Assembly (NCBI GenBank): GCA_026016205.1
Contig: CP061209.1
Location: 884,330 to 948,329 of the forward strand
DNA length: 64,000 nucleotides
Direction of reading: 5' to 3'
From: Methanosarcinales archaeon
GTDB lineage: Archaea > Halobacteriota > UBA148 > JAUWXC01
Shown: positions 1-64,000 of the stretch, piece after piece
Numbering within the stretch: position 1 is the stretch's first letter
How the letters are laid out: the number at the start of each line of letters is the position of its first letter
Made by a program: the position numbers and the translations under genes
The notes under the pieces: generated by a model
The model's database searches: none
Told to the model about the DNA's origin: nothing
Seen by the model: the letters and a program-made list of their open reading frames with translations, nothing else

Positions 1-106
1 TGTCCTGCAAACTCATCTTGTAGCCGATGTGGACCGCAGTGGCATCCTTAGGAATCTTCTTGATATCCTCTTTTCGATAAACGACAAAATTCACTTCTTC
101 TATCAT
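1..106 (-). CDS. Partial small protein of unknown function (N-terminus only)
   Basis: The first 35 codons of a gene that runs off the left edge. The protein begins MIEEVNFVVYRKEDIKKI and continues to a TAVHIG motif. AGGAG lies 4 bases before the ATG at position 106, a good ribosome binding site. I do not recognise the family. A second copy of the same N-terminal module (VYxKExIxKI...AVHIG) lies at 47330-47437, so this is a repeated gene family in the genome. It is transcribed away from the neighbouring tRNA gene in the same direction. Function unknown. Confidence 0.6.
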   Translation of the reverse strand, partial: MIEEVNFVVYRKEDIKKIPKDATAVHIGYKMSLQD

Positions 107-173
107 GTCATCTCCTGATATATCTCATATTATTTATATTTAATAAATGTTGGCAAATTTTTAGAGGCAGAAA

Positions 174-291
174 TGCCCCAGCCGGGATTTGAACCCGGGT
201 CTTAGACTGTCTGCACAGACTTTTTGATCAAACTTTTTGGTAAAAAGTTTGTGCCGCAGGCCTAAAGGATAGTCCACTACCCTACTAGGGC
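174..291 (-). tRNA. tRNA-Arg (anticodon GCG) with an intron
   Basis: The minus strand folds as a tRNA: acceptor GCCCTAG pairs with CTGGGGC before discriminator A, the D-loop carries AGTGG, and the T arm is CCGGG-TTCAAAT-CCCGG. The anticodon stem TAGGC/GTCTA closes a loop with U33 and anticodon GCG. The two halves are separated by about 45 bases (209-253) after position 37, the canonical archaeal intron site. The intron contains a 9-bp hairpin (AAACTTTTT / AAAAAGTTT). The anticodon call depends on the intron boundary. An AT-rich TATA-like stretch lies upstream at about 305-316. No CCA is encoded. Confidence 0.85.
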
Positions 292-336
292 GCATTTATA
301 CTATAACATATTATAACATTCATAAACCTGTCGTGG

Positions 337-1470
337 TCATTTGTCCAGCGTTCTCACAATTCTAGCGATGTCGTTTCCCACATCCGATGTTTTGGATGCG
401 CCGCCCATATCAGGCGTCCTGACTTTGCCCTCTTTGATGTTTTGCCCTATCGCCCTCAGCACAGAACCTGCTGCCTCTTTCTCGCCCAGGTGTTCTAACA
501 GCATCGCACCAGCCCAGATTGTAGCAATTGGATTTGCCTTCTGCATGCCCTTGTACTTTGGCGCAGAACCATGAATTGGCTCGAACATGCTCGTTCCCTC
601 AGGATTGATGTTTCCACCCGGCGCGAGCCCCATGCCGCCCTGAATCATCGCACCCAAATCGGTGATGATATCACCAAACATGTTAGGCGTAACCACCACA
701 TCGAACCACTCTGGATTCTTCACGAACCACATTGTAATCGCATCCACATAGTTAAAGTCGGTCTTAACATCAGGATAGTCAGTCGCAACCTTCCTGAAAA
801 TCTCGCGCCAGAAGCCGTATATGTCTGGCAGCACATTCGCCTTGTCAACGCTGGAAAGATGTTTTTTCCTCTCCCTAGAGAGTTCGAACGCATATCGAAT
901 GACGCGTTCTGTGCCTTTCCTGCTAATCAGCCCAATCTGATATGCGATTTCATCAGCATCCGAATCAATGTCAATGTCAAACTTGACCTTGTACAATTTC
1001 CGCACAACTTCCAATTCTTGATGGGTCCTGCCCTCTTTTGCCCCACCGCCAATTCCAATATAGAAGTCTTCAGTATTCTCCCTCACGACGACGAAGTCAA
1101 TGTCATCAGGTCCCTTGTCCTTCAAAGGCGTCCAGATGCCCTCTAACAACTTGATGGGTCTGAGATTGATATACTGGTCGAAGTAAAATCTCATCGCCAG
1201 TAGAATACCCTTTTCTAGTATGCCCGGCTCGATCCTATCATCACCTACCGCACCCAGATAAAGCGCCCTGTATTTTTCCAGCTCGCGCAACGTATCCTCT
1301 GGCATCAACTCGCCAGTCGCCAGGTAATGGTCTGCTCCATGCGGATAGTCAATCCACTCCAGCTCAAAGCCATGTTTTTCTGATGCTGCATCCAGAACCT
1401 TTTTGCCTTCGGCTATTACCTCTGGCCCTATGCCGTCTCCGGCTATAACAGGGACTTTATACTGTGCCAT
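337..1470 (-). CDS. leuB: 3-isopropylmalate dehydrogenase
   Basis: A 377-residue beta-decarboxylating dehydrogenase that oxidises and decarboxylates 3-isopropylmalate to 2-oxoisocaproate in leucine synthesis, using NAD. The N-terminus has the GDGIGPE signature, [14 protein letters not shown] lies in the middle, and the metal/substrate segment [19 protein letters not shown] follows. I start it at the ATG at 1470, preceded by GAGGAG, rather than at an in-frame codon nine residues upstream. Isocitrate and homoisocitrate dehydrogenases share the fold, but leuD and leuC 0.8 kb upstream on the same strand favour LeuB. A toxin-antitoxin pair separates them. Confidence 0.88.
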
Positions 1471-1511
1471 GATTATTCTCCTCTTTGAACGTCTCACTAA
1501 TAAGCACTACT

Positions 1512-1958
1512 TCACAATAACCCTTCTAGTTTTTGTTTCCAGTTTCTCGTTTTTAAATCGACCCACTTGTCACCAAAAATTTTGTATTTATTGTCTGTAC
1601 TTAAAATGGCTGACACATCACACTTTTGAGTGGTGGCCATGTATATTGAGTCAAACGGCGTTGCGCCGACTTCAGTCGAAATAGCGCACCCCTCGTGAAC
1701 AACGAGATCGTCCATTTGAACAAAATCAATCGGTAGGTCTCGAAGATTTGTGATGGCTTCAAAAATTAAGCCTATGTCCTGATCCCTATAGAATACGAGG
1801 TATATCTCTAATAAGGCAGCGGACGAGGTAACGAGAGTTATGTCTTTGTTTTGCGCCATCGTTAGAATCTGCTTGGCAATCGGCTTCAGCCAGTCGCTCT
1901 TCTTCAAATACGCGATTAAGATATCTGATTCGACAAAAACTCTTTTACTCAGAGACAT
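1512..1958 (-). CDS. vapC: VapC-type PIN-domain toxin ribonuclease
   Basis: A 148-residue PIN-domain protein. The acidic residues expected of the metal site are visible: D in FVESDILIAYL near residue 12, E in AALLEIYLVFY, and D in ATPFDSIYMATT followed by ILSTDNKY. Family members cleave RNA and are neutralised by a cognate antitoxin. The start overlaps the end of the AbrB-type gene upstream by 14 bases, the usual layout of an antitoxin-toxin pair. I chose the ATG at 1958; a TTG three codons upstream is also possible. The RNA target is unknown. Confidence 0.82.
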   Translation of the reverse strand: MSLSKRVFVESDILIAYLKKSDWLKPIAKQILTMAQNKDITLVTSSAALLEIYLVFYRDQDIGLIFEAITNLRDLPIDFVQMDDLVVHEGCAISTEVGATPFDSIYMATTQKCDVSAILSTDNKYKIFGDKWVDLKTRNWKQKLEGLL

Positions 1959-2196
1959 ACCTCGCAAAGGTCTTGGCTTTTTTTATGGCTACCTTCTTCA
2001 ATTCTTGCACCGATCTTAGCTCATCAAATATGCCTTCTAACTTCCTCATTGGATCCTTGGATTCGGGAGCGGGCACCATTAACGCCTTATCGCCCAGTTG
2101 GATGAACAAAACCCTATCTCCTTGGGATATATCCAGTGATTCTCTAATGCTTTTGGGTATAGTAACTTGGCCTTTTCTGGTAATGGTGGATTCCAT
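1945..2196 (-). CDS. vapB: AbrB/SpoVT-type antitoxin
   Basis: An 83-residue protein beginning MESTITRKGQVTIPKSIRESL, the swapped-hairpin AbrB DNA-binding signature (KGQVTIPKxIR). The C-terminal half is helical and charged, as expected for binding a PIN toxin. GGTGA precedes the ATG at 2196; a GTG three codons upstream is an alternative. It is co-transcribed with the PIN-domain gene that overlaps its 3' end. Antitoxins of this kind usually repress their own promoter, which would lie between here and leuD (2197-2260). Confidence 0.82.
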   Translation of the reverse strand: MESTITRKGQVTIPKSIRESLDISQGDRVLFIQLGDKALMVPAPESKDPMRKLEGIFDELRSVQELKKVAIKKAKTFARYVSE

Positions 2197-2260
2197 TTTT
2201 TTCACCAGTACTACATTTTATGTTTAGTAGTACTTATAGATTGCTCCCATATCGCTCTTA

Positions 2261-2743
2261 TTACAGTCTCGCTTTCGTATACCCGATCAACCCGCCAGAT
2301 TCTATGATTTTAAGAATGAACGTCGGCATAGAGGCAACTTGGTATCGTTCATTCTTCGTCTCATTCTCGATGATGCCTTTCTTAAAATCAACCTTGAGTA
2401 CGTCTCCTTCGCTGATTCGGTCCGCTTCCTTACACTCCAGCACAGGCAATCCGATGTTAATGGCATTCCTGAAGAATATGCGCGCGAAAGATTTTGCAAT
2501 TACGCAATGGATGCCGGCACCTTTCAAAGCCAGAGGTGCATGCTCTCTTGATGAGCCACACCCAAAGTTCCTGCCGGCAACGATGATGCCGCCCTTCGCT
2601 ACGTTCTGCGCAAACTCAGGACGGGCACCTTCAAAAACGTGCTTTGCCAGCTCCTTCGGGTCGTTTATCGTCAGATACCTGCCGGGAATGATGGCATCGG
2701 TATCGATGTCATCTCCAAATTTCCAAACGTTTCCCTTGCCCAT
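2261..2743 (-). CDS. leuD: 3-isopropylmalate dehydratase small subunit
   Basis: A 160-residue swivel-domain subunit that pairs with LeuC to isomerise 2- to 3-isopropylmalate. The family motif [21 protein letters not shown] is split here into GRNFGCGSS near residue 60 and [10 protein letters not shown] directly after. The open frame extends 53 codons further upstream, but the ATG at 2743 ([20 protein letters not shown]) is the family start and lies one base after the leuC stop, so translation is probably coupled. Homoaconitase small subunits look similar; the neighbouring leuB supports the leucine role. Confidence 0.9.
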
Positions 2744-2744
2744 A

Positions 2745-4031
2745 TCACACCGCCCTCGGATCTGTAATCTCTCCCTTAATCGCAGACGCTGCCGCAGTGG
2801 CAGGCGAACATAGATATACGAATGCTTTGGCACTGCCCTGTCTGCCCCTGAAGTTCCTGTTGGAAGTGGCAAGCCCGACTTCGCCATCACCAAGAAGCCC
2901 AAATGAACCGCCCATGCAGGGACCGCAGCACGGCGCTTCCACGAGTGCTCCTGCTTCTACAAACTGTTCTATGAATCCTGCCTTCAGCACCTTCATATAT
3001 TCGTCCCGGGATGCCGGTATGATGATTACCCTAACGCCTTCTGCGATTTTATTACCGCCGAGGATTTTCGCAACGACTTCCAAATCCTCGAACCTGCCGT
3101 TCGTGCACGAGCCGATGAATATCTGGTCGATTTTCGTGCCCTCAACCTCGCTCACGCCTTTAACGTTGTCCACGTTGTGCGGACATGCGACCTGTGGCTC
3201 AAGGTCTGAAACGTCGTATTCATGGCGCTGTATATAGTTGGCATCCTCATCACTGCGCCAGCGAGGGTCAAACTTGAAGCCAGGGATGCGTTCCTTAAGA
3301 TACGTCTCAGTCTTTTCGTCAGGCTCAACAATGCCCACCTTTCCGCCCATCTCAATCGCCATGTTGCACATTGTCATTCTTTCGGAGATGTTCATGTCCT
3401 TCACCGTTTGTCCGCAATACTCACAGGCAGCGTATGTCGCTCCGTCCGCGCCCACATCACCAATGATGCGCAGTATCACATCCTTAGCATACACCCTATC
3501 AGGCAACTTTCCAGAAATCTCGAATTTAATGGACTGCGGAACCTTGAACCACAACTTTCCGGTTGCAAACGCAGATGCCATGTCAGTGGAGCCCACACCC
3601 GTGGAGAATGCTCCAAGTGCACCATATGTGCAGGTATGCGAATCCGAGCCGATTATCAGGCCCCCTGGTAGCACATGGCCTTTTTCGGGCATTACCTGGT
3701 GGCACACACCCTCATTTACATCATAATTCAAAATGCTCTGCTCCTCTGCAAATTTCCTGAGCATTATGTGATTGCTGGCTGCATCCAGCGAATCGGCAGG
3801 AACCTGGTGGTCAAACAATATCACGATTTTGTTGGGATCCCACACGCGCTTCTCTTTTCGCCCTTCCATGATTTCATAGAATCCCTTTACTGCAAGCGGT
3901 CCCGTGATGTCATGAGTCATGGCGCAATCTATGTCGGCGAGCACAAACTCTTCTGCCAGTACCGGCTTTCGCGCCGCCCTGGAGAATATTTTTTCCGATA
4001 TGGTTTGCCCTGACATGACGACCGATGACAT
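2745..4031 (-). CDS. leuC: 3-isopropylmalate dehydratase large subunit
   Basis: A 428-residue aconitase-family protein carrying the [4Fe-4S] ligands: one Cys in [15 protein letters not shown] near residue 300 and a pair in [10 protein letters not shown] near 360. With LeuD it isomerises isopropylmalate in the cytoplasm. [10 protein letters not shown] near the start and [13 protein letters not shown] in the middle are typical of the archaeal LeuC/HacA group. A second ATG five codons in is an alternative start; neither has a clear ribosome binding site. Divergent from the RPA gene across about 70 bases. Confidence 0.9.
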
Positions 4032-4104
4032 AATAGGATGGCATCTAAATAAATTAATCGATGTCCCAAAACATTAATCAAAGAACGAGACCTAAGGAAT
4101 AATC

Positions 4105-5253
4105 ATGAGCGATCTTTTGCAGATATACGAGCGATTAGAGGGCATTACCCTAGATGAGTTCAAGGAAAAGGTGCAAGAGAAGATTAAATCGATGGGGGGG
4201 CTGTGTGACGAGAAGACGGCTGCCATGCTCGTTGCACACGACCTTGGGATGGATGTAGCCCCAAAGGCCCCTGCCGTGAAGATTGGCGAGATATCACTGG
4301 ACGCAAAAAACGTGAGCTTTGTCGGCAAGGTCGTAGACGCATATGAGCCGCGCGAGTTCGCCAGAGAGGATGGATCGCTCGGAAGGGTAGCAAACATCCT
4401 CGTATCAGATGAAACCGGGTCAATCAGGGTTGCCCTGTGGGATGACTTGGCTGATCTGGTCAAGGTCGATGAACTCAAAGTAGGACAGGTAGTCAATATC
4501 AACGGATATGTGAAGGAAGGTTACACTGGCATCGAGATCAACATAGGAAGAGGCGGTAGTCTGGAGTTCGTTGAGGGTGGTGATGTTACCATCAAAACGC
4601 ATAAAATCAACGAGATTGCGGCTGGTATGAATGGCATCAACGTCGTTGGGAAGGTGCTTGACGTTGGCGAGATGCGCACGTTCGCGCGAGATGATGGAAC
4701 GGAAGGATACGTCTGCAGCCTAACCATCGGAGATGAAACGGGCAAGACCAGGACCGTACTGTGGGGCGATGACGCAAAGAATGTGAAGTTTACCCCTGGG
4801 GATGTCGTAGAGATAAAAAATGGATATTCCAAGGAGGGTTATGGGGGCGTTGAGATTCATATTGGAGCCAGAAGTTCCATAAAAAAGAGTGATGAGAAAG
4901 TGGAATACTCGGAGAGGTTCATGAAAATTGGAGATATAGGGATAAATGAGGCCTGCGACGTAAAGGGAGTCATAACCGAGATTGAGGATAAGAGGGAGTT
5001 CACCAGGAGTGACGGCAGCCCTGGTAAGGTGGCAAACATAAGAATCGCGGATGAGACGGGCGGCATCAGAGTGGTGTTATGGGGAGAGCACGCCGATTTA
5101 GTTGATAATATGCGCATCGGGACCAAACTCAAGGTCACGGACGGCTATGCCAAAGCAGGCTGGGGCGGAGAAGTGGAATTGAATACCAGTCAGCGCAGTA
5201 CAATCGTCATGGAGGAAAAAAATGATACTAAACCTGGAGATCAACAAGATTGA
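4105..5253 (+). CDS. rpa: Replication protein A, single-stranded DNA-binding (OB-fold repeats)
   Basis: A 382-residue protein with three OB folds in tandem at roughly residues 65-160, 170-265 and 275-365. Each carries the repeated signature REFxRxDGSxGxVxNIxxxDETGxIRVxLW. It coats single-stranded DNA in replication and repair. No zinc finger is seen, so it matches the multi-OB archaeal RPA form rather than the zinc-containing one. The start follows AAGGA. Its last 32 bases overlap the next gene, and radA lies 0.5 kb downstream, consistent with a replication/repair block. Confidence 0.88.
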   Translation: MSDLLQIYERLEGITLDEFKEKVQEKIKSMGGLCDEKTAAMLVAHDLGMDVAPKAPAVKIGEISLDAKNVSFVGKVVDAYEPREFAREDGSLGRVANILVSDETGSIRVALWDDLADLVKVDELKVGQVVNINGYVKEGYTGIEINIGRGGSLEFVEGGDVTIKTHKINEIAAGMNGINVVGKVLDVGEMRTFARDDGTEGYVCSLTIGDETGKTRTVLWGDDAKNVKFTPGDVVEIKNGYSKEGYGGVEIHIGARSSIKKSDEKVEYSERFMKIGDIGINEACDVKGVITEIEDKREFTRSDGSPGKVANIRIADETGGIRVVLWGEHADLVDNMRIGTKLKVTDGYAKAGWGGEVELNTSQRSTIVMEEKNDTKPGDQQD

Positions 5254-5677
5254 GTCACACAGACACGTTCCGGTAGAAGATATCAGGGGCTGCAAAAACG
5301 TCAACAATGACATCAACATCAAGAATACTTCCCTGGTAAAAAGGAGAACGCCTTTTGGAGAGAGAACCGTGCTCAGAGCCGAGTGTTCGTATGCCATAAA
5401 CTATCTCAGCCCAAACGTAGGTTACATCAGATTTGAGGGCACGGCAGATTACTACGATGAGGAGAAAAACCTGGAGCAAATTAAGAAAGACTGGGATAAA
5501 GGGAACGTACCCATTGAGGTGTTAAATGAGGTTGCCAACACCATGGTTGTAAGCATGGCGCCACTGGCGATGAGCATATCGAAGAGCCTTGGTCTGCCAC
5601 CAGCCGTACCCGTCCCGAAGATAACATTCCAGAAGCAGCAGAAAAAAGGAGAGGAGCCAACCTTTTATCACGGTTAG
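5222..5677 (+). CDS. SecB-like conserved archaeal protein
   Basis: A 151-residue protein whose body is a run of beta-strand-like segments (RAECSYAINYLSPNVGYIRF) followed by a helix and the segment SKSLGLPPAVPVPKI. This pattern resembles SecB-fold chaperones, which have a vFxYxxxVGxFxxEG core and an FPxxxxPPI tail. I make that link from pattern only. The start ATG at 5222 follows GGAGGAAAAA inside the 3' end of the RPA gene, a 32-base overlap, so the two are probably translated together. It might be a partner or assembly factor of RPA or an unrelated chaperone. Confidence 0.5.
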   Translation: MILNLEINKIESHRHVPVEDIRGCKNVNNDINIKNTSLVKRRTPFGERTVLRAECSYAINYLSPNVGYIRFEGTADYYDEEKNLEQIKKDWDKGNVPIEVLNEVANTMVVSMAPLAMSISKSLGLPPAVPVPKITFQKQQKKGEEPTFYHG

Positions 5678-5750
5678 CATTACTTTCACACTGCATGCAT
5701 CAAGGATTTATGTATTGCAACACATTGAGTGAAAAATGGAGAGCGATAAT

Positions 5751-6710
5751 ATGGACAAAAATATCTCCCTGGAAGATTTACCCGGCGTAGGGTCTACAAC
5801 GGCTGAAAAACTTACAGAAGCTGGTTTTAGTTCGATAGAGGCGATAGCTGTAGCATCGCCGGCTGACCTGGCAAGCGCTGCAGAGATAGGAGAGTCGACT
5901 GCCACAAAAATAATAAGCGCTGCGAGGCAGGCTGCCGAGGTAGGTGGCTTCGAAACGGGCGATGTCGTACTCGAACGAAGGAAGCAGGTGGGAAAACTCA
6001 CGACTGGTAGCGTTGCGCTTAATGAATTATTGGGCGGCGGTGTTGAGACGCAAGCGATTACGGAGTTCTACGGTGCATTTGGCTCAGGTAAAACGCAAGC
6101 TGCACATCAATTGGCCGTGAACGTGCAAGTGCCAAAAAAGGATGGTGGATTAGGGGGGTCGGCGGTCATAATTGATACAGAAAACACCTTTAGACCTGAA
6201 CGAATAAAACAGATGGCAGAAGCGCTCGGACTAAATCATGAAGAAATTCTCAAAAACATACACGTTGCCAGAGCATACAACTCGAACCATCAGATGCTGT
6301 TAGTCGATAGGGCGTTCGAGCTTGCTGAGAAATTAAAGGATTCCAAGAAACCAGTACGATTGATTATCGTAGATTCGCTGACTGCACACTTTAGAGCAGA
6401 ATACGTGGGCAGAGGAACGCTCGCAGACAGGCAGCAAAAACTCAACAGGTATTTGCATGACATCATGCGTTTCGGAGATTTATACAACGCCGCGGTGGTA
6501 GTGACCAATCAGGTCATGTCAAAGCCTGATGCATTCTTTGGAGACCCAACAAGGCCAATAGGCGGCCACATTCTCGGGCATACCGCTACATTTAGGATAT
6601 ACCTACGCAAATCTAAAGGCGAAAAGAGAATTGCAAGGCTTGTCGATTCGCCCTCCTTGCCCGAAGGAGAGGCGGTATTCTCGGTAACAACAGAGGGAGT
6701 CAGGGATTGA
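5751..6710 (+). CDS. radA: DNA recombinase RadA
   Basis: The archaeal RecA/Rad51 recombinase, about 319 residues, which forms filaments on single-stranded DNA and drives strand exchange. It has an N-terminal helix-hairpin-helix domain ([16 protein letters not shown]), Walker [10 protein letters not shown], Walker [10 protein letters not shown], and loop regions ending in [15 protein letters not shown] prefer the ATG at 5751, which follows GGAGAG, over the ATG at 5736. The stop overlaps the start of the next gene. A paralogue, radB, is at 12721. Confidence 0.93.
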
Positions 6711-7378
6711 AGGCGCTTGCTATAGACATCGATGGGACAATCACCGATGATAAGCGCAGGATAAATTGTAGAGCAATAGAGGTTATCCGCAGTTTGAAAG
6801 TGCCAGTTATCCTTGCAACGGGCAATACGGTTTGTTTTGCATTAACTACGGCGAAGCTCATAGGCACTGACGGTATAGTAATCGCTGAAAATGGCGGAGT
6901 TGTGAAGGTGGGTTACGATGCCAAGGAGTGCGTGCTATGTGATGGTACAGAATGCGAGAAGGCTTTCGAGCTTTTAAGCAAACATTTCGACCTTGAAAAA
7001 CTCGATGCAGAGTATAGGAAGACCGATGTTGCACTACGCAGAAATTTCGATTTGTCCATGGCAAGGGAGATGTCGAGCAAGAGTGGATTAAATGTGGATT
7101 TGGTGGACAGCGGGTTTGCCGTTCATATCAAGAACAAGCACATCAATAAAGGCATCGGGCTGAAAAAGGTCGCAGAGTTGTTAGGCTTGTCCACCCAGGA
7201 TACCGTGGCAATAGGCGACTCTGAGAACGACATAGAAATGTTCAACGTGGCAGGATTTAAGGTCGCTGTCGGCAACGCGGATCCAAGACTTAAACAGATG
7301 GCGAGCCTCGTAACTAAAGGCAAATACGGCGCTGGCGTTGCGGAAGCTATAGAAACAATAGAGGGTTCATTCCTTTAG
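6707..7378 (+). CDS. pgp: Phosphoglycolate phosphatase, archaeal HAD type
   Basis: A 223-residue HAD phosphatase with nucleophile motif [11 protein letters not shown], motif II ILATGNT and motif [13 protein letters not shown]. The cap between motifs II and III is of the C2B kind found in archaeal phosphoglycolate phosphatases, which clear 2-phosphoglycolate; sucrose-phosphate phosphatase-like relatives also exist. It starts with TTG at 6707, overlapping the radA stop by four bases, so the pair is probably translationally coupled. Its 3' end runs into a small gene on the other strand. Confidence 0.8.
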
Positions 7379-7540
7379 CTCGAGCAGACCTATTGCCAGA
7401 GCGATGATGCCCACAAACAGTACGACGATGCCGATGACGCCTTTTATAAAGATTTCCACCTCAGGCAGATACATATAAATTCCATACAGGCCCAATCCAA
7501 CCAAAACGAGTCCCAGCAGAATCTCCAGATACTTGTTCAC
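7367..7540 (-). CDS. Small two-helix membrane protein
   Basis: A 57-residue protein with GTG start preceded by GAGGGGG. It has two hydrophobic segments: EILLGLVLVGLGLYGIYMYL, and VIGIVVLFVGIIALAIGLL near residues 34-52. Glycine spacing in both helices suggests tight packing. It overlaps the 3' end of the phosphoglycolate phosphatase gene by 12 bases and follows the PRC-barrel gene on the same strand by 16 bases, so they may share a transcript. No function recognised. Confidence 0.6.
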   Translation of the reverse strand: MNKYLEILLGLVLVGLGLYGIYMYLPEVEIFIKGVIGIVVLFVGIIALAIGLLELKE

Positions 7541-7556
7541 TCTTAATCCCCCTCTG

Positions 7557-7805
7557 TTAAAGCATCGACATTTTCTCGACTACAATATAATCTTTAACCG
7601 CACGCACTGACTCAAAGGGAATCAACACAAAGTTGTCTTCTATCCTAAAATTCGTCGTGTCAAGCGCTATGTCAGGTTTGATTACAAGGTCAATCAAATC
7701 CCCAGTCCTAATGTCAACTACTATGTTATACAGAGTTCCAATTTCCGTTCCGTCCGCGCCCATGACGTGTTTATCAAATATATCCCTGGTAAATATTCTA
7801 GCCAT
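7557..7805 (-). CDS. PRC-barrel domain protein
   Basis: An 82-residue single-domain protein with the PRC-barrel pattern: GADGTEIGTLYNIVVD followed by GDLIDLVIKPD and IPFESVRAVKDYIVV. PRC domains occur in RNA-processing factors and photosynthetic reaction centres; stand-alone archaeal versions are widespread and have been linked to cell division and other roles. A strong ribosome binding site (AGGAGGGG) precedes the ATG. It lies 19 bases downstream of cdc48 and is probably in the same operon. Confidence 0.78.
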   Translation of the reverse strand: MARIFTRDIFDKHVMGADGTEIGTLYNIVVDIRTGDLIDLVIKPDIALDTTNFRIEDNFVLIPFESVRAVKDYIVVEKMSML

Positions 7806-7824
7806 TCCTACCCCTCCTTAATTT

Positions 7825-10047
7825 TTACCTATATCCTATATAAGACCTCGCTTCCAAAGGCGTGCCACCTTTGAACTTCTCCCTGACACGCTCATAGTAA
7901 TCCGTGATAGTTTCATCAATGGTTGGCTTGACCTTCTTCAATACCCCCCTGAAGTGGCGCATCTCCACCTGCTTAGAATTTCCCTTCTCCCGCAGGGCGA
8001 GCATGGCCGCCTCCCTGCAGAGCGCTGCAATATCCGAGCCGACATAGCCTTCTGTTATGTCTGCAAGCTCGTCGATGTTGACATCTTCTGCTAGGGGCAT
8101 ACCTTTCATATGAATTTCAAATATCTTTGCTCTACTGGACCTATCTGGTGCGCCCACGAACACAAGCCTGTCAAATCTGCCTGGCCTAAGTAGCGCAGGG
8201 TCGATTAGATCTGGCCTGTTGGTAGCAGCCATAACGACAACGTCCTCTAATTTCTCCAACCCATCCAACTCTGTGAGCAGTTGATTAACCACGCGTTCAG
8301 ATACCTTGGATACATCTTCAGCACTTCTCGCTGGGGCAAGGGCATCCAGTTCATCGAAGAATATTATCGCCGGTGCACATTGCCGCGCTTTTTTGAATAC
8401 CTGCCTAACTGCTTTCTCGGACTCGCCAACCCATTTGGACAATAACTGCGGTCCCCTAATGCTGATGAAGTTAGCATTCGATTCGTGCGCGACCGCTTTC
8501 GCAAGCATCGTTTTTCCAGTTCCGGGTGGACCGTACAATAAGATGCCCCTCGGTGGTGATATGCCCATTCTTGTGAACCGCTCTGGACACTTAAGCGGCC
8601 ATTCCACTGCCTCAATGATTTCCTGCTTGATGTCTTCCAATCCGCCAACCTCATCCCAGGAGATTTTTGAAATTTCAAGGAAGGCTTCCCTCAATGCAGA
8701 TGGTTCGATTTCCCTTAAGGCACAGGTGATATCCTCGTTAGTAACGTGCATCTTCTCCAAGACCTCAGGGGGTATCCTCTCTTCGTTAAGATCGATCCCT
8801 GGCAGATGCCGACGCAGTGCCCTCATCGCAGCCTCTTTTGCGAGCGCTGATATGTCGGCGCCAACAAATCCATGCGTATGCTCTGCCAGATAATTCATGT
8901 CCACGTCATCTGATAGCGGCATCCCTCTCGTGTGAATCTGCAAAACTTCGATTCTGTCACTTTTGTCAGGCACGCCAATCTCAATCTCCCTGTCAAATCT
9001 ACCTGGACGGCGAAGTGCAGGGTCAATGGAATCTACCCTGTTCGTAGCACCGATGACTACAACCTGCCCCCTTTCCTGTAGCCCGTCCATCATGGATAGC
9101 AACTGCGCAACCACCCTGCGCTCAACCTCTCCGGTAACCTCCTCTCTCTTGGGCGCAATCGAATCAAGTTCATCGATGAAGATGATGGCTGGAGCGTTTT
9201 GGTTTGCTTCTTCGAATTTTTCTCGCAATTGTTGTTCACTTTCACCATAGTATTTGGACATTATTTCAGGTCCGGCTATGGCTATGAAATATGCACCGGA
9301 TTCGTTGGCAACGGCCTTTGCGATAAGGGTTTTACCAGTTCCAGGTGGACCGTGCAGTAAAACACCCTTTGGTGGCTCTACGCCAAGCCTCTGAAATACC
9401 TCTGGGTGCTTCATCGGCAGTTCGATCATTTCACGGACGCGTTGAACTTCGTCCCTTAATCCGCCGATGTCCTCGTACATTATGCCAGTTGCCCTGACAG
9501 CTTCATAACCGGCAGCGGGTTTTTCTCTCAACTCGAGCAATGTGGTCTCGGTGATTAGCACGATGCCAGAAGGGGTTGTGCTGATAGCGATCAAGGGTAT
9601 TGGCTGACTGGTGATGTTCCTACTCATAAAAGGAGAGCCCATTGAACTCATAACTGGCACGATGTCCCCCTGCACGACGGGGTGCTTTTGTACCTGCCGC
9701 TTGACCATCTCTTCGGCATCACTGCCGAACTGCATCGCCATCCCCTCCAGCGGCGCTAAAACAACCTTTTCCGCTTCCTTGACGTCTGCCTTTCTGATTA
9801 TGACCTTTTCTCCAATCCCAACGTCAGCATTCTGCCGGACAAATCCATCAATTCTAACAATGCCCTGCCCCCAATCCTGCTTATCTGCACGCCAGACTTT
9901 GGCAACGGTGGTTGACTTGCCCTTTATCTCGATAATATCGCCCGGTGATAGTTTCAATTCCAATAGTGTATCAGGGTCAAGACGTGCTATACCCCTGCCA
10001 GAGTCGCTGGGATATGCCTTTGCAACCCTTAGATGAAGTTCCTCCAC
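7825..10047 (-). CDS. CDC48/VAT-family AAA ATPase
   Basis: A 740-residue hexameric unfoldase. It has an N-terminal substrate-binding domain (to about residue 185) and two AAA modules, with Walker [16 protein letters not shown] (D1) and [15 protein letters not shown] (D2). The Walker B motifs are [12 protein letters not shown] and [12 protein letters not shown], and arginine-finger regions [13 protein letters not shown] and [13 protein letters not shown] are present. In archaea it feeds unfolded proteins to the proteasome. The tail ends in ...IGYR: Tyr is penultimate as in HbYX docking motifs, but the residue before it is Gly. Spacing puts the PRC-barrel and small membrane genes downstream in one operon. 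Confidence 0.92.
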
Positions 10048-10140
10048 AAATTCCCCCCAGATATTTTAATAGTAAGCCATGGATATTATTTCTAGATATG
10101 TTTAATGGGCAAGAGGCATAAAAAATTAATGGGTGCGGTA

Positions 10141-11337
10141 ATGAAGGCGGTCGTATTCAATCCTTTTTCCGGCGCTTCTGGCGACATGGTCGTTGCAAGT
10201 TTGCTAGACTTAGGCGCAAGTCATGATGTGGTGATGGATGCAATGACCTCTGTAGTAGGGGATGTTGAGATTGATATCACCAGAACGAACAAGTGTGGAC
10301 TTAGCGCCACCAAGGTAGACGTAATAACTGCCGATGCAAGCGAGAGAAAGTACACCGAGATTGTAGATATAATAAAGGCTTGCGGACTGTCAAATGCAGT
10401 AATAAGCGATGCCCTGGAGATATTTGGCATATTGGCGGATGCGGAGGCAAAAGTACACAACGTGCCAAAAGACCAGTTGCATTTTTATGAAGTGGGTGCA
10501 ATAGATGTTATCGCAGATGTCCTTGGCGCATGTGCCGCATTCCATGACCTCGGTTTTGGTGATTGCAAAATTTACAGCATGCCTATCTCGGTGGGAGGAG
10601 GGTTTGTTGACACCGCGCATGGAAAACTGCCAGTACCTGCGCCTGCAACATTGGAGATATTACGCAGTTCGGGACTGATACATAGGGGCGGACCTGTTCA
10701 GGAGGAGTTGTTAACTCCAACAGGGGCTGCGATACTCGCGCACTTCGTCCAGAAGTGCGATGAAATTTTTCCACAAATGTGCGCTGAAAAAGTTGGATAT
10801 GGCGCCGGATCAAAAGACCTTGCCATGCCAAATGTTTTGCAAGTTGTCGTAGGCGAGGTTGAGAATGCACTGGTTTTTGACCAGATAGAGATGCTTGAGA
10901 CAAACGTGGATGATGTAAGCGGCGAGGTCTTGGGCAGTCTGGTCGATGAGTTGATGGAGTTGGGCGCAAGAGATGTCGTGATTATTCCTGCTATGATGAA
11001 GAAGGGGCGCCCTGGACACATAATACGGGTAATTGCAAAAGCAGAAGAGGTTGGAGCATTGGCGAGGAAAATCGTTCAAGAGACGGGCTCGCTCGGCATA
11101 CGCATAATGCCGATAAAGCACAGGTTGATTGCTGAGAGGACCGTAGATTCGGTCACGATCGGCATCGCTGGAAAGGACAGAAAGGTAAGAGTCAAGATTG
11201 CAACAGATACCCAGGGAAACATCCTGGATATCTCGGCTGAATTTGAGGATTGTAAAAAAGTGGCAAGGGAGTTTTGCGTCCCAGTAAGAGAAATAATTAG
11301 AAGGGCAGAAGAAGTCGCCTGGAATCAATTTTCATGA
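10141..11337 (+). CDS. larC: LarC-like nickel-pincer cofactor protein
   Basis: A 398-residue protein beginning MKAVVFNPFSGASGDMVVAS, the start of the LarC family, with LHFYEVGAIDVIADVLG and AHGKLPVPAPATLE in the middle and LETNVDDVSGEVLG leading the C-terminal domain. In bacteria LarC inserts nickel into the pyridinium-thiocarboxylate cofactor of lactate racemase. Archaea often carry LarC without an obvious racemase, and none is visible here. The open frame begins 12 codons earlier, but the ATG at 10141 follows GGTGCGG and matches the family. It ends in an ATGA overlap with the next gene. Confidence 0.8.
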   Translation: MKAVVFNPFSGASGDMVVASLLDLGASHDVVMDAMTSVVGDVEIDITRTNKCGLSATKVDVITADASERKYTEIVDIIKACGLSNAVISDALEIFGILADAEAKVHNVPKDQLHFYEVGAIDVIADVLGACAAFHDLGFGDCKIYSMPISVGGGFVDTAHGKLPVPAPATLEILRSSGLIHRGGPVQEELLTPTGAAILAHFVQKCDEIFPQMCAEKVGYGAGSKDLAMPNVLQVVVGEVENALVFDQIEMLETNVDDVSGEVLGSLVDELMELGARDVVIIPAMMKKGRPGHIIRVIAKAEEVGALARKIVQETGSLGIRIMPIKHRLIAERTVDSVTIGIAGKDRKVRVKIATDTQGNILDISAEFEDCKKVAREFCVPVREIIRRAEEVAWNQFS

Positions 11338-11850
11338 ATTTCACGAGAAAACAGATTGGAGTCGTCATAGCAATCATCGCGATTGCCGCAATCGTGCTTG
11401 CTACTTCACAGCTCATGCTACCGAAACACGCTACAGACGCCGCACCAGATGAATTGCTTGGAATAGAGGGGGGTCGTGGTCTTGGAGGGTGCAGAGGCTA
11501 TTGAGGATGTAAGACAGAAGCATATTGGAGCAGTTGAAAACGTAGATGACATCGCAATGGTCCAGTATGGTCCGGCATACCACCAGATTAAGCTGTGGAT
11601 AACGCTGTATCCCAATAATACCATCGCCGCCAACGAGAACGAGAAAATGGCGGATGCGATGGTTAGATTCGGTGGGAATTGGAAAGAGAACCTGGAAGAG
11701 GTGTCCATTGGTGGCAAAAATGTGTACAGAACCACGCCGAATGGCGATTTTCACTATTTCTGGGTGGAAAGGGAATATGTCTTTTATGTGACAATACCGC
11801 ACACATTCCAAGGTAGAGCACACGAGATAATCACTGCGATAAAAGCCTAA
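11334..11850 (+). pseudogene. Membrane-anchored small protein gene with a single-base frameshift
   Basis: The ATG at 11334 overlaps the larC stop and starts MNFTRKQIGVVIAIIAIAAI, a signal or anchor helix, then LPKHATDAAPDELLGIEGG before stopping at about 11503. A second frame from about 11476 to 11850 carries VLEGAEAIEDVRQKHIGAVE and a beta-rich body with AYHQIKLWITLYPNN and EYVFYVTIPHTF. The break falls on a run of six G at 11468-11473. Removing one G joins the frames as ...LLGIEGVVVLEGAEA. I infer one gene of about 171 codons, broken by mutation or a sequencing error. Family not recognised. Confidence 0.65.
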
Positions 11851-12605
11851 GATTTAGCGCCTGAAGCACCATTATAACACAAAATTGCTTCATCCAGAGT
11901 GAGGTCGCCCTGTGCGACCTGTTGTGCCAGTTTTCTTGTAATTGTGTACCTGCCATTTGACTTTTCCCGGCTCTGCTCTTGTATCACTCTGACTTCACCT
12001 TTTGTCGGCATAATTTGCTGTTTTCTGACTGGGATGCCTTCAAGGCTGGCGATGTTGATGGCAGCTACTATGTCGGATATCGTCTGGCCCCTTACTCCCT
12101 TTCCAAGATGTGGTGTAGTAAAACTCTCATCCACTAACTCAACCCTAACATCCAACTCAAGCAACGTGTTTACAATCCTCGCTCTGACTAGTCTGGCACC
12201 GTGCCCGACCCTAACTACGATGTGCCTAGCAGGATGGTTCTCTAAAACATCTCGCACGATTTTAACGACGACACTAATCGAGACTTGGTGCACGGAGATT
12301 ACCATGCCATCCCCAATGACTGCAATTCCGGGATAGTTGCCAGGGTCGATGCCGATAATGACTTTGTCATACTTGCGAACGCCATTTAGCAACCGCTGCG
12401 CCCGATCAACTGCTGCCGAGGGTTTTCTGGCGACTATAATTCTATTTGCATCAAAATCAATTTTATCACATTCGGATTCCGTCGTGATTATTGCACCCAC
12501 GTTGATGGGTACCGTCTCCTCTGGTGAGAGTGTTATAAAATTCAAGCGCCTAGCTCTCATCTCTGCTACAACTTGTTGGTAGACGAAAAAATCGTCAGTA
12601 ATCAA
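11847..12605 (-). CDS. RNase H/RuvC-fold conserved archaeal protein
   Basis: A 252-residue protein. The central strand IIGIDPGNYPGIAVI near residue 82 is the first catalytic-type strand of the RuvC/YqgF resolvase fold (hhGIDPGxxxG). It is followed by RHIVVRVGHGARLVRARIVN and an acidic VELVDESFTT. The N-terminal 70 residues form a separate small domain (RARRLNFITLSPEE). A nuclease role on branched DNA is plausible given radB just downstream on the opposite strand, but the exact family is not clear. It converges with the frameshifted gene, overlapping by four bases. Confidence 0.6.
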   Translation of the reverse strand: MITDDFFVYQQVVAEMRARRLNFITLSPEETVPINVGAIITTESECDKIDFDANRIIVARKPSAAVDRAQRLLNGVRKYDKVIIGIDPGNYPGIAVIGDGMVISVHQVSISVVVKIVRDVLENHPARHIVVRVGHGARLVRARIVNTLLELDVRVELVDESFTTPHLGKGVRGQTISDIVAAINIASLEGIPVRKQQIMPTKGEVRVIQEQSREKSNGRYTITRKLAQQVAQGDLTLDEAILCYNGASGAKS

Positions 12606-12720
12606 TGCGATCTTTTTGCGCCTCGAAACCCCCTCCCTAACGCAAATTAGATTTAGACATATTTAAATGTTGACTCTGCCCAAATTTTATCTTAAGCAAA
12701 GACATAATCTAGTTAATCAA

Positions 12721-13392
12721 ATGAAAATTGAAAAGTACACCAGTGGATGCAAAAAACTCGATGAGCTATTAGGTGGCGGGTTTGAAGCAGGAACGATAAC
12801 GCAGCTATTTGGAGAGGCGGGCAGCGGCAAAACCAACATATGCCTCCAACTTACCATAGAGACCGTCAAGAATGGGGAGAAGGTCATATATATCGACAGC
12901 GAGGGTTTCTCCCCAGAGAGATTCGAACAGATAGCTGGAAACGGTGTAGGAAAGATAGCCAAAGACATAATTGTATATGAACCGATGAACTTTGAACAGC
13001 AATACGTCGCCATCAAGGATGTCGAGAAAGTGATTGACAAAGTAGGTGTTATTATTCTTGATTCAGCTGCGACGTTCTATAGATTTGAGCTTGATGATGA
13101 ACGGGACGTCGCCCTAATAAGAGAGTTGGCAAATCAAATAGCACATCTACTCGGGCTGGCGAGAAAATATGGTGTTGCAGTTGTGTTTACAAATCAGGTC
13201 TATACGGATGTAGAAAAGAACCAATACCGACCCCTGGGCGGAAACCTGATCGAGCACCTGTCAAAGACCATCATTCAGCTGGAAAAGGTTGGCATGGGAA
13301 GGAGAAAAGCCACCCTGCGAAAGCATCGCTCCAGGCCAGAGGGAATAGCATGTGAGTTTATGCTCACTCAAGAGGGTGTGCGAGATGCGTGA
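12721..13392 (+). CDS. radB: DNA repair and recombination protein RadB
   Basis: A 223-residue RecA-core paralogue lacking the N-terminal helix-hairpin-helix domain of RadA. Walker A is FGEAGSGKTNICLQL near residue 31 and Walker B is VGVIILDSAATFYR. The family start MKIEKYTSGCKKLDELLGGG is at 12721; the frame opens 18 codons earlier without support. Archaeal RadB binds DNA and RadA and is thought to modulate recombination rather than drive strand exchange. It converges on dapF with six bases between stops. Confidence 0.9.
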   Translation: MKIEKYTSGCKKLDELLGGGFEAGTITQLFGEAGSGKTNICLQLTIETVKNGEKVIYIDSEGFSPERFEQIAGNGVGKIAKDIIVYEPMNFEQQYVAIKDVEKVIDKVGVIILDSAATFYRFELDDERDVALIRELANQIAHLLGLARKYGVAVVFTNQVYTDVEKNQYRPLGGNLIEHLSKTIIQLEKVGMGRRKATLRKHRSRPEGIACEFMLTQEGVRDA

Positions 13393-13398
13393 AAAATG

Positions 13399-14190
13399 TC
13401 AGAACGATCTGATTATCCCTTCATAGACTGTCTCTGCCGTGCCTTCCAAGAACACATGACCATTCTTCAGCGATGCGTGTAGCATCCCGCCCTTGGTTTT
13501 GACGTTCACGATGTCGCCTACCTTTCCGAGTTTGTTTGCAACAGCGGCGGATGCAGCCGCTCCGGTTCCACAGCTCAGCGTCTCTGCCTCCACGCCCCTT
13601 TCATATGTCCGTATCTCAAGTGCATTTTTCCCCACCTTCACGAAATTCACATTCGCACCTTCTGGAAATATTGGGTGATGCCTTATCTTCGGTGCGACCT
13701 GTGCTATTGGAGCACCTAAATCGTCGACGAATATGACCGCGTGCGGCACGCCGGTGTTAACCGCAGATACCTTATGCCCCTCCAACTCCTTCTCAAAGAA
13801 CTCGAATCTTGGCGCGCCCATGTCCGCCTTGATCCATACGCGATTTGATGTGTCTTTTCTGGCCTCCACTTCTATGTCGCCAGCGATTGTTTCAACAACG
13901 ACTTTGCCCAACCTCACGTAGCCGGCATCAATCGCATATTTCACAACGCATCGAATGCCATTTCCGCACATCTCCGCCTCTGAGCCATCAGGATTAAAAA
14001 TTCTCATTCTGAGATTTGCATGTTTTGACCTGGAGAGAAAGAGAACGCCGTCCGCGCCTACCCCAAAACGTCTGGCACAGAAATGCTCGGCAAAAGAACC
14101 TTTCCTGCTCTCTGGCATGATTTCCTGGTCATACTCATCTACCAGGATGAAGTCATTGCCATTTCCATGTAGTTTGGTGAAGATTATCAT
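13399..14190 (-). CDS. dapF: Diaminopimelate epimerase
   Basis: A 263-residue epimerase that interconverts LL- and meso-diaminopimelate. The two catalytic Cys are in MCGNGIRC (near residue 77) and in LSCGTGAAAS (near residue 206). The start MIIFTKLHGNGNDFILVD is standard. It is last in the minus-strand run dapL-lysA-dapF, with a one-base gap after lysA, so the operon turns tetrahydrodipicolinate into lysine. Length is typical. Confidence 0.93.
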   Translation of the reverse strand: MIIFTKLHGNGNDFILVDEYDQEIMPESRKGSFAEHFCARRFGVGADGVLFLSRSKHANLRMRIFNPDGSEAEMCGNGIRCVVKYAIDAGYVRLGKVVVETIAGDIEVEARKDTSNRVWIKADMGAPRFEFFEKELEGHKVSAVNTGVPHAVIFVDDLGAPIAQVAPKIRHHPIFPEGANVNFVKVGKNALEIRTYERGVEAETLSCGTGAAASAAVANKLGKVGDIVNVKTKGGMLHASLKNGHVFLEGTAETVYEGIIRSF

Positions 14191-14191
14191 G

Positions 14192-15475
14192 CTATATCCT
14201 GAGCCTTGATGGGATAATCTGATTCACCAGTAAATCATCATGCGACTCGCGCTTCCTGATAATTTCGGCCTCGCCGTCACACACGAGCACTTCTGCACAT
14301 CTTGGCCTGCCATTATACTGGGAACTCATTGAGAAGCCGTATGCTCCGACATCAAGAATTGCTATCAAATCGCCCTTCTCGACTTTTGGTAGATTCCTAT
14401 CACTTGCAAGGATATCGCCAGACTCGCAAATCGGCCCCACAACAGTAAAAGTACCACCCGGGCCTTGATTCGATTTATTCGCAACCACAATTTCGTGATA
14501 TGCATCATACATCGCTGGTCGAACGAGCAGATTAAATCCTGCATCTACACCAACGAAGTTCTTGTGCGCCTTCTTAATCGTGTTCACCCTTGCCAGAAGA
14601 ATCGTTGAATCCGCAACAATGTTGCGACCTGGCTCGAGTATCAGTTTTGGGGCGATGCCCAGAGATTTCACGCGCTCCTCAAATATGGGCAAAATCGCAT
14701 CCGCAAGTTCAGAGGGAGATGGTGCCTTTTCTCCTGGTTTATAAGGAATTCCCAGACCTCCACCAAGGTCGACGAATGCTAATTCAACGCCGATTTTATT
14801 CACCTGCTCGACCAGCGTCATCATCTTACGCGCAGCATCCGCAAAAGGCGCAACATCAACTATCTGCGAACCTATATGACAATGAATGCCCACTGGCTTG
14901 ACGTTCTTCAACGCAAGCGCTTCTTTGTATGCCGATACAACCTCAGCATGTGGAATCCCAAACTTAGAGGTCTTCAGACCGGTTGCAATCTTGGGGTGTG
15001 TCTTCGGCGAGATGTCTGGATTTACCCTAAAGGCGATCTCGGCCTCCTTGCCATGTACCTCCGCAATCTTCGATAGCGCCCTCAATTCATCCAATGAGTC
15101 AACAGATAGCCTTACGCCCTCCTGCACCGCCATGTTCAGTTCTGCATCTGTCTTGGAATTCCCATTGAACAGTATCTTGCCAGGAGAAAATCCCGCCTTG
15201 AGAGCGCAAAACAACTCGCCATCCGAAAAGACATCAGCACCAGCGCCTTCCTGCGCCAGTATCCTTAGAATCGAAAGATTGTAGTTCGCCTTCGCTGCAT
15301 AATATATATCCGCGTTTGGAAAAGCACGTTGAAAACACTGGTAATTAGCCCTAATCCTGGATTCATCCGTCACGTAAAGCGGTGTGCCGAATTTCTCAGC
15401 CAAGGCAACTGTATCAACGCCGCCAATGGTGAGATGCCCGTTTTCAATTCCCAGATGGCCCCTATGTTGAAACAT
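14192..15475 (-). CDS. lysA: Diaminopimelate decarboxylase
   Basis: A 427-residue PLP enzyme of the alanine-racemase fold that makes lysine from meso-diaminopimelate. The PLP lysine is in DIYYAAKANYNLSIL near residue 62. The GGGLG phosphate loop (FVDLGGGLGIPY) and the CESGD motif (GPICESGDIL) with its catalytic Cys follow. GGAG precedes the ATG at 15475, which lies one base after the dapL stop. Middle gene of the lysine operon. Confidence 0.93.
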   Translation of the reverse strand: MFQHRGHLGIENGHLTIGGVDTVALAEKFGTPLYVTDESRIRANYQCFQRAFPNADIYYAAKANYNLSILRILAQEGAGADVFSDGELFCALKAGFSPGKILFNGNSKTDAELNMAVQEGVRLSVDSLDELRALSKIAEVHGKEAEIAFRVNPDISPKTHPKIATGLKTSKFGIPHAEVVSAYKEALALKNVKPVGIHCHIGSQIVDVAPFADAARKMMTLVEQVNKIGVELAFVDLGGGLGIPYKPGEKAPSPSELADAILPIFEERVKSLGIAPKLILEPGRNIVADSTILLARVNTIKKAHKNFVGVDAGFNLLVRPAMYDAYHEIVVANKSNQGPGGTFTVVGPICESGDILASDRNLPKVEKGDLIAILDVGAYGFSMSSQYNGRPRCAEVLVCDGEAEIIRKRESHDDLLVNQIIPSRLRI

Positions 15476-15476
15476 A

Positions 15477-16634
15477 TCATATCTCCAGCTCTCTTATTCG
15501 CCCAACCGCTTCCTTGATTCGTTCTACTGGTTCTGTCAGCGCAAAGCGCAAATATCCCTCGCCGTAATCGCCAAATCCGATGCCCGGAGTTGCTACCACA
15601 CCTGCTTTGTCCAGCAACAACCTCGAAAAGCCAAGTGAATCGTATCCACGCGGTACGGGTGCCCAGACATAGAACGTTGCCTTTGGCGCCTCCACTGATA
15701 TGCCAAGAGACTCCAGCCCTCTGACCAAAACGTCTCGCCTCTCCCTGTAAATCGCCCTCATCTTATTCACGCAGCCTTGCGGACCTTTTAGTGCGGCAAT
15801 TCCAGCCATCTGCACTGCATTGAACACGCCCGAATCTACGTTGGTCTTCACCTTGCCCAGCCCGGCAAGAATTTCAGCGTTGCCAACTGCAAAGCCGAGC
15901 CGCCACCCTGTCATGTTATAGGTCTTCGAAAGCGAGTGAAATTCGATGCCAATGTCCATTGCCCCTTTTATCTGCAGAAGGGATGGCGCCTTATACCCAC
16001 CATACACAACCTCTGAGTATGCGTTGTCATGACACACGATGATGTCGTTGTCTGATGCAAAATCAACAACTTCCTTGAAAAAATTCTCGTCAGCGATGGC
16101 TGCAGTAGGGTTGTTCGGATAGTTGAGAAACATGAGTTTTGCCTTCTTCGCTATTTTCGCGTCGATTGAATCCAAATCTGGCTTAAAGCCATTCTTTGCC
16201 AATAGCGGCATGGCGTGTGGAGTTCCGTCTGCAAGCATCGTCCCTATCCGGTATACTGGATATGCTGGGTCTGGCACCAGCGCGATGTCGCCTGGATTGA
16301 TGAATGCCAAGGGCAGATGTACAATTCCCTCCTTGGAGCCGATGAGGGTTAGCACCTCATCCTCTGGGTTTAACTTAACGCCAAATCGCTTCTTATACCA
16401 CCTGGCTACTGCTTCTCGAAAAGAGGGCAGGCCTTTATAAGACGGATATTGATGTGTAGATGGGTCTAGCACAGCATCATGCATCGCTTCAACGATATGT
16501 TCTGGTGTCGGCTGGTCAGGATCGCCTATGCTGAAGTCGATGATGTTGATGCCTTGTTTGTGCTTCTCGGCCTTAAGTTCATCAATGGTGGCAAACAAGT
16601 ATGGCGGCAACGCATTTATTCTATCAGAGTACAT
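15477..16634 (-). CDS. dapL: LL-diaminopimelate aminotransferase
   Basis: A 385-residue class I/II aminotransferase that converts tetrahydrodipicolinate directly to LL-diaminopimelate, bypassing the acylated intermediates. The PLP lysine is in [19 protein letters not shown]; the N-terminus ([19 protein letters not shown]) matches the DapL group. Aspartate aminotransferase relatives are hard to exclude by sequence alone, but the immediate operon with lysA and dapF makes DapL the best reading. AAGGG precedes the ATG. First gene of the operon. Confidence 0.88.
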
Positions 16635-16699
16635 TTTCCCTTTAACATCATGCGGAGGAGAGAAATACTTTTCTCACTTGCTACTATTGATTAAAGGCA

Positions 16700-18796
16700 A
16701 TGAAAATCAGCGAGCTATCTGGCAAATTGCCTGAGAAAGTAATCCAGTTTTATGTAGATGCCGGATTTGATGAACTATATCCACCGCAGGCAGATGCAAT
16801 TCAGCGCGGCATACTTGATGGAAAAAATGTTGTGGCTGCGATTCCAACCGCATCCGGCAAAACGCTGCTCGCAGAACTTGTCATGCTAAAATCCGTGCTA
16901 AGCGGTGGCAAGGCGATTTATATCGTACCGCTGAGGGCACTCGCCTCTGAAAAATATGACAGATTTTCTCAATTTTCGCAACTCGGCATCAAGGTGGGAA
17001 TCTCCACCGGTGATTTTGACTCGAAGGATGAGTGGCTGGGCAGATGCGATATCATCATCACAACCTCCGAGAAGGCGGATTCACTGCTCAGAAATGAAGC
17101 GAGTTGGATGAATGACCTGACAGTAATCGTTGCAGATGAGATTCACCTCATCAACTCTCCCAACAGGGGGCCGACGCTGGAGATGACGTTGGCGAAGCTG
17201 ATGATATTAAATCCAAGGGCGCAAATCCTTGCGTTGAGCGCGACAATAGGAAATGCAGGCGAGCTGTCAAAATGGCTTAATGCAGAATTGATTCAAAGTG
17301 ACTGGCGCCCCGTGGAGCTGCGAGAAGGCATCCTATTTGGAAAAACTATCGACTTCATCAATACGAAAAAAGAGGTTGCAGTTGATAACAAGGACGATGC
17401 GATTGCACTCTCGCTTGATACCATACAAGATGGAGGGCAGTGTCTCATTTTCACCAACACGCGCAAGAGAGCAGAGGAAACGGCCAAGAGAGTTGGTAGG
17501 GCGATTAAGGATGTAGTTGGGGCAGATGAACACCTGACAAAGATGGCCAAGGAGATTAAAGAGGCTGGCGAGACTGACCTGTGCGAGAAACTTGCATTTT
17601 GTGTAGAGTGCGGAGTGGCATTTCACCATGCCGGCTTGAGGAGCGAACACAGGCGCATTATAGAGGATGGATTTAGATCCAATGTGATAAAAGTGATAGC
17701 GTGCACACCCACGCTGGCGGCTGGTTTAAACCTGCCAGCAAGGCGCGTCATCATACAGAGTTACAGGCGGTATGATGCTGGGTTTGGGTTGACCCCAATA
17801 CCAATTTTAGAATACAAACAGATGTGCGGAAGGGCAGGCCGCCCAGGCTTGGACCCATATGGCGAGTCGGTCCTCATCGCAAGAAATTTTGATGAGAGGA
17901 ACGCACTACTGGAGAATTACGTGCTCGCAGACCCAGAAGATATATGGTCAAAATTGGGAACGGAGAACGCGTTGCGCACCCACATACTATCGACAGTCGC
18001 AACCGGCTTTGCTTCCTCGCAAGCGCAACTGTTGGATTTCATGGACAATACATTCTACGCATTCCAACAGGAAAAATGGAGGCTGGAGCATATAATAGAT
18101 AACGTGCTGGAGTTCTTGGAAGGTGAAAACATGATAGACCAGCATGATGATAGATTGAACGCCACGCCGCTTGGTAGGTTGGTCTCGAGATTATATATAG
18201 ACCCTTTGTCAGCCTCGACCATCGTCAAAGGGTTGCAAACTACAGGAAATACTGCCCCGCTCACCCTCATTCACCTGATATGCAGCACGCCCGATATGAG
18301 AAAACTCTATCTGCGAAGCGGGGATTACGCCTGGGTTGAGGCTTTTGCCACGGAGCATCACAGAGAGTTAATGCCACCCCCAACAAATGACTATGAATGG
18401 TATCTCGGCGAGGTTAAGACGGCAATGATGCTCCTTGATTGGATTGACGAGCGGCATGAAAACGAGATAACAAAGAAATTCGGCATTGGTCCGGGGGATG
18501 TCCGCGCGTTAGCAGAGATATCAGAATGGCTCATGCACAGCACCGCAGAGTTATCTGCCTTCTTGAGAGTTTCGCATACAAGAGAGGTTAGGCGCATAGT
18601 GCAGAGGATTAGGTATGGCATCAAACCCGAGTTATTGGAGTTAGTCACGCTGCATGGGATTGGAAGAGCAAGAGCGCGCAGATTATATGACGCTGGATAT
18701 ATTGATTTAAGCAAACTCAAAAAGGCAGAGCCAAAAAAGATTGCAAAATTAGTAGGAGCCGGGGTTGGTGCCAAGGTGATGGAGCAGTTAGGGTGA
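16700..18796 (+). CDS. hel308: Ski2-like DNA helicase Hel308
   Basis: A 698-residue superfamily 2 helicase that unwinds stalled replication forks. Motif I is IPTASGKTLLAELVML near residue 50, motif II VADEIHLI, motif III LALSATIGN, and motif VI QMCGRAGRPGLD. The C-terminal part has the winged-helix and ratchet region and ends in helix-hairpin-helix repeats (LVTLHGIGRARARRLYDAG). AAAGG precedes the ATG. The KEOPS gene cgi121 follows seven bases after the stop, an arrangement common in euryarchaea. Confidence 0.92.
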   Translation: MKISELSGKLPEKVIQFYVDAGFDELYPPQADAIQRGILDGKNVVAAIPTASGKTLLAELVMLKSVLSGGKAIYIVPLRALASEKYDRFSQFSQLGIKVGISTGDFDSKDEWLGRCDIIITTSEKADSLLRNEASWMNDLTVIVADEIHLINSPNRGPTLEMTLAKLMILNPRAQILALSATIGNAGELSKWLNAELIQSDWRPVELREGILFGKTIDFINTKKEVAVDNKDDAIALSLDTIQDGGQCLIFTNTRKRAEETAKRVGRAIKDVVGADEHLTKMAKEIKEAGETDLCEKLAFCVECGVAFHHAGLRSEHRRIIEDGFRSNVIKVIACTPTLAAGLNLPARRVIIQSYRRYDAGFGLTPIPILEYKQMCGRAGRPGLDPYGESVLIARNFDERNALLENYVLADPEDIWSKLGTENALRTHILSTVATGFASSQAQLLDFMDNTFYAFQQEKWRLEHIIDNVLEFLEGENMIDQHDDRLNATPLGRLVSRLYIDPLSASTIVKGLQTTGNTAPLTLIHLICSTPDMRKLYLRSGDYAWVEAFATEHHRELMPPPTNDYEWYLGEVKTAMMLLDWIDERHENEITKKFGIGPGDVRALAEISEWLMHSTAELSAFLRVSHTREVRRIVQRIRYGIKPELLELVTLHGIGRARARRLYDAGYIDLSKLKKAEPKKIAKLVGAGVGAKVMEQLG

Positions 18797-18803
18797 ATGA
18801 GGT

Positions 18804-19307
18804 ATGAACATCAAAATCATTGGAGGGGTAGCCGACATCAAAGACACGGCAGAATTTATCAAAACGCTGGGCGATGTCGCAAGGAAATACAATGTAACCG
18901 TTCAAGCGCTGGATGCAAATAAGATTGCTAGCGTAGAGCATCTTCGCTTTGCCGTCGAGAAGGCGATGAGGTCGATGTCCTCGCAAACGAATATCTCCAA
19001 GGACCTGGGCATGGAAATCCTCCTGTATGCCTCTGGAAGGCGCCAGATTAGCAAAGCTCTTCAGTTAGGGGTTTCGCCCGGCAAAAGCAACGTCGCGATT
19101 GTCATAGTGGGCGATGGTGCAGAGCGTGCAGCGAAGGAGATAAAAAACCTAATTCAAGAGGCCCCTGTACTGGAGTATAATGAGTCCAAGAGGGATGCCA
19201 TCCTGAAAACCTTCGGTATCACAGATGCTGAAATGGAAGCTGTCGGCGAGGATAAGATTCCAAAGCTTGTGTTGGAAAGGGTGGCACTGGTAGATATTCT
19301 GAAATAG
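18804..19307 (+). CDS. cgi121: KEOPS complex subunit Cgi121
   Basis: A 167-residue protein beginning MNIKIIGGVADIKDTAEFI, with QALDANKIASVEHLRFAVEK and the core MEILLYASGRRQISKALQLG typical of Cgi121. In KEOPS it helps Kae1 install t6A on tRNAs by binding the tRNA 3' end. ILNLAL-like tails vary; here it ends LERVALVDILK. It follows hel308 closely on the same strand. The family identification rests on these motifs and the gene order. Confidence 0.85.
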   Translation: MNIKIIGGVADIKDTAEFIKTLGDVARKYNVTVQALDANKIASVEHLRFAVEKAMRSMSSQTNISKDLGMEILLYASGRRQISKALQLGVSPGKSNVAIVIVGDGAERAAKEIKNLIQEAPVLEYNESKRDAILKTFGITDAEMEAVGEDKIPKLVLERVALVDILK

Positions 19308-19322
19308 CATCATGTAAAAAAT

Positions 19323-19353
19323 CTTTGGTAAATCAACCATAAGTTTACCAAAG
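19323..19353. terminator. 10-bp hairpin between convergent cgi121 and ilvD
   Basis: CTTTGGTAAA at 19323-19332 pairs perfectly with TTTACCAAAG at 19344-19353 across an 11-base loop, just after the cgi121 stop. Position suggests transcript termination or 3'-end protection; there is no long T run, so a protein-binding palindrome is also possible. Confidence 0.4.
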
Positions 19354-19404
19354 CCGCCTTGGATTTGCCGCATTCCCTGTAACGTATTTCATTCACTTAA
19401 GAAT

Positions 19405-19427
19405 GTCGCAGATTAAAAGTCTGCGAC
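19405..19427. terminator. 8-bp hairpin spanning the ilvD stop codon
   Basis: GTCGCAGA (19405-19412) and TCTGCGAC (19420-19427) form a perfect stem around the ilvD stop. With the neighbouring hairpin it fills the 105-base convergent gap. A termination or mRNA 3'-end role is inferred from position only. Confidence 0.35.
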
Positions 19428-21113
19428 TCTTGTAATTCCCATGGAATTCAAGATTCCACCCTTATCTGCCGAACTCGCCAGTTTCACGTACCTGGCTAGA
19501 TATCCCTTCAATTCGCGCCTTGGTGGTTTCCACTCCTTTCTGCGGGCCTCAATCTCTTCTTCGCTCAGTTCGACGTTCAGCGCTCTCTCAGGAATGTTGA
19601 TCGAAATCATATCGCCATCCCTCAACAACGCGATAAGTCCGCCCTCAAACGCCTCTGGTGAGACATGCCCAATACAGAGCCCGCGCGTGCCGCCAGAAAA
19701 GCGCCCATCGGTGATCAGCGCAACCGAATTAGACAGACCCATACCGGCAATTGCCGACGTTGGACCCAACATCTCCCTCATGCCAGGCCCGCCCTTCGGA
19801 CCTTCGTATCTAATAACGATAACGTCGCCTTCCTTAATTTCTCCACCAAGAATTGCCTTGACCGCATGCTCCTCACCATCGAAGACATGTGCTGGCCCTT
19901 TGTGAATCAGCATATTCTCATCCACTGCGGTTTGTTTAATGACTGAACCATCTGGCGCAAGATTGCCCCTGAGAACTGCTACACCCCCTTCTAGATGATT
20001 GGGATTGTCAAGCGGTCTGATGACCTCCTCGTTTACCACCATCACGCCCCTTAGATTCTCGCCCAATGTTTTGCCCGAAACCGTCAACACATCCATGTGC
20101 AGTTTCTCTTCCAAGCGCTTCATGAGTGCGGGGATGCCTCCTGCCCTATCAAGGTCTTCAAGCATATGTGGCCCACCAGGGCGCATGTTGCACAGATGTG
20201 GGGTTTTTCTGCTTAAGTCATCGAAGATGTCGAGGTCTAGGGCAATACCAGCTTCATGCGCGATTGCGAGGAGGTGCAATACCGTATTGGTCGAGCCTCC
20301 CAGCGCCATGTCAACTATAATCGCGTTTTTAAATGCGGCTTCCGTCATGATGTCAAGCGCAGAGATATTCTGCTTGATGAGCGAAACAATCTGTTTGCCC
20401 GTTTCAAAGGCAAGTTCTCTCTTTTTCTCGTCAACTGCATGCGCTGTCGCACACCCAGGAAGCGACATACCAAGCGCTTCCGTAACGCATGCCATGGTAT
20501 TGGCAGTGAACATCCCAGCACAGCTACCAGCACCGGGACAGGCAACATGCTCAAGTGATGTTAACTCCTCCTCACTCACAGAGCCTGTTTTGATAGCCCC
20601 AACTGCTTCAAAAACCGTAATCAGGTCAACATTCTTTCCCTTGTACTTGCCAGGCTTCATAGGTCCGCCGGTTACCGCAATAGTGGGCAAATTCATCCGC
20701 GCCGCCGCCATTAAATGACCTGGCACGATTTTATCACAAGTGGGGATAAGCACCATGCCATCGAATTGATGCGCCATAGCCCATAACTCAATGGAATCAG
20801 CGATGACTTCCCGGCTTGGCAATGAGTAATGCATGCCTTCATGCCCCATTGCAATTCCGTCGCAAATCGCAATCGTGTCCATTTCAAATGGAACTCCGCC
20901 CCCTGCCCTAACGCCCCTCTTAACGTCCTCCGCGAGTTTTCTGAGATGAATGTGGCCGGGAACGATTTCATTATAGCTATTGATGACGGCGACAAATGGC
21001 TTGTCAAAATCCTCATCTTCTATGCCACACGCATGAAGAAGTGCCCTATGTGGCGCCCTTTCAAGACCTTTTTTTATTGCATCACTTCTCAAGATAACGC
21101 CTCTACCATACAA
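19413..21113 (-). CDS. ilvD: Dihydroxy-acid dehydratase
   Basis: A 566-residue iron-sulfur dehydratase for the third common step of isoleucine and valine synthesis. Cluster-ligand Cys lie in [13 protein letters not shown] and [32 protein letters not shown] follows. The C-terminal region [19 protein letters not shown] is also diagnostic. AGAGGA lies about ten bases before the ATG. It supplies 2-oxoisovalerate, the precursor used by the leu genes at the left end. Divergent from the thermosome gene; the space between them carries a 12-bp direct repeat. Confidence 0.93.
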
Positions 21114-21125
21114 TACGTTCCTCTT

Positions 21126-21175
21126 TTAAAATAGTGACGGAAAAAATAGAGATAAACATTACCTTAAAATAGTGA
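21126..21175. repeat. 12-bp direct repeat in the ilvD/thermosome divergent region
   Basis: TTAAAATAGTGA occurs at 21126-21137 and again at 21164-21175, 38 bases apart, with GATAAAC also present twice nearby. The copies lie just upstream of ilvD and 30-70 bases upstream of the thermosome TATA box. They could be operators for either gene; no known heat-shock palindrome is seen. Confidence 0.4.
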
Positions 21176-21200
21176 TAAACACTCTCATAATTTGGAACGT

Positions 21201-21216
21201 TATATTTATATAGAAG
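21201..21216 (+). promoter_or_regulatory. TATA box of the thermosome gene
   Basis: TATATTTATATAGAAG sits about 45-60 bases before the thermosome ATG, leaving room for a short leader with GAGGTGA as ribosome binding site. A 14-base stretch of it (from 21203) recurs exactly at 50459, upstream of the compatible-solute genes. Confidence 0.6.
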
Positions 21217-21260
21217 CACTAGTCTATTTTTGCCCGCAAAAGATTTTGAGGTGATTTAGA

Positions 21261-22907
21261 ATGGTAGGACAACAAGCAGGACAATTGGCTGGACAGCCCA
21301 TATTAATTCTAAGAGAGGGCAGTCAGAGAACAAGGGGCAGAGAAGCCCAGAGCATGAATATTATGGCGGCAAAAGCCGTCGCAGAGGCAGTTAGGACGAC
21401 GTTGGGGCCAAAGGGCATGGACAAGATGCTCGTAGATTCCATGGGCGACGTCGTGATTACGAATGATGGAGCGACGATTCTCAAGGAGATGGATATCGAG
21501 CATCCTGCAGCGAAGATGATGGTAGAAGTGGCGAAGACACAGGATGATGAAGTTGGCGATGGCACTACAACTGCGGTGGTCCTAGCCGGAGAGTTGCTTA
21601 AAAAGGCAGAGGCACTCTTGGACCAAGACATCCATCCAACAGTCATTGCATCTGGGTACAGACACGCCTCGACCAAGGCAAGGGAAATCCTGAGTGAAAT
21701 GGTAGGCAATGTTGCCCCAGAAGATGAGGAATTGCTGAAGAAGATGGCAATGACAGCCATGATTGGAAAGGGCGCAGAGGCAGTAGGAGACAAACTGGCT
21801 GAACTCTCTGTAAAAGCGGTTAAAGCAGTCGTCCAAGAGGATGGTTCGGTTGATGTTGACGATATAAAAGTCGAGAAGAAGGTTGGCGGCAACATCGGCG
21901 ACTCTGAGCTGATTGAAGGCATGATAATTGACAAAGAAAGAGTGCGTTCTGACATGCCAAAGAAGGTGGAGAATGCGAAGATCACTCTGATCGATTCTGC
22001 ATTGGAGATTGAGAAGACTGAAGTGGATGCGAAAATAGAGATTACATCTCCTGAGCAGATGCAGGCATTCCTCGCCGAAGAGGAGCGCATGTTGAAGAGC
22101 ATGGTGGATGCCATCAAGGGCAGCGGCGCAAACGTCGTATTCTGCCAGAAGGGCATTGATGACCTAGCGCAGCACTATCTCGCGAAGGCAGGCATTTTTG
22201 CCGCGAGAAGGGTCAAGGAATCTGACATGAAGAAACTCGCCAAGGCGACAGGGGCAAAGATAGTTTCCAACGTCCAGGAGATTGGCAAGGACGACATGGG
22301 GCACGCAGGTCTTGTCGAGGAACGGACGATTGGTGATGATGAAATGACCTTTGTAGAAAAGTGCAAAAATCCCAAGGCAGTTTCCATTATACTCAGAGGC
22401 GGAACAGAGCATGTCGTCGACGAGGTTGAGAGAGCCATGCACGATGCGCTATGCGTCGTAGGCGTAGCCGTAGAAGATGGAACTTTCGTAGTCGGCGGGG
22501 GCGCTGCCGAGATGGAGCTGGCGTCAAAACTGAGAAAGTATGCCGCGACGGTGGGTGGTAGAGAGCAACTTGCCATAGAGGCATTTACAGATGCACTGGA
22601 AGTCATTTCCAGGACGCTAGCAGAGAGTGCTGGTCTCGACCAGATAGATACACTGGTAGAGCTGCGCGCAGAGCACGAAAAGGGAAACAAATACGCAGGG
22701 CTAAACGTGCATACGGGCAAAGTGGCCGATATGCAGAAAATAGGCGTCATAGAACCTGCACGAATAAAAACACAGGCCATTGGCTCTGCAGCTGAGGCAG
22801 CAATAATGATCCTGCGAATAGACGATGTGATCGCTGGTGGTAAGCTAAAAGAAGGAATGGGTGCTGGCGGTCCTCCGGGAGGAATGCCAGGAGGAATGGG
22901 GTACTAA
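21261..22907 (+). CDS. thsA: Thermosome subunit (group II chaperonin)
   Basis: A 548-residue CCT-type chaperonin subunit that folds proteins in a closed double ring. Seen are the ATP-binding segments [22 protein letters not shown] and [16 protein letters not shown], plus [15 protein letters not shown]-like sequence near the end ([18 protein letters not shown]). The C-terminus is a [13 protein letters not shown] repeat that lines the chamber. GAGGTGA lies six bases before the ATG. It is the only thermosome gene in the window; other subunits may be elsewhere. Confidence 0.94.
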
Positions 22908-22913
22908 CCCCAT

Positions 22914-22930
22914 ACCTTTTCTTTTTTATT
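22914..22930 (+). terminator. Pyrimidine-rich terminator after the thermosome gene
   Basis: Directly after the thermosome stop comes CCTTTTCTTTTTTATTC-like sequence, an oligo-T tract of the kind that ends archaeal transcripts without a hairpin. Confidence 0.5.
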
Positions 22931-22938
22931 CTTGGAAT

Positions 22939-23019
22939 GTATCGGTTTCCCTGTTTTTATCCCGATACCGATACTATTTTATACCTCGCGGTCATATCGG
23001 TTATGTGAGAATTTAGCCG
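22939..23019. promoter_or_regulatory. ATCGGT/ACCGAT repeats upstream of the Fic gene
   Basis: GTATCGGT at 22939-22946 and ACCGATAC at 22967-22974 form a perfect 8-bp inverted repeat. A TATA-like TTTTATAC follows at 22977-22984, then another ATATCGGTT near 22994 and a GCCGATGCCGATG pair near 23007-23019. The half-sites flank the probable core promoter of the Fic gene on both sides, as expected for an autoregulated operator. Confidence 0.45.
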
Positions 23020-23029
23020 ATGCCGATGT

Positions 23030-23941
23030 GTGGTTACCGTGATAAAAAAGGTGCTCCTGCAAAGGATTTTGAAAAAGAAAAGGCGTTTAGCCCAGATGCG
23101 ACCTCTACCGAAGGATGTGGTGAAAAAGTTGAGGGAAGAGTTGCGACTACTTCACACATATCACTCCAATGCAATAGAAGGAAATACGCTGACGCTACAG
23201 GAAACTAAATTAATCTTAGAGCAGGGTATAACCGTTGGTGGAAAAAGCCTCCACGAGCACTTGGAAGCAACGAATACTGCCGATGCCTACAAATTCATCG
23301 AAGAACTCGCGAAAGGTAAGAGGCATATTGCCCATGAGACCGTCCAAGAGATACACGCGATAGTAACCAGGGGCATTCTCACCGAACAAGGGAAGTATCG
23401 CATTGCCAACGTCAGAATTGTCGGTGCGATCAAAACGCCACCAGATTACACCAAAGTAGCGAAATTGATGGAGGGGGTTTTTGAAATGTTGAAAAAATCG
23501 AAACATGACTCCATCAGTACGGCTGCATTACTGCATCACGGCATCGTCGCCATTCATCCGTTCATCGATGGTAATGGAAGGGTGGCGAGGCTCGTCACGA
23601 ATTTATATCTGGTGCAGCACGGTTATCCGCCCATAGTGTTGAGAAGGGAGGACAGGAAGAAGTATTATAAGATGCTGAAGAGAGCGGACCTAGGCGATCC
23701 TAAGCCATTCGTCAACTTCATCGCGAAAGCGGTGGATGAATCGCTGAGTTTCTACCTCTCAGCATTGGGCGGTGATGATGAGCTGCTACCGCTCGGAGAA
23801 CTCACAAAAGAATCGCCATATTCCCAAGAATATCTAAGTCTGCTGGCACGACAGGACAAGTTAGACGCAATTAAGATCAACGGCGTCTGGCATGCATCGC
23901 GGAGAGCACTGAAGCAGTATAGGGATAGTGTAGAAGCGTAG
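23030..23941 (+). CDS. Fic-family protein with C-terminal helix-turn-helix-like module
   Basis: A protein of up to 303 residues. The Fic core has HPFIDGNGRVARL with catalytic His, the nucleotide-transfer (usually AMPylation) motif. Upstream, HTYHSNAIEGNTLTL matches the S/TxxxE/N inhibitory-type helix (SNAIEGN) at the N-terminal side, so the enzyme may be self-inhibited. The C-terminus (SQEYLSLLARQDKLDAIKIN, then GVWHASRRALKQY) looks like the DNA-binding module seen in many Fic proteins and would suit autoregulation through the repeats upstream. The start is uncertain: GTG codons at 23030 and 23039 are candidates. Target unknown. Confidence 0.82.
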   Translation: MVTVIKKVLLQRILKKKRRLAQMRPLPKDVVKKLREELRLLHTYHSNAIEGNTLTLQETKLILEQGITVGGKSLHEHLEATNTADAYKFIEELAKGKRHIAHETVQEIHAIVTRGILTEQGKYRIANVRIVGAIKTPPDYTKVAKLMEGVFEMLKKSKHDSISTAALLHHGIVAIHPFIDGNGRVARLVTNLYLVQHGYPPIVLRREDRKKYYKMLKRADLGDPKPFVNFIAKAVDESLSFYLSALGGDDELLPLGELTKESPYSQEYLSLLARQDKLDAIKINGVWHASRRALKQYRDSVEA

Positions 23942-23980
23942 GTATCCCACTATAGTCTGATTTTATCAATAAAAATGCAT

Positions 23981-25165
23981 TCACACTTCAATCCTCTTCG
24001 TCTCTGGATTGTAGATGCACGTGGGGTCTTCTTCGAAGAAGTCGCCCTTGAAGAACCATGCCTTCTGCCTGCATCCGCCGCATACGTCCTTATAATCGCA
24101 GATGCCGCACTTGCCCTTCAGCAACTCTTCCTTTCTGCGCAACTCGCACAGCAACTCGCATGGATTCTTATTCCATAGTTCATTGAACGTCTGCTTCCGA
24201 AGATTCCCAACTGTCATATGAGGGGCGAAGTGGCACGGATTGACGTTGCCCAGATAGTCGACGTTTGCAACCTTGTTCCCTATGGAGCAGCCCCCTGACA
24301 TCTTCAGCAACTCCCTTACAACGCCAGCGCGCTCTGGGTCCTCTTTTTTCAGCCTCTCCAGAATGTAAACGCCGTCCATCGGAGAGTCTGTGGTCAGAAT
24401 TTCAATATCTTTGTCCCTCAGCTCGATGGCTTTGTCATAGAGGCACTTGAGCACTTCCACCCTCTGCGCCTTCGTGACATCATAGGCTGCGATGTTTTCT
24501 CCTCTGCCGGTTGGCACAAGATGATACAGGCAGAATCGCGGCACTCCCATCTCCACTGCCAAATCCAGCAACGCGGGCACCTGATTCCAGTTATCCTTGG
24601 TGATGGTGATTCTGATGCCTGTCCTCAGTCCAGCGTCCATTGAATTCTTTATCCCGTCCATTGCCATCTTCCAGGCACCCTTGACGCCCCTAAACCTGTC
24701 GTGAATCTCAGGCACTACTGCATCTATGCTGACGCCGACATAGCGCACATCCACATCCTTCAACCTCTGAGCAACTTCCGGTGTAATCAGCGTGCCATTT
24801 GTTGAAATGACGGCGCGCAGCCCAACGTCTTTTGCATGCTCAGCAAATGGGAATAAATTCTTGCTCGCAAGCGGCTCACCGCCGGTAAGGATGAGCATGG
24901 GGATTCCCAATTCGGCAAGCTCGTCAATAAATCGAGTGCCTTCCTCCAACGTCAGTTCATCGGGATGTGGTCCTGGCACTGCACGAGCATAGCAGTGCTC
25001 GCACCGGAGGTTGCACGCTCGTGTGATGTTCCACATCACAACCGGTTTCCTCTCTGAGGAGAACCGGATTAAATCGTCCGGCGCTTCCGCCGCAGCCATC
25101 TCCTTTGCCCTGAGGGCGGCCCACACCGTTGCCTTGTCCGCCAGAATCTTGGAGAATATAATCAC
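23981..25165 (-). CDS. ahbC: Radical SAM 12,18-didecarboxysiroheme deacetylase
   Basis: A 394-residue radical SAM enzyme. The SAM cluster motif is CNLRCEHCYA near residue 50, preceded by RKPVVMWNITRA, typical of the NirJ/AhbC group. A C-terminal second cluster site has CSIGNKVANVDYLGNVNPC, and CGICDYKDVCGGCRQ follows. AhbC removes the two acetate side chains of 12,18-didecarboxysiroheme, giving Fe-coproporphyrin III. It is the last gene of the hem operon and overlaps hemD by four bases. I separate it from AhbD (33042) by length and the RPVVxWNxTR motif. Confidence 0.85.
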   Translation of the reverse strand: MIIFSKILADKATVWAALRAKEMAAAEAPDDLIRFSSERKPVVMWNITRACNLRCEHCYARAVPGPHPDELTLEEGTRFIDELAELGIPMLILTGGEPLASKNLFPFAEHAKDVGLRAVISTNGTLITPEVAQRLKDVDVRYVGVSIDAVVPEIHDRFRGVKGAWKMAMDGIKNSMDAGLRTGIRITITKDNWNQVPALLDLAVEMGVPRFCLYHLVPTGRGENIAAYDVTKAQRVEVLKCLYDKAIELRDKDIEILTTDSPMDGVYILERLKKEDPERAGVVRELLKMSGGCSIGNKVANVDYLGNVNPCHFAPHMTVGNLRKQTFNELWNKNPCELLCELRRKEELLKGKCGICDYKDVCGGCRQKAWFFKGDFFEEDPTCIYNPETKRIEV

Positions 25166-25929
25166 TCTGCTACCTCCAGTGCATCCAGCAAATCCTCGAA
25201 GGTAAACCTTTTTGGCAACACATCCACATGAATGTCGTTGCTCGTCAAAGCCTCTGCTGTCGGCGTTCCTATCGCAGCAACTGTCTTCCTGTTCATGGCT
25301 TCTATCACCTCATTCCTCTTACCTAAATCTTCCGCCGTTTTGAGAAAATTGGCAACCGTCATCGCGCTTGTAAATACAAAGATGTCAATTTTGTCGTCCA
25401 GCGCAGCCTTGATAATCTCTTCCTGGGCTTTGCCGGTAGGGCGTACAATTTCATACACCTGAACCTCATGCACACGCGCACCATGTTTTTTAAGCCCCTC
25501 TATCAACGCAGGACTCCCATGCGAACTCCGCACCACTTCAACCTTTTTTTTGTTGACAAACGGTGCCAGCGCGCCCACAATTCCATCCGAGGAATACGTC
25601 GCTGGCATCAGGTCAACATGTATGCTGTGCTTTTCCAACTCGCGCTGCGTGTTGGGACCGATTGCGACCATGTTGCACGCGTTCAGCGCGTCCACAAATT
25701 TTTTGTTGCCCGCCCTTTTCAACGCGAACGCAACCCCGTTAGCGCTGGTGAAAATCACATAATCAACTTCATGATTCAAAACACGCTGGACAAAAACGTC
25801 AAACTCCGGGTCGTCTTTTTCCCTCAACTCAATCATGGGCGCAGCGATGACATCATACCCATAGGATTCCGCCAGTTTAATTGACTCTGGTAAATATCGC
25901 TGGGGGCGCATTATCGCAACCGTCTTCAT
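25162..25929 (-). CDS. hemD: Uroporphyrinogen-III synthase
   Basis: A 255-residue two-lobed protein that cyclises hydroxymethylbilane with inversion of ring D. The sequence is poorly conserved in this family; support comes from YVIFTSANGVAFALKRAG, VVAIGPNTQRELEKH-like text (MVAIGPNTQRELEK), IDIFVFTSAMTVANFLK and VAAIGTPTAEAL, plus position. It lies between cobA and ahbC with four-base overlaps on both sides. Product feeds the SUMT next to it. Confidence 0.88.
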   Translation of the reverse strand: MKTVAIMRPQRYLPESIKLAESYGYDVIAAPMIELREKDDPEFDVFVQRVLNHEVDYVIFTSANGVAFALKRAGNKKFVDALNACNMVAIGPNTQRELEKHSIHVDLMPATYSSDGIVGALAPFVNKKKVEVVRSSHGSPALIEGLKKHGARVHEVQVYEIVRPTGKAQEEIIKAALDDKIDIFVFTSAMTVANFLKTAEDLGKRNEVIEAMNRKTVAAIGTPTAEALTSNDIHVDVLPKRFTFEDLLDALEVAE

Positions 25930-26654
25930 TCCCGTCTCCCGAGTGTTTCGCGCAACCTGACAACATCGCCCACGACCACTATTGCAGGCGGTTTTACGTT
26001 GGCCTTTTTTGCAACTTCAACTATATTACGCAGCGTTCCGATTGTAACCCTTTGCTCCTTTGTGGTGCCCTTTTCGATGATTGCAACTGGCGTCTTAGGG
26101 TCTTTGCCATGCGTTATCAGCGCATTTACGTTATGTTCAAGCTGTTTCACGCCCATCAAAATGACCAATGTTCCCTCCATCTTCGCGAGCAAACTCCAGT
26201 CGAGTGCGGACATGTCCTTCACCGCCTCGTGCCCCGTGACAAACGTAACCATCGATGCATAGTCCCTGTGCGTCACAGGTATGCCAGCGTACGCAGGTGC
26301 TGCTATCGCAGATGTGATGCCTGGAGTCACATCAACTTCTATCCCGGATGCCGCCAGTGCTTCTACTTCTTCGCCCCCCCTGCCAAACAAATATGGGTCG
26401 CCTCCCTTGACCCTTACAACCACCTTGCCCTCTTTGGCATATTTAACCAGCATTTGATTGATCTTATCCTGCTCGTATTTGTGATAGCCGGCGTGCTTGC
26501 CCACATCTATCTGCGTTGCATTGGCCGGAAATAATTTGACAATTTCATCTCCCACCAGTTGATCGTATAGAATAACATCCGCCCCTTTGATGATGCGCTC
26601 CGCTTTCTTTGTAAGCAGTTCTGAGTCCCCTGGACCTGCACCAACTAGGTACAC
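25926..26654 (-). CDS. cobA: Uroporphyrinogen-III C-methyltransferase (SUMT)
   Basis: A 242-residue SAM-dependent methylase that makes precorrin-2, the branch point to siroheme, haem, B12 and F430. It begins VYLVGAGPGDSELLTKKAER and has VVRVKGGDPYLFGRGGEE and GIPVTHRDYASMVTFVTGHE. I prefer the GTG at 26654, one base after the hemC stop and preceded by AAGGG. An ATG 11 codons upstream would overlap hemC by 32 bases. Part of the hemABLC-cobA-hemD-ahbC run. Confidence 0.92.
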   Translation of the reverse strand: MYLVGAGPGDSELLTKKAERIIKGADVILYDQLVGDEIVKLFPANATQIDVGKHAGYHKYEQDKINQMLVKYAKEGKVVVRVKGGDPYLFGRGGEEVEALAASGIEVDVTPGITSAIAAPAYAGIPVTHRDYASMVTFVTGHEAVKDMSALDWSLLAKMEGTLVILMGVKQLEHNVNALITHGKDPKTPVAIIEKGTTKEQRVTIGTLRNIVEVAKKANVKPPAIVVVGDVVRLRETLGRRE

Positions 26655-26655
26655 C

Positions 26656-27543
26656 TTAGCCCTTGATGTTCTTGATTGCTTCTTCAACCAGTTCAGCCCC
26701 GCCTTTGTTCTTCAGCTCGGTTCCCATCTCATCGGCAGCAGATTTATAATTACTGATAGTAAAGGAACGCTCCATCGATATACATCTCCGTCCGTCTAGT
26801 GAGAGGATCTCTGCCTTGGCCGTGATAGTGCCGTCATGTAGGCGTGCAAGCGCACCTATTGGAACGATGCATCCCCCTCCCAGAACGCCCAGTATTGTCC
26901 TCTCCACCTCTGTCTCAATCCTAGATGGTTCATGATTTAACTGCCTGATTCCGTCGTTCACACCCTTCCTCGTGACAACTGCAATAGCTCCCTGGCCAGC
27001 AGATGGAATAGTTGGTAGGCGCTCTGCGTCTACATCAATCTGCATCCGTTTTAACCCTGCCTCCGCCAACACGATTCCGTCATAATCTCCCTTGCGCAAC
27101 TTACGAAGCCTTGTATCCACATTGCCACGTATGCCTTTTATCTCTAAATCCGGCCTGAGTCTCAGCAATTGCGCTCTTCGCCTCATGCTTGAAGTACCTA
27201 TAACTGCGTCTTCTGGCAAGTCCCCAAATTTGTAGTCGCTGACCAGAACATCATAGGGCGAGTTCCTACGCAACACAGCACTGAGGATGATTTCGGAGGG
27301 GCGCTCTGTTGGCACATCCTTCATGCTATGCACCGCTATATCGATTTCACCTCTCAGCATCAATTCATCTATTTCCCTGACGAATAGTCCAGCGCCAATT
27401 TCATACAAGGGGCGGTCTGTGAATGCGTCACCACTGGTCTTGACGATCTTAAGTGTGGTTTGTATGCCCTTTTCCTGCAGCAACGACCTGGCGTGTTCCG
27501 TCTGCGCCAACGCAAGTGCGCTGCCCCTTGAGCCTATGATCAT
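26656..27543 (-). CDS. hemC: Hydroxymethylbilane synthase
   Basis: A 295-residue porphobilinogen deaminase that joins four porphobilinogens. The dipyrromethane cofactor Cys is in [13 protein letters not shown] near residue 238. The substrate loop [12 protein letters not shown] and [17 protein letters not shown] are family-typical. The ATG at 27543 overlaps the hemL stop by four bases, indicating tight coupling. Confidence 0.94.
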
Positions 27544-28805
27544 GATAGGTTTACCTCGTACGCATCTATCGTCCTTTTGATGTCCTCTTGTGTATGGGCA
27601 TAAGACAAAAAGTTGGTCTCAAACTGGGATGGTGGGAGAAATATGCCGTCTTTGTGCATCCTATGGAAGAATTGCCCATATTTTTCTTTATCGCACCTGA
27701 GTGCACCCTGATAATTATGTACCTCGCCGCCGAAAAACACCTTGAACATAGACCCAATGCCAGCAATCGTATAATCGAGACCTTTGCCAGTTATGATGCC
27801 TTCCAGCTGAGTCCTAAGTGAGTTGCCCACGCCATTGAGCTTTTCATGAAGCTTCTCGCTGCGCAGCACTTCTATCGTCGCCAGGCCAGCGGTCAGCGAC
27901 ACGGGATTGCCGTTGAATGTTCCAGCCTGATATACCTTGCCTGCCGGCGAAACATATTCCATTATCTCCCGCCTGCCCCCAATTGCACCTATTGGAAATC
28001 CGCCTCCAAGAATCTTGCCGAGGGTTGTGATGTCAGATGTCACATTATAATATTCCTGGGCCCCGCCCATTGCCAGTCGAAAACCGGTGATGACCTCGTC
28101 GAAGATTAGCAGCATATCATGCTCTTTTGTCAAAGAGCGCACCTCTTGAAGATAATTCTCCCCTGGTAAAATAGGTCCAACATTGCCCATTATGGGCTCC
28201 ATTATGACGGCTGCTATGTCTTCCTTGAACTCATCGATAACCTGAGACATTGCCCCTATATCGTTAAACGGCACCTGCAGCGTATGCTTCGTGAATTCGG
28301 GGGGAATGCCCAATGAACTCGGCATGCCCATCGTGGCAACACCTGAACCTGCCTTCACAAGCACAGCTTCGTGCGCACCATGAAAACCGCCTTCTATCTT
28401 TATTATTTTGTTTCTCCCAGTAAAGCCCCGCGCAATTCGTATCGCGCTCATCGTCGCATCCGTGCCAGATGTCACGAAACGCACCATCTCGATGCCTTTG
28501 TAGTAGCGGGTTATCTCTTTCGCCAGCGCCACCTCCTGCTCGATCGGCGTTCCATAAAGCCAGCCCTTGTCCAATTGATTTATAACTGCCATCTTGATGG
28601 CGGGGTGCGCATGTCCCAGTATAAGGGGGCCATATCCCATGCAGTAATCGATGTATTCGTTTCCATCGACATCCTTAATTTTAGAGCCTTGCGCGGATTT
28701 GACATAGAAAGGATATGGCTTAATCGCCCTGACTGGTGAGCTAACGCCTCCAGGCAAAAGTCTTTGCGCCTCGCTGAACAGCCGCTCCGAGCTCATCTGA
28801 GCCAC
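27540..28805 (-). CDS. hemL: Glutamate-1-semialdehyde 2,1-aminomutase
   Basis: A 421-residue PLP enzyme that makes 5-aminolevulinate from the semialdehyde produced by HemA. The PLP lysine is in [32 protein letters not shown] and [18 protein letters not shown] are conserved. C5-pathway enzyme, as expected for archaea. It overlaps hemB by 13 bases at its start and hemC by four at its end. Confidence 0.95.
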
Positions 28806-29761
28806 TCCGCAGCATCTTTCGCAAAATAGGTGAGAATCATGTCTGCGCCTGCTCTTTTGATTGCCAGCAATGATTCCATGACTGCTGCTTTCTCATCCAG
28901 CCAACCCTTTTGCGACGCTGCCTTGAGCATGGCATACTCGCCGCTGACGCTGTATGCAGCAGTGGGAACGCATAACTCGGTTTTCACCCTGTTGACTATG
29001 TCCAGATAGGGCAGCGCAGGTTTTACCATGATTATGTCCGCGCCTTCATCCAAATCAAGTGCTGCCTCCCTCAACGCTTCATCAGAATTGGCAGGGTCCA
29101 TTTGATAAGTGGTTCTATCACCGAACGCATAGCCAGATTCAGCAGCCTCCCTGAAAGGACCGTAGAATGCAGACGCATACTTCACCGCATACGACATTAT
29201 GATCATATCCTGAAATCCTTCGTCATCCAAAGCCGTGCGTATCGCATCCACCATGCCATCCATCATTCCGGAGGGGGCGACAATATCTGCACCAGCCTGG
29301 GCATGACTGACTGCAGTTTTGGCAAGAAGCTCCAGCGTTGGGTCATTCAAGATTTTTTTATTCTCAACGATGCCGCAATGACCGTGCGTCATGTACTCAC
29401 ACAAACAGACGTCCGTGATTACAAGCAGCTCATCGCCTAACTCGTCCTTGATTGCCCTCACTGCCTTCTGGATAACGCCATCCTGTGCATATGCTGAAGA
29501 GGCCAATTTGTCCTTATGCAATGGCACCCCAAACAGCATGATGGCAGGGATGCCCATATCTGCCACAATTCTTGCCTCGTCTGCTATCATGCCCAAGGGG
29601 TACCTGAACTGCCCTGGCATGGACTTGATTTCAATAGGCTTTGCATCGCCCTCGCCGACAAACATGGGATAGATTAAATCGTTATGCGTAAGCTCAGTTT
29701 CCCGAACTAAATCCCGTATCTTGGGCTGCCTTAGTCTTCGCATTCTCGATATAGGGAACAT
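28793..29761 (-). CDS. hemB: Porphobilinogen synthase (5-aminolevulinate dehydratase)
   Basis: A 322-residue enzyme condensing two 5-aminolevulinates. The Schiff-base lysine is in [16 protein letters not shown], and the zinc-type cysteine cluster is visible in [15 protein letters not shown], so this is a zinc rather than magnesium form. I start it at the ATG at 29761, which follows GGTGATT; the frame extends three codons further to a TTG. The hemA stop lies just upstream. Confidence 0.94.
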
Positions 29762-29766
29762 GGTAT

Positions 29767-31014
29767 TCAATCACCACCTATCTTAAACAATTTCATGATC
29801 GAGTGCAAGAAGTCATCGTCTTCCTCCTCACTACCTTCACGAAGGGATTTTGTTGGCTGGGCAAGCATCTTGTTGACGAGCGAGTTGGTCAGGTCATCAA
29901 TGATTTTGGCTTGCTGTTCATTCAATCCCCCGGCAGCTTTCAGCCTATTGAGTGCCTTTTGCCGTTCTTGGACTCGAATACTCTCGATATGAGAGTATAA
30001 GGATGAAATTATCTTGTCTGCTCTTTTCTGTTTATATTGTTTTTTGAATAACTTAAGCTCTTCTTCAATTATCTTTTTTGCCTTTAAAGCTTCAGTTTTC
30101 CGCTTCTCCAGATTCGCATCCCTGATGCTTTTCAGAGAATCGATGTTGTGCAACTCAACATTTGGAATTTCTGCCACTGAGTCCTCCACGTCCCTGGGGC
30201 TGGCTATGTCTATGATAATTATTTTTTTATCCAACTTGTCCACAACTTTCTCCATCATCTCTTTTGTAATAACAAAATGCGGAGCCGAGGTAGCGCTGAT
30301 AATAACGTCTGACACAGGGATGTAATCAACAAAGTTCTCAAAGTGTATCGCCTTGCCACCCAATTCCCTTGCCAATTCGAGTGCATGTTCATGCGTCCTG
30401 CTCGACACAACAATCGCACTGATATCTCTCTCCGAGAGCGCCTTTGCCACCAGTGTTGCCATTTCGCCTGCGCCGATAATCAAGACGTTCTTATGCTTCA
30501 GTGTACCAAGTATCTGCTCCGCCAGATCCACGGCCGCAGAACCTATCGATACTGAGCCTTTGTTGACACCGGTCTCTGTTCTGACCCTCTTACCGACGTT
30601 GATTGCTTTCCTAAAAGTCATGCCAAGGATTTTGCCAGTGGTACCAAGTGACTTTGCACTATTGAACGCCTCCTTAACCTGTCCAAGGATCTGATCTTCG
30701 CCGATAATCATGGATTCAAGACCAGATGCAAGCCTGAAAAGATGCTGAAGTGATTCCTCATGGCCGAGATATTTCACAATATGTAGGGAGATATTTTTGT
30801 AATCGACGTAACCCCTCAACACCTGCTCACCGTCGCCAGAGGAGGCGATATATGCCTCAACCCTATTGCATGTCTGGAGTACAACACACTCATCTACGCC
30901 ACCAAAGGAATACAGCTCTTTGAGTGCGGCCTCCACATCATCGTATCTCACTTTTTCAAGGTCGTCTATGGTCGCCCATTCGTGAGTAATTTGCATGCTT
31001 GCTATTTCAGCCAT
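29767..31014 (-). CDS. hemA: Glutamyl-tRNA reductase
   Basis: A 415-residue NADPH enzyme that reduces glutamyl-tRNA to glutamate-1-semialdehyde, the committed step of tetrapyrrole synthesis. The catalytic Cys is in [12 protein letters not shown] near residue 49; [20 protein letters not shown] and the Rossmann motif [17 protein letters not shown] follow, then a long helical dimerisation region. GAAGGAG precedes the ATG. First gene of a seven-gene run; the AT-rich 31015-31140 segment holds its promoter. Confidence 0.94.
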
Positions 31015-31189
31015 ATGTTTGTGCTCCTTCAGAGTTCCAACTTAAATCGCTTTTGGTAGCAGGTTTGTATAGTATAATGGTAAAGTATAATAAATAAGAT
31101 ATAGAGCATATACCTTGTCCAGTGCTTTTACGTAATTCATATAAGAAACAAATATATACTCATGGTAGAAAGGATAAAGTGGTGGGATA

Positions 31190-31519
31190 ATGGAACTTGT
31201 GGCCATACACAATAACCTGACAGGGTTTATTCTTGCTGTTGTAATCGGAATAGCTTTGTGTGCGTTGGGCAGAAATTATGAGCGCAAGTATATAGCAACA
31301 TCTGCCCTTGCAGTATTAGGTATGGTCGTGGTCTATTATGCTGCGATGATTGGCAATGCCAGCAAAATGGGGCATATGGTTGCAGGCCTGTTTGCATTGG
31401 GCACGAATATAGTTAACACCGTGGCATTAAACGAAAAACGAAAAGATATTTTTTACGTGTCGATTTTTGTTGTGATACTGATAGCGATAAATGCAATGTT
31501 GGGTTTTGCATTATCGTAA
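31190..31519 (+). CDS. Small integral membrane protein, unknown function
   Basis: A 109-residue protein with about four hydrophobic helices: GFILAVVIGIALCAL, the segment ATSALAVLGMVVVYYAAMIG, a HMVAGLFALGTNIVNTVAL stretch, and FYVSIFVVILIAINAMLGFA. GGTGG precedes the ATG, and a TATA-like AATATATAC lies at 31151-31159. It sits alone on the plus strand between the two haem operons and overlaps the end of the met8-like gene by nine bases. No family recognised; a role in haem or respiratory biology can only be guessed from position. Confidence 0.6.
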   Translation: MELVAIHNNLTGFILAVVIGIALCALGRNYERKYIATSALAVLGMVVVYYAAMIGNASKMGHMVAGLFALGTNIVNTVALNEKRKDIFYVSIFVVILIAINAMLGFALS

Positions 31520-32140
31520 GGGGGGCACGTGAGCCATTGATAACTCATATGCTTTATCATAGGAAGTATCCAAGCACTCCCAGATGGCTTCGTCATTCAG
31601 TATTTCCCATAGCACTTTTTCCCTAGCTTTTTGGTCAGAAATGCGTGTCTTCAGGACTTTCCTGATTTCGTCTTGAAGTTTGACCATATCCGCGTATTTC
31701 TTGGATATCACCTGCTCCAGTTTCTTGCGCAGGAATTTAGACATTGCAGGGCTCTTCCCTAGCGTGGAGATGCTAATCACGATGTCCCCCTGCTTAATCA
31801 CAGAAGGGATGACGATGTCTCCAGTGCCGTCTACGGGATTTGTTAGGACATTGTGCTTCTTCGCTATTTCAACGATTTTGGCATTTAGCTTTGGGTCATC
31901 GGTGGCAGGTATGACCAAGAATGCGCCATCTATGAGGAGTTCAATATCCATTTTGTTCAAGTCGCATGTGAGTAATTTAACAGAGCCTTCATCAGCCAAC
32001 CTGCGCAGCCCTGAAGTAAACTCCTTGCTCGCAACCAGCACATCCGCATCCTTGAACAGTGTCGCCTTCCGCTCTCCCACTTCACCGCCCCCAAAAATGA
32101 TGATTTTTTTGTTCTCGACGTCAACGATAAGGGGCAACAT
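31511..32140 (-). CDS. Precorrin-2 dehydrogenase / sirohydrochlorin ferrochelatase (siroheme synthase)
   Basis: A 209-residue Met8/CysG-N type protein that oxidises precorrin-2 to sirohydrochlorin and may insert iron. It begins MLPLIVDVENKKIIIFGGGEV (NAD-binding GGGEVGERKA), then TDDPKLNAKIVEIAKKHNV and DIVIPSVIKQGDIVISISTLG. Start candidates are the ATG at 32140 and a TTG at 32149, the latter six bases after GGTG and overlapping the ahbB stop. Last gene of the ahbD-ahbA-ahbB run; it connects cobA's product to siroheme, the substrate of AhbA/B. Confidence 0.88.
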   Translation of the reverse strand: MLPLIVDVENKKIIIFGGGEVGERKATLFKDADVLVASKEFTSGLRRLADEGSVKLLTCDLNKMDIELLIDGAFLVIPATDDPKLNAKIVEIAKKHNVLTNPVDGTGDIVIPSVIKQGDIVISISTLGKSPAMSKFLRKKLEQVISKKYADMVKLQDEIRKVLKTRISDQKAREKVLWEILNDEAIWECLDTSYDKAYELSMAHVPPLR

Positions 32141-32141
32141 C

Positions 32142-32606
32142 TTATTCAATTCTAACACCTGTCTTTTTAAATTCTCGCTCGCTGAATAGGATTTTACGGT
32201 CATGTATGCCGATCGCTTTGGTAATCCTATCCGCCACATCCTCGCACTCCTGCTTTGCCCTACCGTGCACCATCGCGAACATATTATACTTCCAGTCCTT
32301 TGTTCGTAGACGTGCGTAACAATGCGTCACATCATCAAAGCCTGCGATAGTGTTTCCAACCTCATCCACCCTTTCATCTGGCACATTCCAGACGCACATC
32401 GCATTGGCAGTAATGCCAATTTTCCTATGTGCGATGGATGCACCAAAGCGCCTGATCACTCCTTCATCTAACAACCCACGAGTTCTTCGCAGTACTTCAT
32501 CCTCAGATATGCCGAGTGAATTCGCTACCTCTGCAAATGGCTTTTTAACCAATGGAATGCCATCCTGCGTCGCCTTCAGCAATTTCCTGTCAGTCTCATC
32601 CATCAC
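32142..32606 (-). CDS. ahbB: Siroheme decarboxylase subunit AhbB
   Basis: A 154-residue Lrp/AsnC-fold protein that with AhbA decarboxylates siroheme at C12 and C18. It has an N-terminal helix-turn-helix (GIPLVKKPFAEVANSLGISE, then DEVLRR) and a RAM-like half with TANAMCVWNVPDERVDEVG and VTHCYAR followed by WKYNMFAMVHG. The CYxR and YNxFxM(I/V)H motifs set AhbB apart from true Lrp regulators. Its start shares one base with the ahbA stop. Confidence 0.88.
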   Translation of the reverse strand: MMDETDRKLLKATQDGIPLVKKPFAEVANSLGISEDEVLRRTRGLLDEGVIRRFGASIAHRKIGITANAMCVWNVPDERVDEVGNTIAGFDDVTHCYARLRTKDWKYNMFAMVHGRAKQECEDVADRITKAIGIHDRKILFSEREFKKTGVRIE

Positions 32607-33058
32607 TACACCTCAAATTTCACGCCGAGTTTAAAGGTTTTGACCGTTGGTAGATTGAGGTACGGGCAGCCCGTTTTTTCTCCTACCTCCTTGAGTGTCT
32701 GGCCCAGGCGCGATTTGCTGGGCGCTGATACCGTAAACCAGATGTTATATTTATCCTGGCGCAAATAATTATGTGACACCTCTGGGTACATGTTGATTGT
32801 GTTTGCCACCTCATCTACCCTGTCCAGTGGCACGCTCATCGCTACCAGGGTACTGGCGCCGCCGAGCTTTTTCACATCTATGATGGGAGCTATACGCCTG
32901 ATGGTGCCTTCGTCTTTCAGTATTTGTAGCCTGGATATCACCTCATCCTCGTCAAGCCCCAGTTTCGCGCCTAGCTCAGCGAAAGGTCTAGAAGTAAGCG
33001 GGAATTCGCCCTGTATTGAATTCAGAATCGCCCTGTCAACCTCATCCACGTGTAGCAC
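32606..33058 (-). CDS. ahbA: Siroheme decarboxylase subunit AhbA
   Basis: A 150-residue partner of AhbB with the same fold: EFPLTSRPFAELGAKLGLDE then DEVISRLQ as helix-turn-helix, IRRIAPIIDVKKLG, and VSHNYLRQDKYNIWFTVSAP, where the SHNYLR and YNxWFT motifs are those of AhbA. The N-terminus overlaps the 3' end of ahbD by 17 bases, so the order is ahbD-ahbA-ahbB-met8. Confidence 0.88.
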   Translation of the reverse strand: MLHVDEVDRAILNSIQGEFPLTSRPFAELGAKLGLDEDEVISRLQILKDEGTIRRIAPIIDVKKLGGASTLVAMSVPLDRVDEVANTINMYPEVSHNYLRQDKYNIWFTVSAPSKSRLGQTLKEVGEKTGCPYLNLPTVKTFKLGVKFEV

Positions 33059-34097
33059 CTCCTGGCTGGTAGATGCAGTATGGTTCTTCAGCTAAATAAT
33101 CGCCAGTCGCGGCATACGCCCTGGCTCTACACCCCCCACAAACACGTTTGAACTCGCAGATGCCGCACTTGCCCTTCAGCCTGCTACTATCTCTCAGCTT
33201 GATGAATACATTTGAGTTGCGCCATATCTCCCAAAAGGGTTGTTTGCGAATGTCACCAGCCAAGACAGGGAGATACCCGCACGGGTATACCTCGCCTGCC
33301 TTCGAGATGAAGCAGAATCCTGTGCCAGCAAGGCATCCCTTCGTCATGGCACTGAATCCCCTTTCCCTCAATTCCACATGGGCGCCTTCCTGTTTGGCCC
33401 TTTGATACATTATGCGGAAATAATGCGGGGCACACGTTGCCTTGAGTTGCATCTTAACCTTTTTCCGGGCATCGTAAAGCCAGTTCAGCACCCCTTCATA
33501 TTCCTCTGGCGAAACTTCCTCGCCTGCAAGCACCTCGCCCCTGCCGGTAGGAACAAGCATGAATATGTGCAGCGCGTCAGCACCTAATTCCAGCGCCAAA
33601 TTCAGGATTTCTGGCACTTCCTTTAGATTGCGTTTCGTGATGGTCGTATTGACCTGAAGGCTTAGCCCCGCCTCTTTTAGAACGTTTATGCCTCTTAGCG
33701 CGCCGTCAAATGCACCCGACATACCCCTAAACCCATCGTGCGTTTTCGCACTGGCGCCATCAATGCTGATGCTGATGCGCTTAATGCCAGCATCTTTCAA
33801 TTTCTTCGCCACTTCGCGGGTAATCAATGTGCCATTGGTCCCCAGAACCATCCTGAGTCCCTTGTCTGTGCCATATCGCGCAATCTCGTATACGTCGTCT
33901 CTCATAAGCGGCTCGCCGCCGCTGAGGATTATGATAGGCTTTGCAAAACCTGCGATGTCATCGATAAAACGTTTCGCCTCGTCTGTGGATAATTCGTTTG
34001 AACTCGGCGCCTTTGTAGCTGCGGCGCGACAATGCACACAGTTAAGGTTGCATGCACCGGTAAGTTCCCATGCGATTAATCTTGGTACCAATTCCAT
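33042..34097 (-). CDS. ahbD: Radical SAM haem b synthase AhbD
   Basis: A 351-residue radical SAM enzyme that oxidatively decarboxylates two propionates of Fe-coproporphyrin III to give haem b. The cluster motif is CNLNCVHCRA near residue 17, preceded by RLIAWELTGA, characteristic of AhbD. IILSGGEPLMR and LGTNGTLITREVA follow, and a C-terminal second-cluster site KGCLAGTGFCFISKAGEVYP then CGICEFKRVCGGCRA. It heads the second haem operon; the minus-strand promoter should lie in the 34098-34342 gap. Confidence 0.87.
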   Translation of the reverse strand: MELVPRLIAWELTGACNLNCVHCRAAATKAPSSNELSTDEAKRFIDDIAGFAKPIIILSGGEPLMRDDVYEIARYGTDKGLRMVLGTNGTLITREVAKKLKDAGIKRISISIDGASAKTHDGFRGMSGAFDGALRGINVLKEAGLSLQVNTTITKRNLKEVPEILNLALELGADALHIFMLVPTGRGEVLAGEEVSPEEYEGVLNWLYDARKKVKMQLKATCAPHYFRIMYQRAKQEGAHVELRERGFSAMTKGCLAGTGFCFISKAGEVYPCGYLPVLAGDIRKQPFWEIWRNSNVFIKLRDSSRLKGKCGICEFKRVCGGCRARAYAATGDYLAEEPYCIYQPGGATRG

Positions 34098-34342
34098 GAT
34101 AATGCCTTCGTTAAATGGACCCTTAATCTTTATAGACTTCGTTAGGCTATGTGTATTTTTGGGTTAAGTTTGCATATGGAGAAAATATTTAAGAGAAGAT
34201 GAGCGCCCAGAGCCCATAAGAGATAACAAGATTGATGACGAGACTAATCGAGGGCAATGACTTGCGCCCGGGGCGCAATCTATAATTTACTAATTAACAA
34301 CATATGAATCTTTTCCTGAAATTACTTAAGGGAGAAAGTGGG
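34098..34342. other. Intergenic region with a perfect palindrome
   Basis: No gene is seen in these 245 bases, which separate divergent ahbD and a radical SAM gene. TTGCGCCC (34262-34269) and GGGCGCAA (34271-34278) form an 8-bp palindrome with a one-base centre, unusual in an AT-rich spacer. A TATA-like TATAATTTA follows at 34281-34289, so the palindrome could be an operator for the downstream gene, or for both. Confidence 0.5.
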
Positions 34343-35764
34343 ATGCCAAATAATATGAGAATCCTATTGATTCATCCCCCCTGTGAGAAAGAGATATATC
34401 AGCGCTTTCTTGGATTGGTCGCACCACCAATTGGATTGGCGTATGTAGCGGCGGCGCTCGAAAATGATGGGAATGAAGTTAAGATTATAGACATGCCCGC
34501 AGAGGGGGAAGATATAGGTGATGTAAAAAAAGAGATTGAAAGATTTCATCCAGATGTGGTGGGCGTCTACTGCGCTACGTATCGCGTAAATCACGCAAAT
34601 GTGGTTATCAACACAGCTAAAGAGGTAGATGCCAGCATAAAAACGATGATGGGGGGGCCTCATGCCTCATTGCTCGCAGAAGACTGTATGGAGAACGAAA
34701 ATCTTGATGCAGTAGTCTGTGGCGAGGGGGAGATTACCACCCCCGAATTAATTCGCGCATGGGAGCTTGCTGGCAATCTCGGCAAAGTTAAGGGAATTGT
34801 TTTTCGAGAGAATGGGCGAATTGTTAGAAGTGCCCCGCGAGAGTTGGCAGATGTTGATTCGCTTCCTTATCCGGCACGACACCTGTTACCAATGGATAAA
34901 TACAGGCTCTTTGGCGCATTCAAGCTAGGCACCATGGTTTCCAGCAGAGGGTGCACATTTGGATGCCAGTATTGTAGCGTTGCCGCGATATATGGTAAGA
35001 AATGGAGACCCAGAAGCGCGAAGCGCATCGTAGATGAGATGGAATATTTACAGAAAAATTACGATATCGACGCGCTCATGTTTATGGATGATAACTTCGA
35101 CCTGGATAAAAAACGGGTTATGACGCTATGTGATGAAATAATGGAAAGGGACCTGGATATTTTATGGGGATACCAGAGCGCAAGCGTGATTAGAGATGTG
35201 GAGATGTTGAAGAAATTGCGAAATGCAGGATGCCGCATTATCACCTACAGCATTGAAACTTCGTCGCGCAGGTCCATCGATGTGATGAAGAAGAAGATTG
35301 ACATGCAACAGGTCATGGACGTGTTCCAGATGTCCAAGGAATTGGACATGATACGAATCGCTAACATCATCCTTGGACTGCCAGGAGAGGCCAAGAAAGA
35401 TGTAGAAGAGAGCATAGAATTTGCGAAGGCGCTAAACCCAGAATATACGCTGTTTTTCCTTCCCGCCCCGTATCCTGGAACGAAGTTCTATGAAACAGCA
35501 GAAAAGATGGGCATGATCAGGGAGCTGGACTGGAGCAAATATGATACAGCAAATCCGATTATAGAAACTGAGCAACTTTCATTGGATGAACTCAGAGAAC
35601 TGAACAAGAGAGCCTATAAAGAGTTCTATCTTAGGCCTGCCGTTCTGAAAAACAATCTTAAGATTTTCCACGATTTCATAAAAGAAGGGCACATCAGACC
35701 TGCACATATCCCAGGCCTGATGTCACATGTGATGGGGACGTTTTTGTATCTCGCAACATTATGA
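34343..35764 (+). CDS. B12-binding-domain radical SAM protein
   Basis: A 473-residue protein with an N-terminal cobalamin-binding-like domain (ILLIHPPCEKE, then AYVAAALENDGNEVKIIDMP) and a radical SAM core with the cluster motif CTFGCQYCSV near residue 200. FMDDNFDLDKKRV and IANIILGLPGE are typical of the class. Members methylate or rearrange unactivated carbons in lipids, cofactors or natural products; the substrate here is not evident. The ATG at 34343 follows GGAGAAAGTGGG; an earlier ATG at 34304 lacks a site. It neighbours the haem operon but is transcribed away from it. Confidence 0.75.
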   Translation: MPNNMRILLIHPPCEKEIYQRFLGLVAPPIGLAYVAAALENDGNEVKIIDMPAEGEDIGDVKKEIERFHPDVVGVYCATYRVNHANVVINTAKEVDASIKTMMGGPHASLLAEDCMENENLDAVVCGEGEITTPELIRAWELAGNLGKVKGIVFRENGRIVRSAPRELADVDSLPYPARHLLPMDKYRLFGAFKLGTMVSSRGCTFGCQYCSVAAIYGKKWRPRSAKRIVDEMEYLQKNYDIDALMFMDDNFDLDKKRVMTLCDEIMERDLDILWGYQSASVIRDVEMLKKLRNAGCRIITYSIETSSRRSIDVMKKKIDMQQVMDVFQMSKELDMIRIANIILGLPGEAKKDVEESIEFAKALNPEYTLFFLPAPYPGTKFYETAEKMGMIRELDWSKYDTANPIIETEQLSLDELRELNKRAYKEFYLRPAVLKNNLKIFHDFIKEGHIRPAHIPGLMSHVMGTFLYLATL

Positions 35765-35766
35765 TG

Positions 35767-36534
35767 TCATCGTCCCCTGAGCCGAATGGGCATGTACACA
35801 GCCTGCGATGCATTGTCTGAAATGTTCTCCATGCCGCGCCCCTCCATTTTCTCTGTCCACCTGTCGTAGGTCATGTTGGTGTCGTGACATAAAGGACATT
35901 CTTCCACACACATTGGCGCCTCAGGATGTCTTGGGCATATTGATATAGGCGGATATGTTGGCGGGGTTATGTTGCCGTATTGCGTTGCCTCTTGCCTCCA
36001 TTCCCTATACTGGCACATATACCATCTTGACTTCTGGCTTTCGTTGATGGCATGGTCGATGTGCGCCATTATCATTTCCTTTTTCTCTTCTTGGATGTGT
36101 GGGTTAGCAGCGATTCTTTCCTTGACCGTTTCCAATTTCGTTATGTGTATCTGATGTACTTCTTCCAGATGCTGCAGAAGCTCTGGGCTGATATCTGTGG
36201 ATGCATTCACCAGTCTGTTGCATTCTCGGATCTGGTACTCATACTTCTCTGCCACATCATCGATGCACTCCGTCCTATTGTGTTCATGGCACCATCTTAA
36301 CTCATTCATCCTGCGCTCGGCATGTATGATTCGTGCCCTAACGCGGGATTCGTTGCCCGCTGGAATTACGAGAAAATCGTGGTCTTCATCCCATTTCTCC
36401 CATCTCAACTTTAGATTATACAGTGCATGACCTGGCGGGATTGTCACGCTCACGTCCTCCTCCTGCGCCATCACTGGCATCATAAGTGTAGTGAGCATCA
36501 TCAAGATGACTGCTGCTCCTATCAACCGCTTCAT
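35767..36534 (-). CDS. Exported helical protein with a CxxCH motif
   Basis: A 255-residue protein with a signal peptide (MKRLIGAAVILMMLTTLMMP, cleavage near AQ). The body resembles DUF5667-type domains: HALYNLKLRWEKWDED, RARIIHAERRMNEL and long charged helices. Near the C-terminus lies CPLCHDTN (C213, C216, H217), a CxxCH haem-c attachment pattern, preceded by C200 and other Cys. A zinc site is an alternative reading. Cytochrome c maturation genes 4-8 kb away and the adjacent haem operons make the haem reading worth testing. It converges on the radical SAM gene. Confidence 0.6.
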   Translation of the reverse strand: MKRLIGAAVILMMLTTLMMPVMAQEEDVSVTIPPGHALYNLKLRWEKWDEDHDFLVIPAGNESRVRARIIHAERRMNELRWCHEHNRTECIDDVAEKYEYQIRECNRLVNASTDISPELLQHLEEVHQIHITKLETVKERIAANPHIQEEKKEMIMAHIDHAINESQKSRWYMCQYREWRQEATQYGNITPPTYPPISICPRHPEAPMCVEECPLCHDTNMTYDRWTEKMEGRGMENISDNASQAVYMPIRLRGR

Positions 36535-36624
36535 TCTATCACCAGTATTTTAATCATCTCGCTTTTATTTAAACCCATCGTCAGCAAAAAGGTTTTAGAT
36601 TCAAGCGACGAAGAAGTAGACATC

Positions 36625-38151
36625 ATGAAATTCAAGGTGAAAAACTTCGACATCGAGGTAAAGGAGTACAAGGTCGTGATGAACGTTCTCGATGTCAATG
36701 AGATGGGGCTCGTGGCAGGAGACAGGGCCAAGGTAAAAAACAAGGAGAGTATCACTGCCGTAGTTGATACGACAGATACGATGCTTCCCCAAGGAGTGGT
36801 TGGGATTTATGATGAAGTCTGGAAGAAACTGCGCATAAAAAAAGGCGAAGAAGTTGAAATACTGCCAGCAGCCCAACCCGAATCGATAGCGCTAATCAAG
36901 AAGAAGATGGATGGCAACAAACTGAACAAGGACAACCTTCACACTATTGTTCAAGACATCGTTGATGGAAACCTAACCGATGCAGAACTGACGGCTTTCG
37001 TAACTTCTACATACATCCATGGAATGGATTTAGATGAGATAGAATGGATGACCAGGGCGATGGTCGATACCGGAGAGAGAATTGAGTTTGACAAGCACCC
37101 AGTCGTGGACAAGCACAGCATAGGGGGCGTGCCGGGCAACAAGGTTTCGCTTCTGGTCGTTCCAATCGTGGCAGCAGCGGGTTTGTTGATACCAAAGACG
37201 AGTTCTAGGGCAATTACCGGCGCAGCCGGAACTGCTGACCTGATGGAGGTGCTCGCACCCGTGAGTTTGTCTGCAAGCGAAATCAAGGACATCACTGAAA
37301 AGGTCGGAGGAGTGATTGCATGGGGCGGCGCCACGAATATTGCTCCTGCAGATGATGAGATTATCGAGGTCGAGTATCCACTTTCAATTGACCCTTATTG
37401 CCAGGTTCTCGCCTCAGTAATGGCTAAAAAGTGCGCTGTTGGCGCGGAAGCGGTAGTGATAGACATACCAACTGGCAGCAGCACGAAGGTGCACACTGTG
37501 GAAGATGGTAGAAAAATGGCAAGGGATTTCATCGAGCTGGGCGAACGCATGGGAATATCAGTTGAATGTGTGATGACGTACGGCGGGGGACCGATTGGGA
37601 GAACTATTGGTCCTGCACTTGAGGTGCAAGAGGCCTTCCGCGTTCTGGAAGATATGAAAGGGGCGAGCAGTCTTATCGAAAAATCTACATCGTTGGCTGG
37701 AATATTGCTGGAAATGGGCGGCGTAGCACAGGGGGCTGGCAAGGCTGCGGCAGAAGAAATCCTGCGCTCAGGAAAGGCGCTTCGGAAGATGAAAGAAATC
37801 ATAGAGGCGCAGGGCGGAAACCCGGAGATATCCTCAAAGACAATTAAAATCGGGGACAAAAAAACTGACTGGCTTTCTCCGAGGGGGGGATATGCCACCG
37901 AATTTGACAACAAGCGCCTGATTGAAATTGCGAGGGCGGCAGGGGCACCCGCTGACAAAGGAGCTGGTATAGTAATCCATAAAAAGAGGGGTGAGGCAGT
38001 TAAAAAGGGCGAGACGCTGATTACGATATATGCAGAAAAGGCGTGGAAACTTGAGAATGCCATCAAGGAAGCGCAGCGAAAAGAGCCAGTGATCATTGAG
38101 GGAATGGTGCTCGAACGCGTCCCAGATGTCACGGAGACGAGAATTAGATGA
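36625..38151 (+). CDS. deoA: AMP phosphorylase (thymidine-phosphorylase family)
   Basis: A 508-residue enzyme that phosphorolyses AMP to adenine and ribose-1,5-bisphosphate, the first step of the archaeal nucleotide-salvage route into RuBisCO III. The ~85-residue N-terminal extension (MKFKVKNFDIEVKEYKVVMN) distinguishes it from bacterial thymidine phosphorylases. KHSIGGVPGNKVSLLVVPIV and SSRAITGAAGTADLMEVLAP are the phosphate and base sites. The open frame starts 200 bases earlier, but the family start is the ATG at 36625. Confidence 0.9.
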   Translation: MKFKVKNFDIEVKEYKVVMNVLDVNEMGLVAGDRAKVKNKESITAVVDTTDTMLPQGVVGIYDEVWKKLRIKKGEEVEILPAAQPESIALIKKKMDGNKLNKDNLHTIVQDIVDGNLTDAELTAFVTSTYIHGMDLDEIEWMTRAMVDTGERIEFDKHPVVDKHSIGGVPGNKVSLLVVPIVAAAGLLIPKTSSRAITGAAGTADLMEVLAPVSLSASEIKDITEKVGGVIAWGGATNIAPADDEIIEVEYPLSIDPYCQVLASVMAKKCAVGAEAVVIDIPTGSSTKVHTVEDGRKMARDFIELGERMGISVECVMTYGGGPIGRTIGPALEVQEAFRVLEDMKGASSLIEKSTSLAGILLEMGGVAQGAGKAAAEEILRSGKALRKMKEIIEAQGGNPEISSKTIKIGDKKTDWLSPRGGYATEFDNKRLIEIARAAGAPADKGAGIVIHKKRGEAVKKGETLITIYAEKAWKLENAIKEAQRKEPVIIEGMVLERVPDVTETRIR

Positions 38152-38292
38152 GTGTTTCTGATTCGAAAGATGCCCCGCACCTAGTACAGACGTCTCTCAC
38201 ACACCACTCGTGGAATATGGCGCCGCATACAGGGCGTTCTTTTCCGGGTCTTTCTCTCCTATGTCCATATCCTCCATGTCATCGTTACACAT
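38144..38292 (-). pseudogene. Small zinc-ribbon protein gene with a single-base frameshift
   Basis: From ATG 38292 (or 38277, MEDMDIGEKDPEKNA) the frame runs into a stop after 31 codons. The next frame encodes PVCGAIFHEWCVRDVCTRCG then ASFESETLI and a stop at 38144. Adding one base in the GGG run at 38232-38234 (CCC on the coding strand) joins them as ...EKNAPVCGAIFHEWC, about 49 codons. The four Cys suggest a zinc ribbon. It overlaps the AMP phosphorylase stop by eight bases and is driven by a TATA box about 30 bases upstream, with little or no leader. Confidence 0.6.
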
Positions 38293-38320
38293 GGTCTACA
38301 ATCTTATGCGTGCATGAAAC

Positions 38321-38332
38321 TACATATATAGT
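38321..38332. promoter_or_regulatory. Near-symmetric TATA element shared by divergent genes
   Basis: TACATATATAGT lies 20-30 bases upstream of both the zinc-ribbon gene (minus) and the chorismate-lyase-like gene (plus). Its symmetry would let it serve either strand. Confidence 0.5.
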
Positions 38333-38349
38333 TTTTAAAGGATGATGAA

Positions 38350-38715
38350 GTGAAAATGCCCTGGTATTCAGAGTTAGTTAACTCAAATCGGTCCACGACC
38401 GAATTTATGAAAGAAAGATTCAAGAACGCCAGATTTGAGATTGTCGAGCAGCACGAGAGAGAGGATGTAATAGTTAGAGAGTCGAGGTTCATTTCTGGTG
38501 ACAACCTGCTAGTCATCTCAAAAGTTTTTATCCCTGTGGAAAATCCCCCTGTATTCTTAGAGCGAATTCGTGAGGCCAATATGCCGCTGGGCGGCATCAT
38601 AAAAGAAAATGAGTACAATGTCAAACGAAGGATACTCTCCTGTAATAAATCATCGAAGCACTACGCTATAGAGGGAGATGTGCGAGCGGAGGTTTGGGAG
38701 ACGTATTTAGGATGA
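38350..38715 (+). CDS. Chorismate lyase-like (UbiC/DUF98-type) protein
   Basis: A 121-residue protein with RESRFISGDNLLVISKVFIP in its middle and ANMPLGGIIKENEYNVKRRI near the end, a pattern like UbiC and DUF98 chorismate-lyase folds (R...A.S.I...pLG.il...). Archaeal homologues lack a proven reaction; removal of pyruvate from chorismate to give 4-hydroxybenzoate is the bacterial function. I use the GTG at 38350, spaced properly from GGATGA; an ATG two codons in is an alternative. It converges with the nitroreductase, overlapping by nine bases. Confidence 0.6.
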   Translation: MKMPWYSELVNSNRSTTEFMKERFKNARFEIVEQHEREDVIVRESRFISGDNLLVISKVFIPVENPPVFLERIREANMPLGGIIKENEYNVKRRILSCNKSSKHYAIEGDVRAEVWETYLG

Positions 38716-39225
38716 TTTACGAGAATAGCGCTCCCTATGTACTATCTCATTCAGCGCTTTTCTCGTCGACGTTGCCTTCTCTACTGGGTACCCCAGTGCA
38801 AGAACGGCCATCAACTCCAGGGAGTCTGGCGCATCCAATATTTGATTGACTTTCTCTTTCTCCTTGAGTATCTCGCCAAGCCATACTGCACCCAACCCCA
38901 ATGAGTGCGCAGCCAAAAGCATGTTCTGGATGCACGCGCCAATCGCCATGACGTCCTTCGTCCGATCGTACATTTTATCTTTATCTAAGAAAACGGCAAT
39001 CAAGAGATTTGCAGACCGTAGTATGTCGCTGTAAATCGTGCACTGCGCAATTTTGTCTATCGTTTCTCGGCTTCTCACCACGATAAACTGCCACGGCTGG
39101 TTGTTCATGCCAGATGGTGCCCATCTGCCTGCATCAAGTATGATGTTTACCTTCTCGTCCTCGATGTTAGCATCTCTGAACTTCCGAATGCTCCTTCTAT
39201 TCCGAATTGCGTCTATGACGTTCAT
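38707..39225 (-). CDS. Nitroreductase-family flavoprotein
   Basis: A 172-residue FMN enzyme beginning MNVIDAIRNRRSIRKF, with RWAPSGMNNQPWQFIVV, MAIGACIQNMLLAAHSLGLG and AVLALGYPVEKA, the standard nitroreductase pattern. The physiological substrate is unclear; members act on quinones, nitro compounds, or in cofactor synthesis. Stand-alone gene on the minus strand; the DUF364-type gene lies 41 bases upstream and may be co-transcribed. Confidence 0.82.
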   Translation of the reverse strand: MNVIDAIRNRRSIRKFRDANIEDEKVNIILDAGRWAPSGMNNQPWQFIVVRSRETIDKIAQCTIYSDILRSANLLIAVFLDKDKMYDRTKDVMAIGACIQNMLLAAHSLGLGAVWLGEILKEKEKVNQILDAPDSLELMAVLALGYPVEKATSTRKALNEIVHRERYSRKSS

Positions 39226-39266
39226 AGTCTTTACCTTTAGTGCTTTAGTACCTTGCTAAGGCATAT

Positions 39267-40007
39267 TCATTTTTGTAAAGCCCTCATGAAATATATCTTG
39301 CGCGCACTGTTGCCTAAATCGCGCGCTCCGCCGGAATGAGAGATAATATCAAGGATGGTGTCTGCATTTAGAATCTGAATCCCTGCTACGATGGTGGCAC
39401 CTCTCTTGAAAAAAGGGTCTGGAAGCATGGATGCAGTAGGCCCAAGTACAATTACTTCATCTGCGTTCTTGCTGCATTCAAGATATTTTTCCATCCCACC
39501 GTAGATTAAAGCAGAGCCGGTGATTATCACGATTTCTGCATCGGCCATTACATCTTTGGCATCTTTGGATTGATGCACACCAATGCCCCCTCGCTCGATG
39601 ATCCTGACCTCTTTTGCAAGCGGCGAAAATCTGCTGACCAAGGGCGGGAAATAACCGACCATGGCTATGACCCGGTCTTCTATATTGATTTGGTCCAACG
39701 GGTCGCCTTGATGAAAGTGGTAAGACCCAGAAATAATTGTCCATGAAAGGGCATTGATGGTCGCGATGCCAATAGTTCGCTTTAGAATGTCATTATTCAG
39801 CGCCCATCGGGCAATGCGCATCGCATCAGACCCAGATATATCCAAATCGAGCTCAAACGATGCCATGACATCAGCAGGTGTATATGCGATTCCTGCCCCT
39901 CCATCGAGTTTCACACCAGAATAGCGCCCTCCAACGCAGTAACGCTGAATTGTGGGAGATTTGTCTATGTGCCCTTCTAAAAGCTTGATGCAATCTTCCA
40001 GAATCAT
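39267..40007 (-). CDS. DUF364-type putative metal-chelation protein
   Basis: A 246-residue protein with the N-terminal DUF4213-like part (CVGGRYSGVKLDGGAGIAYT) and the C-terminal DUF364 part: VIAMVGYFPPLVSRFSPLAK, IITGSALIYGGMEKYLE, and VIVLGPTASMLPDPFFKRGA. Such proteins are annotated as putative heavy-metal chelation enzymes; no reaction is established. It precedes the nitroreductase on the same strand and is divergent from the cytochrome c maturation genes. Confidence 0.75.
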   Translation of the reverse strand: MILEDCIKLLEGHIDKSPTIQRYCVGGRYSGVKLDGGAGIAYTPADVMASFELDLDISGSDAMRIARWALNNDILKRTIGIATINALSWTIISGSYHFHQGDPLDQINIEDRVIAMVGYFPPLVSRFSPLAKEVRIIERGGIGVHQSKDAKDVMADAEIVIITGSALIYGGMEKYLECSKNADEVIVLGPTASMLPDPFFKRGATIVAGIQILNADTILDIISHSGGARDLGNSARKIYFMRALQK

Positions 40008-40084
40008 AGGTATAAAGTTGTTCCAAAAAGATATAAAGAGTCGTCGGAAAAGTTTAAAGGACGAAGCCGGTTATAGGTGAAATG

Positions 40085-40219
40085 ATGAAATACCTGCTAA
40101 GCGCATTCGCAATCACATGGGTCGTGCTAATCTGTTACATACTTCTGCTTCTCAGGAGAAGGATGAAATTAGCGAGAACATTAAGGACAAGGGGCGAGAC
40201 GATTGAAAAAAAGAGATAA
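40085..40219 (+). CDS. ccmD: CcmD-like small membrane protein
   Basis: A 44-residue protein with one helix (YLLSAFAITWVVLICYILLL) followed by a basic tail LRRRMKLARTLRTRGE, exactly the shape of CcmD, which links the CcmABC haem-export complex to CcmE. An ATG one codon upstream (40082) is also possible, but GGTGA is better spaced for 40085. Its last 17 bases overlap ccmE, supporting the assignment. Too short for strong homology; position carries much of the weight. Confidence 0.72.
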   Translation: MKYLLSAFAITWVVLICYILLLLRRRMKLARTLRTRGETIEKKR

Positions 40220-40571
40220 GGTAATCATTGGGGTTGCTGCCGTTATCATAATATGCATCATAGGGTTGTGGGGCGTTGGTACAACAGGATATCTGACCGT
40301 ATCAGAGGTCACGTCTGACCCGCAGTACATAGGCACAGAGGTGCAGGTGAAGGGCATCGTGAAGGAGGGTACGCTTCAAGTAAATCTGAGCGAGACCTCA
40401 TTTGTGCTTACAGACAGAAGTGCAGAGATAAACGTCGAATATACCGGCGAAAAACCTGTAACCCTTGCCGGCGGAAAGGATGTCGTGGTCATAGGAACAC
40501 TGGTCTCGAATGAAAAAATAGAAGCCAGAAAAATCGTGATAGGCTGCCCATCAAAATACGCTGGCGGCTAA
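40203..40571 (+). CDS. ccmE: CcmE haem chaperone, CxxxY variant
   Basis: A 122-residue protein with an N-terminal membrane anchor (KVIIGVAAVIIICIIGLWGV) and a beta-barrel OB-type domain with YLTVSEVTSDPQYIGTEVQV and the EINVEYTGEKPVTLAGG stretch. In most bacteria a His in HxxxY binds haem covalently; here the site reads C115-P-S-K-Y119, the CxxxY form known from archaea and some sulfate reducers. It hands haem to apocytochromes outside the membrane. TTG start, overlapping ccmD. Its 3' end overlaps the ccmF-N gene on the other strand by four bases. Confidence 0.88.
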   Translation: MKKRDKVIIGVAAVIIICIIGLWGVGTTGYLTVSEVTSDPQYIGTEVQVKGIVKEGTLQVNLSETSFVLTDRSAEINVEYTGEKPVTLAGGKDVVVIGTLVSNEKIEARKIVIGCPSKYAGG

Positions 40572-41572
40572 CCTGAAACGTATTTTTTTAAGAGTAGATA
40601 CGCGCTGGAAATTACGAGAGCACACAAGAAGATGGCGACTATTTGACCCTCTAACGCAAACTCCTGCCAGCTGTGAACAGATGCCCATAATCCGCTGCGC
40701 GTCACAAATGTGGCAAATATTACGAGTATGAAGGATGCTACTGCCAATAGGGGCGTCGCAATTTTGTATTCTCCTCTCCGGAGTTGGCTCTGGCAATGTA
40801 GAAAAGCGGTCGCGGTAACCCATGGCACCAATGATGATGTTTCGACTGGGTCCCAGCTCCAGTACCATGCGCCCCAGCCCAAGACCTCATATGCCCAGAA
40901 GCCTCCAATGCCAATGCCGAGTGTCAGGAAAAGCCATGCAAGCCTGCCCCAGAATCTCGATATGTCCGTCCATTTCACGTCGTCTGTAAGCAGGTAGCCC
41001 ACCGCCGCCGCATACGGAATCGTCAACAGCGCATAGCCAGCAAACAATACGGGTGGATGGATCACCATCCAGGGATTTCTGAGCAGGGGGTTCATGCCGT
41101 ATCCAAACGCTGCTGGCACATCCATAGAGTGTAGTGGATTTTTGATGACCAGAATCAGCAAGAAGAAAGTCGCAACAGCCAGCGTAATTGACTGCGAGAT
41201 GTCCATGACCGGTGTGTCTTTCACGTCTTTGGAGATGTTTGTGTATTGCATCAGCACCAAGACGAGCAGGATCATCCACGTCCATAAGAGAAATGAGCCC
41301 TCTTGTCCTGCCCACAGCGCTGCTATCCGATAGTACCATGCCAGTTCAACGCTTGAATGCTGGACAACATACGAATATCTCAAATTGACCGTAAACAAGT
41401 AGTATGTCAACAGGAGCATGCTTGCTGTCGTGGTTATGAAACAGCTAACCCCAAGGCGCCCTGATAGGTTGCGCAAACCCGAGTCGTCTTTTTTGTACGC
41501 CAAAATCGAGCATACCGTTGCGGCCGCCCCCAAGATGAAAGAGAGTTGGATTAGAAGAGTGCCAATATCCAT
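40568..41572 (-). CDS. ccmF: CcmF N-terminal half (haem-handling WWD protein)
   Basis: A 334-residue polytopic membrane protein with the tryptophan-rich WWD motif LGWGAWYWSWDPVETSSLVP near residue 233, the NPWMVIHPPVLFAGYALLTI segment with a conserved His, and WAGQEGSFLLWTWMI. It corresponds to the first half of bacterial CcmF, which presents haem for attachment to CxxCH sites. It stops after a helix where CcmF would continue. The missing half is encoded by the divergent gene at 41661. Confidence 0.85.
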   Translation of the reverse strand: MDIGTLLIQLSFILGAAATVCSILAYKKDDSGLRNLSGRLGVSCFITTTASMLLLTYYLFTVNLRYSYVVQHSSVELAWYYRIAALWAGQEGSFLLWTWMILLVLVLMQYTNISKDVKDTPVMDISQSITLAVATFFLLILVIKNPLHSMDVPAAFGYGMNPLLRNPWMVIHPPVLFAGYALLTIPYAAAVGYLLTDDVKWTDISRFWGRLAWLFLTLGIGIGGFWAYEVLGWGAWYWSWDPVETSSLVPWVTATAFLHCQSQLRRGEYKIATPLLAVASFILVIFATFVTRSGLWASVHSWQEFALEGQIVAIFLCALVISSAYLLLKKYVSG

Positions 41573-41617
41573 ATATATACAACACCCTATTCAGAACGTA
41601 AAACCATTAGCACCATG

Positions 41618-41627
41618 TTTTATATAT
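41618..41627. promoter_or_regulatory. TATA element between the split ccmF genes
   Basis: TTTATATATG lies in the 88-base divergent spacer, 34 bases before the plus-strand ATG and 45 before the minus-strand ATG. It may serve both halves and so balance their expression. Confidence 0.45.
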
Positions 41628-41660
41628 GGATTGTGCTGAGCAATATGGGGCGTCCTGAGT

Positions 41661-42605
41661 ATGAGCATCGATGACTATCTCAATGACCATAACGTCATGC
41701 TGGCTACAATTATTGTGCTCTCAATAATTGCCACAATACTATTCATAGGCCTCATCACGCCGCTAGTTATATCGGCAACTGGAGGAGGAGAAGTACGCTT
41801 AGATGCTGCTTATTTCAATGTGAGAACCGCAATACCAACGCTGCTGCTCCTCATATTGCTGGGACTCTGCCTCATGCTGAGATATTTTAATGGCGAAAGA
41901 TTGATTGCTGCTATCGCTGTCGTTATCGCTGCTACACTGATTTGCATCATTGTAAATCCGTTCAAGAATTTCTACCTAAACGCATCTCTCCCGGTCCTGG
42001 GTTTCGGTCTTGTGGGCGCCGCACATAAAATCTACAGGGCAATCAACCCGAAATCCATTAAGACCACCCTTAGAGGAGTGGGGCCTCATCTCGTCCACCT
42101 GGGCCTCATCTTAATTCTGATCGGTGCGGTTGTCAGCACGACCTGTAATGTGGATGGGACAAGGGAACTTCAGGAGGGTGACAGCTGGAATTTTCAGGAT
42201 TATACCATCGCGGTGACTGAACTCGATGAAATACAGAAGAGGGCTTCATTTGAGCGCATCATCTACTTTGATGTCTACAAGGATAGTAAACTGATAGACC
42301 AGGGGCAGGCGAAAATGGTCTATGACATGAACTGGGGGCAGTGGCAGTCCATCGTTTATACCAAGAGGGGGGTCACTGAGGACTTATACGTCGCCTTAAA
42401 AGGCGTCTCTCCTCCAACGGTCAGCCTTTATGCGAGGGTGGTTCCGATGATTAACTTCATATGGGGCGGACTTATTGTAATGGCTTCTGGCATTGCCATC
42501 GTGACCTGTACGGACTATATGATGAAACCCAAAATCAAGGATGTCAAAAGGAAGTATGAGGAGAAGTTACAAGACGAGCTCAGGAGACTGAGAGAGGAGA
42601 CATAA
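41661..42605 (+). CDS. CcmF C-terminal half
   Basis: A 314-residue membrane protein. AYFNVRTAIPTLLLLILLGL and then GVGPHLVHLGLILILIGAVV match the CcmF C-terminal domain, where the conserved His pair (HLVHLG) ligates haem. An external domain (SWNFQDYTIAVTELDEIQKR, then MVYDMNWGQWQSIVY) and a final helix IWGGLIVMASGIAIVT follow. The gene is divergent from the N-terminal half. Its stop overlaps the next ATG (TAATG), so it is coupled to the membrane-anchored gene downstream. Confidence 0.8.
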   Translation: MSIDDYLNDHNVMLATIIVLSIIATILFIGLITPLVISATGGGEVRLDAAYFNVRTAIPTLLLLILLGLCLMLRYFNGERLIAAIAVVIAATLICIIVNPFKNFYLNASLPVLGFGLVGAAHKIYRAINPKSIKTTLRGVGPHLVHLGLILILIGAVVSTTCNVDGTRELQEGDSWNFQDYTIAVTELDEIQKRASFERIIYFDVYKDSKLIDQGQAKMVYDMNWGQWQSIVYTKRGVTEDLYVALKGVSPPTVSLYARVVPMINFIWGGLIVMASGIAIVTCTDYMMKPKIKDVKRKYEEKLQDELRRLREET

Positions 42606-43477
42606 TGTCCAAAAAACTCATACTCTCTTTTTTTGTGCTTTTGTTGCTGTTGCCGGCGATTGCCGCAGCCCAGTCTGAAAATATAATCGTCAGCGAGCAC
42701 AGCATCATGGTGCATCAGATTGGCAAAAGGGCGACTTTTCGTGAAAGTATGATGTTTAGCAATGTCGGTGATGATGTATTCGTCGGCGAGTTGGTTGCAG
42801 CGTTGCCATCTGGAGCATACAATATCATGGTTACTATGCCAGCGAATGATGACAATTTGACCGTAATTCCATATTTCCAAAAAGGGAATAATATCTACTG
42901 GGATGCGAAGATAGGCCCTCACGAGGCAATTCAAATTAACGTGGAATATCAATCAGACATGCAACCGTCTGGCATTTTGCAAAAACAGATTGCCATTGAG
43001 AAGGAGTTGAGATACTACACGCAGGTGCTCTCTGTTGTCGTCATCACCACTGCAGAGGCAGATGTAACTGCACCACCACTGATTACCATGGGTCCAAGAA
43101 CCCATAATGAGGAGTTTGACGCCTACATTTCGTCCTTCATGGGATCCAATCTAATGCCACAAAAGATTGCACTCACCCTTACAGAACAGGGGGCAATTGA
43201 CTTGGAAACTACCCTATTTGCAGGCGTGCTCTGCATCGTAGCCGCGCTCATAGCGGTGCCTTTCTTAAAGGGCAGGGAAATTAAGTTGTTCAAGAAAGAG
43301 GATGCCAAGACACTGGAAAAGAAGAAGGTGGCTTTGCTTACCGTGTTAAATGAGTTAGATAAGGATTACAAAGCCAAGAAGATTAGTAAAGCAGAGTACC
43401 AAGACCTGAAGTCAGAATATGAAAAAGAGGCCATCAGGGTAATGAAGAAGTTGGATAAGATAAAAGAGCGGCATTAG
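42605..43477 (+). CDS. Membrane-anchored protein of the cytochrome c maturation locus
   Basis: A 290-residue protein with a signal peptide (LILSFFVLLLLLPAIAAAQS), an external beta-rich domain of about 190 residues, a membrane helix TTLFAGVLCIVAALIAVPFL, and a cytoplasmic charged tail DKDYKAKKISKAEYQDLKSE resembling SHOCT-type helices. The start overlaps the ccmF-C stop. Its topology (external domain, anchor, helical tail) recalls accessory factors of cytochrome c assembly such as CcmI, though I see no direct sequence match. It contains no CxxCH. Confidence 0.55.
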   Translation: MSKKLILSFFVLLLLLPAIAAAQSENIIVSEHSIMVHQIGKRATFRESMMFSNVGDDVFVGELVAALPSGAYNIMVTMPANDDNLTVIPYFQKGNNIYWDAKIGPHEAIQINVEYQSDMQPSGILQKQIAIEKELRYYTQVLSVVVITTAEADVTAPPLITMGPRTHNEEFDAYISSFMGSNLMPQKIALTLTEQGAIDLETTLFAGVLCIVAALIAVPFLKGREIKLFKKEDAKTLEKKKVALLTVLNELDKDYKAKKISKAEYQDLKSEYEKEAIRVMKKLDKIKERH

Positions 43478-43493
43478 CCCTTTATATGAACAA

Positions 43494-45710
43494 TTATTTT
43501 CTCTCTAAAAACTCCTCTATCGTCTTTCCCCAAGATTTATCCAGTTTTTCCAGGTCGATGTCTATCCACTTTCCTATGGATAATTTATCGCCGCCTACTT
43601 TACCCACCTCCCAAGCAGGTACATTATTTGCCTGTGCCGTCTTTTTTAACTCGTCTTTCTTTCCAGGGTTGCAACTTACAACAATTCGGGATTGAGATTC
43701 GCCAAATAATAGTGCATCTACCCTTACCGATGGCGGGCCGTCTAAATTGATGACTGCCCCGAACTTGGCAGTTGGATGGGAGATACAACATTCTGCCAAC
43801 GCCACCGCAAGACCTCCTTCAGAGCAATCATGGGCAGAATTAATTAAACCCTTCTTTATCATTTGAAGTAGCGTCTTCTGAACCCTCTTTTCAACTTCCA
43901 AGTCGATAGCTGGTGCATCGCCCTTCTTCAAACCATGGATTATCTTTAGGTATTCGCTTCCACCCAGCTCTTCTTTGGTTTCACCCAAGACGAAGATTAC
44001 GTCGCCCTCGTTTTTAAAGTGTTGAGTCGTTACCCTTGAGCCATCTTCGATCAGACCCACCATTCCTATCACCGGCGTTGGATCGACTGAGCCTTTTGGA
44101 CTTTCGTTGTTAAAACTCACATTTCCGCTGACGACCGGGGTTTCAAGCGCCCTGCACGCCTCGCTGATGCCTAACACAGATTGTTTAAACTGCCAGAATA
44201 CCTCAGGATTCCTAGGGTTGCCAAAGTTCAGGCAATCCGTGATGGCTAAAGGCTTTGCACCAGCGCAGACCAGATTCCTCGCTGCCTCCGCCACAGCAAT
44301 CGCTCCACCTACATATGGGTTGAGATAAACGTAGCGGGCATTACAATCAACTGTTACTGCAATGAGTTTCTCAGTCCCAGGAAGACGAATAACGGCTGCA
44401 TCTGAGCCGGGACCGACTTTAACGTTTTGTGCGATTTTCGGGTCGCCCTTCCGGTAGATCCACTCTTTGCTGGCGATAGTAGGAGAGGAGAGAATCGTTA
44501 AAAGCACCTGAGTGAAATCATCTGGCTCTGGGATGTCGCGGATATCAAGCTCCCTTGTCACCTTTAGGTATTCTGGTGATTTTTCCTCCAGATGGTACAC
44601 GGGTGCTTCAACCAGTGCCGCAGCCGGCACCTCAGCCACCACCTTGTCACCCTCTTTTACCCTCGCCATTCCATCATCCGTAACCCTGCCTATGACGGTA
44701 GCCGGCACACCCCACTTTGAGAATGTCTCCTTAACCTCATTCAGCCTATCCTTTTCGATTATCACCAACATCCTCTCTTGAGATTCTGAAAGCATGACCT
44801 CATATGGAGTCATTTTTTCCTCTTTGCGCGGAACCAAGGACATATCAATCTCTATACCAGTCCCACCATTGTAGGCGGTTTCACACATCGAACAGGTCAG
44901 TCCAGCGGCACCCATATCCTGCATACCTACGACATAGCCTCGCTGAATCAATTCCAGACATGCCTCTCTAACTATCTTGCCCATCTTTGGATCGCCAATG
45001 GCGACAGCCGAACTTTGCTCACCCTGCTCTTCATCCAACCCCTTGGATGCAAAGGCAGCCCCGGCAACGCCATCTCTGCCCGTAGCCCCTCCAACTATCA
45101 ACACCAAATTGCCTACACCTGTCGCCCTGGCCTTAGCCATATCTTTGTGCCGCATGAATCCTACCGCCATGGCATTGACCAAGGGATTGCCTTCATAGGA
45201 CTCGTCGAAATAGACCTCACCACCCACTACCGGAATCTCAGAAACATTGGCATAGGTAGTAAAACCCCTTGCCACCTCCGCCAATAGATACTTGACCTTG
45301 GGTTCGGTCAATCTCCCAAATCGGAGAGAGCCGAGGAGTGCCACAGGCCTGGCGCCCATGGTAAAAATGTCTCTAACGCACCCCCCTCCCCCGGTGGCTG
45401 ATGCTTCATACGGTTCAATGGCGGATGGGTGATTATGGGATTCAATCTTGAATACTACTGCCAACCCATCGCCTATATCCACCACCCCGGCATTTTCCCC
45501 TGGACCTTGGAGGACGTGCTTGCTGGTGGTGGGAAATAATTTTAAAACTGGTTTTGAGCTCTTATAGCTACAATGCTCTGACCACATGGCCGAGAACATC
45601 CCTAATTCTGTATAATTTGGCTCCCTTCCCAGAAGCCCCTTAATCTTTTCAAACTCTTCTTCACTCAATCCCAGTTCATCTACTATCTCTTTGGCAATCC
45701 TTACCTCCAC
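43494..45710 (-). CDS. purL: Phosphoribosylformylglycinamidine synthase subunit PurL
   Basis: A 738-residue small-type PurL that forms FGAM from FGAR in purine synthesis, working with separate PurQ and PurS subunits. MWSEHCSYKSSKPVLKLFPT with its catalytic His, GVVDIGDGLAVVFKIESHNH and PSAIEPYEASATGGGGCVRD are standard, followed by DCSEGGLAVALAECC. No purQ or purS is visible in the window. Convergent with the preceding gene. Confidence 0.95.
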   Translation of the reverse strand: MEVRIAKEIVDELGLSEEEFEKIKGLLGREPNYTELGMFSAMWSEHCSYKSSKPVLKLFPTTSKHVLQGPGENAGVVDIGDGLAVVFKIESHNHPSAIEPYEASATGGGGCVRDIFTMGARPVALLGSLRFGRLTEPKVKYLLAEVARGFTTYANVSEIPVVGGEVYFDESYEGNPLVNAMAVGFMRHKDMAKARATGVGNLVLIVGGATGRDGVAGAAFASKGLDEEQGEQSSAVAIGDPKMGKIVREACLELIQRGYVVGMQDMGAAGLTCSMCETAYNGGTGIEIDMSLVPRKEEKMTPYEVMLSESQERMLVIIEKDRLNEVKETFSKWGVPATVIGRVTDDGMARVKEGDKVVAEVPAAALVEAPVYHLEEKSPEYLKVTRELDIRDIPEPDDFTQVLLTILSSPTIASKEWIYRKGDPKIAQNVKVGPGSDAAVIRLPGTEKLIAVTVDCNARYVYLNPYVGGAIAVAEAARNLVCAGAKPLAITDCLNFGNPRNPEVFWQFKQSVLGISEACRALETPVVSGNVSFNNESPKGSVDPTPVIGMVGLIEDGSRVTTQHFKNEGDVIFVLGETKEELGGSEYLKIIHGLKKGDAPAIDLEVEKRVQKTLLQMIKKGLINSAHDCSEGGLAVALAECCISHPTAKFGAVINLDGPPSVRVDALLFGESQSRIVVSCNPGKKDELKKTAQANNVPAWEVGKVGGDKLSIGKWIDIDLEKLDKSWGKTIEEFLERK

Positions 45711-46076
45711 CCTAATTCCTCCTGTATCGTGAGACCGTCATCTTTCCAAATAACATTAAAATCGTTGGTATCAGTAGTTCGGAAAGTAGATTAATTTAAC
45801 CAAATAAGAGGTTGTTGCCAAATGATAAATCGTCATCATGAATAAGTTTAGATTTAGTAAGAATTTTTTTTAGGAGAAGTTTGCATATAAGGAGTTATAT
45901 GAAATATCCATACTCAAAAAGGTGTAAAAAGCAAAAACCTTGTGGAGCTGCCTTTTCCAAAAGCTACTCTTGAACAACTAGGCAAGAGTTTAGACGAGCT
46001 TACGGGACGGACCATTCGTGAATTTGAGAGGTTAGCTATCAATGAGAGGCAAATCAACAATAACCTCAGGAACACA
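45711..46076. other. Intergenic region with a degenerate reading frame
   Basis: At 45901 an ATG follows AAGGAG but stops after 24 codons. A neighbouring frame then reads NLVELPFPKATLEQLGKSLD, ELTGRTIREFERLAINERQI and a short tail, ending near 46088. The second frame has protein-like composition but no start, so I read the stretch as the remains of a gene broken by frameshifts. It lies downstream of purL's promoter region and beside decayed glycosyltransferase sequence. Family not recognised. Confidence 0.4.
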
Positions 46077-47222
46077 TCAATAATGTGACATGAGTTCTGC
46101 CCAGTTTTCCTGAAACTCAAGGTATTTGTCCGCATTTTGTTTCGCATATTTTCTCGCCCCGCCTAAGGATGACCTAGCGTTGCCCATATATGCGAAAAAA
46201 TCGCTGAGATCTCTCCCGAGAAGAGCGTCAAGTCCGAGGAGCGTACTTGTGATAAATGCTCTGGCACATAGATCGGATTTCAAGAAAGCTCCCGGATACG
46301 GATCCAGTTCGCTAGGGGGGATGCCATATAGCTTCAGTTTTTCCCTTTGGTACATGAATCGATATATGTCATTTCTCATCTTAGCTACATTCGAAACGAG
46401 CTCTGGAGGAAGATGTTTAATTTTCAGTTGATTGTCCAGCAAGAACTCGTAGCCAAAGTGCTTTGCGTTCAGCACGAAGTCCATATCCTCACCCCTAACA
46501 ATATAGGGATCGAAAGGGACCTTTTTGAATAATGAGCTGCTTACGACCATGTTTCCGCCAAATGCAAAAGTCGTATCGTTTAGTCTCTCTCGTGATTCTA
46601 TGATCCTAAACGCCTCGTTCATTTTTCGTTCTTTGTTCCATAGATGTTTCCACCAAGGCGTTTTTTCCTCTAGCATGTAAGCGTTATTTTCATCGATGTA
46701 ATAACCTGCGATACCACCAATGATCTTACTGTTGCGTCTTTTTCCTATGAACTCCGTGGCCTTTTTGATGTAATCTTTATCTTCGACGATCTCATCATCA
46801 TCCAAAAATATGATGTTATCAGCGCCCATGATCGCACCTGTTACCAACCCCACGTTTCGAACGCATCCATACCCTGTCATCTTAAACTGTTCGATGAAAT
46901 CCTGAGGAAAGCCCCAGTTCTCAATATCCTTTCTTATCCTTGTTAGGCTAGAGCTGGAGAACACTTTGATGTCCAAGTCTCCTTCATAGCCCTTTACGAT
47001 GTTGCTAACCCTCTTTTCAACTTCTTTGTGGAGAGGTGTAGGAAATATCAAAATTTCAGTGCCATCGATGTCGATCTTCGTGAGACTCACTAATAACCTT
47101 TCCAGTGTTCCTTCTTCGGTGATGGGCGTCGGATGGTCGTACAGTTCCTGAGTTGGCGTCTCTCTCGTTGACCAATCGGTGGGTATCTCGATTAGATTAT
47201 GTATTAAGATAACCCCCTTCAA
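46077..47222 (-). CDS. GT2-like glycosyltransferase
   Basis: A 381-residue protein of the GT-A type. IDIDGTEILIFPTPLHKEVE sits in the N-terminal Rossmann-like half; MGADNIIFLDDDEIVEDKDY provides the DxD metal site near residue 138, and FAFGGNMVVSSSLFKKVPFD with VRGEDMDFVLNAKHFGYEFL fits the acceptor side. C-terminal 90 residues are helical. The only plausible start is TTG at 47222, with no clear ribosome binding site. Upstream lie fragments of another glycosyltransferase, so the cluster is a remnant of surface-glycan genes. Sugar donor unknown. Confidence 0.65.
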   Translation of the reverse strand: MKGVILIHNLIEIPTDWSTRETPTQELYDHPTPITEEGTLERLLVSLTKIDIDGTEILIFPTPLHKEVEKRVSNIVKGYEGDLDIKVFSSSSLTRIRKDIENWGFPQDFIEQFKMTGYGCVRNVGLVTGAIMGADNIIFLDDDEIVEDKDYIKKATEFIGKRRNSKIIGGIAGYYIDENNAYMLEEKTPWWKHLWNKERKMNEAFRIIESRERLNDTTFAFGGNMVVSSSLFKKVPFDPYIVRGEDMDFVLNAKHFGYEFLLDNQLKIKHLPPELVSNVAKMRNDIYRFMYQREKLKLYGIPPSELDPYPGAFLKSDLCARAFITSTLLGLDALLGRDLSDFFAYMGNARSSLGGARKYAKQNADKYLEFQENWAELMSHY

Positions 47223-47347
47223 GCTCGCTGACTATGTGCCCTATAGAAAACCTCTTTTCAACCAGCCTTTTACCATTTACCCCAAATTCTTTGGTTTTTC
47301 TCTCATTGCTGAGCAAATCAAACATTTTATCAGCTATTCCTCGTTCT
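47197..47347 (-). pseudogene. C-terminal remnant of a GT4-type glycosyltransferase
   Basis: A frame open only from an in-frame stop near 47350 to a stop at 47197 encodes KMFDLLSNERKTKEFGVNGK then RLVEKRFSIGHIVSEL. This is the pattern at the C-terminus of family 4 glycosyltransferases (LLxNxxxRKExGxNGRxLVExxFSW). The catalytic domain is absent. It overlaps the small gene upstream and the start of the intact glycosyltransferase downstream, in different frames. Confidence 0.6.
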
Positions 47348-47437
47348 TAAGATCTCACCGATGTGCACTGCCCTCGCACCTTTGTATATTTTTGCAATGC
47401 CCTCTTTTTGGTAGACGATGAAATCTATTTTACTCAT
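47330..47437 (-). CDS. Short paralogue of the gene at the left edge
   Basis: A 35-residue ORF, MSKIDFIVYQKEGIAKIYKG then ARAVHIG. It matches the partial protein at 1-106 at about 15 of 23 aligned positions over F(I/V)VYxKExIxKIxKxAxAVHIG. After HIG the two diverge and this copy stops within a dozen residues, so it is probably truncated by the rearrangement that also left the glycosyltransferase fragment. No strong ribosome binding site. Function unknown. Confidence 0.55.
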   Translation of the reverse strand: MSKIDFIVYQKEGIAKIYKGARAVHIGEILRTRNS

Positions 47438-47788
47438 CAGACAACACCCCAATATAGTCGGATTACCTAATTATTCTTATTCTTCTTAAGGTATGCGAGT
47501 TTCGACCGAGTGCTACGATCTGAGTGGTATTCGAAAAGCTTAGATTCACAAACGTGTTACATTTATGTGCACAAAATTTGTGGGTTTTACTAAGATCCAG
47601 TCAAAACAACCATGTCTGCACCCTTTGGTTCAATATTAAATTTAAGCAGGTTTAATAATATAAGTCTAATAAGTTTATTCAAACGTTCAAATATACAACC
47701 TCCTAATACACGATAATGTAGTGACAAAATTGTTAAGGGGTTAAGTTGCGCCAGGGCAGGCTACGAAGTATCTTAAAAACGTGTGATG
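47438..47788. other. Intergenic, no feature recognised
   Basis: About 350 AT-rich bases between the glycosyltransferase remnants and the 3' end of cofH. I see no RNA gene, no convincing ORF and no long repeat. Confidence 0.5.
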
Positions 47789-48853
47789 TTAAATCAGTTC
47801 ATATAAAGTAGTCCTTCTCCTTGGGATGCGCCCTGCACTGGCGATAATTTCCTCGAATTCTTCCGGCGACATGTATTCGCCTTCCGTCCCGCCAGCAGAC
47901 CTGGTTATGTGTTCTTCCATCAGCGTTCCCCCGAGATCATTCACTCCGCAGAAGAGCGTTTCTCTTGCCAGTTTGCGCCCCAGTTTCACCCAAGAGGCTT
48001 GAATATTTGTGATGTACGGATACAGCAAGACCCTAGAAAGAGCGTGCATTTTTAGGCTGTCCATACTCGTCAGTCCCCTAGCGATTTCGCCAAGCCCGTT
48101 GTTCTCTGGCATGAATGAAAGCGGTATGAATTCCGTAAAGCCCTTTGTCTTTTTCTGGATGTCCCTGATGAGCAGGAGGTGATTAATCCAGTGCTCCAAC
48201 GTCTCGATGTGACCGTACATTATCGTGGCAGTCGTAGGAATTTTCATCCGATGTGCGGTGGTGATTGTGTCGATCCACTGCGCTGCCGAGACTTTGCTCG
48301 GGCAGATTTTTCTCCGGATATCATCGTCGAGAACTTCCGCAGCCGTGCCTGGCATCGAATCCAAGCCGCTGCGCTTCAACGTCTTCAACGCATCTTGCAC
48401 ATCCACATTGGAGTTCTCCGCCGCATGAAAAACCTCCATGGGCGAGAATGCATGCAAATGCACGTCAAAATGCGATTTTATGCACGCCAGCATCTCGCAG
48501 TAGAAGTCAAGCGTCGCCCCCTTCAGCAAGCCCCCTTGGATGCAAATTTCGGTCGCGCCCCTGGCGACTGCCTCTTCCACCTTTTGCAGGATTTGCTCCA
48601 TGCTGAGGACGTACCCACGTTCCTTTTTGAATGCGCAGAAGGCGCAGTTGCCTATGCAAGTATTCGTGAAGTTGATATTGCGATTTATGACATATGTGAC
48701 GACATCGCCGGCTGCCTCCGAGCGCAACTCATCGGCGATTTTGAACAAGAGGGATGTATCATGCACCATGTGTAGTGCACCTTCTTTTGTGACCTTGCCT
48801 GTCCTGGCACGTTCTACAACGTCAGCACTTTCTAAATCCATCTTCATCTGCAT
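47789..48853 (-). CDS. cofH: FO synthase subunit 2 (CofH)
   Basis: A 354-residue radical SAM enzyme that joins a tyrosine-derived fragment to the flavin precursor in the synthesis of FO, the chromophore of F420. The cluster motif is CIGNCAFCAF near residue 68, after NRNINFTNT. GATEICIQGGLLKGATLDFY and SMPGTAAEVLDD are CofH-type. The proposed start overlaps the cofG stop by 32 bases. With cofG and cofC this is a compact F420 locus. Confidence 0.92.
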   Translation of the reverse strand: MQMKMDLESADVVERARTGKVTKEGALHMVHDTSLLFKIADELRSEAAGDVVTYVINRNINFTNTCIGNCAFCAFKKERGYVLSMEQILQKVEEAVARGATEICIQGGLLKGATLDFYCEMLACIKSHFDVHLHAFSPMEVFHAAENSNVDVQDALKTLKRSGLDSMPGTAAEVLDDDIRRKICPSKVSAAQWIDTITTAHRMKIPTTATIMYGHIETLEHWINHLLLIRDIQKKTKGFTEFIPLSFMPENNGLGEIARGLTSMDSLKMHALSRVLLYPYITNIQASWVKLGRKLARETLFCGVNDLGGTLMEEHITRSAGGTEGEYMSPEEFEEIIASAGRIPRRRTTLYELI

Positions 48854-49796
48854 ATTTACTTATCAACTCCTCCGTTTCAGCGCCATACCAGTTACCCAGA
48901 ACAAAACGTGGGTAGATTGGGAGGCGTTCCCTCAAGCGCACGCATGAACCAAGCGCTTCCAGCGCTGGCCATTCATTGTCAGGATTGATGTAATCAATCG
49001 TCACTGGAGATATGCCACCAAGATCAGATACCCCATACGGAATTGACAGATGTAGTGGCATGAGATTTGGGGGCACCTGAATCGCAACCTCGAGCGGGAG
49101 GATTCTTCGCGCGAGCGCAATCGTCTCCTGCATTTCTTCTGTGCTTGGCGGCTTGTGATTGGACATCGGTGTGTTCGGCTTTGGCACAAACGGCTGGATG
49201 ATGACCTCCTGGATGTGTTCATATCTGAGGTGCAGTTCCCTTATTGCCATCAGCGAGTTGATCCTATCTTCTCTGCTTTCACCTATGCCGACCAAGATGC
49301 CGGTAGTGAATGGAATCCTCAGGCGACCTGCATCTGTTATAACCCTCAGCCTTATCTCTGGCGCCTTACTGGGGCTGTCCTTGTGCACCGCCACGCTGGC
49401 AATCGTCTCGAGCATTAAACCCATGCTCGCGTTCAGGGGCTTAAGCATCCTCAGTTCGTCATAGCTCAGCGTTCCCGCATTCGTATGGGGGAGTGATCCG
49501 TGTGTAATTGCCACCCTGCATAAGTCTGCCACATACTCGATGAAGTTTGAATAGCCAATTTTACCTAATGCTTCGTGAATCAATTCATCTGGCTCGCCAA
49601 AGGTGAACAATGCTTCAGCACAATTGTTTGATGCGCCCTTACTCAGCAAGACGCTGACCTGATCCGGCGTCATGAGATGCGCATCCGCGCTATCAGGGTC
49701 GCGCCTAAAACCACAATAATGACATTTATTTCTGCAGATGTTGGTGACTGGGATGAAAACGTTTTTAGAGAAGGTGACGTAATCTGGGTTCATCAT
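48822..49796 (-). CDS. cofG: FO synthase subunit 1 (CofG)
   Basis: A 324-residue radical SAM enzyme that works with CofH to make FO. The cluster motif is CRNKCHYCGF near residue 23, after NVFIPVTNI. FTFGEPDELIHEAL and TTGILVGIGESREDRI are conserved. The open frame extends 65 codons upstream but overlaps cofC on the other strand there; the true start is one of the tandem ATGs at 49796/49793, next to GGAG. Divergent from cofC over about 40 bases. Confidence 0.92.
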   Translation of the reverse strand: MMNPDYVTFSKNVFIPVTNICRNKCHYCGFRRDPDSADAHLMTPDQVSVLLSKGASNNCAEALFTFGEPDELIHEALGKIGYSNFIEYVADLCRVAITHGSLPHTNAGTLSYDELRMLKPLNASMGLMLETIASVAVHKDSPSKAPEIRLRVITDAGRLRIPFTTGILVGIGESREDRINSLMAIRELHLRYEHIQEVIIQPFVPKPNTPMSNHKPPSTEEMQETIALARRILPLEVAIQVPPNLMPLHLSIPYGVSDLGGISPVTIDYINPDNEWPALEALGSCVRLRERLPIYPRFVLGNWYGAETEELISKYADEDGFRKC

Positions 49797-49836
49797 CTCC
49801 ACATATAACAAAGCAGAGATAAGTATTATTCCAATT

Positions 49837-50415
49837 ATGAAGGCGATAATTCCCTTTAAAAAGAAGAATGCAAAGTCGCGGCTGTCTCCCCTGCTTAGCC
49901 AGTCCGAGCGGGTGATGTTTGCGGAGCGCATGTTAGAGGATGTCGTTCGCGCGCTCAAGGATTCAGTCGTAGACAAATACGAGGTTCTCACCGAGGGGTC
50001 GCTTAACGAGGCGATAAATAGCGCGATTCGCAGGATTCAAGAGCCAACGCTTGTCATAATGCCAGATTTGCCGCTTATTCAACCAAGGCACATAAACGAG
50101 ATTGTCGGCGCAGATGCAGATGTAGTCATAGCGCCTGGAAAAGGCGGAGGCACGAATGCACTATTCCTGCAAGAGCCGCATAGATTCAGGGTTGATTTTC
50201 GCCTAGCAAGCTTTTTGAATCACCTTGGAATTGCCCGGGATGCTGGCATGTCCGTTTATATCTATGATTCCTTCTTCGTCAGCACCGATATGGATGAGCC
50301 TGAAGACCTTGTGGAACTTTTGATTCACGGAAAGGGCACCGCAGCTATGTATTTACGTGAAATAGGTGTGACGTTGGAGTTTGACCAAGGCAGGGCACAC
50401 GTCAAGAAGCAGTAA
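49837..50415 (+). CDS. cofC: 2-phospho-L-lactate guanylyltransferase
   Basis: A 192-residue nucleotidyltransferase that activates 2-phospholactate (or a related acid) for F420 side-chain synthesis. It begins MKAIIPFKKKNAKSRLSPLL with the nucleotide-binding basic loop, has VIMPDLPLIQPRHI and ends its core in APGKGGGTNALFL. Divergent from cofG/cofH, so three F420 genes share one promoter region. CofD and CofE are not in the window. Confidence 0.9.
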   Translation: MKAIIPFKKKNAKSRLSPLLSQSERVMFAERMLEDVVRALKDSVVDKYEVLTEGSLNEAINSAIRRIQEPTLVIMPDLPLIQPRHINEIVGADADVVIAPGKGGGTNALFLQEPHRFRVDFRLASFLNHLGIARDAGMSVYIYDSFFVSTDMDEPEDLVELLIHGKGTAAMYLREIGVTLEFDQGRAHVKKQ

Positions 50416-50458
50416 TGGCATAACGCCCCTTTATTTCCACTGGAGAATTTGGGATGAC

Positions 50459-50472
50459 TATTTATATAGAAG
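50459..50472 (+). promoter_or_regulatory. TATA box of the compatible-solute genes
   Basis: TATTTATATAGAAG, about 47 bases before the glycosyltransferase start, is identical over 14 bases to the thermosome promoter at 21203-21216. Transcription from it would give a short leader carrying a G-rich ribosome binding site. Confidence 0.55.
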
Positions 50473-50505
50473 ATTGTATTATCTAAAGTGGGGATGGGGG
50501 CCGAT

Positions 50506-51732
50506 ATGAGTTTAACGCCGATTTTACAAAAAGAAGTCGACAAAATAAAACCCGTAGACCTCGTTGTTGGCATTAGCGCAAAGGATGTTGAAACAACCAT
50601 CATTCACACCATGAACGTCGTCGGCATGGGTATTCAACAGTATTTTTCACAAGTTGAGAGCTTGGTGGTCGTCTCCGATGGATTTTCAAAAGACAGAACA
50701 AAGGAGATGGCAGAAATGTTTACTCTTCCCCCGGCCATTAAAAAAATCGTCACAGAGGATATGAATGGAGGAGGGAAGGGGAGCGGCGTCCGCACAATAC
50801 TTGAGATTGCAAGAGCTGCCGATGCCACGTGCGTGACGTTGGTCGATGGCGACCTGCTCAGCATTTCACCAAGATGGGTCGCGAATCTGGCAGAGCCTGT
50901 CCTTTTTGGGGCTGATCTCGTTGTCCCGCAATACATCAGGGACAAATACGATGGAGTGATAACGAATAACATTGTGTATCCACTTATTCGCTCGGTGTTT
51001 AAGGCAGATATTCGGCAGCCTATAGGGGGAGAATATGGTATCTCCCGTAAATTGATGGAGAAATTGCTAGAGGATACGGTAATTCCACCTCATTTCGGGG
51101 TAGATATAGCGATAACGACCACCGCTGCAACAGAGTCGATGGATATCAGGGAGACTCCATTGGGCTTGAAGATTCACTCATCACTCACGAAATACATCGA
51201 ACCTTCGGAGCATCTTGCCCCCATGTTTCGGCAAGTGGTTGGCACGCTGTTTGATTTGATAGAACGCTACGAAGATTGTTGGAGAGACATAGAACATACA
51301 GTGAAAGTTCGAAGAAGAGAGAACGGGCAGTATTACGGGCAGAAGCCGCTCCCAGTTAAAGTGGATGTGACAAAGCTGATGGGGCACTTCCAGGAGGGGT
51401 TTGAAAACCACAAGGATTTATTAAAGTCGATTTTACCCAAAGATATTTTTGAGAAAGTGAGTACAATCCGCATGCAAAAGCGCCAGAAGGTGTCTTTTGA
51501 CCCGGAGACATGGGCGAAGGTAACATATCACATGGCTGCGGCGTACAAGCGAGCAAAGACTGATGAAAAGAAGGTTAAGATTCTTGATGCCTTCTGTGGT
51601 TTGTGGATGGGGCGGTTTGGGTCTTTTGTATTAGAGACGCAGGATATAGACAACGGGGAGGCTGAAAAGGTCATCATTCGCCAGGCAGAAACGTTCGAGG
51701 CACTAAGACCATATTTGGAAAAGGTTTACTAG
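50506..51732 (+). CDS. Glucosylglycerate/mannosylglycerate synthase-like glycosyltransferase
   Basis: A 408-residue GT-A glycosyltransferase. CVTLVDGDLLSISPRWV holds the DxD metal site (near residues 114-116) and IRQPIGGEYGISRKLMEKLL the acceptor region, followed by PPHFGVDIAITTTAA. This architecture (DGD, QPxGGE, FGxD) is shared with single-step mannosylglycerate and glucosylglycerate synthases, which transfer a sugar directly to D-glycerate. Starts at GTG 50488 and ATG 50494 are also open; I use 50506 after GGGGG. It is followed by a glycerate kinase, fitting a glycerate-based solute. Confidence 0.65.
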   Translation: MSLTPILQKEVDKIKPVDLVVGISAKDVETTIIHTMNVVGMGIQQYFSQVESLVVVSDGFSKDRTKEMAEMFTLPPAIKKIVTEDMNGGGKGSGVRTILEIARAADATCVTLVDGDLLSISPRWVANLAEPVLFGADLVVPQYIRDKYDGVITNNIVYPLIRSVFKADIRQPIGGEYGISRKLMEKLLEDTVIPPHFGVDIAITTTAATESMDIRETPLGLKIHSSLTKYIEPSEHLAPMFRQVVGTLFDLIERYEDCWRDIEHTVKVRRRENGQYYGQKPLPVKVDVTKLMGHFQEGFENHKDLLKSILPKDIFEKVSTIRMQKRQKVSFDPETWAKVTYHMAAAYKRAKTDEKKVKILDAFCGLWMGRFGSFVLETQDIDNGEAEKVIIRQAETFEALRPYLEKVY

Positions 51733-51734
51733 AG

Positions 51735-53078
51735 ATGATGATTCAGAATAAAGAAGAACTCATCTCGAATTCAAGTGGAGACTTCAAAGAGGTGCGGGCT
51801 GATGTTCTCGAGATTTTAGAATACGCCTTAGAGAGGGCGCAGCCCAAGTTTGCAATCCAACGTACCGTTAGAGTCAAGGGAGATATCCTGTGGCTGGGTG
51901 AATTGCCCATCAATCTGAGTGAAGTAAAGCGGATTTTCGTCATTGGTTTTGGAAAAGCATCGGGGCAAACGGCAATCGAACTCGAGAGGGTGTTGGACGG
52001 CCGAATATCTGATGGGGTCGTTATCGTAAAGCGGGATTCAGCGCAGAAAGCGAGAAAAATCAGAATCATAACAGGCCAGCATCCTGTTCCGACAATGGAG
52101 AATGTCAAGGCAACTGAACGTCTGCTGGAGGTGGTCGATGAAGCTGATGCAGGAGATGTCATCATCTGTTTGATTTCCGGTGGCGGCTCCGCGTTGCTAA
52201 CACTTCCAAAACGGGGCATATCCATCGAAGACCTCTCAAAGACCAATGAAGTTCTCATCAAGTCAGGTGCGTCGATCGATGAGATTAATGCTGTGCGCAA
52301 GCATTTGTCTCAGGTCAAAGGAGGGCAGTTAGTCGCTCGGGCACATCCGGCTAGGCTGGTGAGCTTAATCATATCTGATGTTGTAGGCGACCGATTGGAT
52401 GTCATTGCCTCTGGGCCTACTGCGCCGGATAAATCCACATATGCAGATGCGGTCAAAGTCTTGCGAAAATATGGCCTGTGGCGGCGCGTGCCATCCTCTG
52501 TCTGCAGGATATTGGAGTCTGGGCAAAGAGGGGGTTTGCCTGAGACGCCGAAGGATGATGATACAATCTTCGAGTCGGCGTATAACAGGATAATTCTGAG
52601 TAATGATGTCATGCTATCAGCTGCTGCTGAAAGGGCTCTGGAGTGCGGTTATTCGCCACATATTGTTCAGGATGTCACTGGAGAGTCTCGAGTAGAGGCA
52701 CCAAAACAACTAGAAGATGCCCTAAGGCTGAAAACTCCTTCGTGTTTGATCAGCGGAGGTGAGACCACCGTCAAAGTGACTGGTTCTGGCAAGGGCGGCC
52801 CAAATCAAGAGTTCGTACTGGCATGTGTGGAGAAAGTCGCCGGAAAACGCATTGTCGTTGCCGCCATAGATTCAGATGGAATTGATGGGTTCACGGATGT
52901 GGCTGGAGCAATGGCTGATGGTAACTCGCTCCAGCGTGCCACAAAGCGGGGGTTGTCTCCGACGAAGTTTCTTGAGGATAACGATGCATACCATTTCTTT
53001 AAGAAAAATAAGGACCTATTGCTAACTGGGCAAACTGGAACCAATGTCAACGACCTGCGGCTCTTTCTCTGCTTTTAG
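51735..53078 (+). CDS. Glycerate 2-kinase (MOFRL family)
   Basis: A 447-residue protein with RIFVIGFGKASGQTAIELER, GQHPVPTMENV, IICLISGGGSALLTLP and a C-terminal MOFRL domain (GGPNQEFVLACVEKVAGKRI, then AIDSDGIDGFTDVAGAMADG). The family phosphorylates D-glycerate, usually at C2. Two bases separate it from the glycosyltransferase upstream, so glycerate supply and use may be linked. It converges with the gpgS-like gene, sharing four bases. Confidence 0.85.
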   Translation: MMIQNKEELISNSSGDFKEVRADVLEILEYALERAQPKFAIQRTVRVKGDILWLGELPINLSEVKRIFVIGFGKASGQTAIELERVLDGRISDGVVIVKRDSAQKARKIRIITGQHPVPTMENVKATERLLEVVDEADAGDVIICLISGGGSALLTLPKRGISIEDLSKTNEVLIKSGASIDEINAVRKHLSQVKGGQLVARAHPARLVSLIISDVVGDRLDVIASGPTAPDKSTYADAVKVLRKYGLWRRVPSSVCRILESGQRGGLPETPKDDDTIFESAYNRIILSNDVMLSAAAERALECGYSPHIVQDVTGESRVEAPKQLEDALRLKTPSCLISGGETTVKVTGSGKGGPNQEFVLACVEKVAGKRIVVAAIDSDGIDGFTDVAGAMADGNSLQRATKRGLSPTKFLEDNDAYHFFKKNKDLLLTGQTGTNVNDLRLFLCF

Positions 53079-54196
53079 AGCCTGTTGGCGATCTCGTGTG
53101 TGTGCCTAATCGCATGTTCATGGAGTTTTTTTCTGCGTTTTTTATACTCTGGAAGTTCCTTGAGCGGGGGGTGATACCGCATCTCGAAATCGTGCAATGT
53201 TCTTAGACCGCGAGTGAGGCTCCTTGTATAGGCATCGATGCGCCTGAAATCGTCTATGGTCTTTACTCCATCAATGGCATAGCGCCCATATAACTCGCGG
53301 ATAGCCCTTCGTTTGTCTTCTTCCTCAAAATTAATGCCAAAATTCTCGCGCACGAACCAGAACAATGTCCGCGTGATCTGCTCCACCATCCCAGCCAGCG
53401 CCTTGTCTGATCGATGGTGGTGAAGATGCTCGCGTAAGTCGACCTGGGCGAATGCTCTCAAACCGATTTTTTCATACAACTCTATCAACATCGCTATCTC
53501 GACGCCAAAATGGTGTGGCATCGTCAAGGACTCGAAAACTTCCCTGGTAAGTGCCACCTCGCCACTTAATGGGTAGATGATGTCCTCCAATCCCTCCAAT
53601 ACATCGTATTCCCTGTCCAGAATCCGTAAGAGGGGGCGCATGTACAACCGCGTTACCCTGCCGCCGAAAATAGTCTTGCCCCTCATCTTGAAGCGCGGCC
53701 GATGATAGTACGCTTTGGAGAACTTAATCTCAGCAAAGGTCAATATGGGGCCTGCCAACCCCCTGACGAAGCGCTCATCGATGTTTATGATGTCTGAATC
53801 AAGGAAGACGAGAACATCCCCCATAGCACATGCTACTCCTTTATAGAGCGCGTCTCCCTTCCCGATAGTAATATCTGTTTCCAGAAGCGCACATATCTCG
53901 GGCTGGGTTTGATGGATGACCTTGAATGAGTCAAACTTTTCCAATGAGTTCAAAGCGGCCTTTGTAGCAACTTTGATAGTCCTGTAATCAACGTGTCCTC
54001 CTATCGTTGAGCCATCCACTACCAGGATCTCGTCAACAAGGTCTTGATTGGCAAGTCTGGCCGTTTCTGCAATCACCTTTCCGATTGTCTTCTCCTCTTG
54101 AAAAGATGGGGTGATGATAGAAATCTTGATGCCTTTCTCCTCTTTATATCTGAGCAGGTCATCGATGTCGAAGTCGAGGTAGTCGAAATCATGCAT
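53075..54196 (-). CDS. gpgS: Glucosyl-3-phosphoglycerate synthase-like glycosyltransferase
   Basis: A 373-residue GT81-type enzyme. KISIITPSFQEEKTIGKVIA opens the GT-A fold, VLVFLDSDIINIDERFV holds DSD at 133-135, and LSGEVALTREVFESLTMPHH then FGVEIAMLIELYEKIGL match GpgS, which joins glucose to 3-phosphoglycerate. The product would be dephosphorylated to glucosylglycerate. The HAD phosphatase directly upstream on the same strand (nine-base gap) suits that step. Mannosyl-3-phosphoglycerate synthase is less likely from the motif spacing. Confidence 0.78.
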   Translation of the reverse strand: MHDFDYLDFDIDDLLRYKEEKGIKISIITPSFQEEKTIGKVIAETARLANQDLVDEILVVDGSTIGGHVDYRTIKVATKAALNSLEKFDSFKVIHQTQPEICALLETDITIGKGDALYKGVACAMGDVLVFLDSDIINIDERFVRGLAGPILTFAEIKFSKAYYHRPRFKMRGKTIFGGRVTRLYMRPLLRILDREYDVLEGLEDIIYPLSGEVALTREVFESLTMPHHFGVEIAMLIELYEKIGLRAFAQVDLREHLHHHRSDKALAGMVEQITRTLFWFVRENFGINFEEEDKRRAIRELYGRYAIDGVKTIDDFRRIDAYTRSLTRGLRTLHDFEMRYHPPLKELPEYKKRRKKLHEHAIRHTHEIANRL

Positions 54197-54205
54197 ATTT
54201 TATCC

Positions 54206-54853
54206 TCACAAGATGTGCTCCAGTATTTTACTTAAATCTCCCTTCACCACGACGTCGGCGACTTCGTTTAGTTCTGCCGGCGCTTCAAAGGCAATGCCCA
54301 TGCCTGCATCCTCTATCATGCATCTGTCGATGTTACCGTCGCCAACGACCACGCTTTCGGCAAGCGATACTCCTAACTCATCGCAAAGGTTGCGCAAAAT
54401 ATCTCGTTTGCAGATGGAGTGAATTTTGCATCCGGGCATGCGCGGCTCCAGTCTTTGGTTGTTCAGCTTGATCTCGCCGGTAATCTTCCCGCCTTTGATA
54501 TTCAATTCGTTTGCAAATGCCCTGTTGATGCCGAGTCTTTTCGCCAATCGGTCTGCTGCCAGTTGGTAACAATCGGTGGCTATCGCGGTTGTCATGCCAG
54601 CTTTTTTGACAGCAGCAATCGTTTTTTGGGCGCCTATTTGAAGCGGAATACCATCAAATATGTCCAGAAAGCGTTCCACTGACAATCCTTTGAGAATCCT
54701 GGCAATCTCTTTTGTCTTCTTATATTTCTGTATATCTGATGCTATAATCTCGTGCAATTGCCCCTCAAAACCCAGCGCTCCTGCCAGCGCGTAGATTGTC
54801 CTGTCGGCGAGAAGAGTTCCGTCCATATCAAAGATGATGAGTTTGTAATTCAA
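54206..54853 (-). CDS. HAD phosphatase, SerB-like; candidate glucosyl-3-phosphoglycerate phosphatase
   Basis: A 215-residue HAD enzyme with nucleophile motif LIIFDMDGTLLADRTIY, a helical C1 cap, TAIATDCYQLAADRLAKRLG and motif IV VVVGDGNIDRCMIEDAG. By sequence it is closest to phosphoserine phosphatases. Position as first gene of a pair with gpgS suggests it removes phosphate from glucosyl-3-phosphoglycerate. A serine-synthesis role cannot be excluded. Confidence 0.7.
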   Translation of the reverse strand: MNYKLIIFDMDGTLLADRTIYALAGALGFEGQLHEIIASDIQKYKKTKEIARILKGLSVERFLDIFDGIPLQIGAQKTIAAVKKAGMTTAIATDCYQLAADRLAKRLGINRAFANELNIKGGKITGEIKLNNQRLEPRMPGCKIHSICKRDILRNLCDELGVSLAESVVVGDGNIDRCMIEDAGMGIAFEAPAELNEVADVVVKGDLSKILEHIL

Positions 54854-54929
54854 GATGTCCTCACACCCAGCCTTTTCCTTATGCAGATACTTCTTTAAAT
54901 AGTAAGCCTATTTTTTAAGAGGGCTAGAT

Positions 54930-56246
54930 ATGAAAAAAGTAGTAATGACCATAGCCGGTTCTGACTCTGGAGGCGGGGCCGGCGTCCAGGCAGACCTAAA
55001 GGCGTTTGCAGCGCTGGGCATGTATGGAACGTGCGCCATCACATCGATTACTGCACAGAATACGCTTGGTGTGCAGAGAACGTACGACCTGCCGACGGAT
55101 GTCATCACTGCCCAGATAGAGGCGGTATTATCGGATTTTGGTGTCGCATATGCAAAGACCGGTATGCTGTCCTCATCAGAGATTATTCGAGCCGTTGCAC
55201 AGGAAATCAAAAAGCACAAGATTCCTGTTGTTGTTGACCCTGTGATGGTGGCAGAGGCGGGAGGATCTTTGCTCAGAGAGGGTGCAGTATCCGTCCTCAT
55301 AAAAGAGTTAATCCCCCTTGCGAAAGTCATAACGCCCAACATCTTCGAGGCAGAGGCACTGTCTGGCGTGAGAGTAAAAGACAAGGAGAGCGCAAAACTG
55401 GCTGCGAGAAAAATACACGACCTGGGCGCGGATGGCGTGCTTATCACGGGCGGACATCTTGATGCTGTCGATATACTGTATGATGGCGAGTTCATATTCA
55501 TTCCTGGTGAATTGATAGACAAGGGCACGCATGGCGCCGGATGCACGCATTCTGCCGCGCTTACTGCATACCTGGCAAAGGGTTTTGCACTGAAGGATGC
55601 TGCGATAAAAGCAAAGGAGTTTGTGACTGCTGCTATCGCTGGTGGCGCAGATGTCGGCAGGGGCACAAACCCCGTGGATGGAGTGGCTGCTATAAGGGGG
55701 GGTGCAGAGCGGTACCGCGTCATGAAGAACTTGCAGGACGCTGTTTTGATGTTGGAAAAATGCGAAGGTTTTTCTGCGCTAATTCCAGAGGTCGGAACAA
55801 ACATAGGGATGGCGCTTCCTGATGCGACGGACACAGAGGATGTCGCCGCCGTAGTTGGAAGAATCGTGCGCATCGACGGTGCAAGAGTTGTTGGAAACAT
55901 AGACTTTGGTGCAAGCAAGCACGTCGCAAGAGTGATACTCGCCGCAATGAAGTTCGACGAGAATATGAGGGGTGCCATAAACATCCGATATTCACCAGAG
56001 GTGCTATCTGCCTGTAAAAAATTGGGTTTCACCATCGCATCGTTTGACAGAAAGGATGAGCCAAGGGGAGTGAGCACGATGGAGTGGGGCACCATGCAGG
56101 CAATTGAGAGTTTTGGCGCTGTCCCGGATGCCATCTATGACCTTGGTGGGATTGGCAAGGAGGCCATGGTCAGGATATTTGGGAGAAGTGCAATTGAAGT
56201 CGCAAAAAAAGCAATCGATGTCGCTAATGCGATGCGGAAAGATTAA
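54930..56246 (+). CDS. thiD: Fused HMP-phosphate kinase / thiamine-phosphate synthase (ThiD-ThiN)
   Basis: A 438-residue two-domain enzyme. Residues 1 to about 255 are ThiD: VVMTIAGSDSGGGAGVQADL, VVDPVMVAEAGG and GTHGAGCTHSAALTAYL. From about 265 the ThiN domain follows (LIPEVGTNIGMALPDATDTE, GARVVGNIDFGASKHVARVI), which couples HMP-PP to thiazole phosphate. The fusion is the standard archaeal replacement for ThiE. The preceding 75 bases are AT-rich and probably hold its promoter. Confidence 0.92.
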   Translation: MKKVVMTIAGSDSGGGAGVQADLKAFAALGMYGTCAITSITAQNTLGVQRTYDLPTDVITAQIEAVLSDFGVAYAKTGMLSSSEIIRAVAQEIKKHKIPVVVDPVMVAEAGGSLLREGAVSVLIKELIPLAKVITPNIFEAEALSGVRVKDKESAKLAARKIHDLGADGVLITGGHLDAVDILYDGEFIFIPGELIDKGTHGAGCTHSAALTAYLAKGFALKDAAIKAKEFVTAAIAGGADVGRGTNPVDGVAAIRGGAERYRVMKNLQDAVLMLEKCEGFSALIPEVGTNIGMALPDATDTEDVAAVVGRIVRIDGARVVGNIDFGASKHVARVILAAMKFDENMRGAINIRYSPEVLSACKKLGFTIASFDRKDEPRGVSTMEWGTMQAIESFGAVPDAIYDLGGIGKEAMVRIFGRSAIEVAKKAIDVANAMRKD

Positions 56247-56286
56247 GTGTAAAAGATGGTATAAGCGATGATGCATAGGTGGCAAA

Positions 56287-56547
56287 ATGGGCATTAAACC
56301 GACGTATATCAAAAACCTTGGAACCAAATTGATGGAAAAGTATCCGGATGCATTCAGTCCTGATTTTGAGGAAAATAAGAAGATAGTTGCCGAGCGCACG
56401 AACATCGAGAGCAAGGCGATTAGAAATAGAGTTGCAGGATATATCAGCAGAAAATTGAGAATTAAAGGAAAAATTAAGAGAAGGGGGGCGAAAGAGGGTG
56501 TTTCAGGGAGTGGCTCCAGCGCTGGTGACACCGTTCACCAAGGATAA
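56287..56547 (+). CDS. rps17e: Ribosomal protein S17e with an unusual tail
   Basis: The first 62 or so residues (MGIKPTYIKNLGTKLMEKYP, FSPDFEENKKIVAERTNIES, then KAIRNRVAGYISRKLRIKG) are typical archaeal S17e of the small subunit, which normally ends about there. The frame runs on for some 20 low-complexity residues (AKEGVSGSGSSAGDTVHQ) and overlaps dapA by 50 bases. A six-G run at 56483-56488 lies where the tail begins, so a frameshift near the end is possible. Confidence 0.88.
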   Translation: MGIKPTYIKNLGTKLMEKYPDAFSPDFEENKKIVAERTNIESKAIRNRVAGYISRKLRIKGKIKRRGAKEGVSGSGSSAGDTVHQG

Positions 56548-57370
56548 TGAAGTAGATGAAGAGGGGTTCAGGTCAAACATAGAATTTGCCATTGAGAATG
56601 GCGTTTCTGGTATCGTGCCGGCTGGCTGCACAGGTGAGGCTGCCACGCTCTCGTTCGAGGAGCAGAAAAGAGTTATCGATATCGCGGTAGATGCATCTTC
56701 TGTCCCGGTGATAGCGGGCACTGGATCAAATAATACGAAAGAGGCCATAGTGCTCACGAAGTATGCCGCCGATGCTGGCGCAGATATTGCGATGCTGATT
56801 AGTCCATACTACAACAAGCCGACCGATGCGGGCATGATCGCACACTATAAAGCCGTTGCCAGTTCGTGTGATATTCCGATATTGCTCTACAACGTTCCAT
56901 CGAGGACTGGAAGAAATATGCCCGCCAAGGTCGCGGCTGAGCTGGCAGACGTGGACAACATCGTAGGAATCAAGGAGGCCAGCGGGAATTTGAACCAAGT
57001 CTCCGAGATTGTACGTTTGACCAAGGATAAAAACTTCGTCGTCGTTTCAGGTGACGACTCGCTGACGCTGCCGATTCTGGCTCTTGGGGGCAAGGGCGTC
57101 ATTTCCGTTGCTGCCAACATCATCCCAAGACAGATGAGCGACCTTGTAAGCGCGTTCTTAAAGGGCGACATAGAAAAGGCAAGGGAGATTCACCACACCG
57201 TGTATCCACTGTTGCGCGACCTGTTCGTGGAGACGAATCCGATTCCCTTGAAGGCTGCGATGAAGTGGATGGGGCGGGCTGCAGGCGAGCCGAGATTGCC
57301 TCTGGTTCCATTGGGCCAGGAGAGTTCAGCCAAGTTACGACGCACCATGGAATCGATTGGGTTACTATGA
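56498..57370 (+). CDS. dapA: 4-hydroxy-tetrahydrodipicolinate synthase
   Basis: A 290-residue aldolase that condenses aspartate semialdehyde with pyruvate. The Schiff-base lysine is in VGIKEASGNLNQ near residue 161, the conserved Tyr in PILLYNVPSRTGRNMP, and GCTGEAATLSFEEQ lies near residue 44. It starts with GTG, overlapping the S17e tail, and its stop overlaps the dapB ATG. First of two lysine genes here; dapL-lysA-dapF are at 13-17 kb. Confidence 0.93.
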   Translation: MFQGVAPALVTPFTKDNEVDEEGFRSNIEFAIENGVSGIVPAGCTGEAATLSFEEQKRVIDIAVDASSVPVIAGTGSNNTKEAIVLTKYAADAGADIAMLISPYYNKPTDAGMIAHYKAVASSCDIPILLYNVPSRTGRNMPAKVAAELADVDNIVGIKEASGNLNQVSEIVRLTKDKNFVVVSGDDSLTLPILALGGKGVISVAANIIPRQMSDLVSAFLKGDIEKAREIHHTVYPLLRDLFVETNPIPLKAAMKWMGRAAGEPRLPLVPLGQESSAKLRRTMESIGLL

Positions 57371-58086
57371 TCAAAGTTGCTATATGCGGCGCTGCCGGGC
57401 GAATGGGTTCGTTGATAGCGCAGAACGTTTTGTCAGAGGATGATATGACACTTGTCGCCGCCTTTGATGTAAAGGATGTCGGCAAGAGCGCAGGAGATGT
57501 ACGTATCTCCGATGTTAAGCAAATTCACGATGTTCTTGCCGAAACCAAGCCCGACGTGCTGGTTGATTTCACCGTCGCATCCGGGGCGGTGGAGAACGCG
57601 AAGGCTGCCGCCGAGCATGATGTCAATATAGTCATCGGCACGACCGGCTTTACGCCAGAGCAGTACGAGGAGGTGCGCAATGTGATAGACAAAAAGGTAA
57701 CTGCAGTTATCTCTCCGAATTTTGCGGTCGGCGTGAACGTGTTCTGGAAACTCATAGGAGATGCAGCGAAGTATCTCGGCGATGCCGACGTGGAGATCGT
57801 CGAGGCACATCACAAGCACAAGAAGGACGCGCCGAGCGGAACGGCAAAGAAGGCAGCCAAAATTGTGCGTAGCGCCCTTGGTAGAGAGGTAAGCGTTCAC
57901 TCGATCAGAAGCGGAGACATCGTAGGCGACCATCTCGTCCTATTTGCAGGAGACGGCGAGCGCCTGGAGATAAAACATCAGGCGCACTGCAGGCAGGCAT
58001 TCGCCTCTGGCGTGATAAAGGCGATACGATGGATTGTGAGCGCACAAAAAGGCATATTCTCGATGAATGATGTGTTGGGATTGTGA
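57367..58086 (+). CDS. dapB: 4-hydroxy-tetrahydrodipicolinate reductase
   Basis: A 239-residue NAD(P)H enzyme: IKVAICGAAGRMGSLIAQNV dinucleotide fold, IVIGTTGFTPEQYEEVRN, and EIVEAHHKHKKDAPSGTAKK, the catalytic HHxxKxDAPSGTA motif. The ATG at 57367 overlaps the dapA stop (ATGA). The open frame starts earlier inside dapA but has no support. Product tetrahydrodipicolinate is the DapL substrate. Confidence 0.94.
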   Translation: MIKVAICGAAGRMGSLIAQNVLSEDDMTLVAAFDVKDVGKSAGDVRISDVKQIHDVLAETKPDVLVDFTVASGAVENAKAAAEHDVNIVIGTTGFTPEQYEEVRNVIDKKVTAVISPNFAVGVNVFWKLIGDAAKYLGDADVEIVEAHHKHKKDAPSGTAKKAAKIVRSALGREVSVHSIRSGDIVGDHLVLFAGDGERLEIKHQAHCRQAFASGVIKAIRWIVSAQKGIFSMNDVLGL

Positions 58087-58099
58087 CTTTTTGTACAGT

Positions 58100-58498
58100 T
58101 TACCAGCCATGCCTGTACATTTGCACCTCGCCAGACCTGAGCTTTCGTTTAAACCATTTCTTCAGCACTCTTTTCACCCCTGCCCTGGTCAGGGGGATGA
58201 GCAGGATAAAGCCCATGAAATCTGTGAGTATTCCCGGCGTAATGAGCAGGACTCCGCCTACCAGTACGAGCGCGCCATCGAACAATGGATCTGCAGGCAT
58301 GATGCCATTTGCCATGTGGGCCTGTATGTTCCTGAGAACGGACAAACCCTGGGATTTTGCAAGCATGGCACCAACAACACCCGTAACAACGACGATGAAG
58401 ATTGTGTTCCACGTCCCAATCATCTTGCCAAGTTCGATTAACAAAAACAGCTCGATGATGGGCGTCAATACGAAGATGATTATTAGTGTGGGTAGCAT
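58100..58498 (-). CDS. FxsA-family membrane protein
   Basis: A 132-residue protein with N-terminal helices (LIIIFVLTPIIELFLLIELG, then TIFIVVVTGVVGAMLAKSQG) and LVLVGGVLLITPGILTDFMG, the FxsA pattern. FxsA was named for suppressing phage exclusion by F plasmids; its normal role is unknown. AAAGGACAGG precedes the ATG. Convergent with dapB. The restriction-modification element begins 30 bases upstream of its start, so its original promoter has been moved away. Confidence 0.75.
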   Translation of the reverse strand: MLPTLIIIFVLTPIIELFLLIELGKMIGTWNTIFIVVVTGVVGAMLAKSQGLSVLRNIQAHMANGIMPADPLFDGALVLVGGVLLITPGILTDFMGFILLIPLTRAGVKRVLKKWFKRKLRSGEVQMYRHGW

Positions 58499-58536
58499 TT
58501 TGTTCCTGTCCTTTCGTGTAGTTCGTTCCTAACACG

Positions 58537-58559
58537 CATTCTGTTAACTTATTCTTGGT
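58537..58559 (+). repeat. Left terminal inverted repeat
   Basis: It reads CATTCTGTTAACTTATTC then TTGGT, and matches the reverse complement of 60408-60430 at every base. The G at 58536 and C at 60431 extend the match by one but belong to the duplicated target. Confidence 0.9.
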
Positions 58560-58638
58560 GATTTAAAAAATGCTTCTTCCCATACTTTATTACCCTCTCC
58601 GAGCCATAAAACTTACACTTCATATGTTTACATATCTG

Positions 58639-58648
58639 TATATATAAT
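58639..58648 (+). promoter_or_regulatory. TATA box of the restriction-modification operon
   Basis: TATATATAAT lies 75 bases before the first ORF of the element, the only clear core promoter inside the left end. Confidence 0.45.
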
Positions 58649-58712
58649 GTATATGGCTTATCTAAGAGTGGGGCAAAAGTAATAAACAGCTAACCGATAG
58701 CGATACCTATAT

Positions 58713-58955
58713 TTGTCTAAAACACCCTACCGAAAGCTATTTAAAGGCATAGACGGATTAGTATATAGCATGCCCAAGGAAAATGGGGATAAAATGAGGC
58801 GTATTAACGTGGGTTTGCCGCCTAGGGCATACGAAATCGTGACAAAAGACCTAATGAACCAGCTTGGAACCAATGAGTCAGATGTGGTTAGAAATATCGT
58901 TCTGATATATTTAAGTGAACGAGGATACTTTAAATTCTTGGGGGGGAAAGAATGA
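58713..58955 (+). CDS. Ribbon-helix-helix protein, likely regulator
   Basis: Up to 80 residues. KMRRINVGLPPRAYEIVTKD gives the beta-strand and first helix of a MetJ/Arc-type ribbon-helix-helix fold; NESDVVRNIVLIYLSERGYF is the second helix. It is probably a dimeric DNA-binding repressor of the operon, as controller proteins are in many restriction-modification systems. The start is TTG 58713 or ATG 58770; neither has a ribosome binding site, so leaderless or weak translation is likely. Overlaps the next ORF by ATGA. Confidence 0.65.
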   Translation: MSKTPYRKLFKGIDGLVYSMPKENGDKMRRINVGLPPRAYEIVTKDLMNQLGTNESDVVRNIVLIYLSERGYFKFLGGKE

Positions 58956-59092
58956 CCGACTGCGAAGGCCTAGAAGAACAGATGAACGCTTTTGATAAAA
59001 TGCTTGCTCCCCCAGTCGAGATTCTAGAGGAGAAAGGCATACTTACTAACGAAGAGTATGAGAGGCGAATTGAGAAGAAAATTCGAGGCTAA
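58952..59092 (+). CDS. Small charged ORF in the restriction-modification operon
   Basis: A 46-residue protein, MTDCEGLEEQMNAFDKMLAP then PVEILEEKGILTNEEYERRI and EKKIRG. The C-terminal half resembles SHOCT-type helices (LEEKGILTxEEYxxx). Its ATG overlaps the ribbon-helix-helix stop and the gene ends 20 bases before the methylase start, so it is likely translated in the same operon. Function unknown; an accessory or regulatory subunit is possible. Confidence 0.55.
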   Translation: MTDCEGLEEQMNAFDKMLAPPVEILEEKGILTNEEYERRIEKKIRG

Positions 59093-59111
59093 GATAAAAG
59101 AGGTAAAGTCA

Positions 59112-59921
59112 ATGCCGTTTGTAAAATGGGTAGGTGGAAAGAGGAATCTCCTTGATTACATCTTGCCTAATTTTCCAAATGAATACAACCACTATTATGA
59201 GTCCTTCATAGGTGGAGGAGCTGTATTCTTTTCAATACCAAACAAACCAGAAAATACAACAATATCCGACAACAACTTTGAATTAATAATCGCATACAAG
59301 GTAATTCAAAAAGAGCCGCAACCTCTCATCAAGCTTTTAAAAACACACCAAAAAAACCATTCCAAAGACTACTACAATAAGATTCGTTCACAGGAGCCAA
59401 GCGATCAAGTTGAAATGGCAGCACGCCTCATCTACTTAAATAAAACCTGTTACAACGGCTTATATCGAGTGAACAAACAAGGGAAATTCAATGTCCCAAT
59501 GGGTAGCTATAAAAACCCGAATATTATGCAGGAGGATAATATCCTAGCTTGCCATGAAGCCCTTAAAAATACAAAGCTACTCTACAAAGATTTTGATGAA
59601 ATAGAACCCAAGAAAAATGATTTCATATACTGCGATCCACCTTATCACCCAACAAGCGAAAATTCTTTTACAAGTTACACGAAGCAGAACTTTACAGAGA
59701 CAGATCACGTTAGGCTTAGGGATTATCTTATGAAGCTTGTTAAAAATGGCGTCTACATAATGCTCTCAAATTCTAACACAAAGTTTATTCGAGATTTGTA
59801 TAACTCAGACAAATTCCACAAGGAAATTGTTTATGCCCCAAGATTGGTCAGTTGTAAGCCTGATTCCAGAGAACATGTAGAGGAACTTTTAATAACCAAC
59901 TACCCTATTAATATATCATGA
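59112..59921 (+). CDS. Dam-type DNA adenine methyltransferase
   Basis: A 269-residue class D12 N6-adenine methylase. FVKWVGGKRNLL (motif X) is at residues 3-14, SFIGGGAVFFSIP (motif I) near 31-43, LNKTCYNGLYRVN near 109-121, and DPPY (motif IV) at 175-178. NKTCxNGLYRxN is the Dam/DpnII group signature, so GATC is a plausible target, unproven here. The frame opens 18 codons earlier, but the ATG at 59112 follows GAGGT and fits the family. Stop and nuclease start overlap by four bases. Confidence 0.87.
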   Translation: MPFVKWVGGKRNLLDYILPNFPNEYNHYYESFIGGGAVFFSIPNKPENTTISDNNFELIIAYKVIQKEPQPLIKLLKTHQKNHSKDYYNKIRSQEPSDQVEMAARLIYLNKTCYNGLYRVNKQGKFNVPMGSYKNPNIMQEDNILACHEALKNTKLLYKDFDEIEPKKNDFIYCDPPYHPTSENSFTSYTKQNFTETDHVRLRDYLMKLVKNGVYIMLSNSNTKFIRDLYNSDKFHKEIVYAPRLVSCKPDSREHVEELLITNYPINIS

Positions 59922-60328
59922 AATATGGAACCCGTGCAAAGTACACTGGCATTCAGTTAGAAAAAGTAATCTATAACCGATTAAGTGACAAAGGCTATTC
60001 TTGGGTAGATAAAAAACATTTTGATCCAACTCGTTACTTAGAACAACCTATTTTCTCTACACAATACCATATAGGAAAAAGCATTTATGAAACAGATCTA
60101 AATTGCGACTTCATCATATACCATCCAGAGAAACACCCGAACTGCCTTATAATTGAATCAAAATGGCAGGAGTCCACTGGTTCTGTTGATGAAAAATTCC
60201 CATATCTTGTAGCGAATATAAAAGAAAAATTCCCCTGCCCTTCAATAGTCGTTTTAGACGGTGGAGGATATAAATCGGGGGCTGAAAAATGGTTGAGAAA
60301 TCAGACTGATGAAAAAAAAACTTCTTAA
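59918..60328 (+). CDS. PD-(D/E)XK restriction endonuclease-like protein
   Basis: A 136-residue protein with E15, D60/D64 in ETDLNCDFIIYHP, and E80-S-K82 in CLIIESKWQESTGSVDEKFP, the metal site of PD-(D/E)XK nucleases. The ESKWQ..SVDEK pattern occurs in small nucleases paired with methylases. It begins in an ATGA overlap with the Dam-like gene, so the two are a restriction-modification pair. It is shorter than most type II enzymes. Cleavage site unknown. Confidence 0.72.
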   Translation: MKYGTRAKYTGIQLEKVIYNRLSDKGYSWVDKKHFDPTRYLEQPIFSTQYHIGKSIYETDLNCDFIIYHPEKHPNCLIIESKWQESTGSVDEKFPYLVANIKEKFPCPSIVVLDGGGYKSGAEKWLRNQTDEKKTS

Positions 60329-60407
60329 AGTCTTCAATATGCGAGAATTCCAGAAATGGTCTAATAGTAAAGAATTATAAACCTCCACCCCTTTATATAT
60401 CGGCTAT

Positions 60408-60430
60408 ACCAAGAATAAGTTAACAGAATG
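60408..60430 (-). repeat. Right terminal inverted repeat
   Basis: ACCAAGAATAAGTTAACA then GAATG, the exact inverse of the left repeat at 58537-58559, directly followed by the second copy of CCTAACACG. Confidence 0.9.
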
Positions 60431-60431
60431 C

Positions 60432-60560
60432 CTAACACGTAAACGTTTTGTCCATAATTTTGAGTTTAGAGCAATCTCCGCGCACGAACATCTCTATGTC
60501 TTCAGGAAACTTGCTCAGGATGTGCGCCTGACGAAGTTCAAGGAAAGCGCGAGATGGCAA
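60432..60560 (-). CDS. Possible small protein upstream of fxsA, interrupted neighbourhood
   Basis: A 42-codon frame from TTG 60560 reads LPSRAFLELRQAHILSKFPE, DIEMFVRGDCSKLKIMDKTF then TC and TAG. The stop codon falls inside the right copy of the 9-bp target duplication. Before insertion this frame would have ended about 40 bases ahead of fxsA on the same strand. Composition looks protein-like, but there is no good start signal, and the opposite strand is also open. Treat as tentative. Confidence 0.3.
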   Translation of the reverse strand: MPSRAFLELRQAHILSKFPEDIEMFVRGDCSKLKIMDKTFTC

Positions 60561-60575
60561 TAGGGAGACCAAAAA

Positions 60576-60583
60576 TTTATATT
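60576..60583 (+). promoter_or_regulatory. TATA box of the ferredoxin-asd operon
   Basis: TTTATATT lies 32 bases before the ferredoxin ATG, after the right end of the inserted element, so the insertion did not remove it. Confidence 0.5.
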
Positions 60584-60614
60584 GAAGTCGTTCATCCTCA
60601 TATGCGGGATTATT

Positions 60615-60785
60615 ATGGCAGCAAAAGTAGATTCTGATACTTGTGTAGGATGTGGAGCGTGCGTGGATGAATGCCCTGTAAGTGCGATCTCGCTAAATGA
60701 TGAAGTTGCTTCAGTTGATGATTCGCTGTGCACTGAATGCGGTGCATGCGTTGATGTCTGTCCAACAGGTGCGATTATATTATGA
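60615..60785 (+). CDS. 2x[4Fe-4S] ferredoxin
   Basis: A 56-residue electron carrier: [16 protein letters not shown] and [16 protein letters not shown] give two CxxCxxCxxxCP cluster sites. The family start is the ATG at 60615. Its stop overlaps the beginning of asd, so an electron-transfer protein is coupled to an amino-acid gene; this may be operon chance or a link to reductive metabolism. Confidence 0.93.
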
Positions 60786-61819
60786 GAATGAAAGTAGGCG
60801 TTTTGGGTGCAACCGGCGCAGTTGGACAAAGGTTCATCCAGCTGTTAGCAGTGCATCCGTGGTTCGAATTAGCAGCGCTGACCGCATCCGAACGGAGCGC
60901 CGGCAAGAAATACGGAGAAATCGCAAGATGGCGGCTGGATGTACCGCTGCCTGATAAGGTAAAAGACCTGAAGGTTTTGCCAACCTCGCCGGAAAAGGTA
61001 GATGCTGACATCGTGTTCTCCGCGCTACCAGCCTCCATCGCGAAAGACGTTGAGCCCAAGTTTGCAAAAGCGGGATTTGTGGTGGCGAGCAATGCCAGTG
61101 CATACAGGATGGAAAGTGATATTCCCCTGATGATTCCGGAAGTCAATCCAGACCACCTGGGATTGGTAGAGGTGCAAAAGAAAAATCGCCACTGGGACGG
61201 CTGCATTATCACCAATCCGAACTGCTCGGTCATCGCGATGGCACTCTCATTGAAGCCGCTGATGAAGTTTGGCATAAAGGGCGTGCACGTGGCGACCATG
61301 CAGGCAGTATCGGGCGCAGGCTACGAGGGCGTTTCATCAATGGCAATCCTCGACAACGTGATACCATACATCGCACAGGAAGAGGAGAAGATGGAGATAG
61401 AGGCCCAGAAGATACTGGGCGAATTCGATGGCTCCAAGGTGAAAAATGCCGATTTCGCGGTAAGCGCAAGTTGCAACAGGGTTCCTGTTATAGATGGGCA
61501 TACTGAGGCAATATGGGCATCATTGCGCGATAATCCAAGTTTGAGTGAAGTGCGCGATGCATTCGCCGGGTTCAAATGCGACGAGGTAAAGGGGCTGCCA
61601 ACCGTCCCAGAAAAAGCGATTATCGTACACGATGCGAACGACAGGCCACAGCCGAGGTTGGACAGAAATGCCGGGAAAGGCATGAGCGTTTCAGTTGGGA
61701 GAATCATGGAATATGCGGACGGTATCAAATATACTGCAATGGGGCATAACACGATTAGGGGCGCGGCAGGCGCATCTGTACTGAATGCTGAATTATTCTG
61801 TAAAACGTACAAACGCTGA
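60782..61819 (+). CDS. asd: Aspartate-semialdehyde dehydrogenase
   Basis: A 345-residue NADP enzyme of the archaeal/fungal type, giving aspartate semialdehyde for lysine, threonine and methionine. [20 protein letters not shown] is the dinucleotide fold, the catalytic Cys is in [13 protein letters not shown] near residue 149, and [14 protein letters not shown]-like text ([15 protein letters not shown]) holds the catalytic His. It supplies DapA. The Fd gene overlaps its start. An AAACG-AAG-CGTTTTT hairpin with a T run follows the stop near 61828 and may end the transcript. Confidence 0.92.
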
Positions 61820-61864
61820 GATTGAAACGAAGCGTTTTTCATCTTTCATGCGATTCTTAACTTG

Positions 61865-62929
61865 ATGACGCGCACAATCTGTTTTGACCTTGAGGGGCCG
61901 TTATCACCGCAGGATAATGCCTACGATGTTATGTCCCTCGTAGAGAACGGCGACAAGATATTTGAGGTTATCAGCAAGTATGATGATACGCTCGCGCTCG
62001 AGAACAGGGAGGGATACGAACCGGGAGATACGCTCGCGCTAATCGTACCGTTTCTACTGCGCCACAACATCTCAGAAGAGGACATAACAAGGGTTTCAAA
62101 GCGGGCAAAAATCGTTGACGGTGCAAAATACCTGGTTTCCAAACTAAAATCTGATGGATGGGGGGTATACATCATCTCGACCAGTTACGAGCAGCACGCA
62201 TACAATATCGGTGCACAGCTCGGCGTCCCCAAGGAGAACATAGTGTGCACCAGGCTATCGCTGAGTGCCCTGCGAGATGAAATGAAGGGCGATTTCTCGG
62301 TAATTGAGAGGGTAGAGAAGAATATCTTGGAGCTTTATGAACACATAGAGGCACCAGAGAAAATAGTGCATCGCCTGGACAAATTCTTCTTTGAGGAACT
62401 GCCAAGGACGGGATATGGCAATGTACTTGATAGAGTGAAAGTAATCGGCGGTGCAAAAAAGGTTGCAGCGGTGCACAAAATAGTGGAGGCAAATAACACC
62501 AGTCTATCAGACGTGATGGCAGTTGGGGACAGCATAACGGATTACAAGATGCTCAAAGACGTGAGGGAAAATGGCGGCGTTGCGGTCGTCTTCAATGGGA
62601 ATGAATATGCAATCCCATATGCAAGCATCGGCCTAGCATCGCTGGACATACGATTTTTATACCTACTAACGAGATTGGGTAGAAAGGATTTGATGTTTGA
62701 AATGGCAAAGTCCTGGGAGGTTGAGCGCCCTGAGTTTGAGAATGACCCGGGATTGATCTCAGAGAACCTCATAACGCCAGAATTCAGACGTTTCCTGCTT
62801 GAATCAAGGGTTGAAGTGCCTTACTTCAGTTATTTAGATGGCGCAGACGAAAAGAAGATGTCAGAGGTCATAAAGATACACAAAAGGTTCAGGGCGCTCA
62901 TCAGGGGCGCAGCAGCAAAGTTGGGGTAA
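61865..62929 (+). CDS. Uncharacterised archaeal HAD-like protein
   Basis: A 354-residue protein. ICFDLEGPLSPQDNAYDVMS holds the HAD nucleophile position (the usual DxD is D-x-E here), GWGVYIISTSYEQHAYNIGA is motif II and MAVGDSITDYKMLKDVREN is motif IV. The E in place of the second D argues for a changed reaction. The long middle (LDKFFFEELPRTGYGNVLD) is helical. Such proteins are common in methanogens but their substrate is unknown. Followed closely by a pfkB kinase. I use ATG 61865; a TTG precedes it. Confidence 0.7.
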   Translation: MTRTICFDLEGPLSPQDNAYDVMSLVENGDKIFEVISKYDDTLALENREGYEPGDTLALIVPFLLRHNISEEDITRVSKRAKIVDGAKYLVSKLKSDGWGVYIISTSYEQHAYNIGAQLGVPKENIVCTRLSLSALRDEMKGDFSVIERVEKNILELYEHIEAPEKIVHRLDKFFFEELPRTGYGNVLDRVKVIGGAKKVAAVHKIVEANNTSLSDVMAVGDSITDYKMLKDVRENGGVAVVFNGNEYAIPYASIGLASLDIRFLYLLTRLGRKDLMFEMAKSWEVERPEFENDPGLISENLITPEFRRFLLESRVEVPYFSYLDGADEKKMSEVIKIHKRFRALIRGAAAKLG

Positions 62930-62933
62930 TACA

Positions 62934-63821
62934 ATGGATGTCGTTGGCTTGGGTGCATTAAATTATGACCGGTTGTATGCGGTTGAAAAAATCGCAAAGC
63001 CGGGTGAAGAGGTTGGCGTTATTGACGTGAAGGGGTGCCCGGGCGGTTCTGCCGCAAACACGATCGCCGGTTTGGCCAGGCTGGGATTGAGCACTGGCTT
63101 CATAGGCATCGTGGGCGATGATGTGGAAGGAAAAATGGTCGTGGATGACTTCGTGGCGGAGGGCGTTGATGTCAGCAGGGTCAGGAGGGTAAAAGGTAGC
63201 ACTGGAATAGCGCTTGCATTGGTTGATGAGCATGGTGAGAGGGCACTCTACGTCCATCCCGGGGTTAATGATGCGCTGTCCGTTGACGCGGGTGATGTGG
63301 ATTACACCAACAATGCTCAGTTCATTCACATGAGTTCGTTCGTGAGCGCAGAGCAACTGGAGATGCAGAAGAGACTGATGAATAAGACAAAAGCAAATGT
63401 AAGTTTTGCACCAGGAATGTTGTGTTTCAGGTTCAAGTTTGATGCCTTAAAGCCAATCATTGCGAGATGTCATGTGGTATTTCTAAATGAGGCTGAAGTT
63501 CGCTCCTTAACCGGCGCCGGCCACAAAAAGGGCAGCGAGATTTTGCTGAGTGCTGGTGCTGAAATAGTGGTGGTGACACTTGGCAAAAAGGGCTGCTACA
63601 TCGCCAATGAGAGCATCTATATGGCGCCGCCCAAGGCAAAAGTCGTGGATACAACTGGCGCAGGAGATGCCTTTGCAGCAGGGTTTTTGTATGGTCTATT
63701 AAGGGGCGAGAATATGAAGCGATGCGGCGAGCTTGGTAATATTGTTGCATCTTCGTGCATAAGAAAATACGGGGCAAGAGATGGATTGCCATATGAGAAG
63801 GACTTAACAACGTTGGGGTGA
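62934..63821 (+). CDS. PfkB-family carbohydrate/nucleoside kinase
   Basis: A 295-residue ribokinase-fold enzyme. PGGSAANTIAGLARLGLSTG near residue 37 and VVDTTGAGDAFAAGFLYGLL near residue 240 (catalytic D in GAGDAF) are diagnostic. Archaeal members phosphorylate ribose, nucleosides or sugars; the specificity cannot be read from motifs. Four bases after the HAD gene and six before ftr on the same strand. Confidence 0.85.
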   Translation: MDVVGLGALNYDRLYAVEKIAKPGEEVGVIDVKGCPGGSAANTIAGLARLGLSTGFIGIVGDDVEGKMVVDDFVAEGVDVSRVRRVKGSTGIALALVDEHGERALYVHPGVNDALSVDAGDVDYTNNAQFIHMSSFVSAEQLEMQKRLMNKTKANVSFAPGMLCFRFKFDALKPIIARCHVVFLNEAEVRSLTGAGHKKGSEILLSAGAEIVVVTLGKKGCYIANESIYMAPPKAKVVDTTGAGDAFAAGFLYGLLRGENMKRCGELGNIVASSCIRKYGARDGLPYEKDLTTLG

Positions 63822-63826
63822 ATGGA

Positions 63827-64000
63827 ATGGCTGGGCTCAAGGTGGGACAGATTGAAATCGAGGACACGTACTCCGAGGCATTTGACGGCCTGTTCTCGCG
63901 CATTTTGATCACCGCAGATGATGATAAAAGGCTGCGTAAAGCCGCCCTTGACTCTACAGCGCTTCCTTCAACGGTGCTCGGTGAGTCTGAAGGCGGCATC
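63827..64000 (+). CDS. ftr: Formylmethanofuran:H4MPT formyltransferase, partial
   Basis: The first 58 codons at the right edge: AGLKVGQIEIEDTYSEAFDG, then FSRILITADDD and STVLGESEGGI. This is the Ftr N-terminus (xxIEDTxxEAFxxxxxRxLITA). Ftr moves the formyl group between methanofuran and tetrahydromethanopterin in methanogenesis or its reversal, and in Archaeoglobi. GGGGTGA precedes the ATG at 63827. It anchors the organism to the archaeal C1 pathway. Confidence 0.88.
   Translation, partial: MAGLKVGQIEIEDTYSEAFDGLFSRILITADDDKRLRKAALDSTALPSTVLGESEGGI

What the first reader, a model, noticed from the sequence alone, without database searches (positions are those of the whole stretch)
58528..60439. 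Restriction-modification cassette packaged as a transposon-like element without a transposase
Perfect 23-bp terminal inverted repeats (58537-58559 and 60408-60430) and an exact 9-bp flanking direct repeat CCTAACACG bound a four-gene restriction-modification operon. Long inverted repeats plus a target duplication are a clear insertion signature, yet no mobile-element enzyme lies inside. It could be a non-autonomous element moved by a transposase elsewhere in the genome, or a self-mobilising R-M unit. Bacterial R-M systems with inverted repeats and target duplications have precedent; I know of no archaeal case with so compact a cargo.
Basis: partly seen in the sequence, partly recalled or inferred. 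Interest (0 to 1): 0.88.

Follow-up and report, generated by a model that had tools for sequence, protein, structure and literature searches.

The report
Transposase-less cassette carrying restriction-modification genes
A 1.9-kb stretch of an archaeal genome is a small jumping cassette that carries DNA-methylating and DNA-cutting genes but no jumping enzyme of its own; its ends resemble those of an insertion-sequence family found in many archaea, and a close relative still shows the site before insertion.

Summary
Window 58537-60430 (1894 bp) has perfect 23-bp terminal inverted repeats and a 9-bp direct repeat. A congener (flanks about 93% identical) has the empty site: one copy, TCTAACACG, running straight into the right flank. 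Cargo: an RHH-like ORF, a second small ORF, a Dam/DpnM-type adenine methyltransferase and a PDDEXK_11 nuclease whose frame breaks at an A9 run. GC is 36.6% against 47.8%. The ends resemble (20 of 23 bases) GGTTCTGTTAACTTATTGTTGGT, an end found in Archaeoglobales, Bathyarchaeota, Micrarchaeota, Diapherotrites and other archaea. Some such ends lie beside an IS6-like transposase, broken or cut by a contig edge in the close copies seen; others bound passengers, among them a DNA-alkylation-repair gene and an N6-methyltransferase. Five further elements with exact target duplications were found, against 0 in 30 decoy runs. No IS6-like transposase was detected in this genome (87% estimated complete) or three congeners. 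Best reading: a mobile insertion cassette moved in trans by an IS6-like transposase; the trans step is inferred. New variant of a known kind.

The parts
58528..58536 (.). left target-site duplication CCTAACACG
58537..58559 (+). left terminal inverted repeat, 23 bp; inner edge GGTGATTTAAAAAAT begins like the transposase-side ('A') ends of the family
58738..58745 (+). TATTTAAA, archaeal TATA-like box about 25-32 bp before the first ATG (recognised by eye; function inferred)
   Evidence: one search prints the stretch
58770..58955 (+). small ORF, ribbon-helix-helix-like by eye (no family match)
58952..59092 (+). small ORF of 46 aa, weak SHOCT resemblance below cut-off (E 0.008)
59112..59921 (+). 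Dam-family DNA adenine-N6 methyltransferase (PF02086; TIGR00571 269.8 bits); DPPY motif by eye
59918..60328 (+). PD-(D/E)XK nuclease (PF20472 PDDEXK_11), putative restriction enzyme; overlaps the methyltransferase by ATGA
60312..60320 (+). run of nine A where the nuclease frame leaves the C-terminal end seen in the G284 relative; similar sequence continues in another frame to about 60381
60408..60430 (-). right terminal inverted repeat, 23 bp; inner edge GGTATAGCCGATATATAAAG begins like the 'B' ends of the family
60431..60439 (.). right target-site duplication CCTAACACG

Best explanation
The 1894-bp segment is a non-autonomous transposable cassette (a mobile insertion cassette): two ends of an archaeal IS6-like transposon around a small restriction-modification operon. 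SHOWN: exact TIRs, a 9-bp target duplication, an empty site in a congener, base composition unlike the surroundings, related ends elsewhere beside an IS6-like transposase or around other passengers, and no such transposase detected in this genome. INFERRED: an IS6-like DDE transposase encoded elsewhere (another replicon or a former resident IS) bound both ends and inserted the cassette, duplicating 9 bp. The methyltransferase marks adenine, probably in GATC, and the nuclease cuts unmarked DNA, so the cargo both defends the cell and makes its own loss costly. The cassette probably arose from a longer transposon by loss of the transposase; elements at different stages of such loss were seen. The nuclease may be off or altered here because its frame breaks in a homopolymer.
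For: Empty site with one TCTAACACG in G001. Longest perfect inverted repeat of the window, above 20 simulations. GC 36.6% against 47.8%, below all 311 tiles. End family in 17 of 392 genomes of the phylum, the own one included (31 sites, none for the reversed pattern), and 27 stretches of genome contigs. Five further elements with exact 8- or 9-bp duplications, 0 in 30 decoy runs over the same 84 loci. A Diapherotrites element has perfect TIRs, a 9-bp duplication and a DNA-alkylation-repair gene as the only ORF of 60 aa or more listed. The transposase beside such ends is IS6-like (PF13610 66.9 bits; NF033587 97.3 bits, below its cut-off of 125). Decay series: transposase interrupted in L165 and in pieces in L153, a stub in L150 (E 7e-5), only E 0.018 in L100 and E 1.0 in the window. 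The window's 21-bp core occurs exactly at one site in a Micrarchaeota genome (G398).
Against: No full-length open transposase gene beside these ends was found. Close copies in Archaeoglobales are interrupted or fragments, and the open one in L091 is cut by a contig edge. Full-length open relatives exist at 36-39% identity, but the four I had as loci (L067, L069-L071) showed no end of this type at up to 6 mismatches. The window's ends differ from the family consensus at 3 of 23 positions, and the exact 22-mer was not found in two collections. The duplication is 9 bp here and in L100 but 8 bp in the other four. One of nine bases differs in the empty site. Most ends surveyed are single. Movement in trans was not observed. 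I lowered this from a first 0.85: the corrected reading leaves no proven helper, and decay in place must be given room. For the insertion itself, apart from trans, I would say 0.95.
Confidence: 0.7

Rival explanations
1. Decayed transposon that inserted with its transposase and lost the gene afterwards at this site, so that it never moved in trans.
For: Related elements with interrupted, fragmentary or stub transposases exist (L165, L153, L150). No helper transposase was found in this genome.
Against: The TIRs are still identical (23 of 23) and no transposase trace better than E = 1.0 is left in the element, so loss after insertion would have had to be clean and recent.
Confidence: 0.25
2. Self-mobilising R-M unit: the nuclease and methyltransferase themselves drive insertion and make the duplication.
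For: R-M systems inserting with long target duplications, and IS-linked movement of an R-M system, are described in PMC3031569 (abstract and passages).
Against: Related ends also lie beside transposases, a DNA-repair gene and unrelated genes. The same gene pair in G284 has no long inverted repeat around it in its 3.4-kb locus (8 pairs, none over 16 nt).
Confidence: 0.03
3. The end family is a chance or regulatory motif rather than transposon ends.
For: Many ends in the survey are single, without a recognised partner; in L101 and L079 one lies just before an AbrB-like gene (by eye). At up to 3 mismatches the reversed control also had 3 sites in the 22 genomes, and at up to 2 mismatches 2 in the 300 genomes.
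Against: Inward pairs with exact 8- or 9-bp duplications occur against 0 in 30 decoys; the reversed pattern has 0 sites in 392 genomes; the window has its own empty site.
Confidence: 0.02

Closest known systems
Mobile insertion cassettes (MIC231 of Bacillus cereus; mic-qnrD, mic-qnrS2)
   Same: Inverted repeats around a passenger gene, no transposase, target duplication usual (definition read in passages of PMC3913671).
   Different: MIC231 was mobilised in trans by the IS231A transposase (same passages; IS231 as IS4 family is recalled). Here the ends are IS6-like, the host is an archaeon, the cargo is an R-M operon, and trans mobilisation is untested.
Archaeal IS6-like insertion sequences (ISPfu1/2/5, ISMja1, ISSis1; table in PMC6807381, passages)
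   Same: Longer TIRs only loosely like the bacterial IS6 consensus; duplications of 8 bp in most rows with a value, 9 in ISPfu5 and ISH15. The transposase beside the related ends matches the IS240/IS6 DDE domain.
   Different: Rows seen are 696-853 bp with a transposase; this element is 1894 bp with cargo instead. Two rows list duplications of 3 and 5 bp. ISfinder itself could not be searched.
Transporter IS (tIS) with passenger genes; ISDsp3 is the single IS6-family case named in the 2021 review (PMC7986276, passages)
   Same: Passenger gene between IS6-type ends.
   Different: A tIS keeps its transposase; ISDsp3 is from the bacterium Dehalococcoides.
PluTI R-M putative mobile element and the transposon-like R-M of Rhizobium leguminosarum
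   Same: R-M genes inside a putative mobile structure, by title.
   Different: Titles seen only in the reference list of PMC3031569; Khan 2010 is not held, so details could not be compared.
DpnII-type / Dam-PDDEXK R-M operons
   Same: Dam-family methyltransferase next to a PD-(D/E)XK nuclease; best PDB match is the DpnII methyltransferase 2dpm.
   Different: The nuclease is PDDEXK_11 with no PDB match at E <= 1; GATC specificity is inferred.

Membership tests
Mobile insertion cassette (MIC) | Bracketed by inverted repeats of an IS type | tested here: met
   23/23 bp TIRs; related ends lie beside IS6-like transposases elsewhere (13 of 20 class-A rows)
Mobile insertion cassette (MIC) | No transposase gene inside | tested here: met
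Mobile insertion cassette (MIC) | Target-site duplication | tested here: met
   9-bp repeat; single copy in the empty site of G001
Mobile insertion cassette (MIC) | Mobilised in trans by an IS transposase | not testable with these tools
   no transposition assay; no IS6-like transposase found in the own genome
IS6 family (archaeal branch) | TIR with GG tip and CTGTT motif | tested here: inconclusive
   TTCTGTTAACTTATT shared; tip is CA here, GG in many relatives; many archaeal tips are not GG
IS6 family (archaeal branch) | 8-bp target duplication | tested here: inconclusive
   9 bp here and in L100, 8 bp in L150, L153, L164, L165; published rows mostly 8, some 9
IS6 family (archaeal branch) | IS6-type DDE transposase | tested here: not met
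   absent from the element itself, so it is not filed as an IS; present beside related ends elsewhere (PF13610; NCBIfam IS6 model below cut-off)
Type II restriction-modification system | Adjacent methyltransferase and nuclease genes | tested here: met
   pair also in G284 and on an Alicyclobacillus plasmid. PADLOC has no match for the nuclease
Type II restriction-modification system | Intact nuclease gene | tested here: inconclusive
   frame breaks in an A9 run just before its stop; the CDF...ESK catalytic-looking residues (by eye) lie upstream
Type II restriction-modification system | Matched recognition sequence (GATC proposed) | not testable with these tools
   only indirect: GATC avoidance, Dam/DpnM similarity

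The most novel reading that the evidence does not exclude
Archaea, thermophilic lineages above all, share a dispersed pool of passenger cassettes with one common IS6-like end sequence. Their cargo leans to DNA modification and repair (R-M, DNA methyltransferases, AlkD, endonuclease III, radical-SAM genes), they crossed between phyla, and they act as a transposase-in-trans gene-cassette system for archaeal defence genes.
Probability: 0.4. Interest if true: 0.75.

Novelty: new variant of a known kind. Interest (0 to 1): 0.55.

Why it matters
A survey of thaumarchaeal mobile elements says that composite DNA transposons carrying passenger genes besides the transposase had not been detected in archaea (PMC6563490, passage), and the IS6 review names one passenger-bearing member, a bacterial one (PMC7986276, passages). 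Here an R-M operon sits between IS6-like ends with an empty site in a congener, and related ends bound or adjoin other DNA-modifying or repair genes in several archaeal groups. That offers a concrete route by which defence genes could move between archaea, and one sequence that can be searched for and tested.

Tried and rejected
First guess IS4/IS231 ends (because of the CAT... tip): rejected; no PF01609 match in the own genome, and the transposase beside related ends is IS6-like.

Exact search of the window's own 22-mer in genome contigs and viral contigs: nothing (both answers warn that the own genome's records may be left out). It became informative only with the degenerate core; viral contigs stayed at 0.

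Ends around the more distant transposases (L049-L078): one search found a close TIR-like site only in L050 (3 mismatches, far from the gene) besides the loci that overlap known ends; inverted-repeat searches on seven of these loci gave no matching ends.

Nuclease relatives in viral contigs: 2 pattern stretches, none confirmed; phages none; plasmids one. The methyltransferase has 2508 plasmid records below 60% identity, too common to trace its origin. RNA families in 57500-61500: none at gathering scores; tRNAs in 56000-63000: none.

Candidate elements kept apart as weak: L164 (7 mismatches in one end), L157 (one mismatch in the duplication; a transposase fragment lies inside), L143 (322 bp, duplication 7 of 9). 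Single ends were not counted as elements. Twenty ORFs chosen by me from the 26 loci were scanned (one of them from no further locus), and some others, so the cargo list is partial and cannot measure a bias.

Papers: Khan 2010, Furuta 2010 and Filee 2007 are not held; ISfinder is not available.

Full report
OBSERVATION. The window holds CATTCTGTTAACTTATTCTTGGT at 58537-58559 and its exact complement at 60408-60430, bounded by CCTAACACG at 58528-58536 and 60431-60439. It is the longest perfect inverted repeat within 6 kb in the window (24 nt counting one further base; next 15); 20 order-1 Markov simulations reached at most 16. The segment has 36.6% GC against 47.8% for the window, below all 311 tiles of the same size.

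CARGO. Four ORFs run in one direction. The first looks like a ribbon-helix-helix regulator by eye, without a family match. The second matches SHOCT only below the cut-off. The third is a Dam-family adenine methyltransferase (PF02086 205.9 bits; TIGR00571 269.8 bits; best PDB match the DpnII methyltransferase 2dpm). The fourth is a PDDEXK_11 nuclease (PF20472, 125.4 bits) without a PDB match at E <= 1 or a PADLOC match. The methyltransferase-nuclease pair recurs in G284 (nuclease 54% identical, genes overlapping) and on an Alicyclobacillus plasmid (nuclease 33% identical), so it looks like a conserved R-M pair. The nuclease occurs in 2 of 392 genomes of the phylum, the own one included. Its frame breaks at an A9 run (60312-60320) just before its stop: the G284 relative continues with a C-terminal stretch whose like is found here in another frame. 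This could be a real inactivation, a switchable tract or an assembly error.

EMPTY SITE. In congener G001 (Asd 96% identical) the left flank aligns up to 58536 (93.5% over 2304 bp). The right flank restarts at 60432 in the same few bases of G001 (37 bp at 89%), and again from 60492 (93.4% over 1483 bp). The junction in G001 reads TCTAACACG followed by TAAACATTTTGTGTATAATTTTGA, against CCTAACACG then TAAACGTTTTGTCCATAATTTTGA in the window. One copy in the relative and two around the element are the mark of insertion. The nuclease and D12 methyltransferases were not found in G001, G002 or G003 (82, 94 and 63% complete). Within about 40 bp beyond the element the window departs from G001. Two G001 genes that follow there (a 488-aa protein and an N6_N4 methyltransferase) are absent from this interval, except for a 37-codon remnant of the second at 60447-60557.

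THE ENDS ELSEWHERE. The own genome has only these two copies at up to 3 mismatches. With the core TTCTGTTAACTTATTSTTGGT at up to 2 mismatches, 17 of 392 genomes of the phylum, the own one included, have 31 sites, and the reversed control pattern none. In the phylum of G392, a centre chosen because it carries the end, 8 of 300 genomes have 12 sites and the reversed control 2. In the 22 genomes behind the exact matches, at up to 3 mismatches, the reversed control has 3 sites against 54 in the true orientation. Exact matches occur in 27 stretches of genome contigs, whose titles name Archaeoglobales, Bathyarchaeota, Micrarchaeota, Aenigmatarchaeota, Diapherotrites, Thermoproteales, Methanobacteriaceae, Thermococci, Ca. 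Methanoxibalbensis and others, and in 0 of viral contigs.

TWO END CLASSES. I sorted ends by their inner edge (several rows are repeat views of one place and some are cut by contig edges). Of 20 rows beginning GGTGA (class A), 13 have a hit to a DDE transposase within 1.2 kb, usually its C-terminal part; of 28 rows beginning GGTAT (class B), none has. The window's left edge starts like A (GGTGA) and its right edge like B (GGTATA); this is suggestive only.

TRANSPOSASE. It is IS6-like: PF13610 at 66.9 bits (cut-off 27) and NF033587 IS6 at 97.3 bits (cut-off 125, not reached). Harmer and Hall argue that archaeal 'IS6' elements may deserve their own family (PMC6807381, abstract and passages). It was not found in the own genome or three congeners by its C-terminal sequence (43 of 294 genomes positive, none of these four) or by PF13610 at E <= 1 (3 of 11 genomes positive, all in another family of the same order). 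In the family of G252, 16 of 55 genomes match. The close copies there (54-78% identical) are interrupted by stops or are fragments; full-length open relatives are only 36-39% identical, and four of those that I held showed no end of this type. The one long open copy beside this end (L091, 212 aa) is cut by a contig edge. An intact autonomous donor is therefore not shown.

OTHER ELEMENTS. Searching 84 loci (several are repeat views) for a partner end with an exact 8- or 9-bp duplication gave five distinct elements, and none in 30 runs with shuffled partner sequences. L100 (Diapherotrites): 1261 bp, perfect TIRs, 9-bp duplication, a DNA-alkylation-repair protein as the only ORF of 60 aa or more listed (PF08713 218 bits). 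L165 (Methanobacteriaceae): 4729 bp, perfect TIRs, interrupted transposase, a second transposase-like ORF (by eye) and further genes. L153 (Archaeoglobales): 4920 bp, transposase in pieces and a 667-aa N6_Mtase protein. L150 (Micrarchaeota): 2671 bp, with a transposase stub (E 7e-5). L164: 2896 bp, with one poor end. Near single ends, which are weaker evidence, Pfam finds N6_N4 methyltransferases (L088, L048), AlkD (L099), endonuclease III (L103) and a radical-SAM protein (L139), among many unrelated genes such as ICMT-like, AAA_14, glyoxalase, MFS and CAAX-protease proteins and some without a match.

MECHANISM. Shown: insertion with duplication; ends shared with a transposon family; cargo only. 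Inferred: transposase supplied in trans; restriction and modification at GATC. GATC is the rarest of the 16 four-base palindromes in the window relative to expectation (107 against 349), and it is at 0.27 of expectation in three other stretches of this genome. It is equally low in G001 (0.32), where this cassette was not found, low in G004 (0.38), which has a D12 methyltransferase, and less so in G002, G007 and G005 (0.65, 0.66, 0.79). Avoidance therefore seems older than the cassette and fits repeated exposure to GATC-specific cutting rather than this copy in particular. IS6-type transposition is described as replicative cointegrate formation (PMC7986276, passages); I do not know whether that holds for the archaeal branch.

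COMPARISON. The element meets the structural definition of a mobile insertion cassette (inverted repeats, no transposase, target duplication; PMC3913671, passages); the trans-mobilisation criterion is untested. Ten paper searches were made. I saw their listings and passages of seven papers, and nothing I saw described an archaeal case; papers on mobile forms of R-M systems that I looked for are not held, so I do not claim absence from print.

VERDICT. The wider claim, a shared archaeal pool of such cassettes biased to DNA-modifying genes, is suggested but not measured.

Noticed in passing
window 60447-60557: Remnant (37 codons, 68% identical) of the 3' end of an N6_N4 DNA methyltransferase that is intact in congener G001 (L176 5032-5934); in G002's interval only pieces were found.
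   Followed up: partly
L177 4483-5259 (congener G002), same dapB-asd interval: DpnI-like methyl-directed nuclease (PF06044, 190 bits) near a nucleotidyltransferase, a DUF4258 protein and others that look toxin-antitoxin-like by eye; it would target the mark that the window's Dam-type enzyme probably makes, so the interval looks like a defence hot spot with opposed contents.
   Followed up: partly
L176 3399-4865 (congener G001): 488-aa protein without a match in Pfam, NCBIfam or PADLOC, just before a DNA methyltransferase; possible partner nuclease.
   Followed up: no
window and L226-L228, L211-L213: Strong GATC avoidance (observed/expected 0.27-0.32) in this genome and in G001, where the cassette was not found.
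   Followed up: partly
L139 1937-2746, L029/L095, L165 4805-5254: Radical-SAM gene (TIGR04470 'radical SAM mobile pair protein B' 155.8 bits, below cut-off; scanned in L139 only) directly inside the same kind of end; similar-looking sequence by eye at two other ends.
   Followed up: partly
L143 1289-1610: 322-bp element with both end classes, MITE-like; duplication matches 7 of 9.
   Followed up: no
L088 431-3998 (Aenigmatarchaeota): Three-gene run beside a class B end: 135 aa, 378 aa and a 675-aa N6_N4 methyltransferase; a possible second R-M cargo.
   Followed up: no
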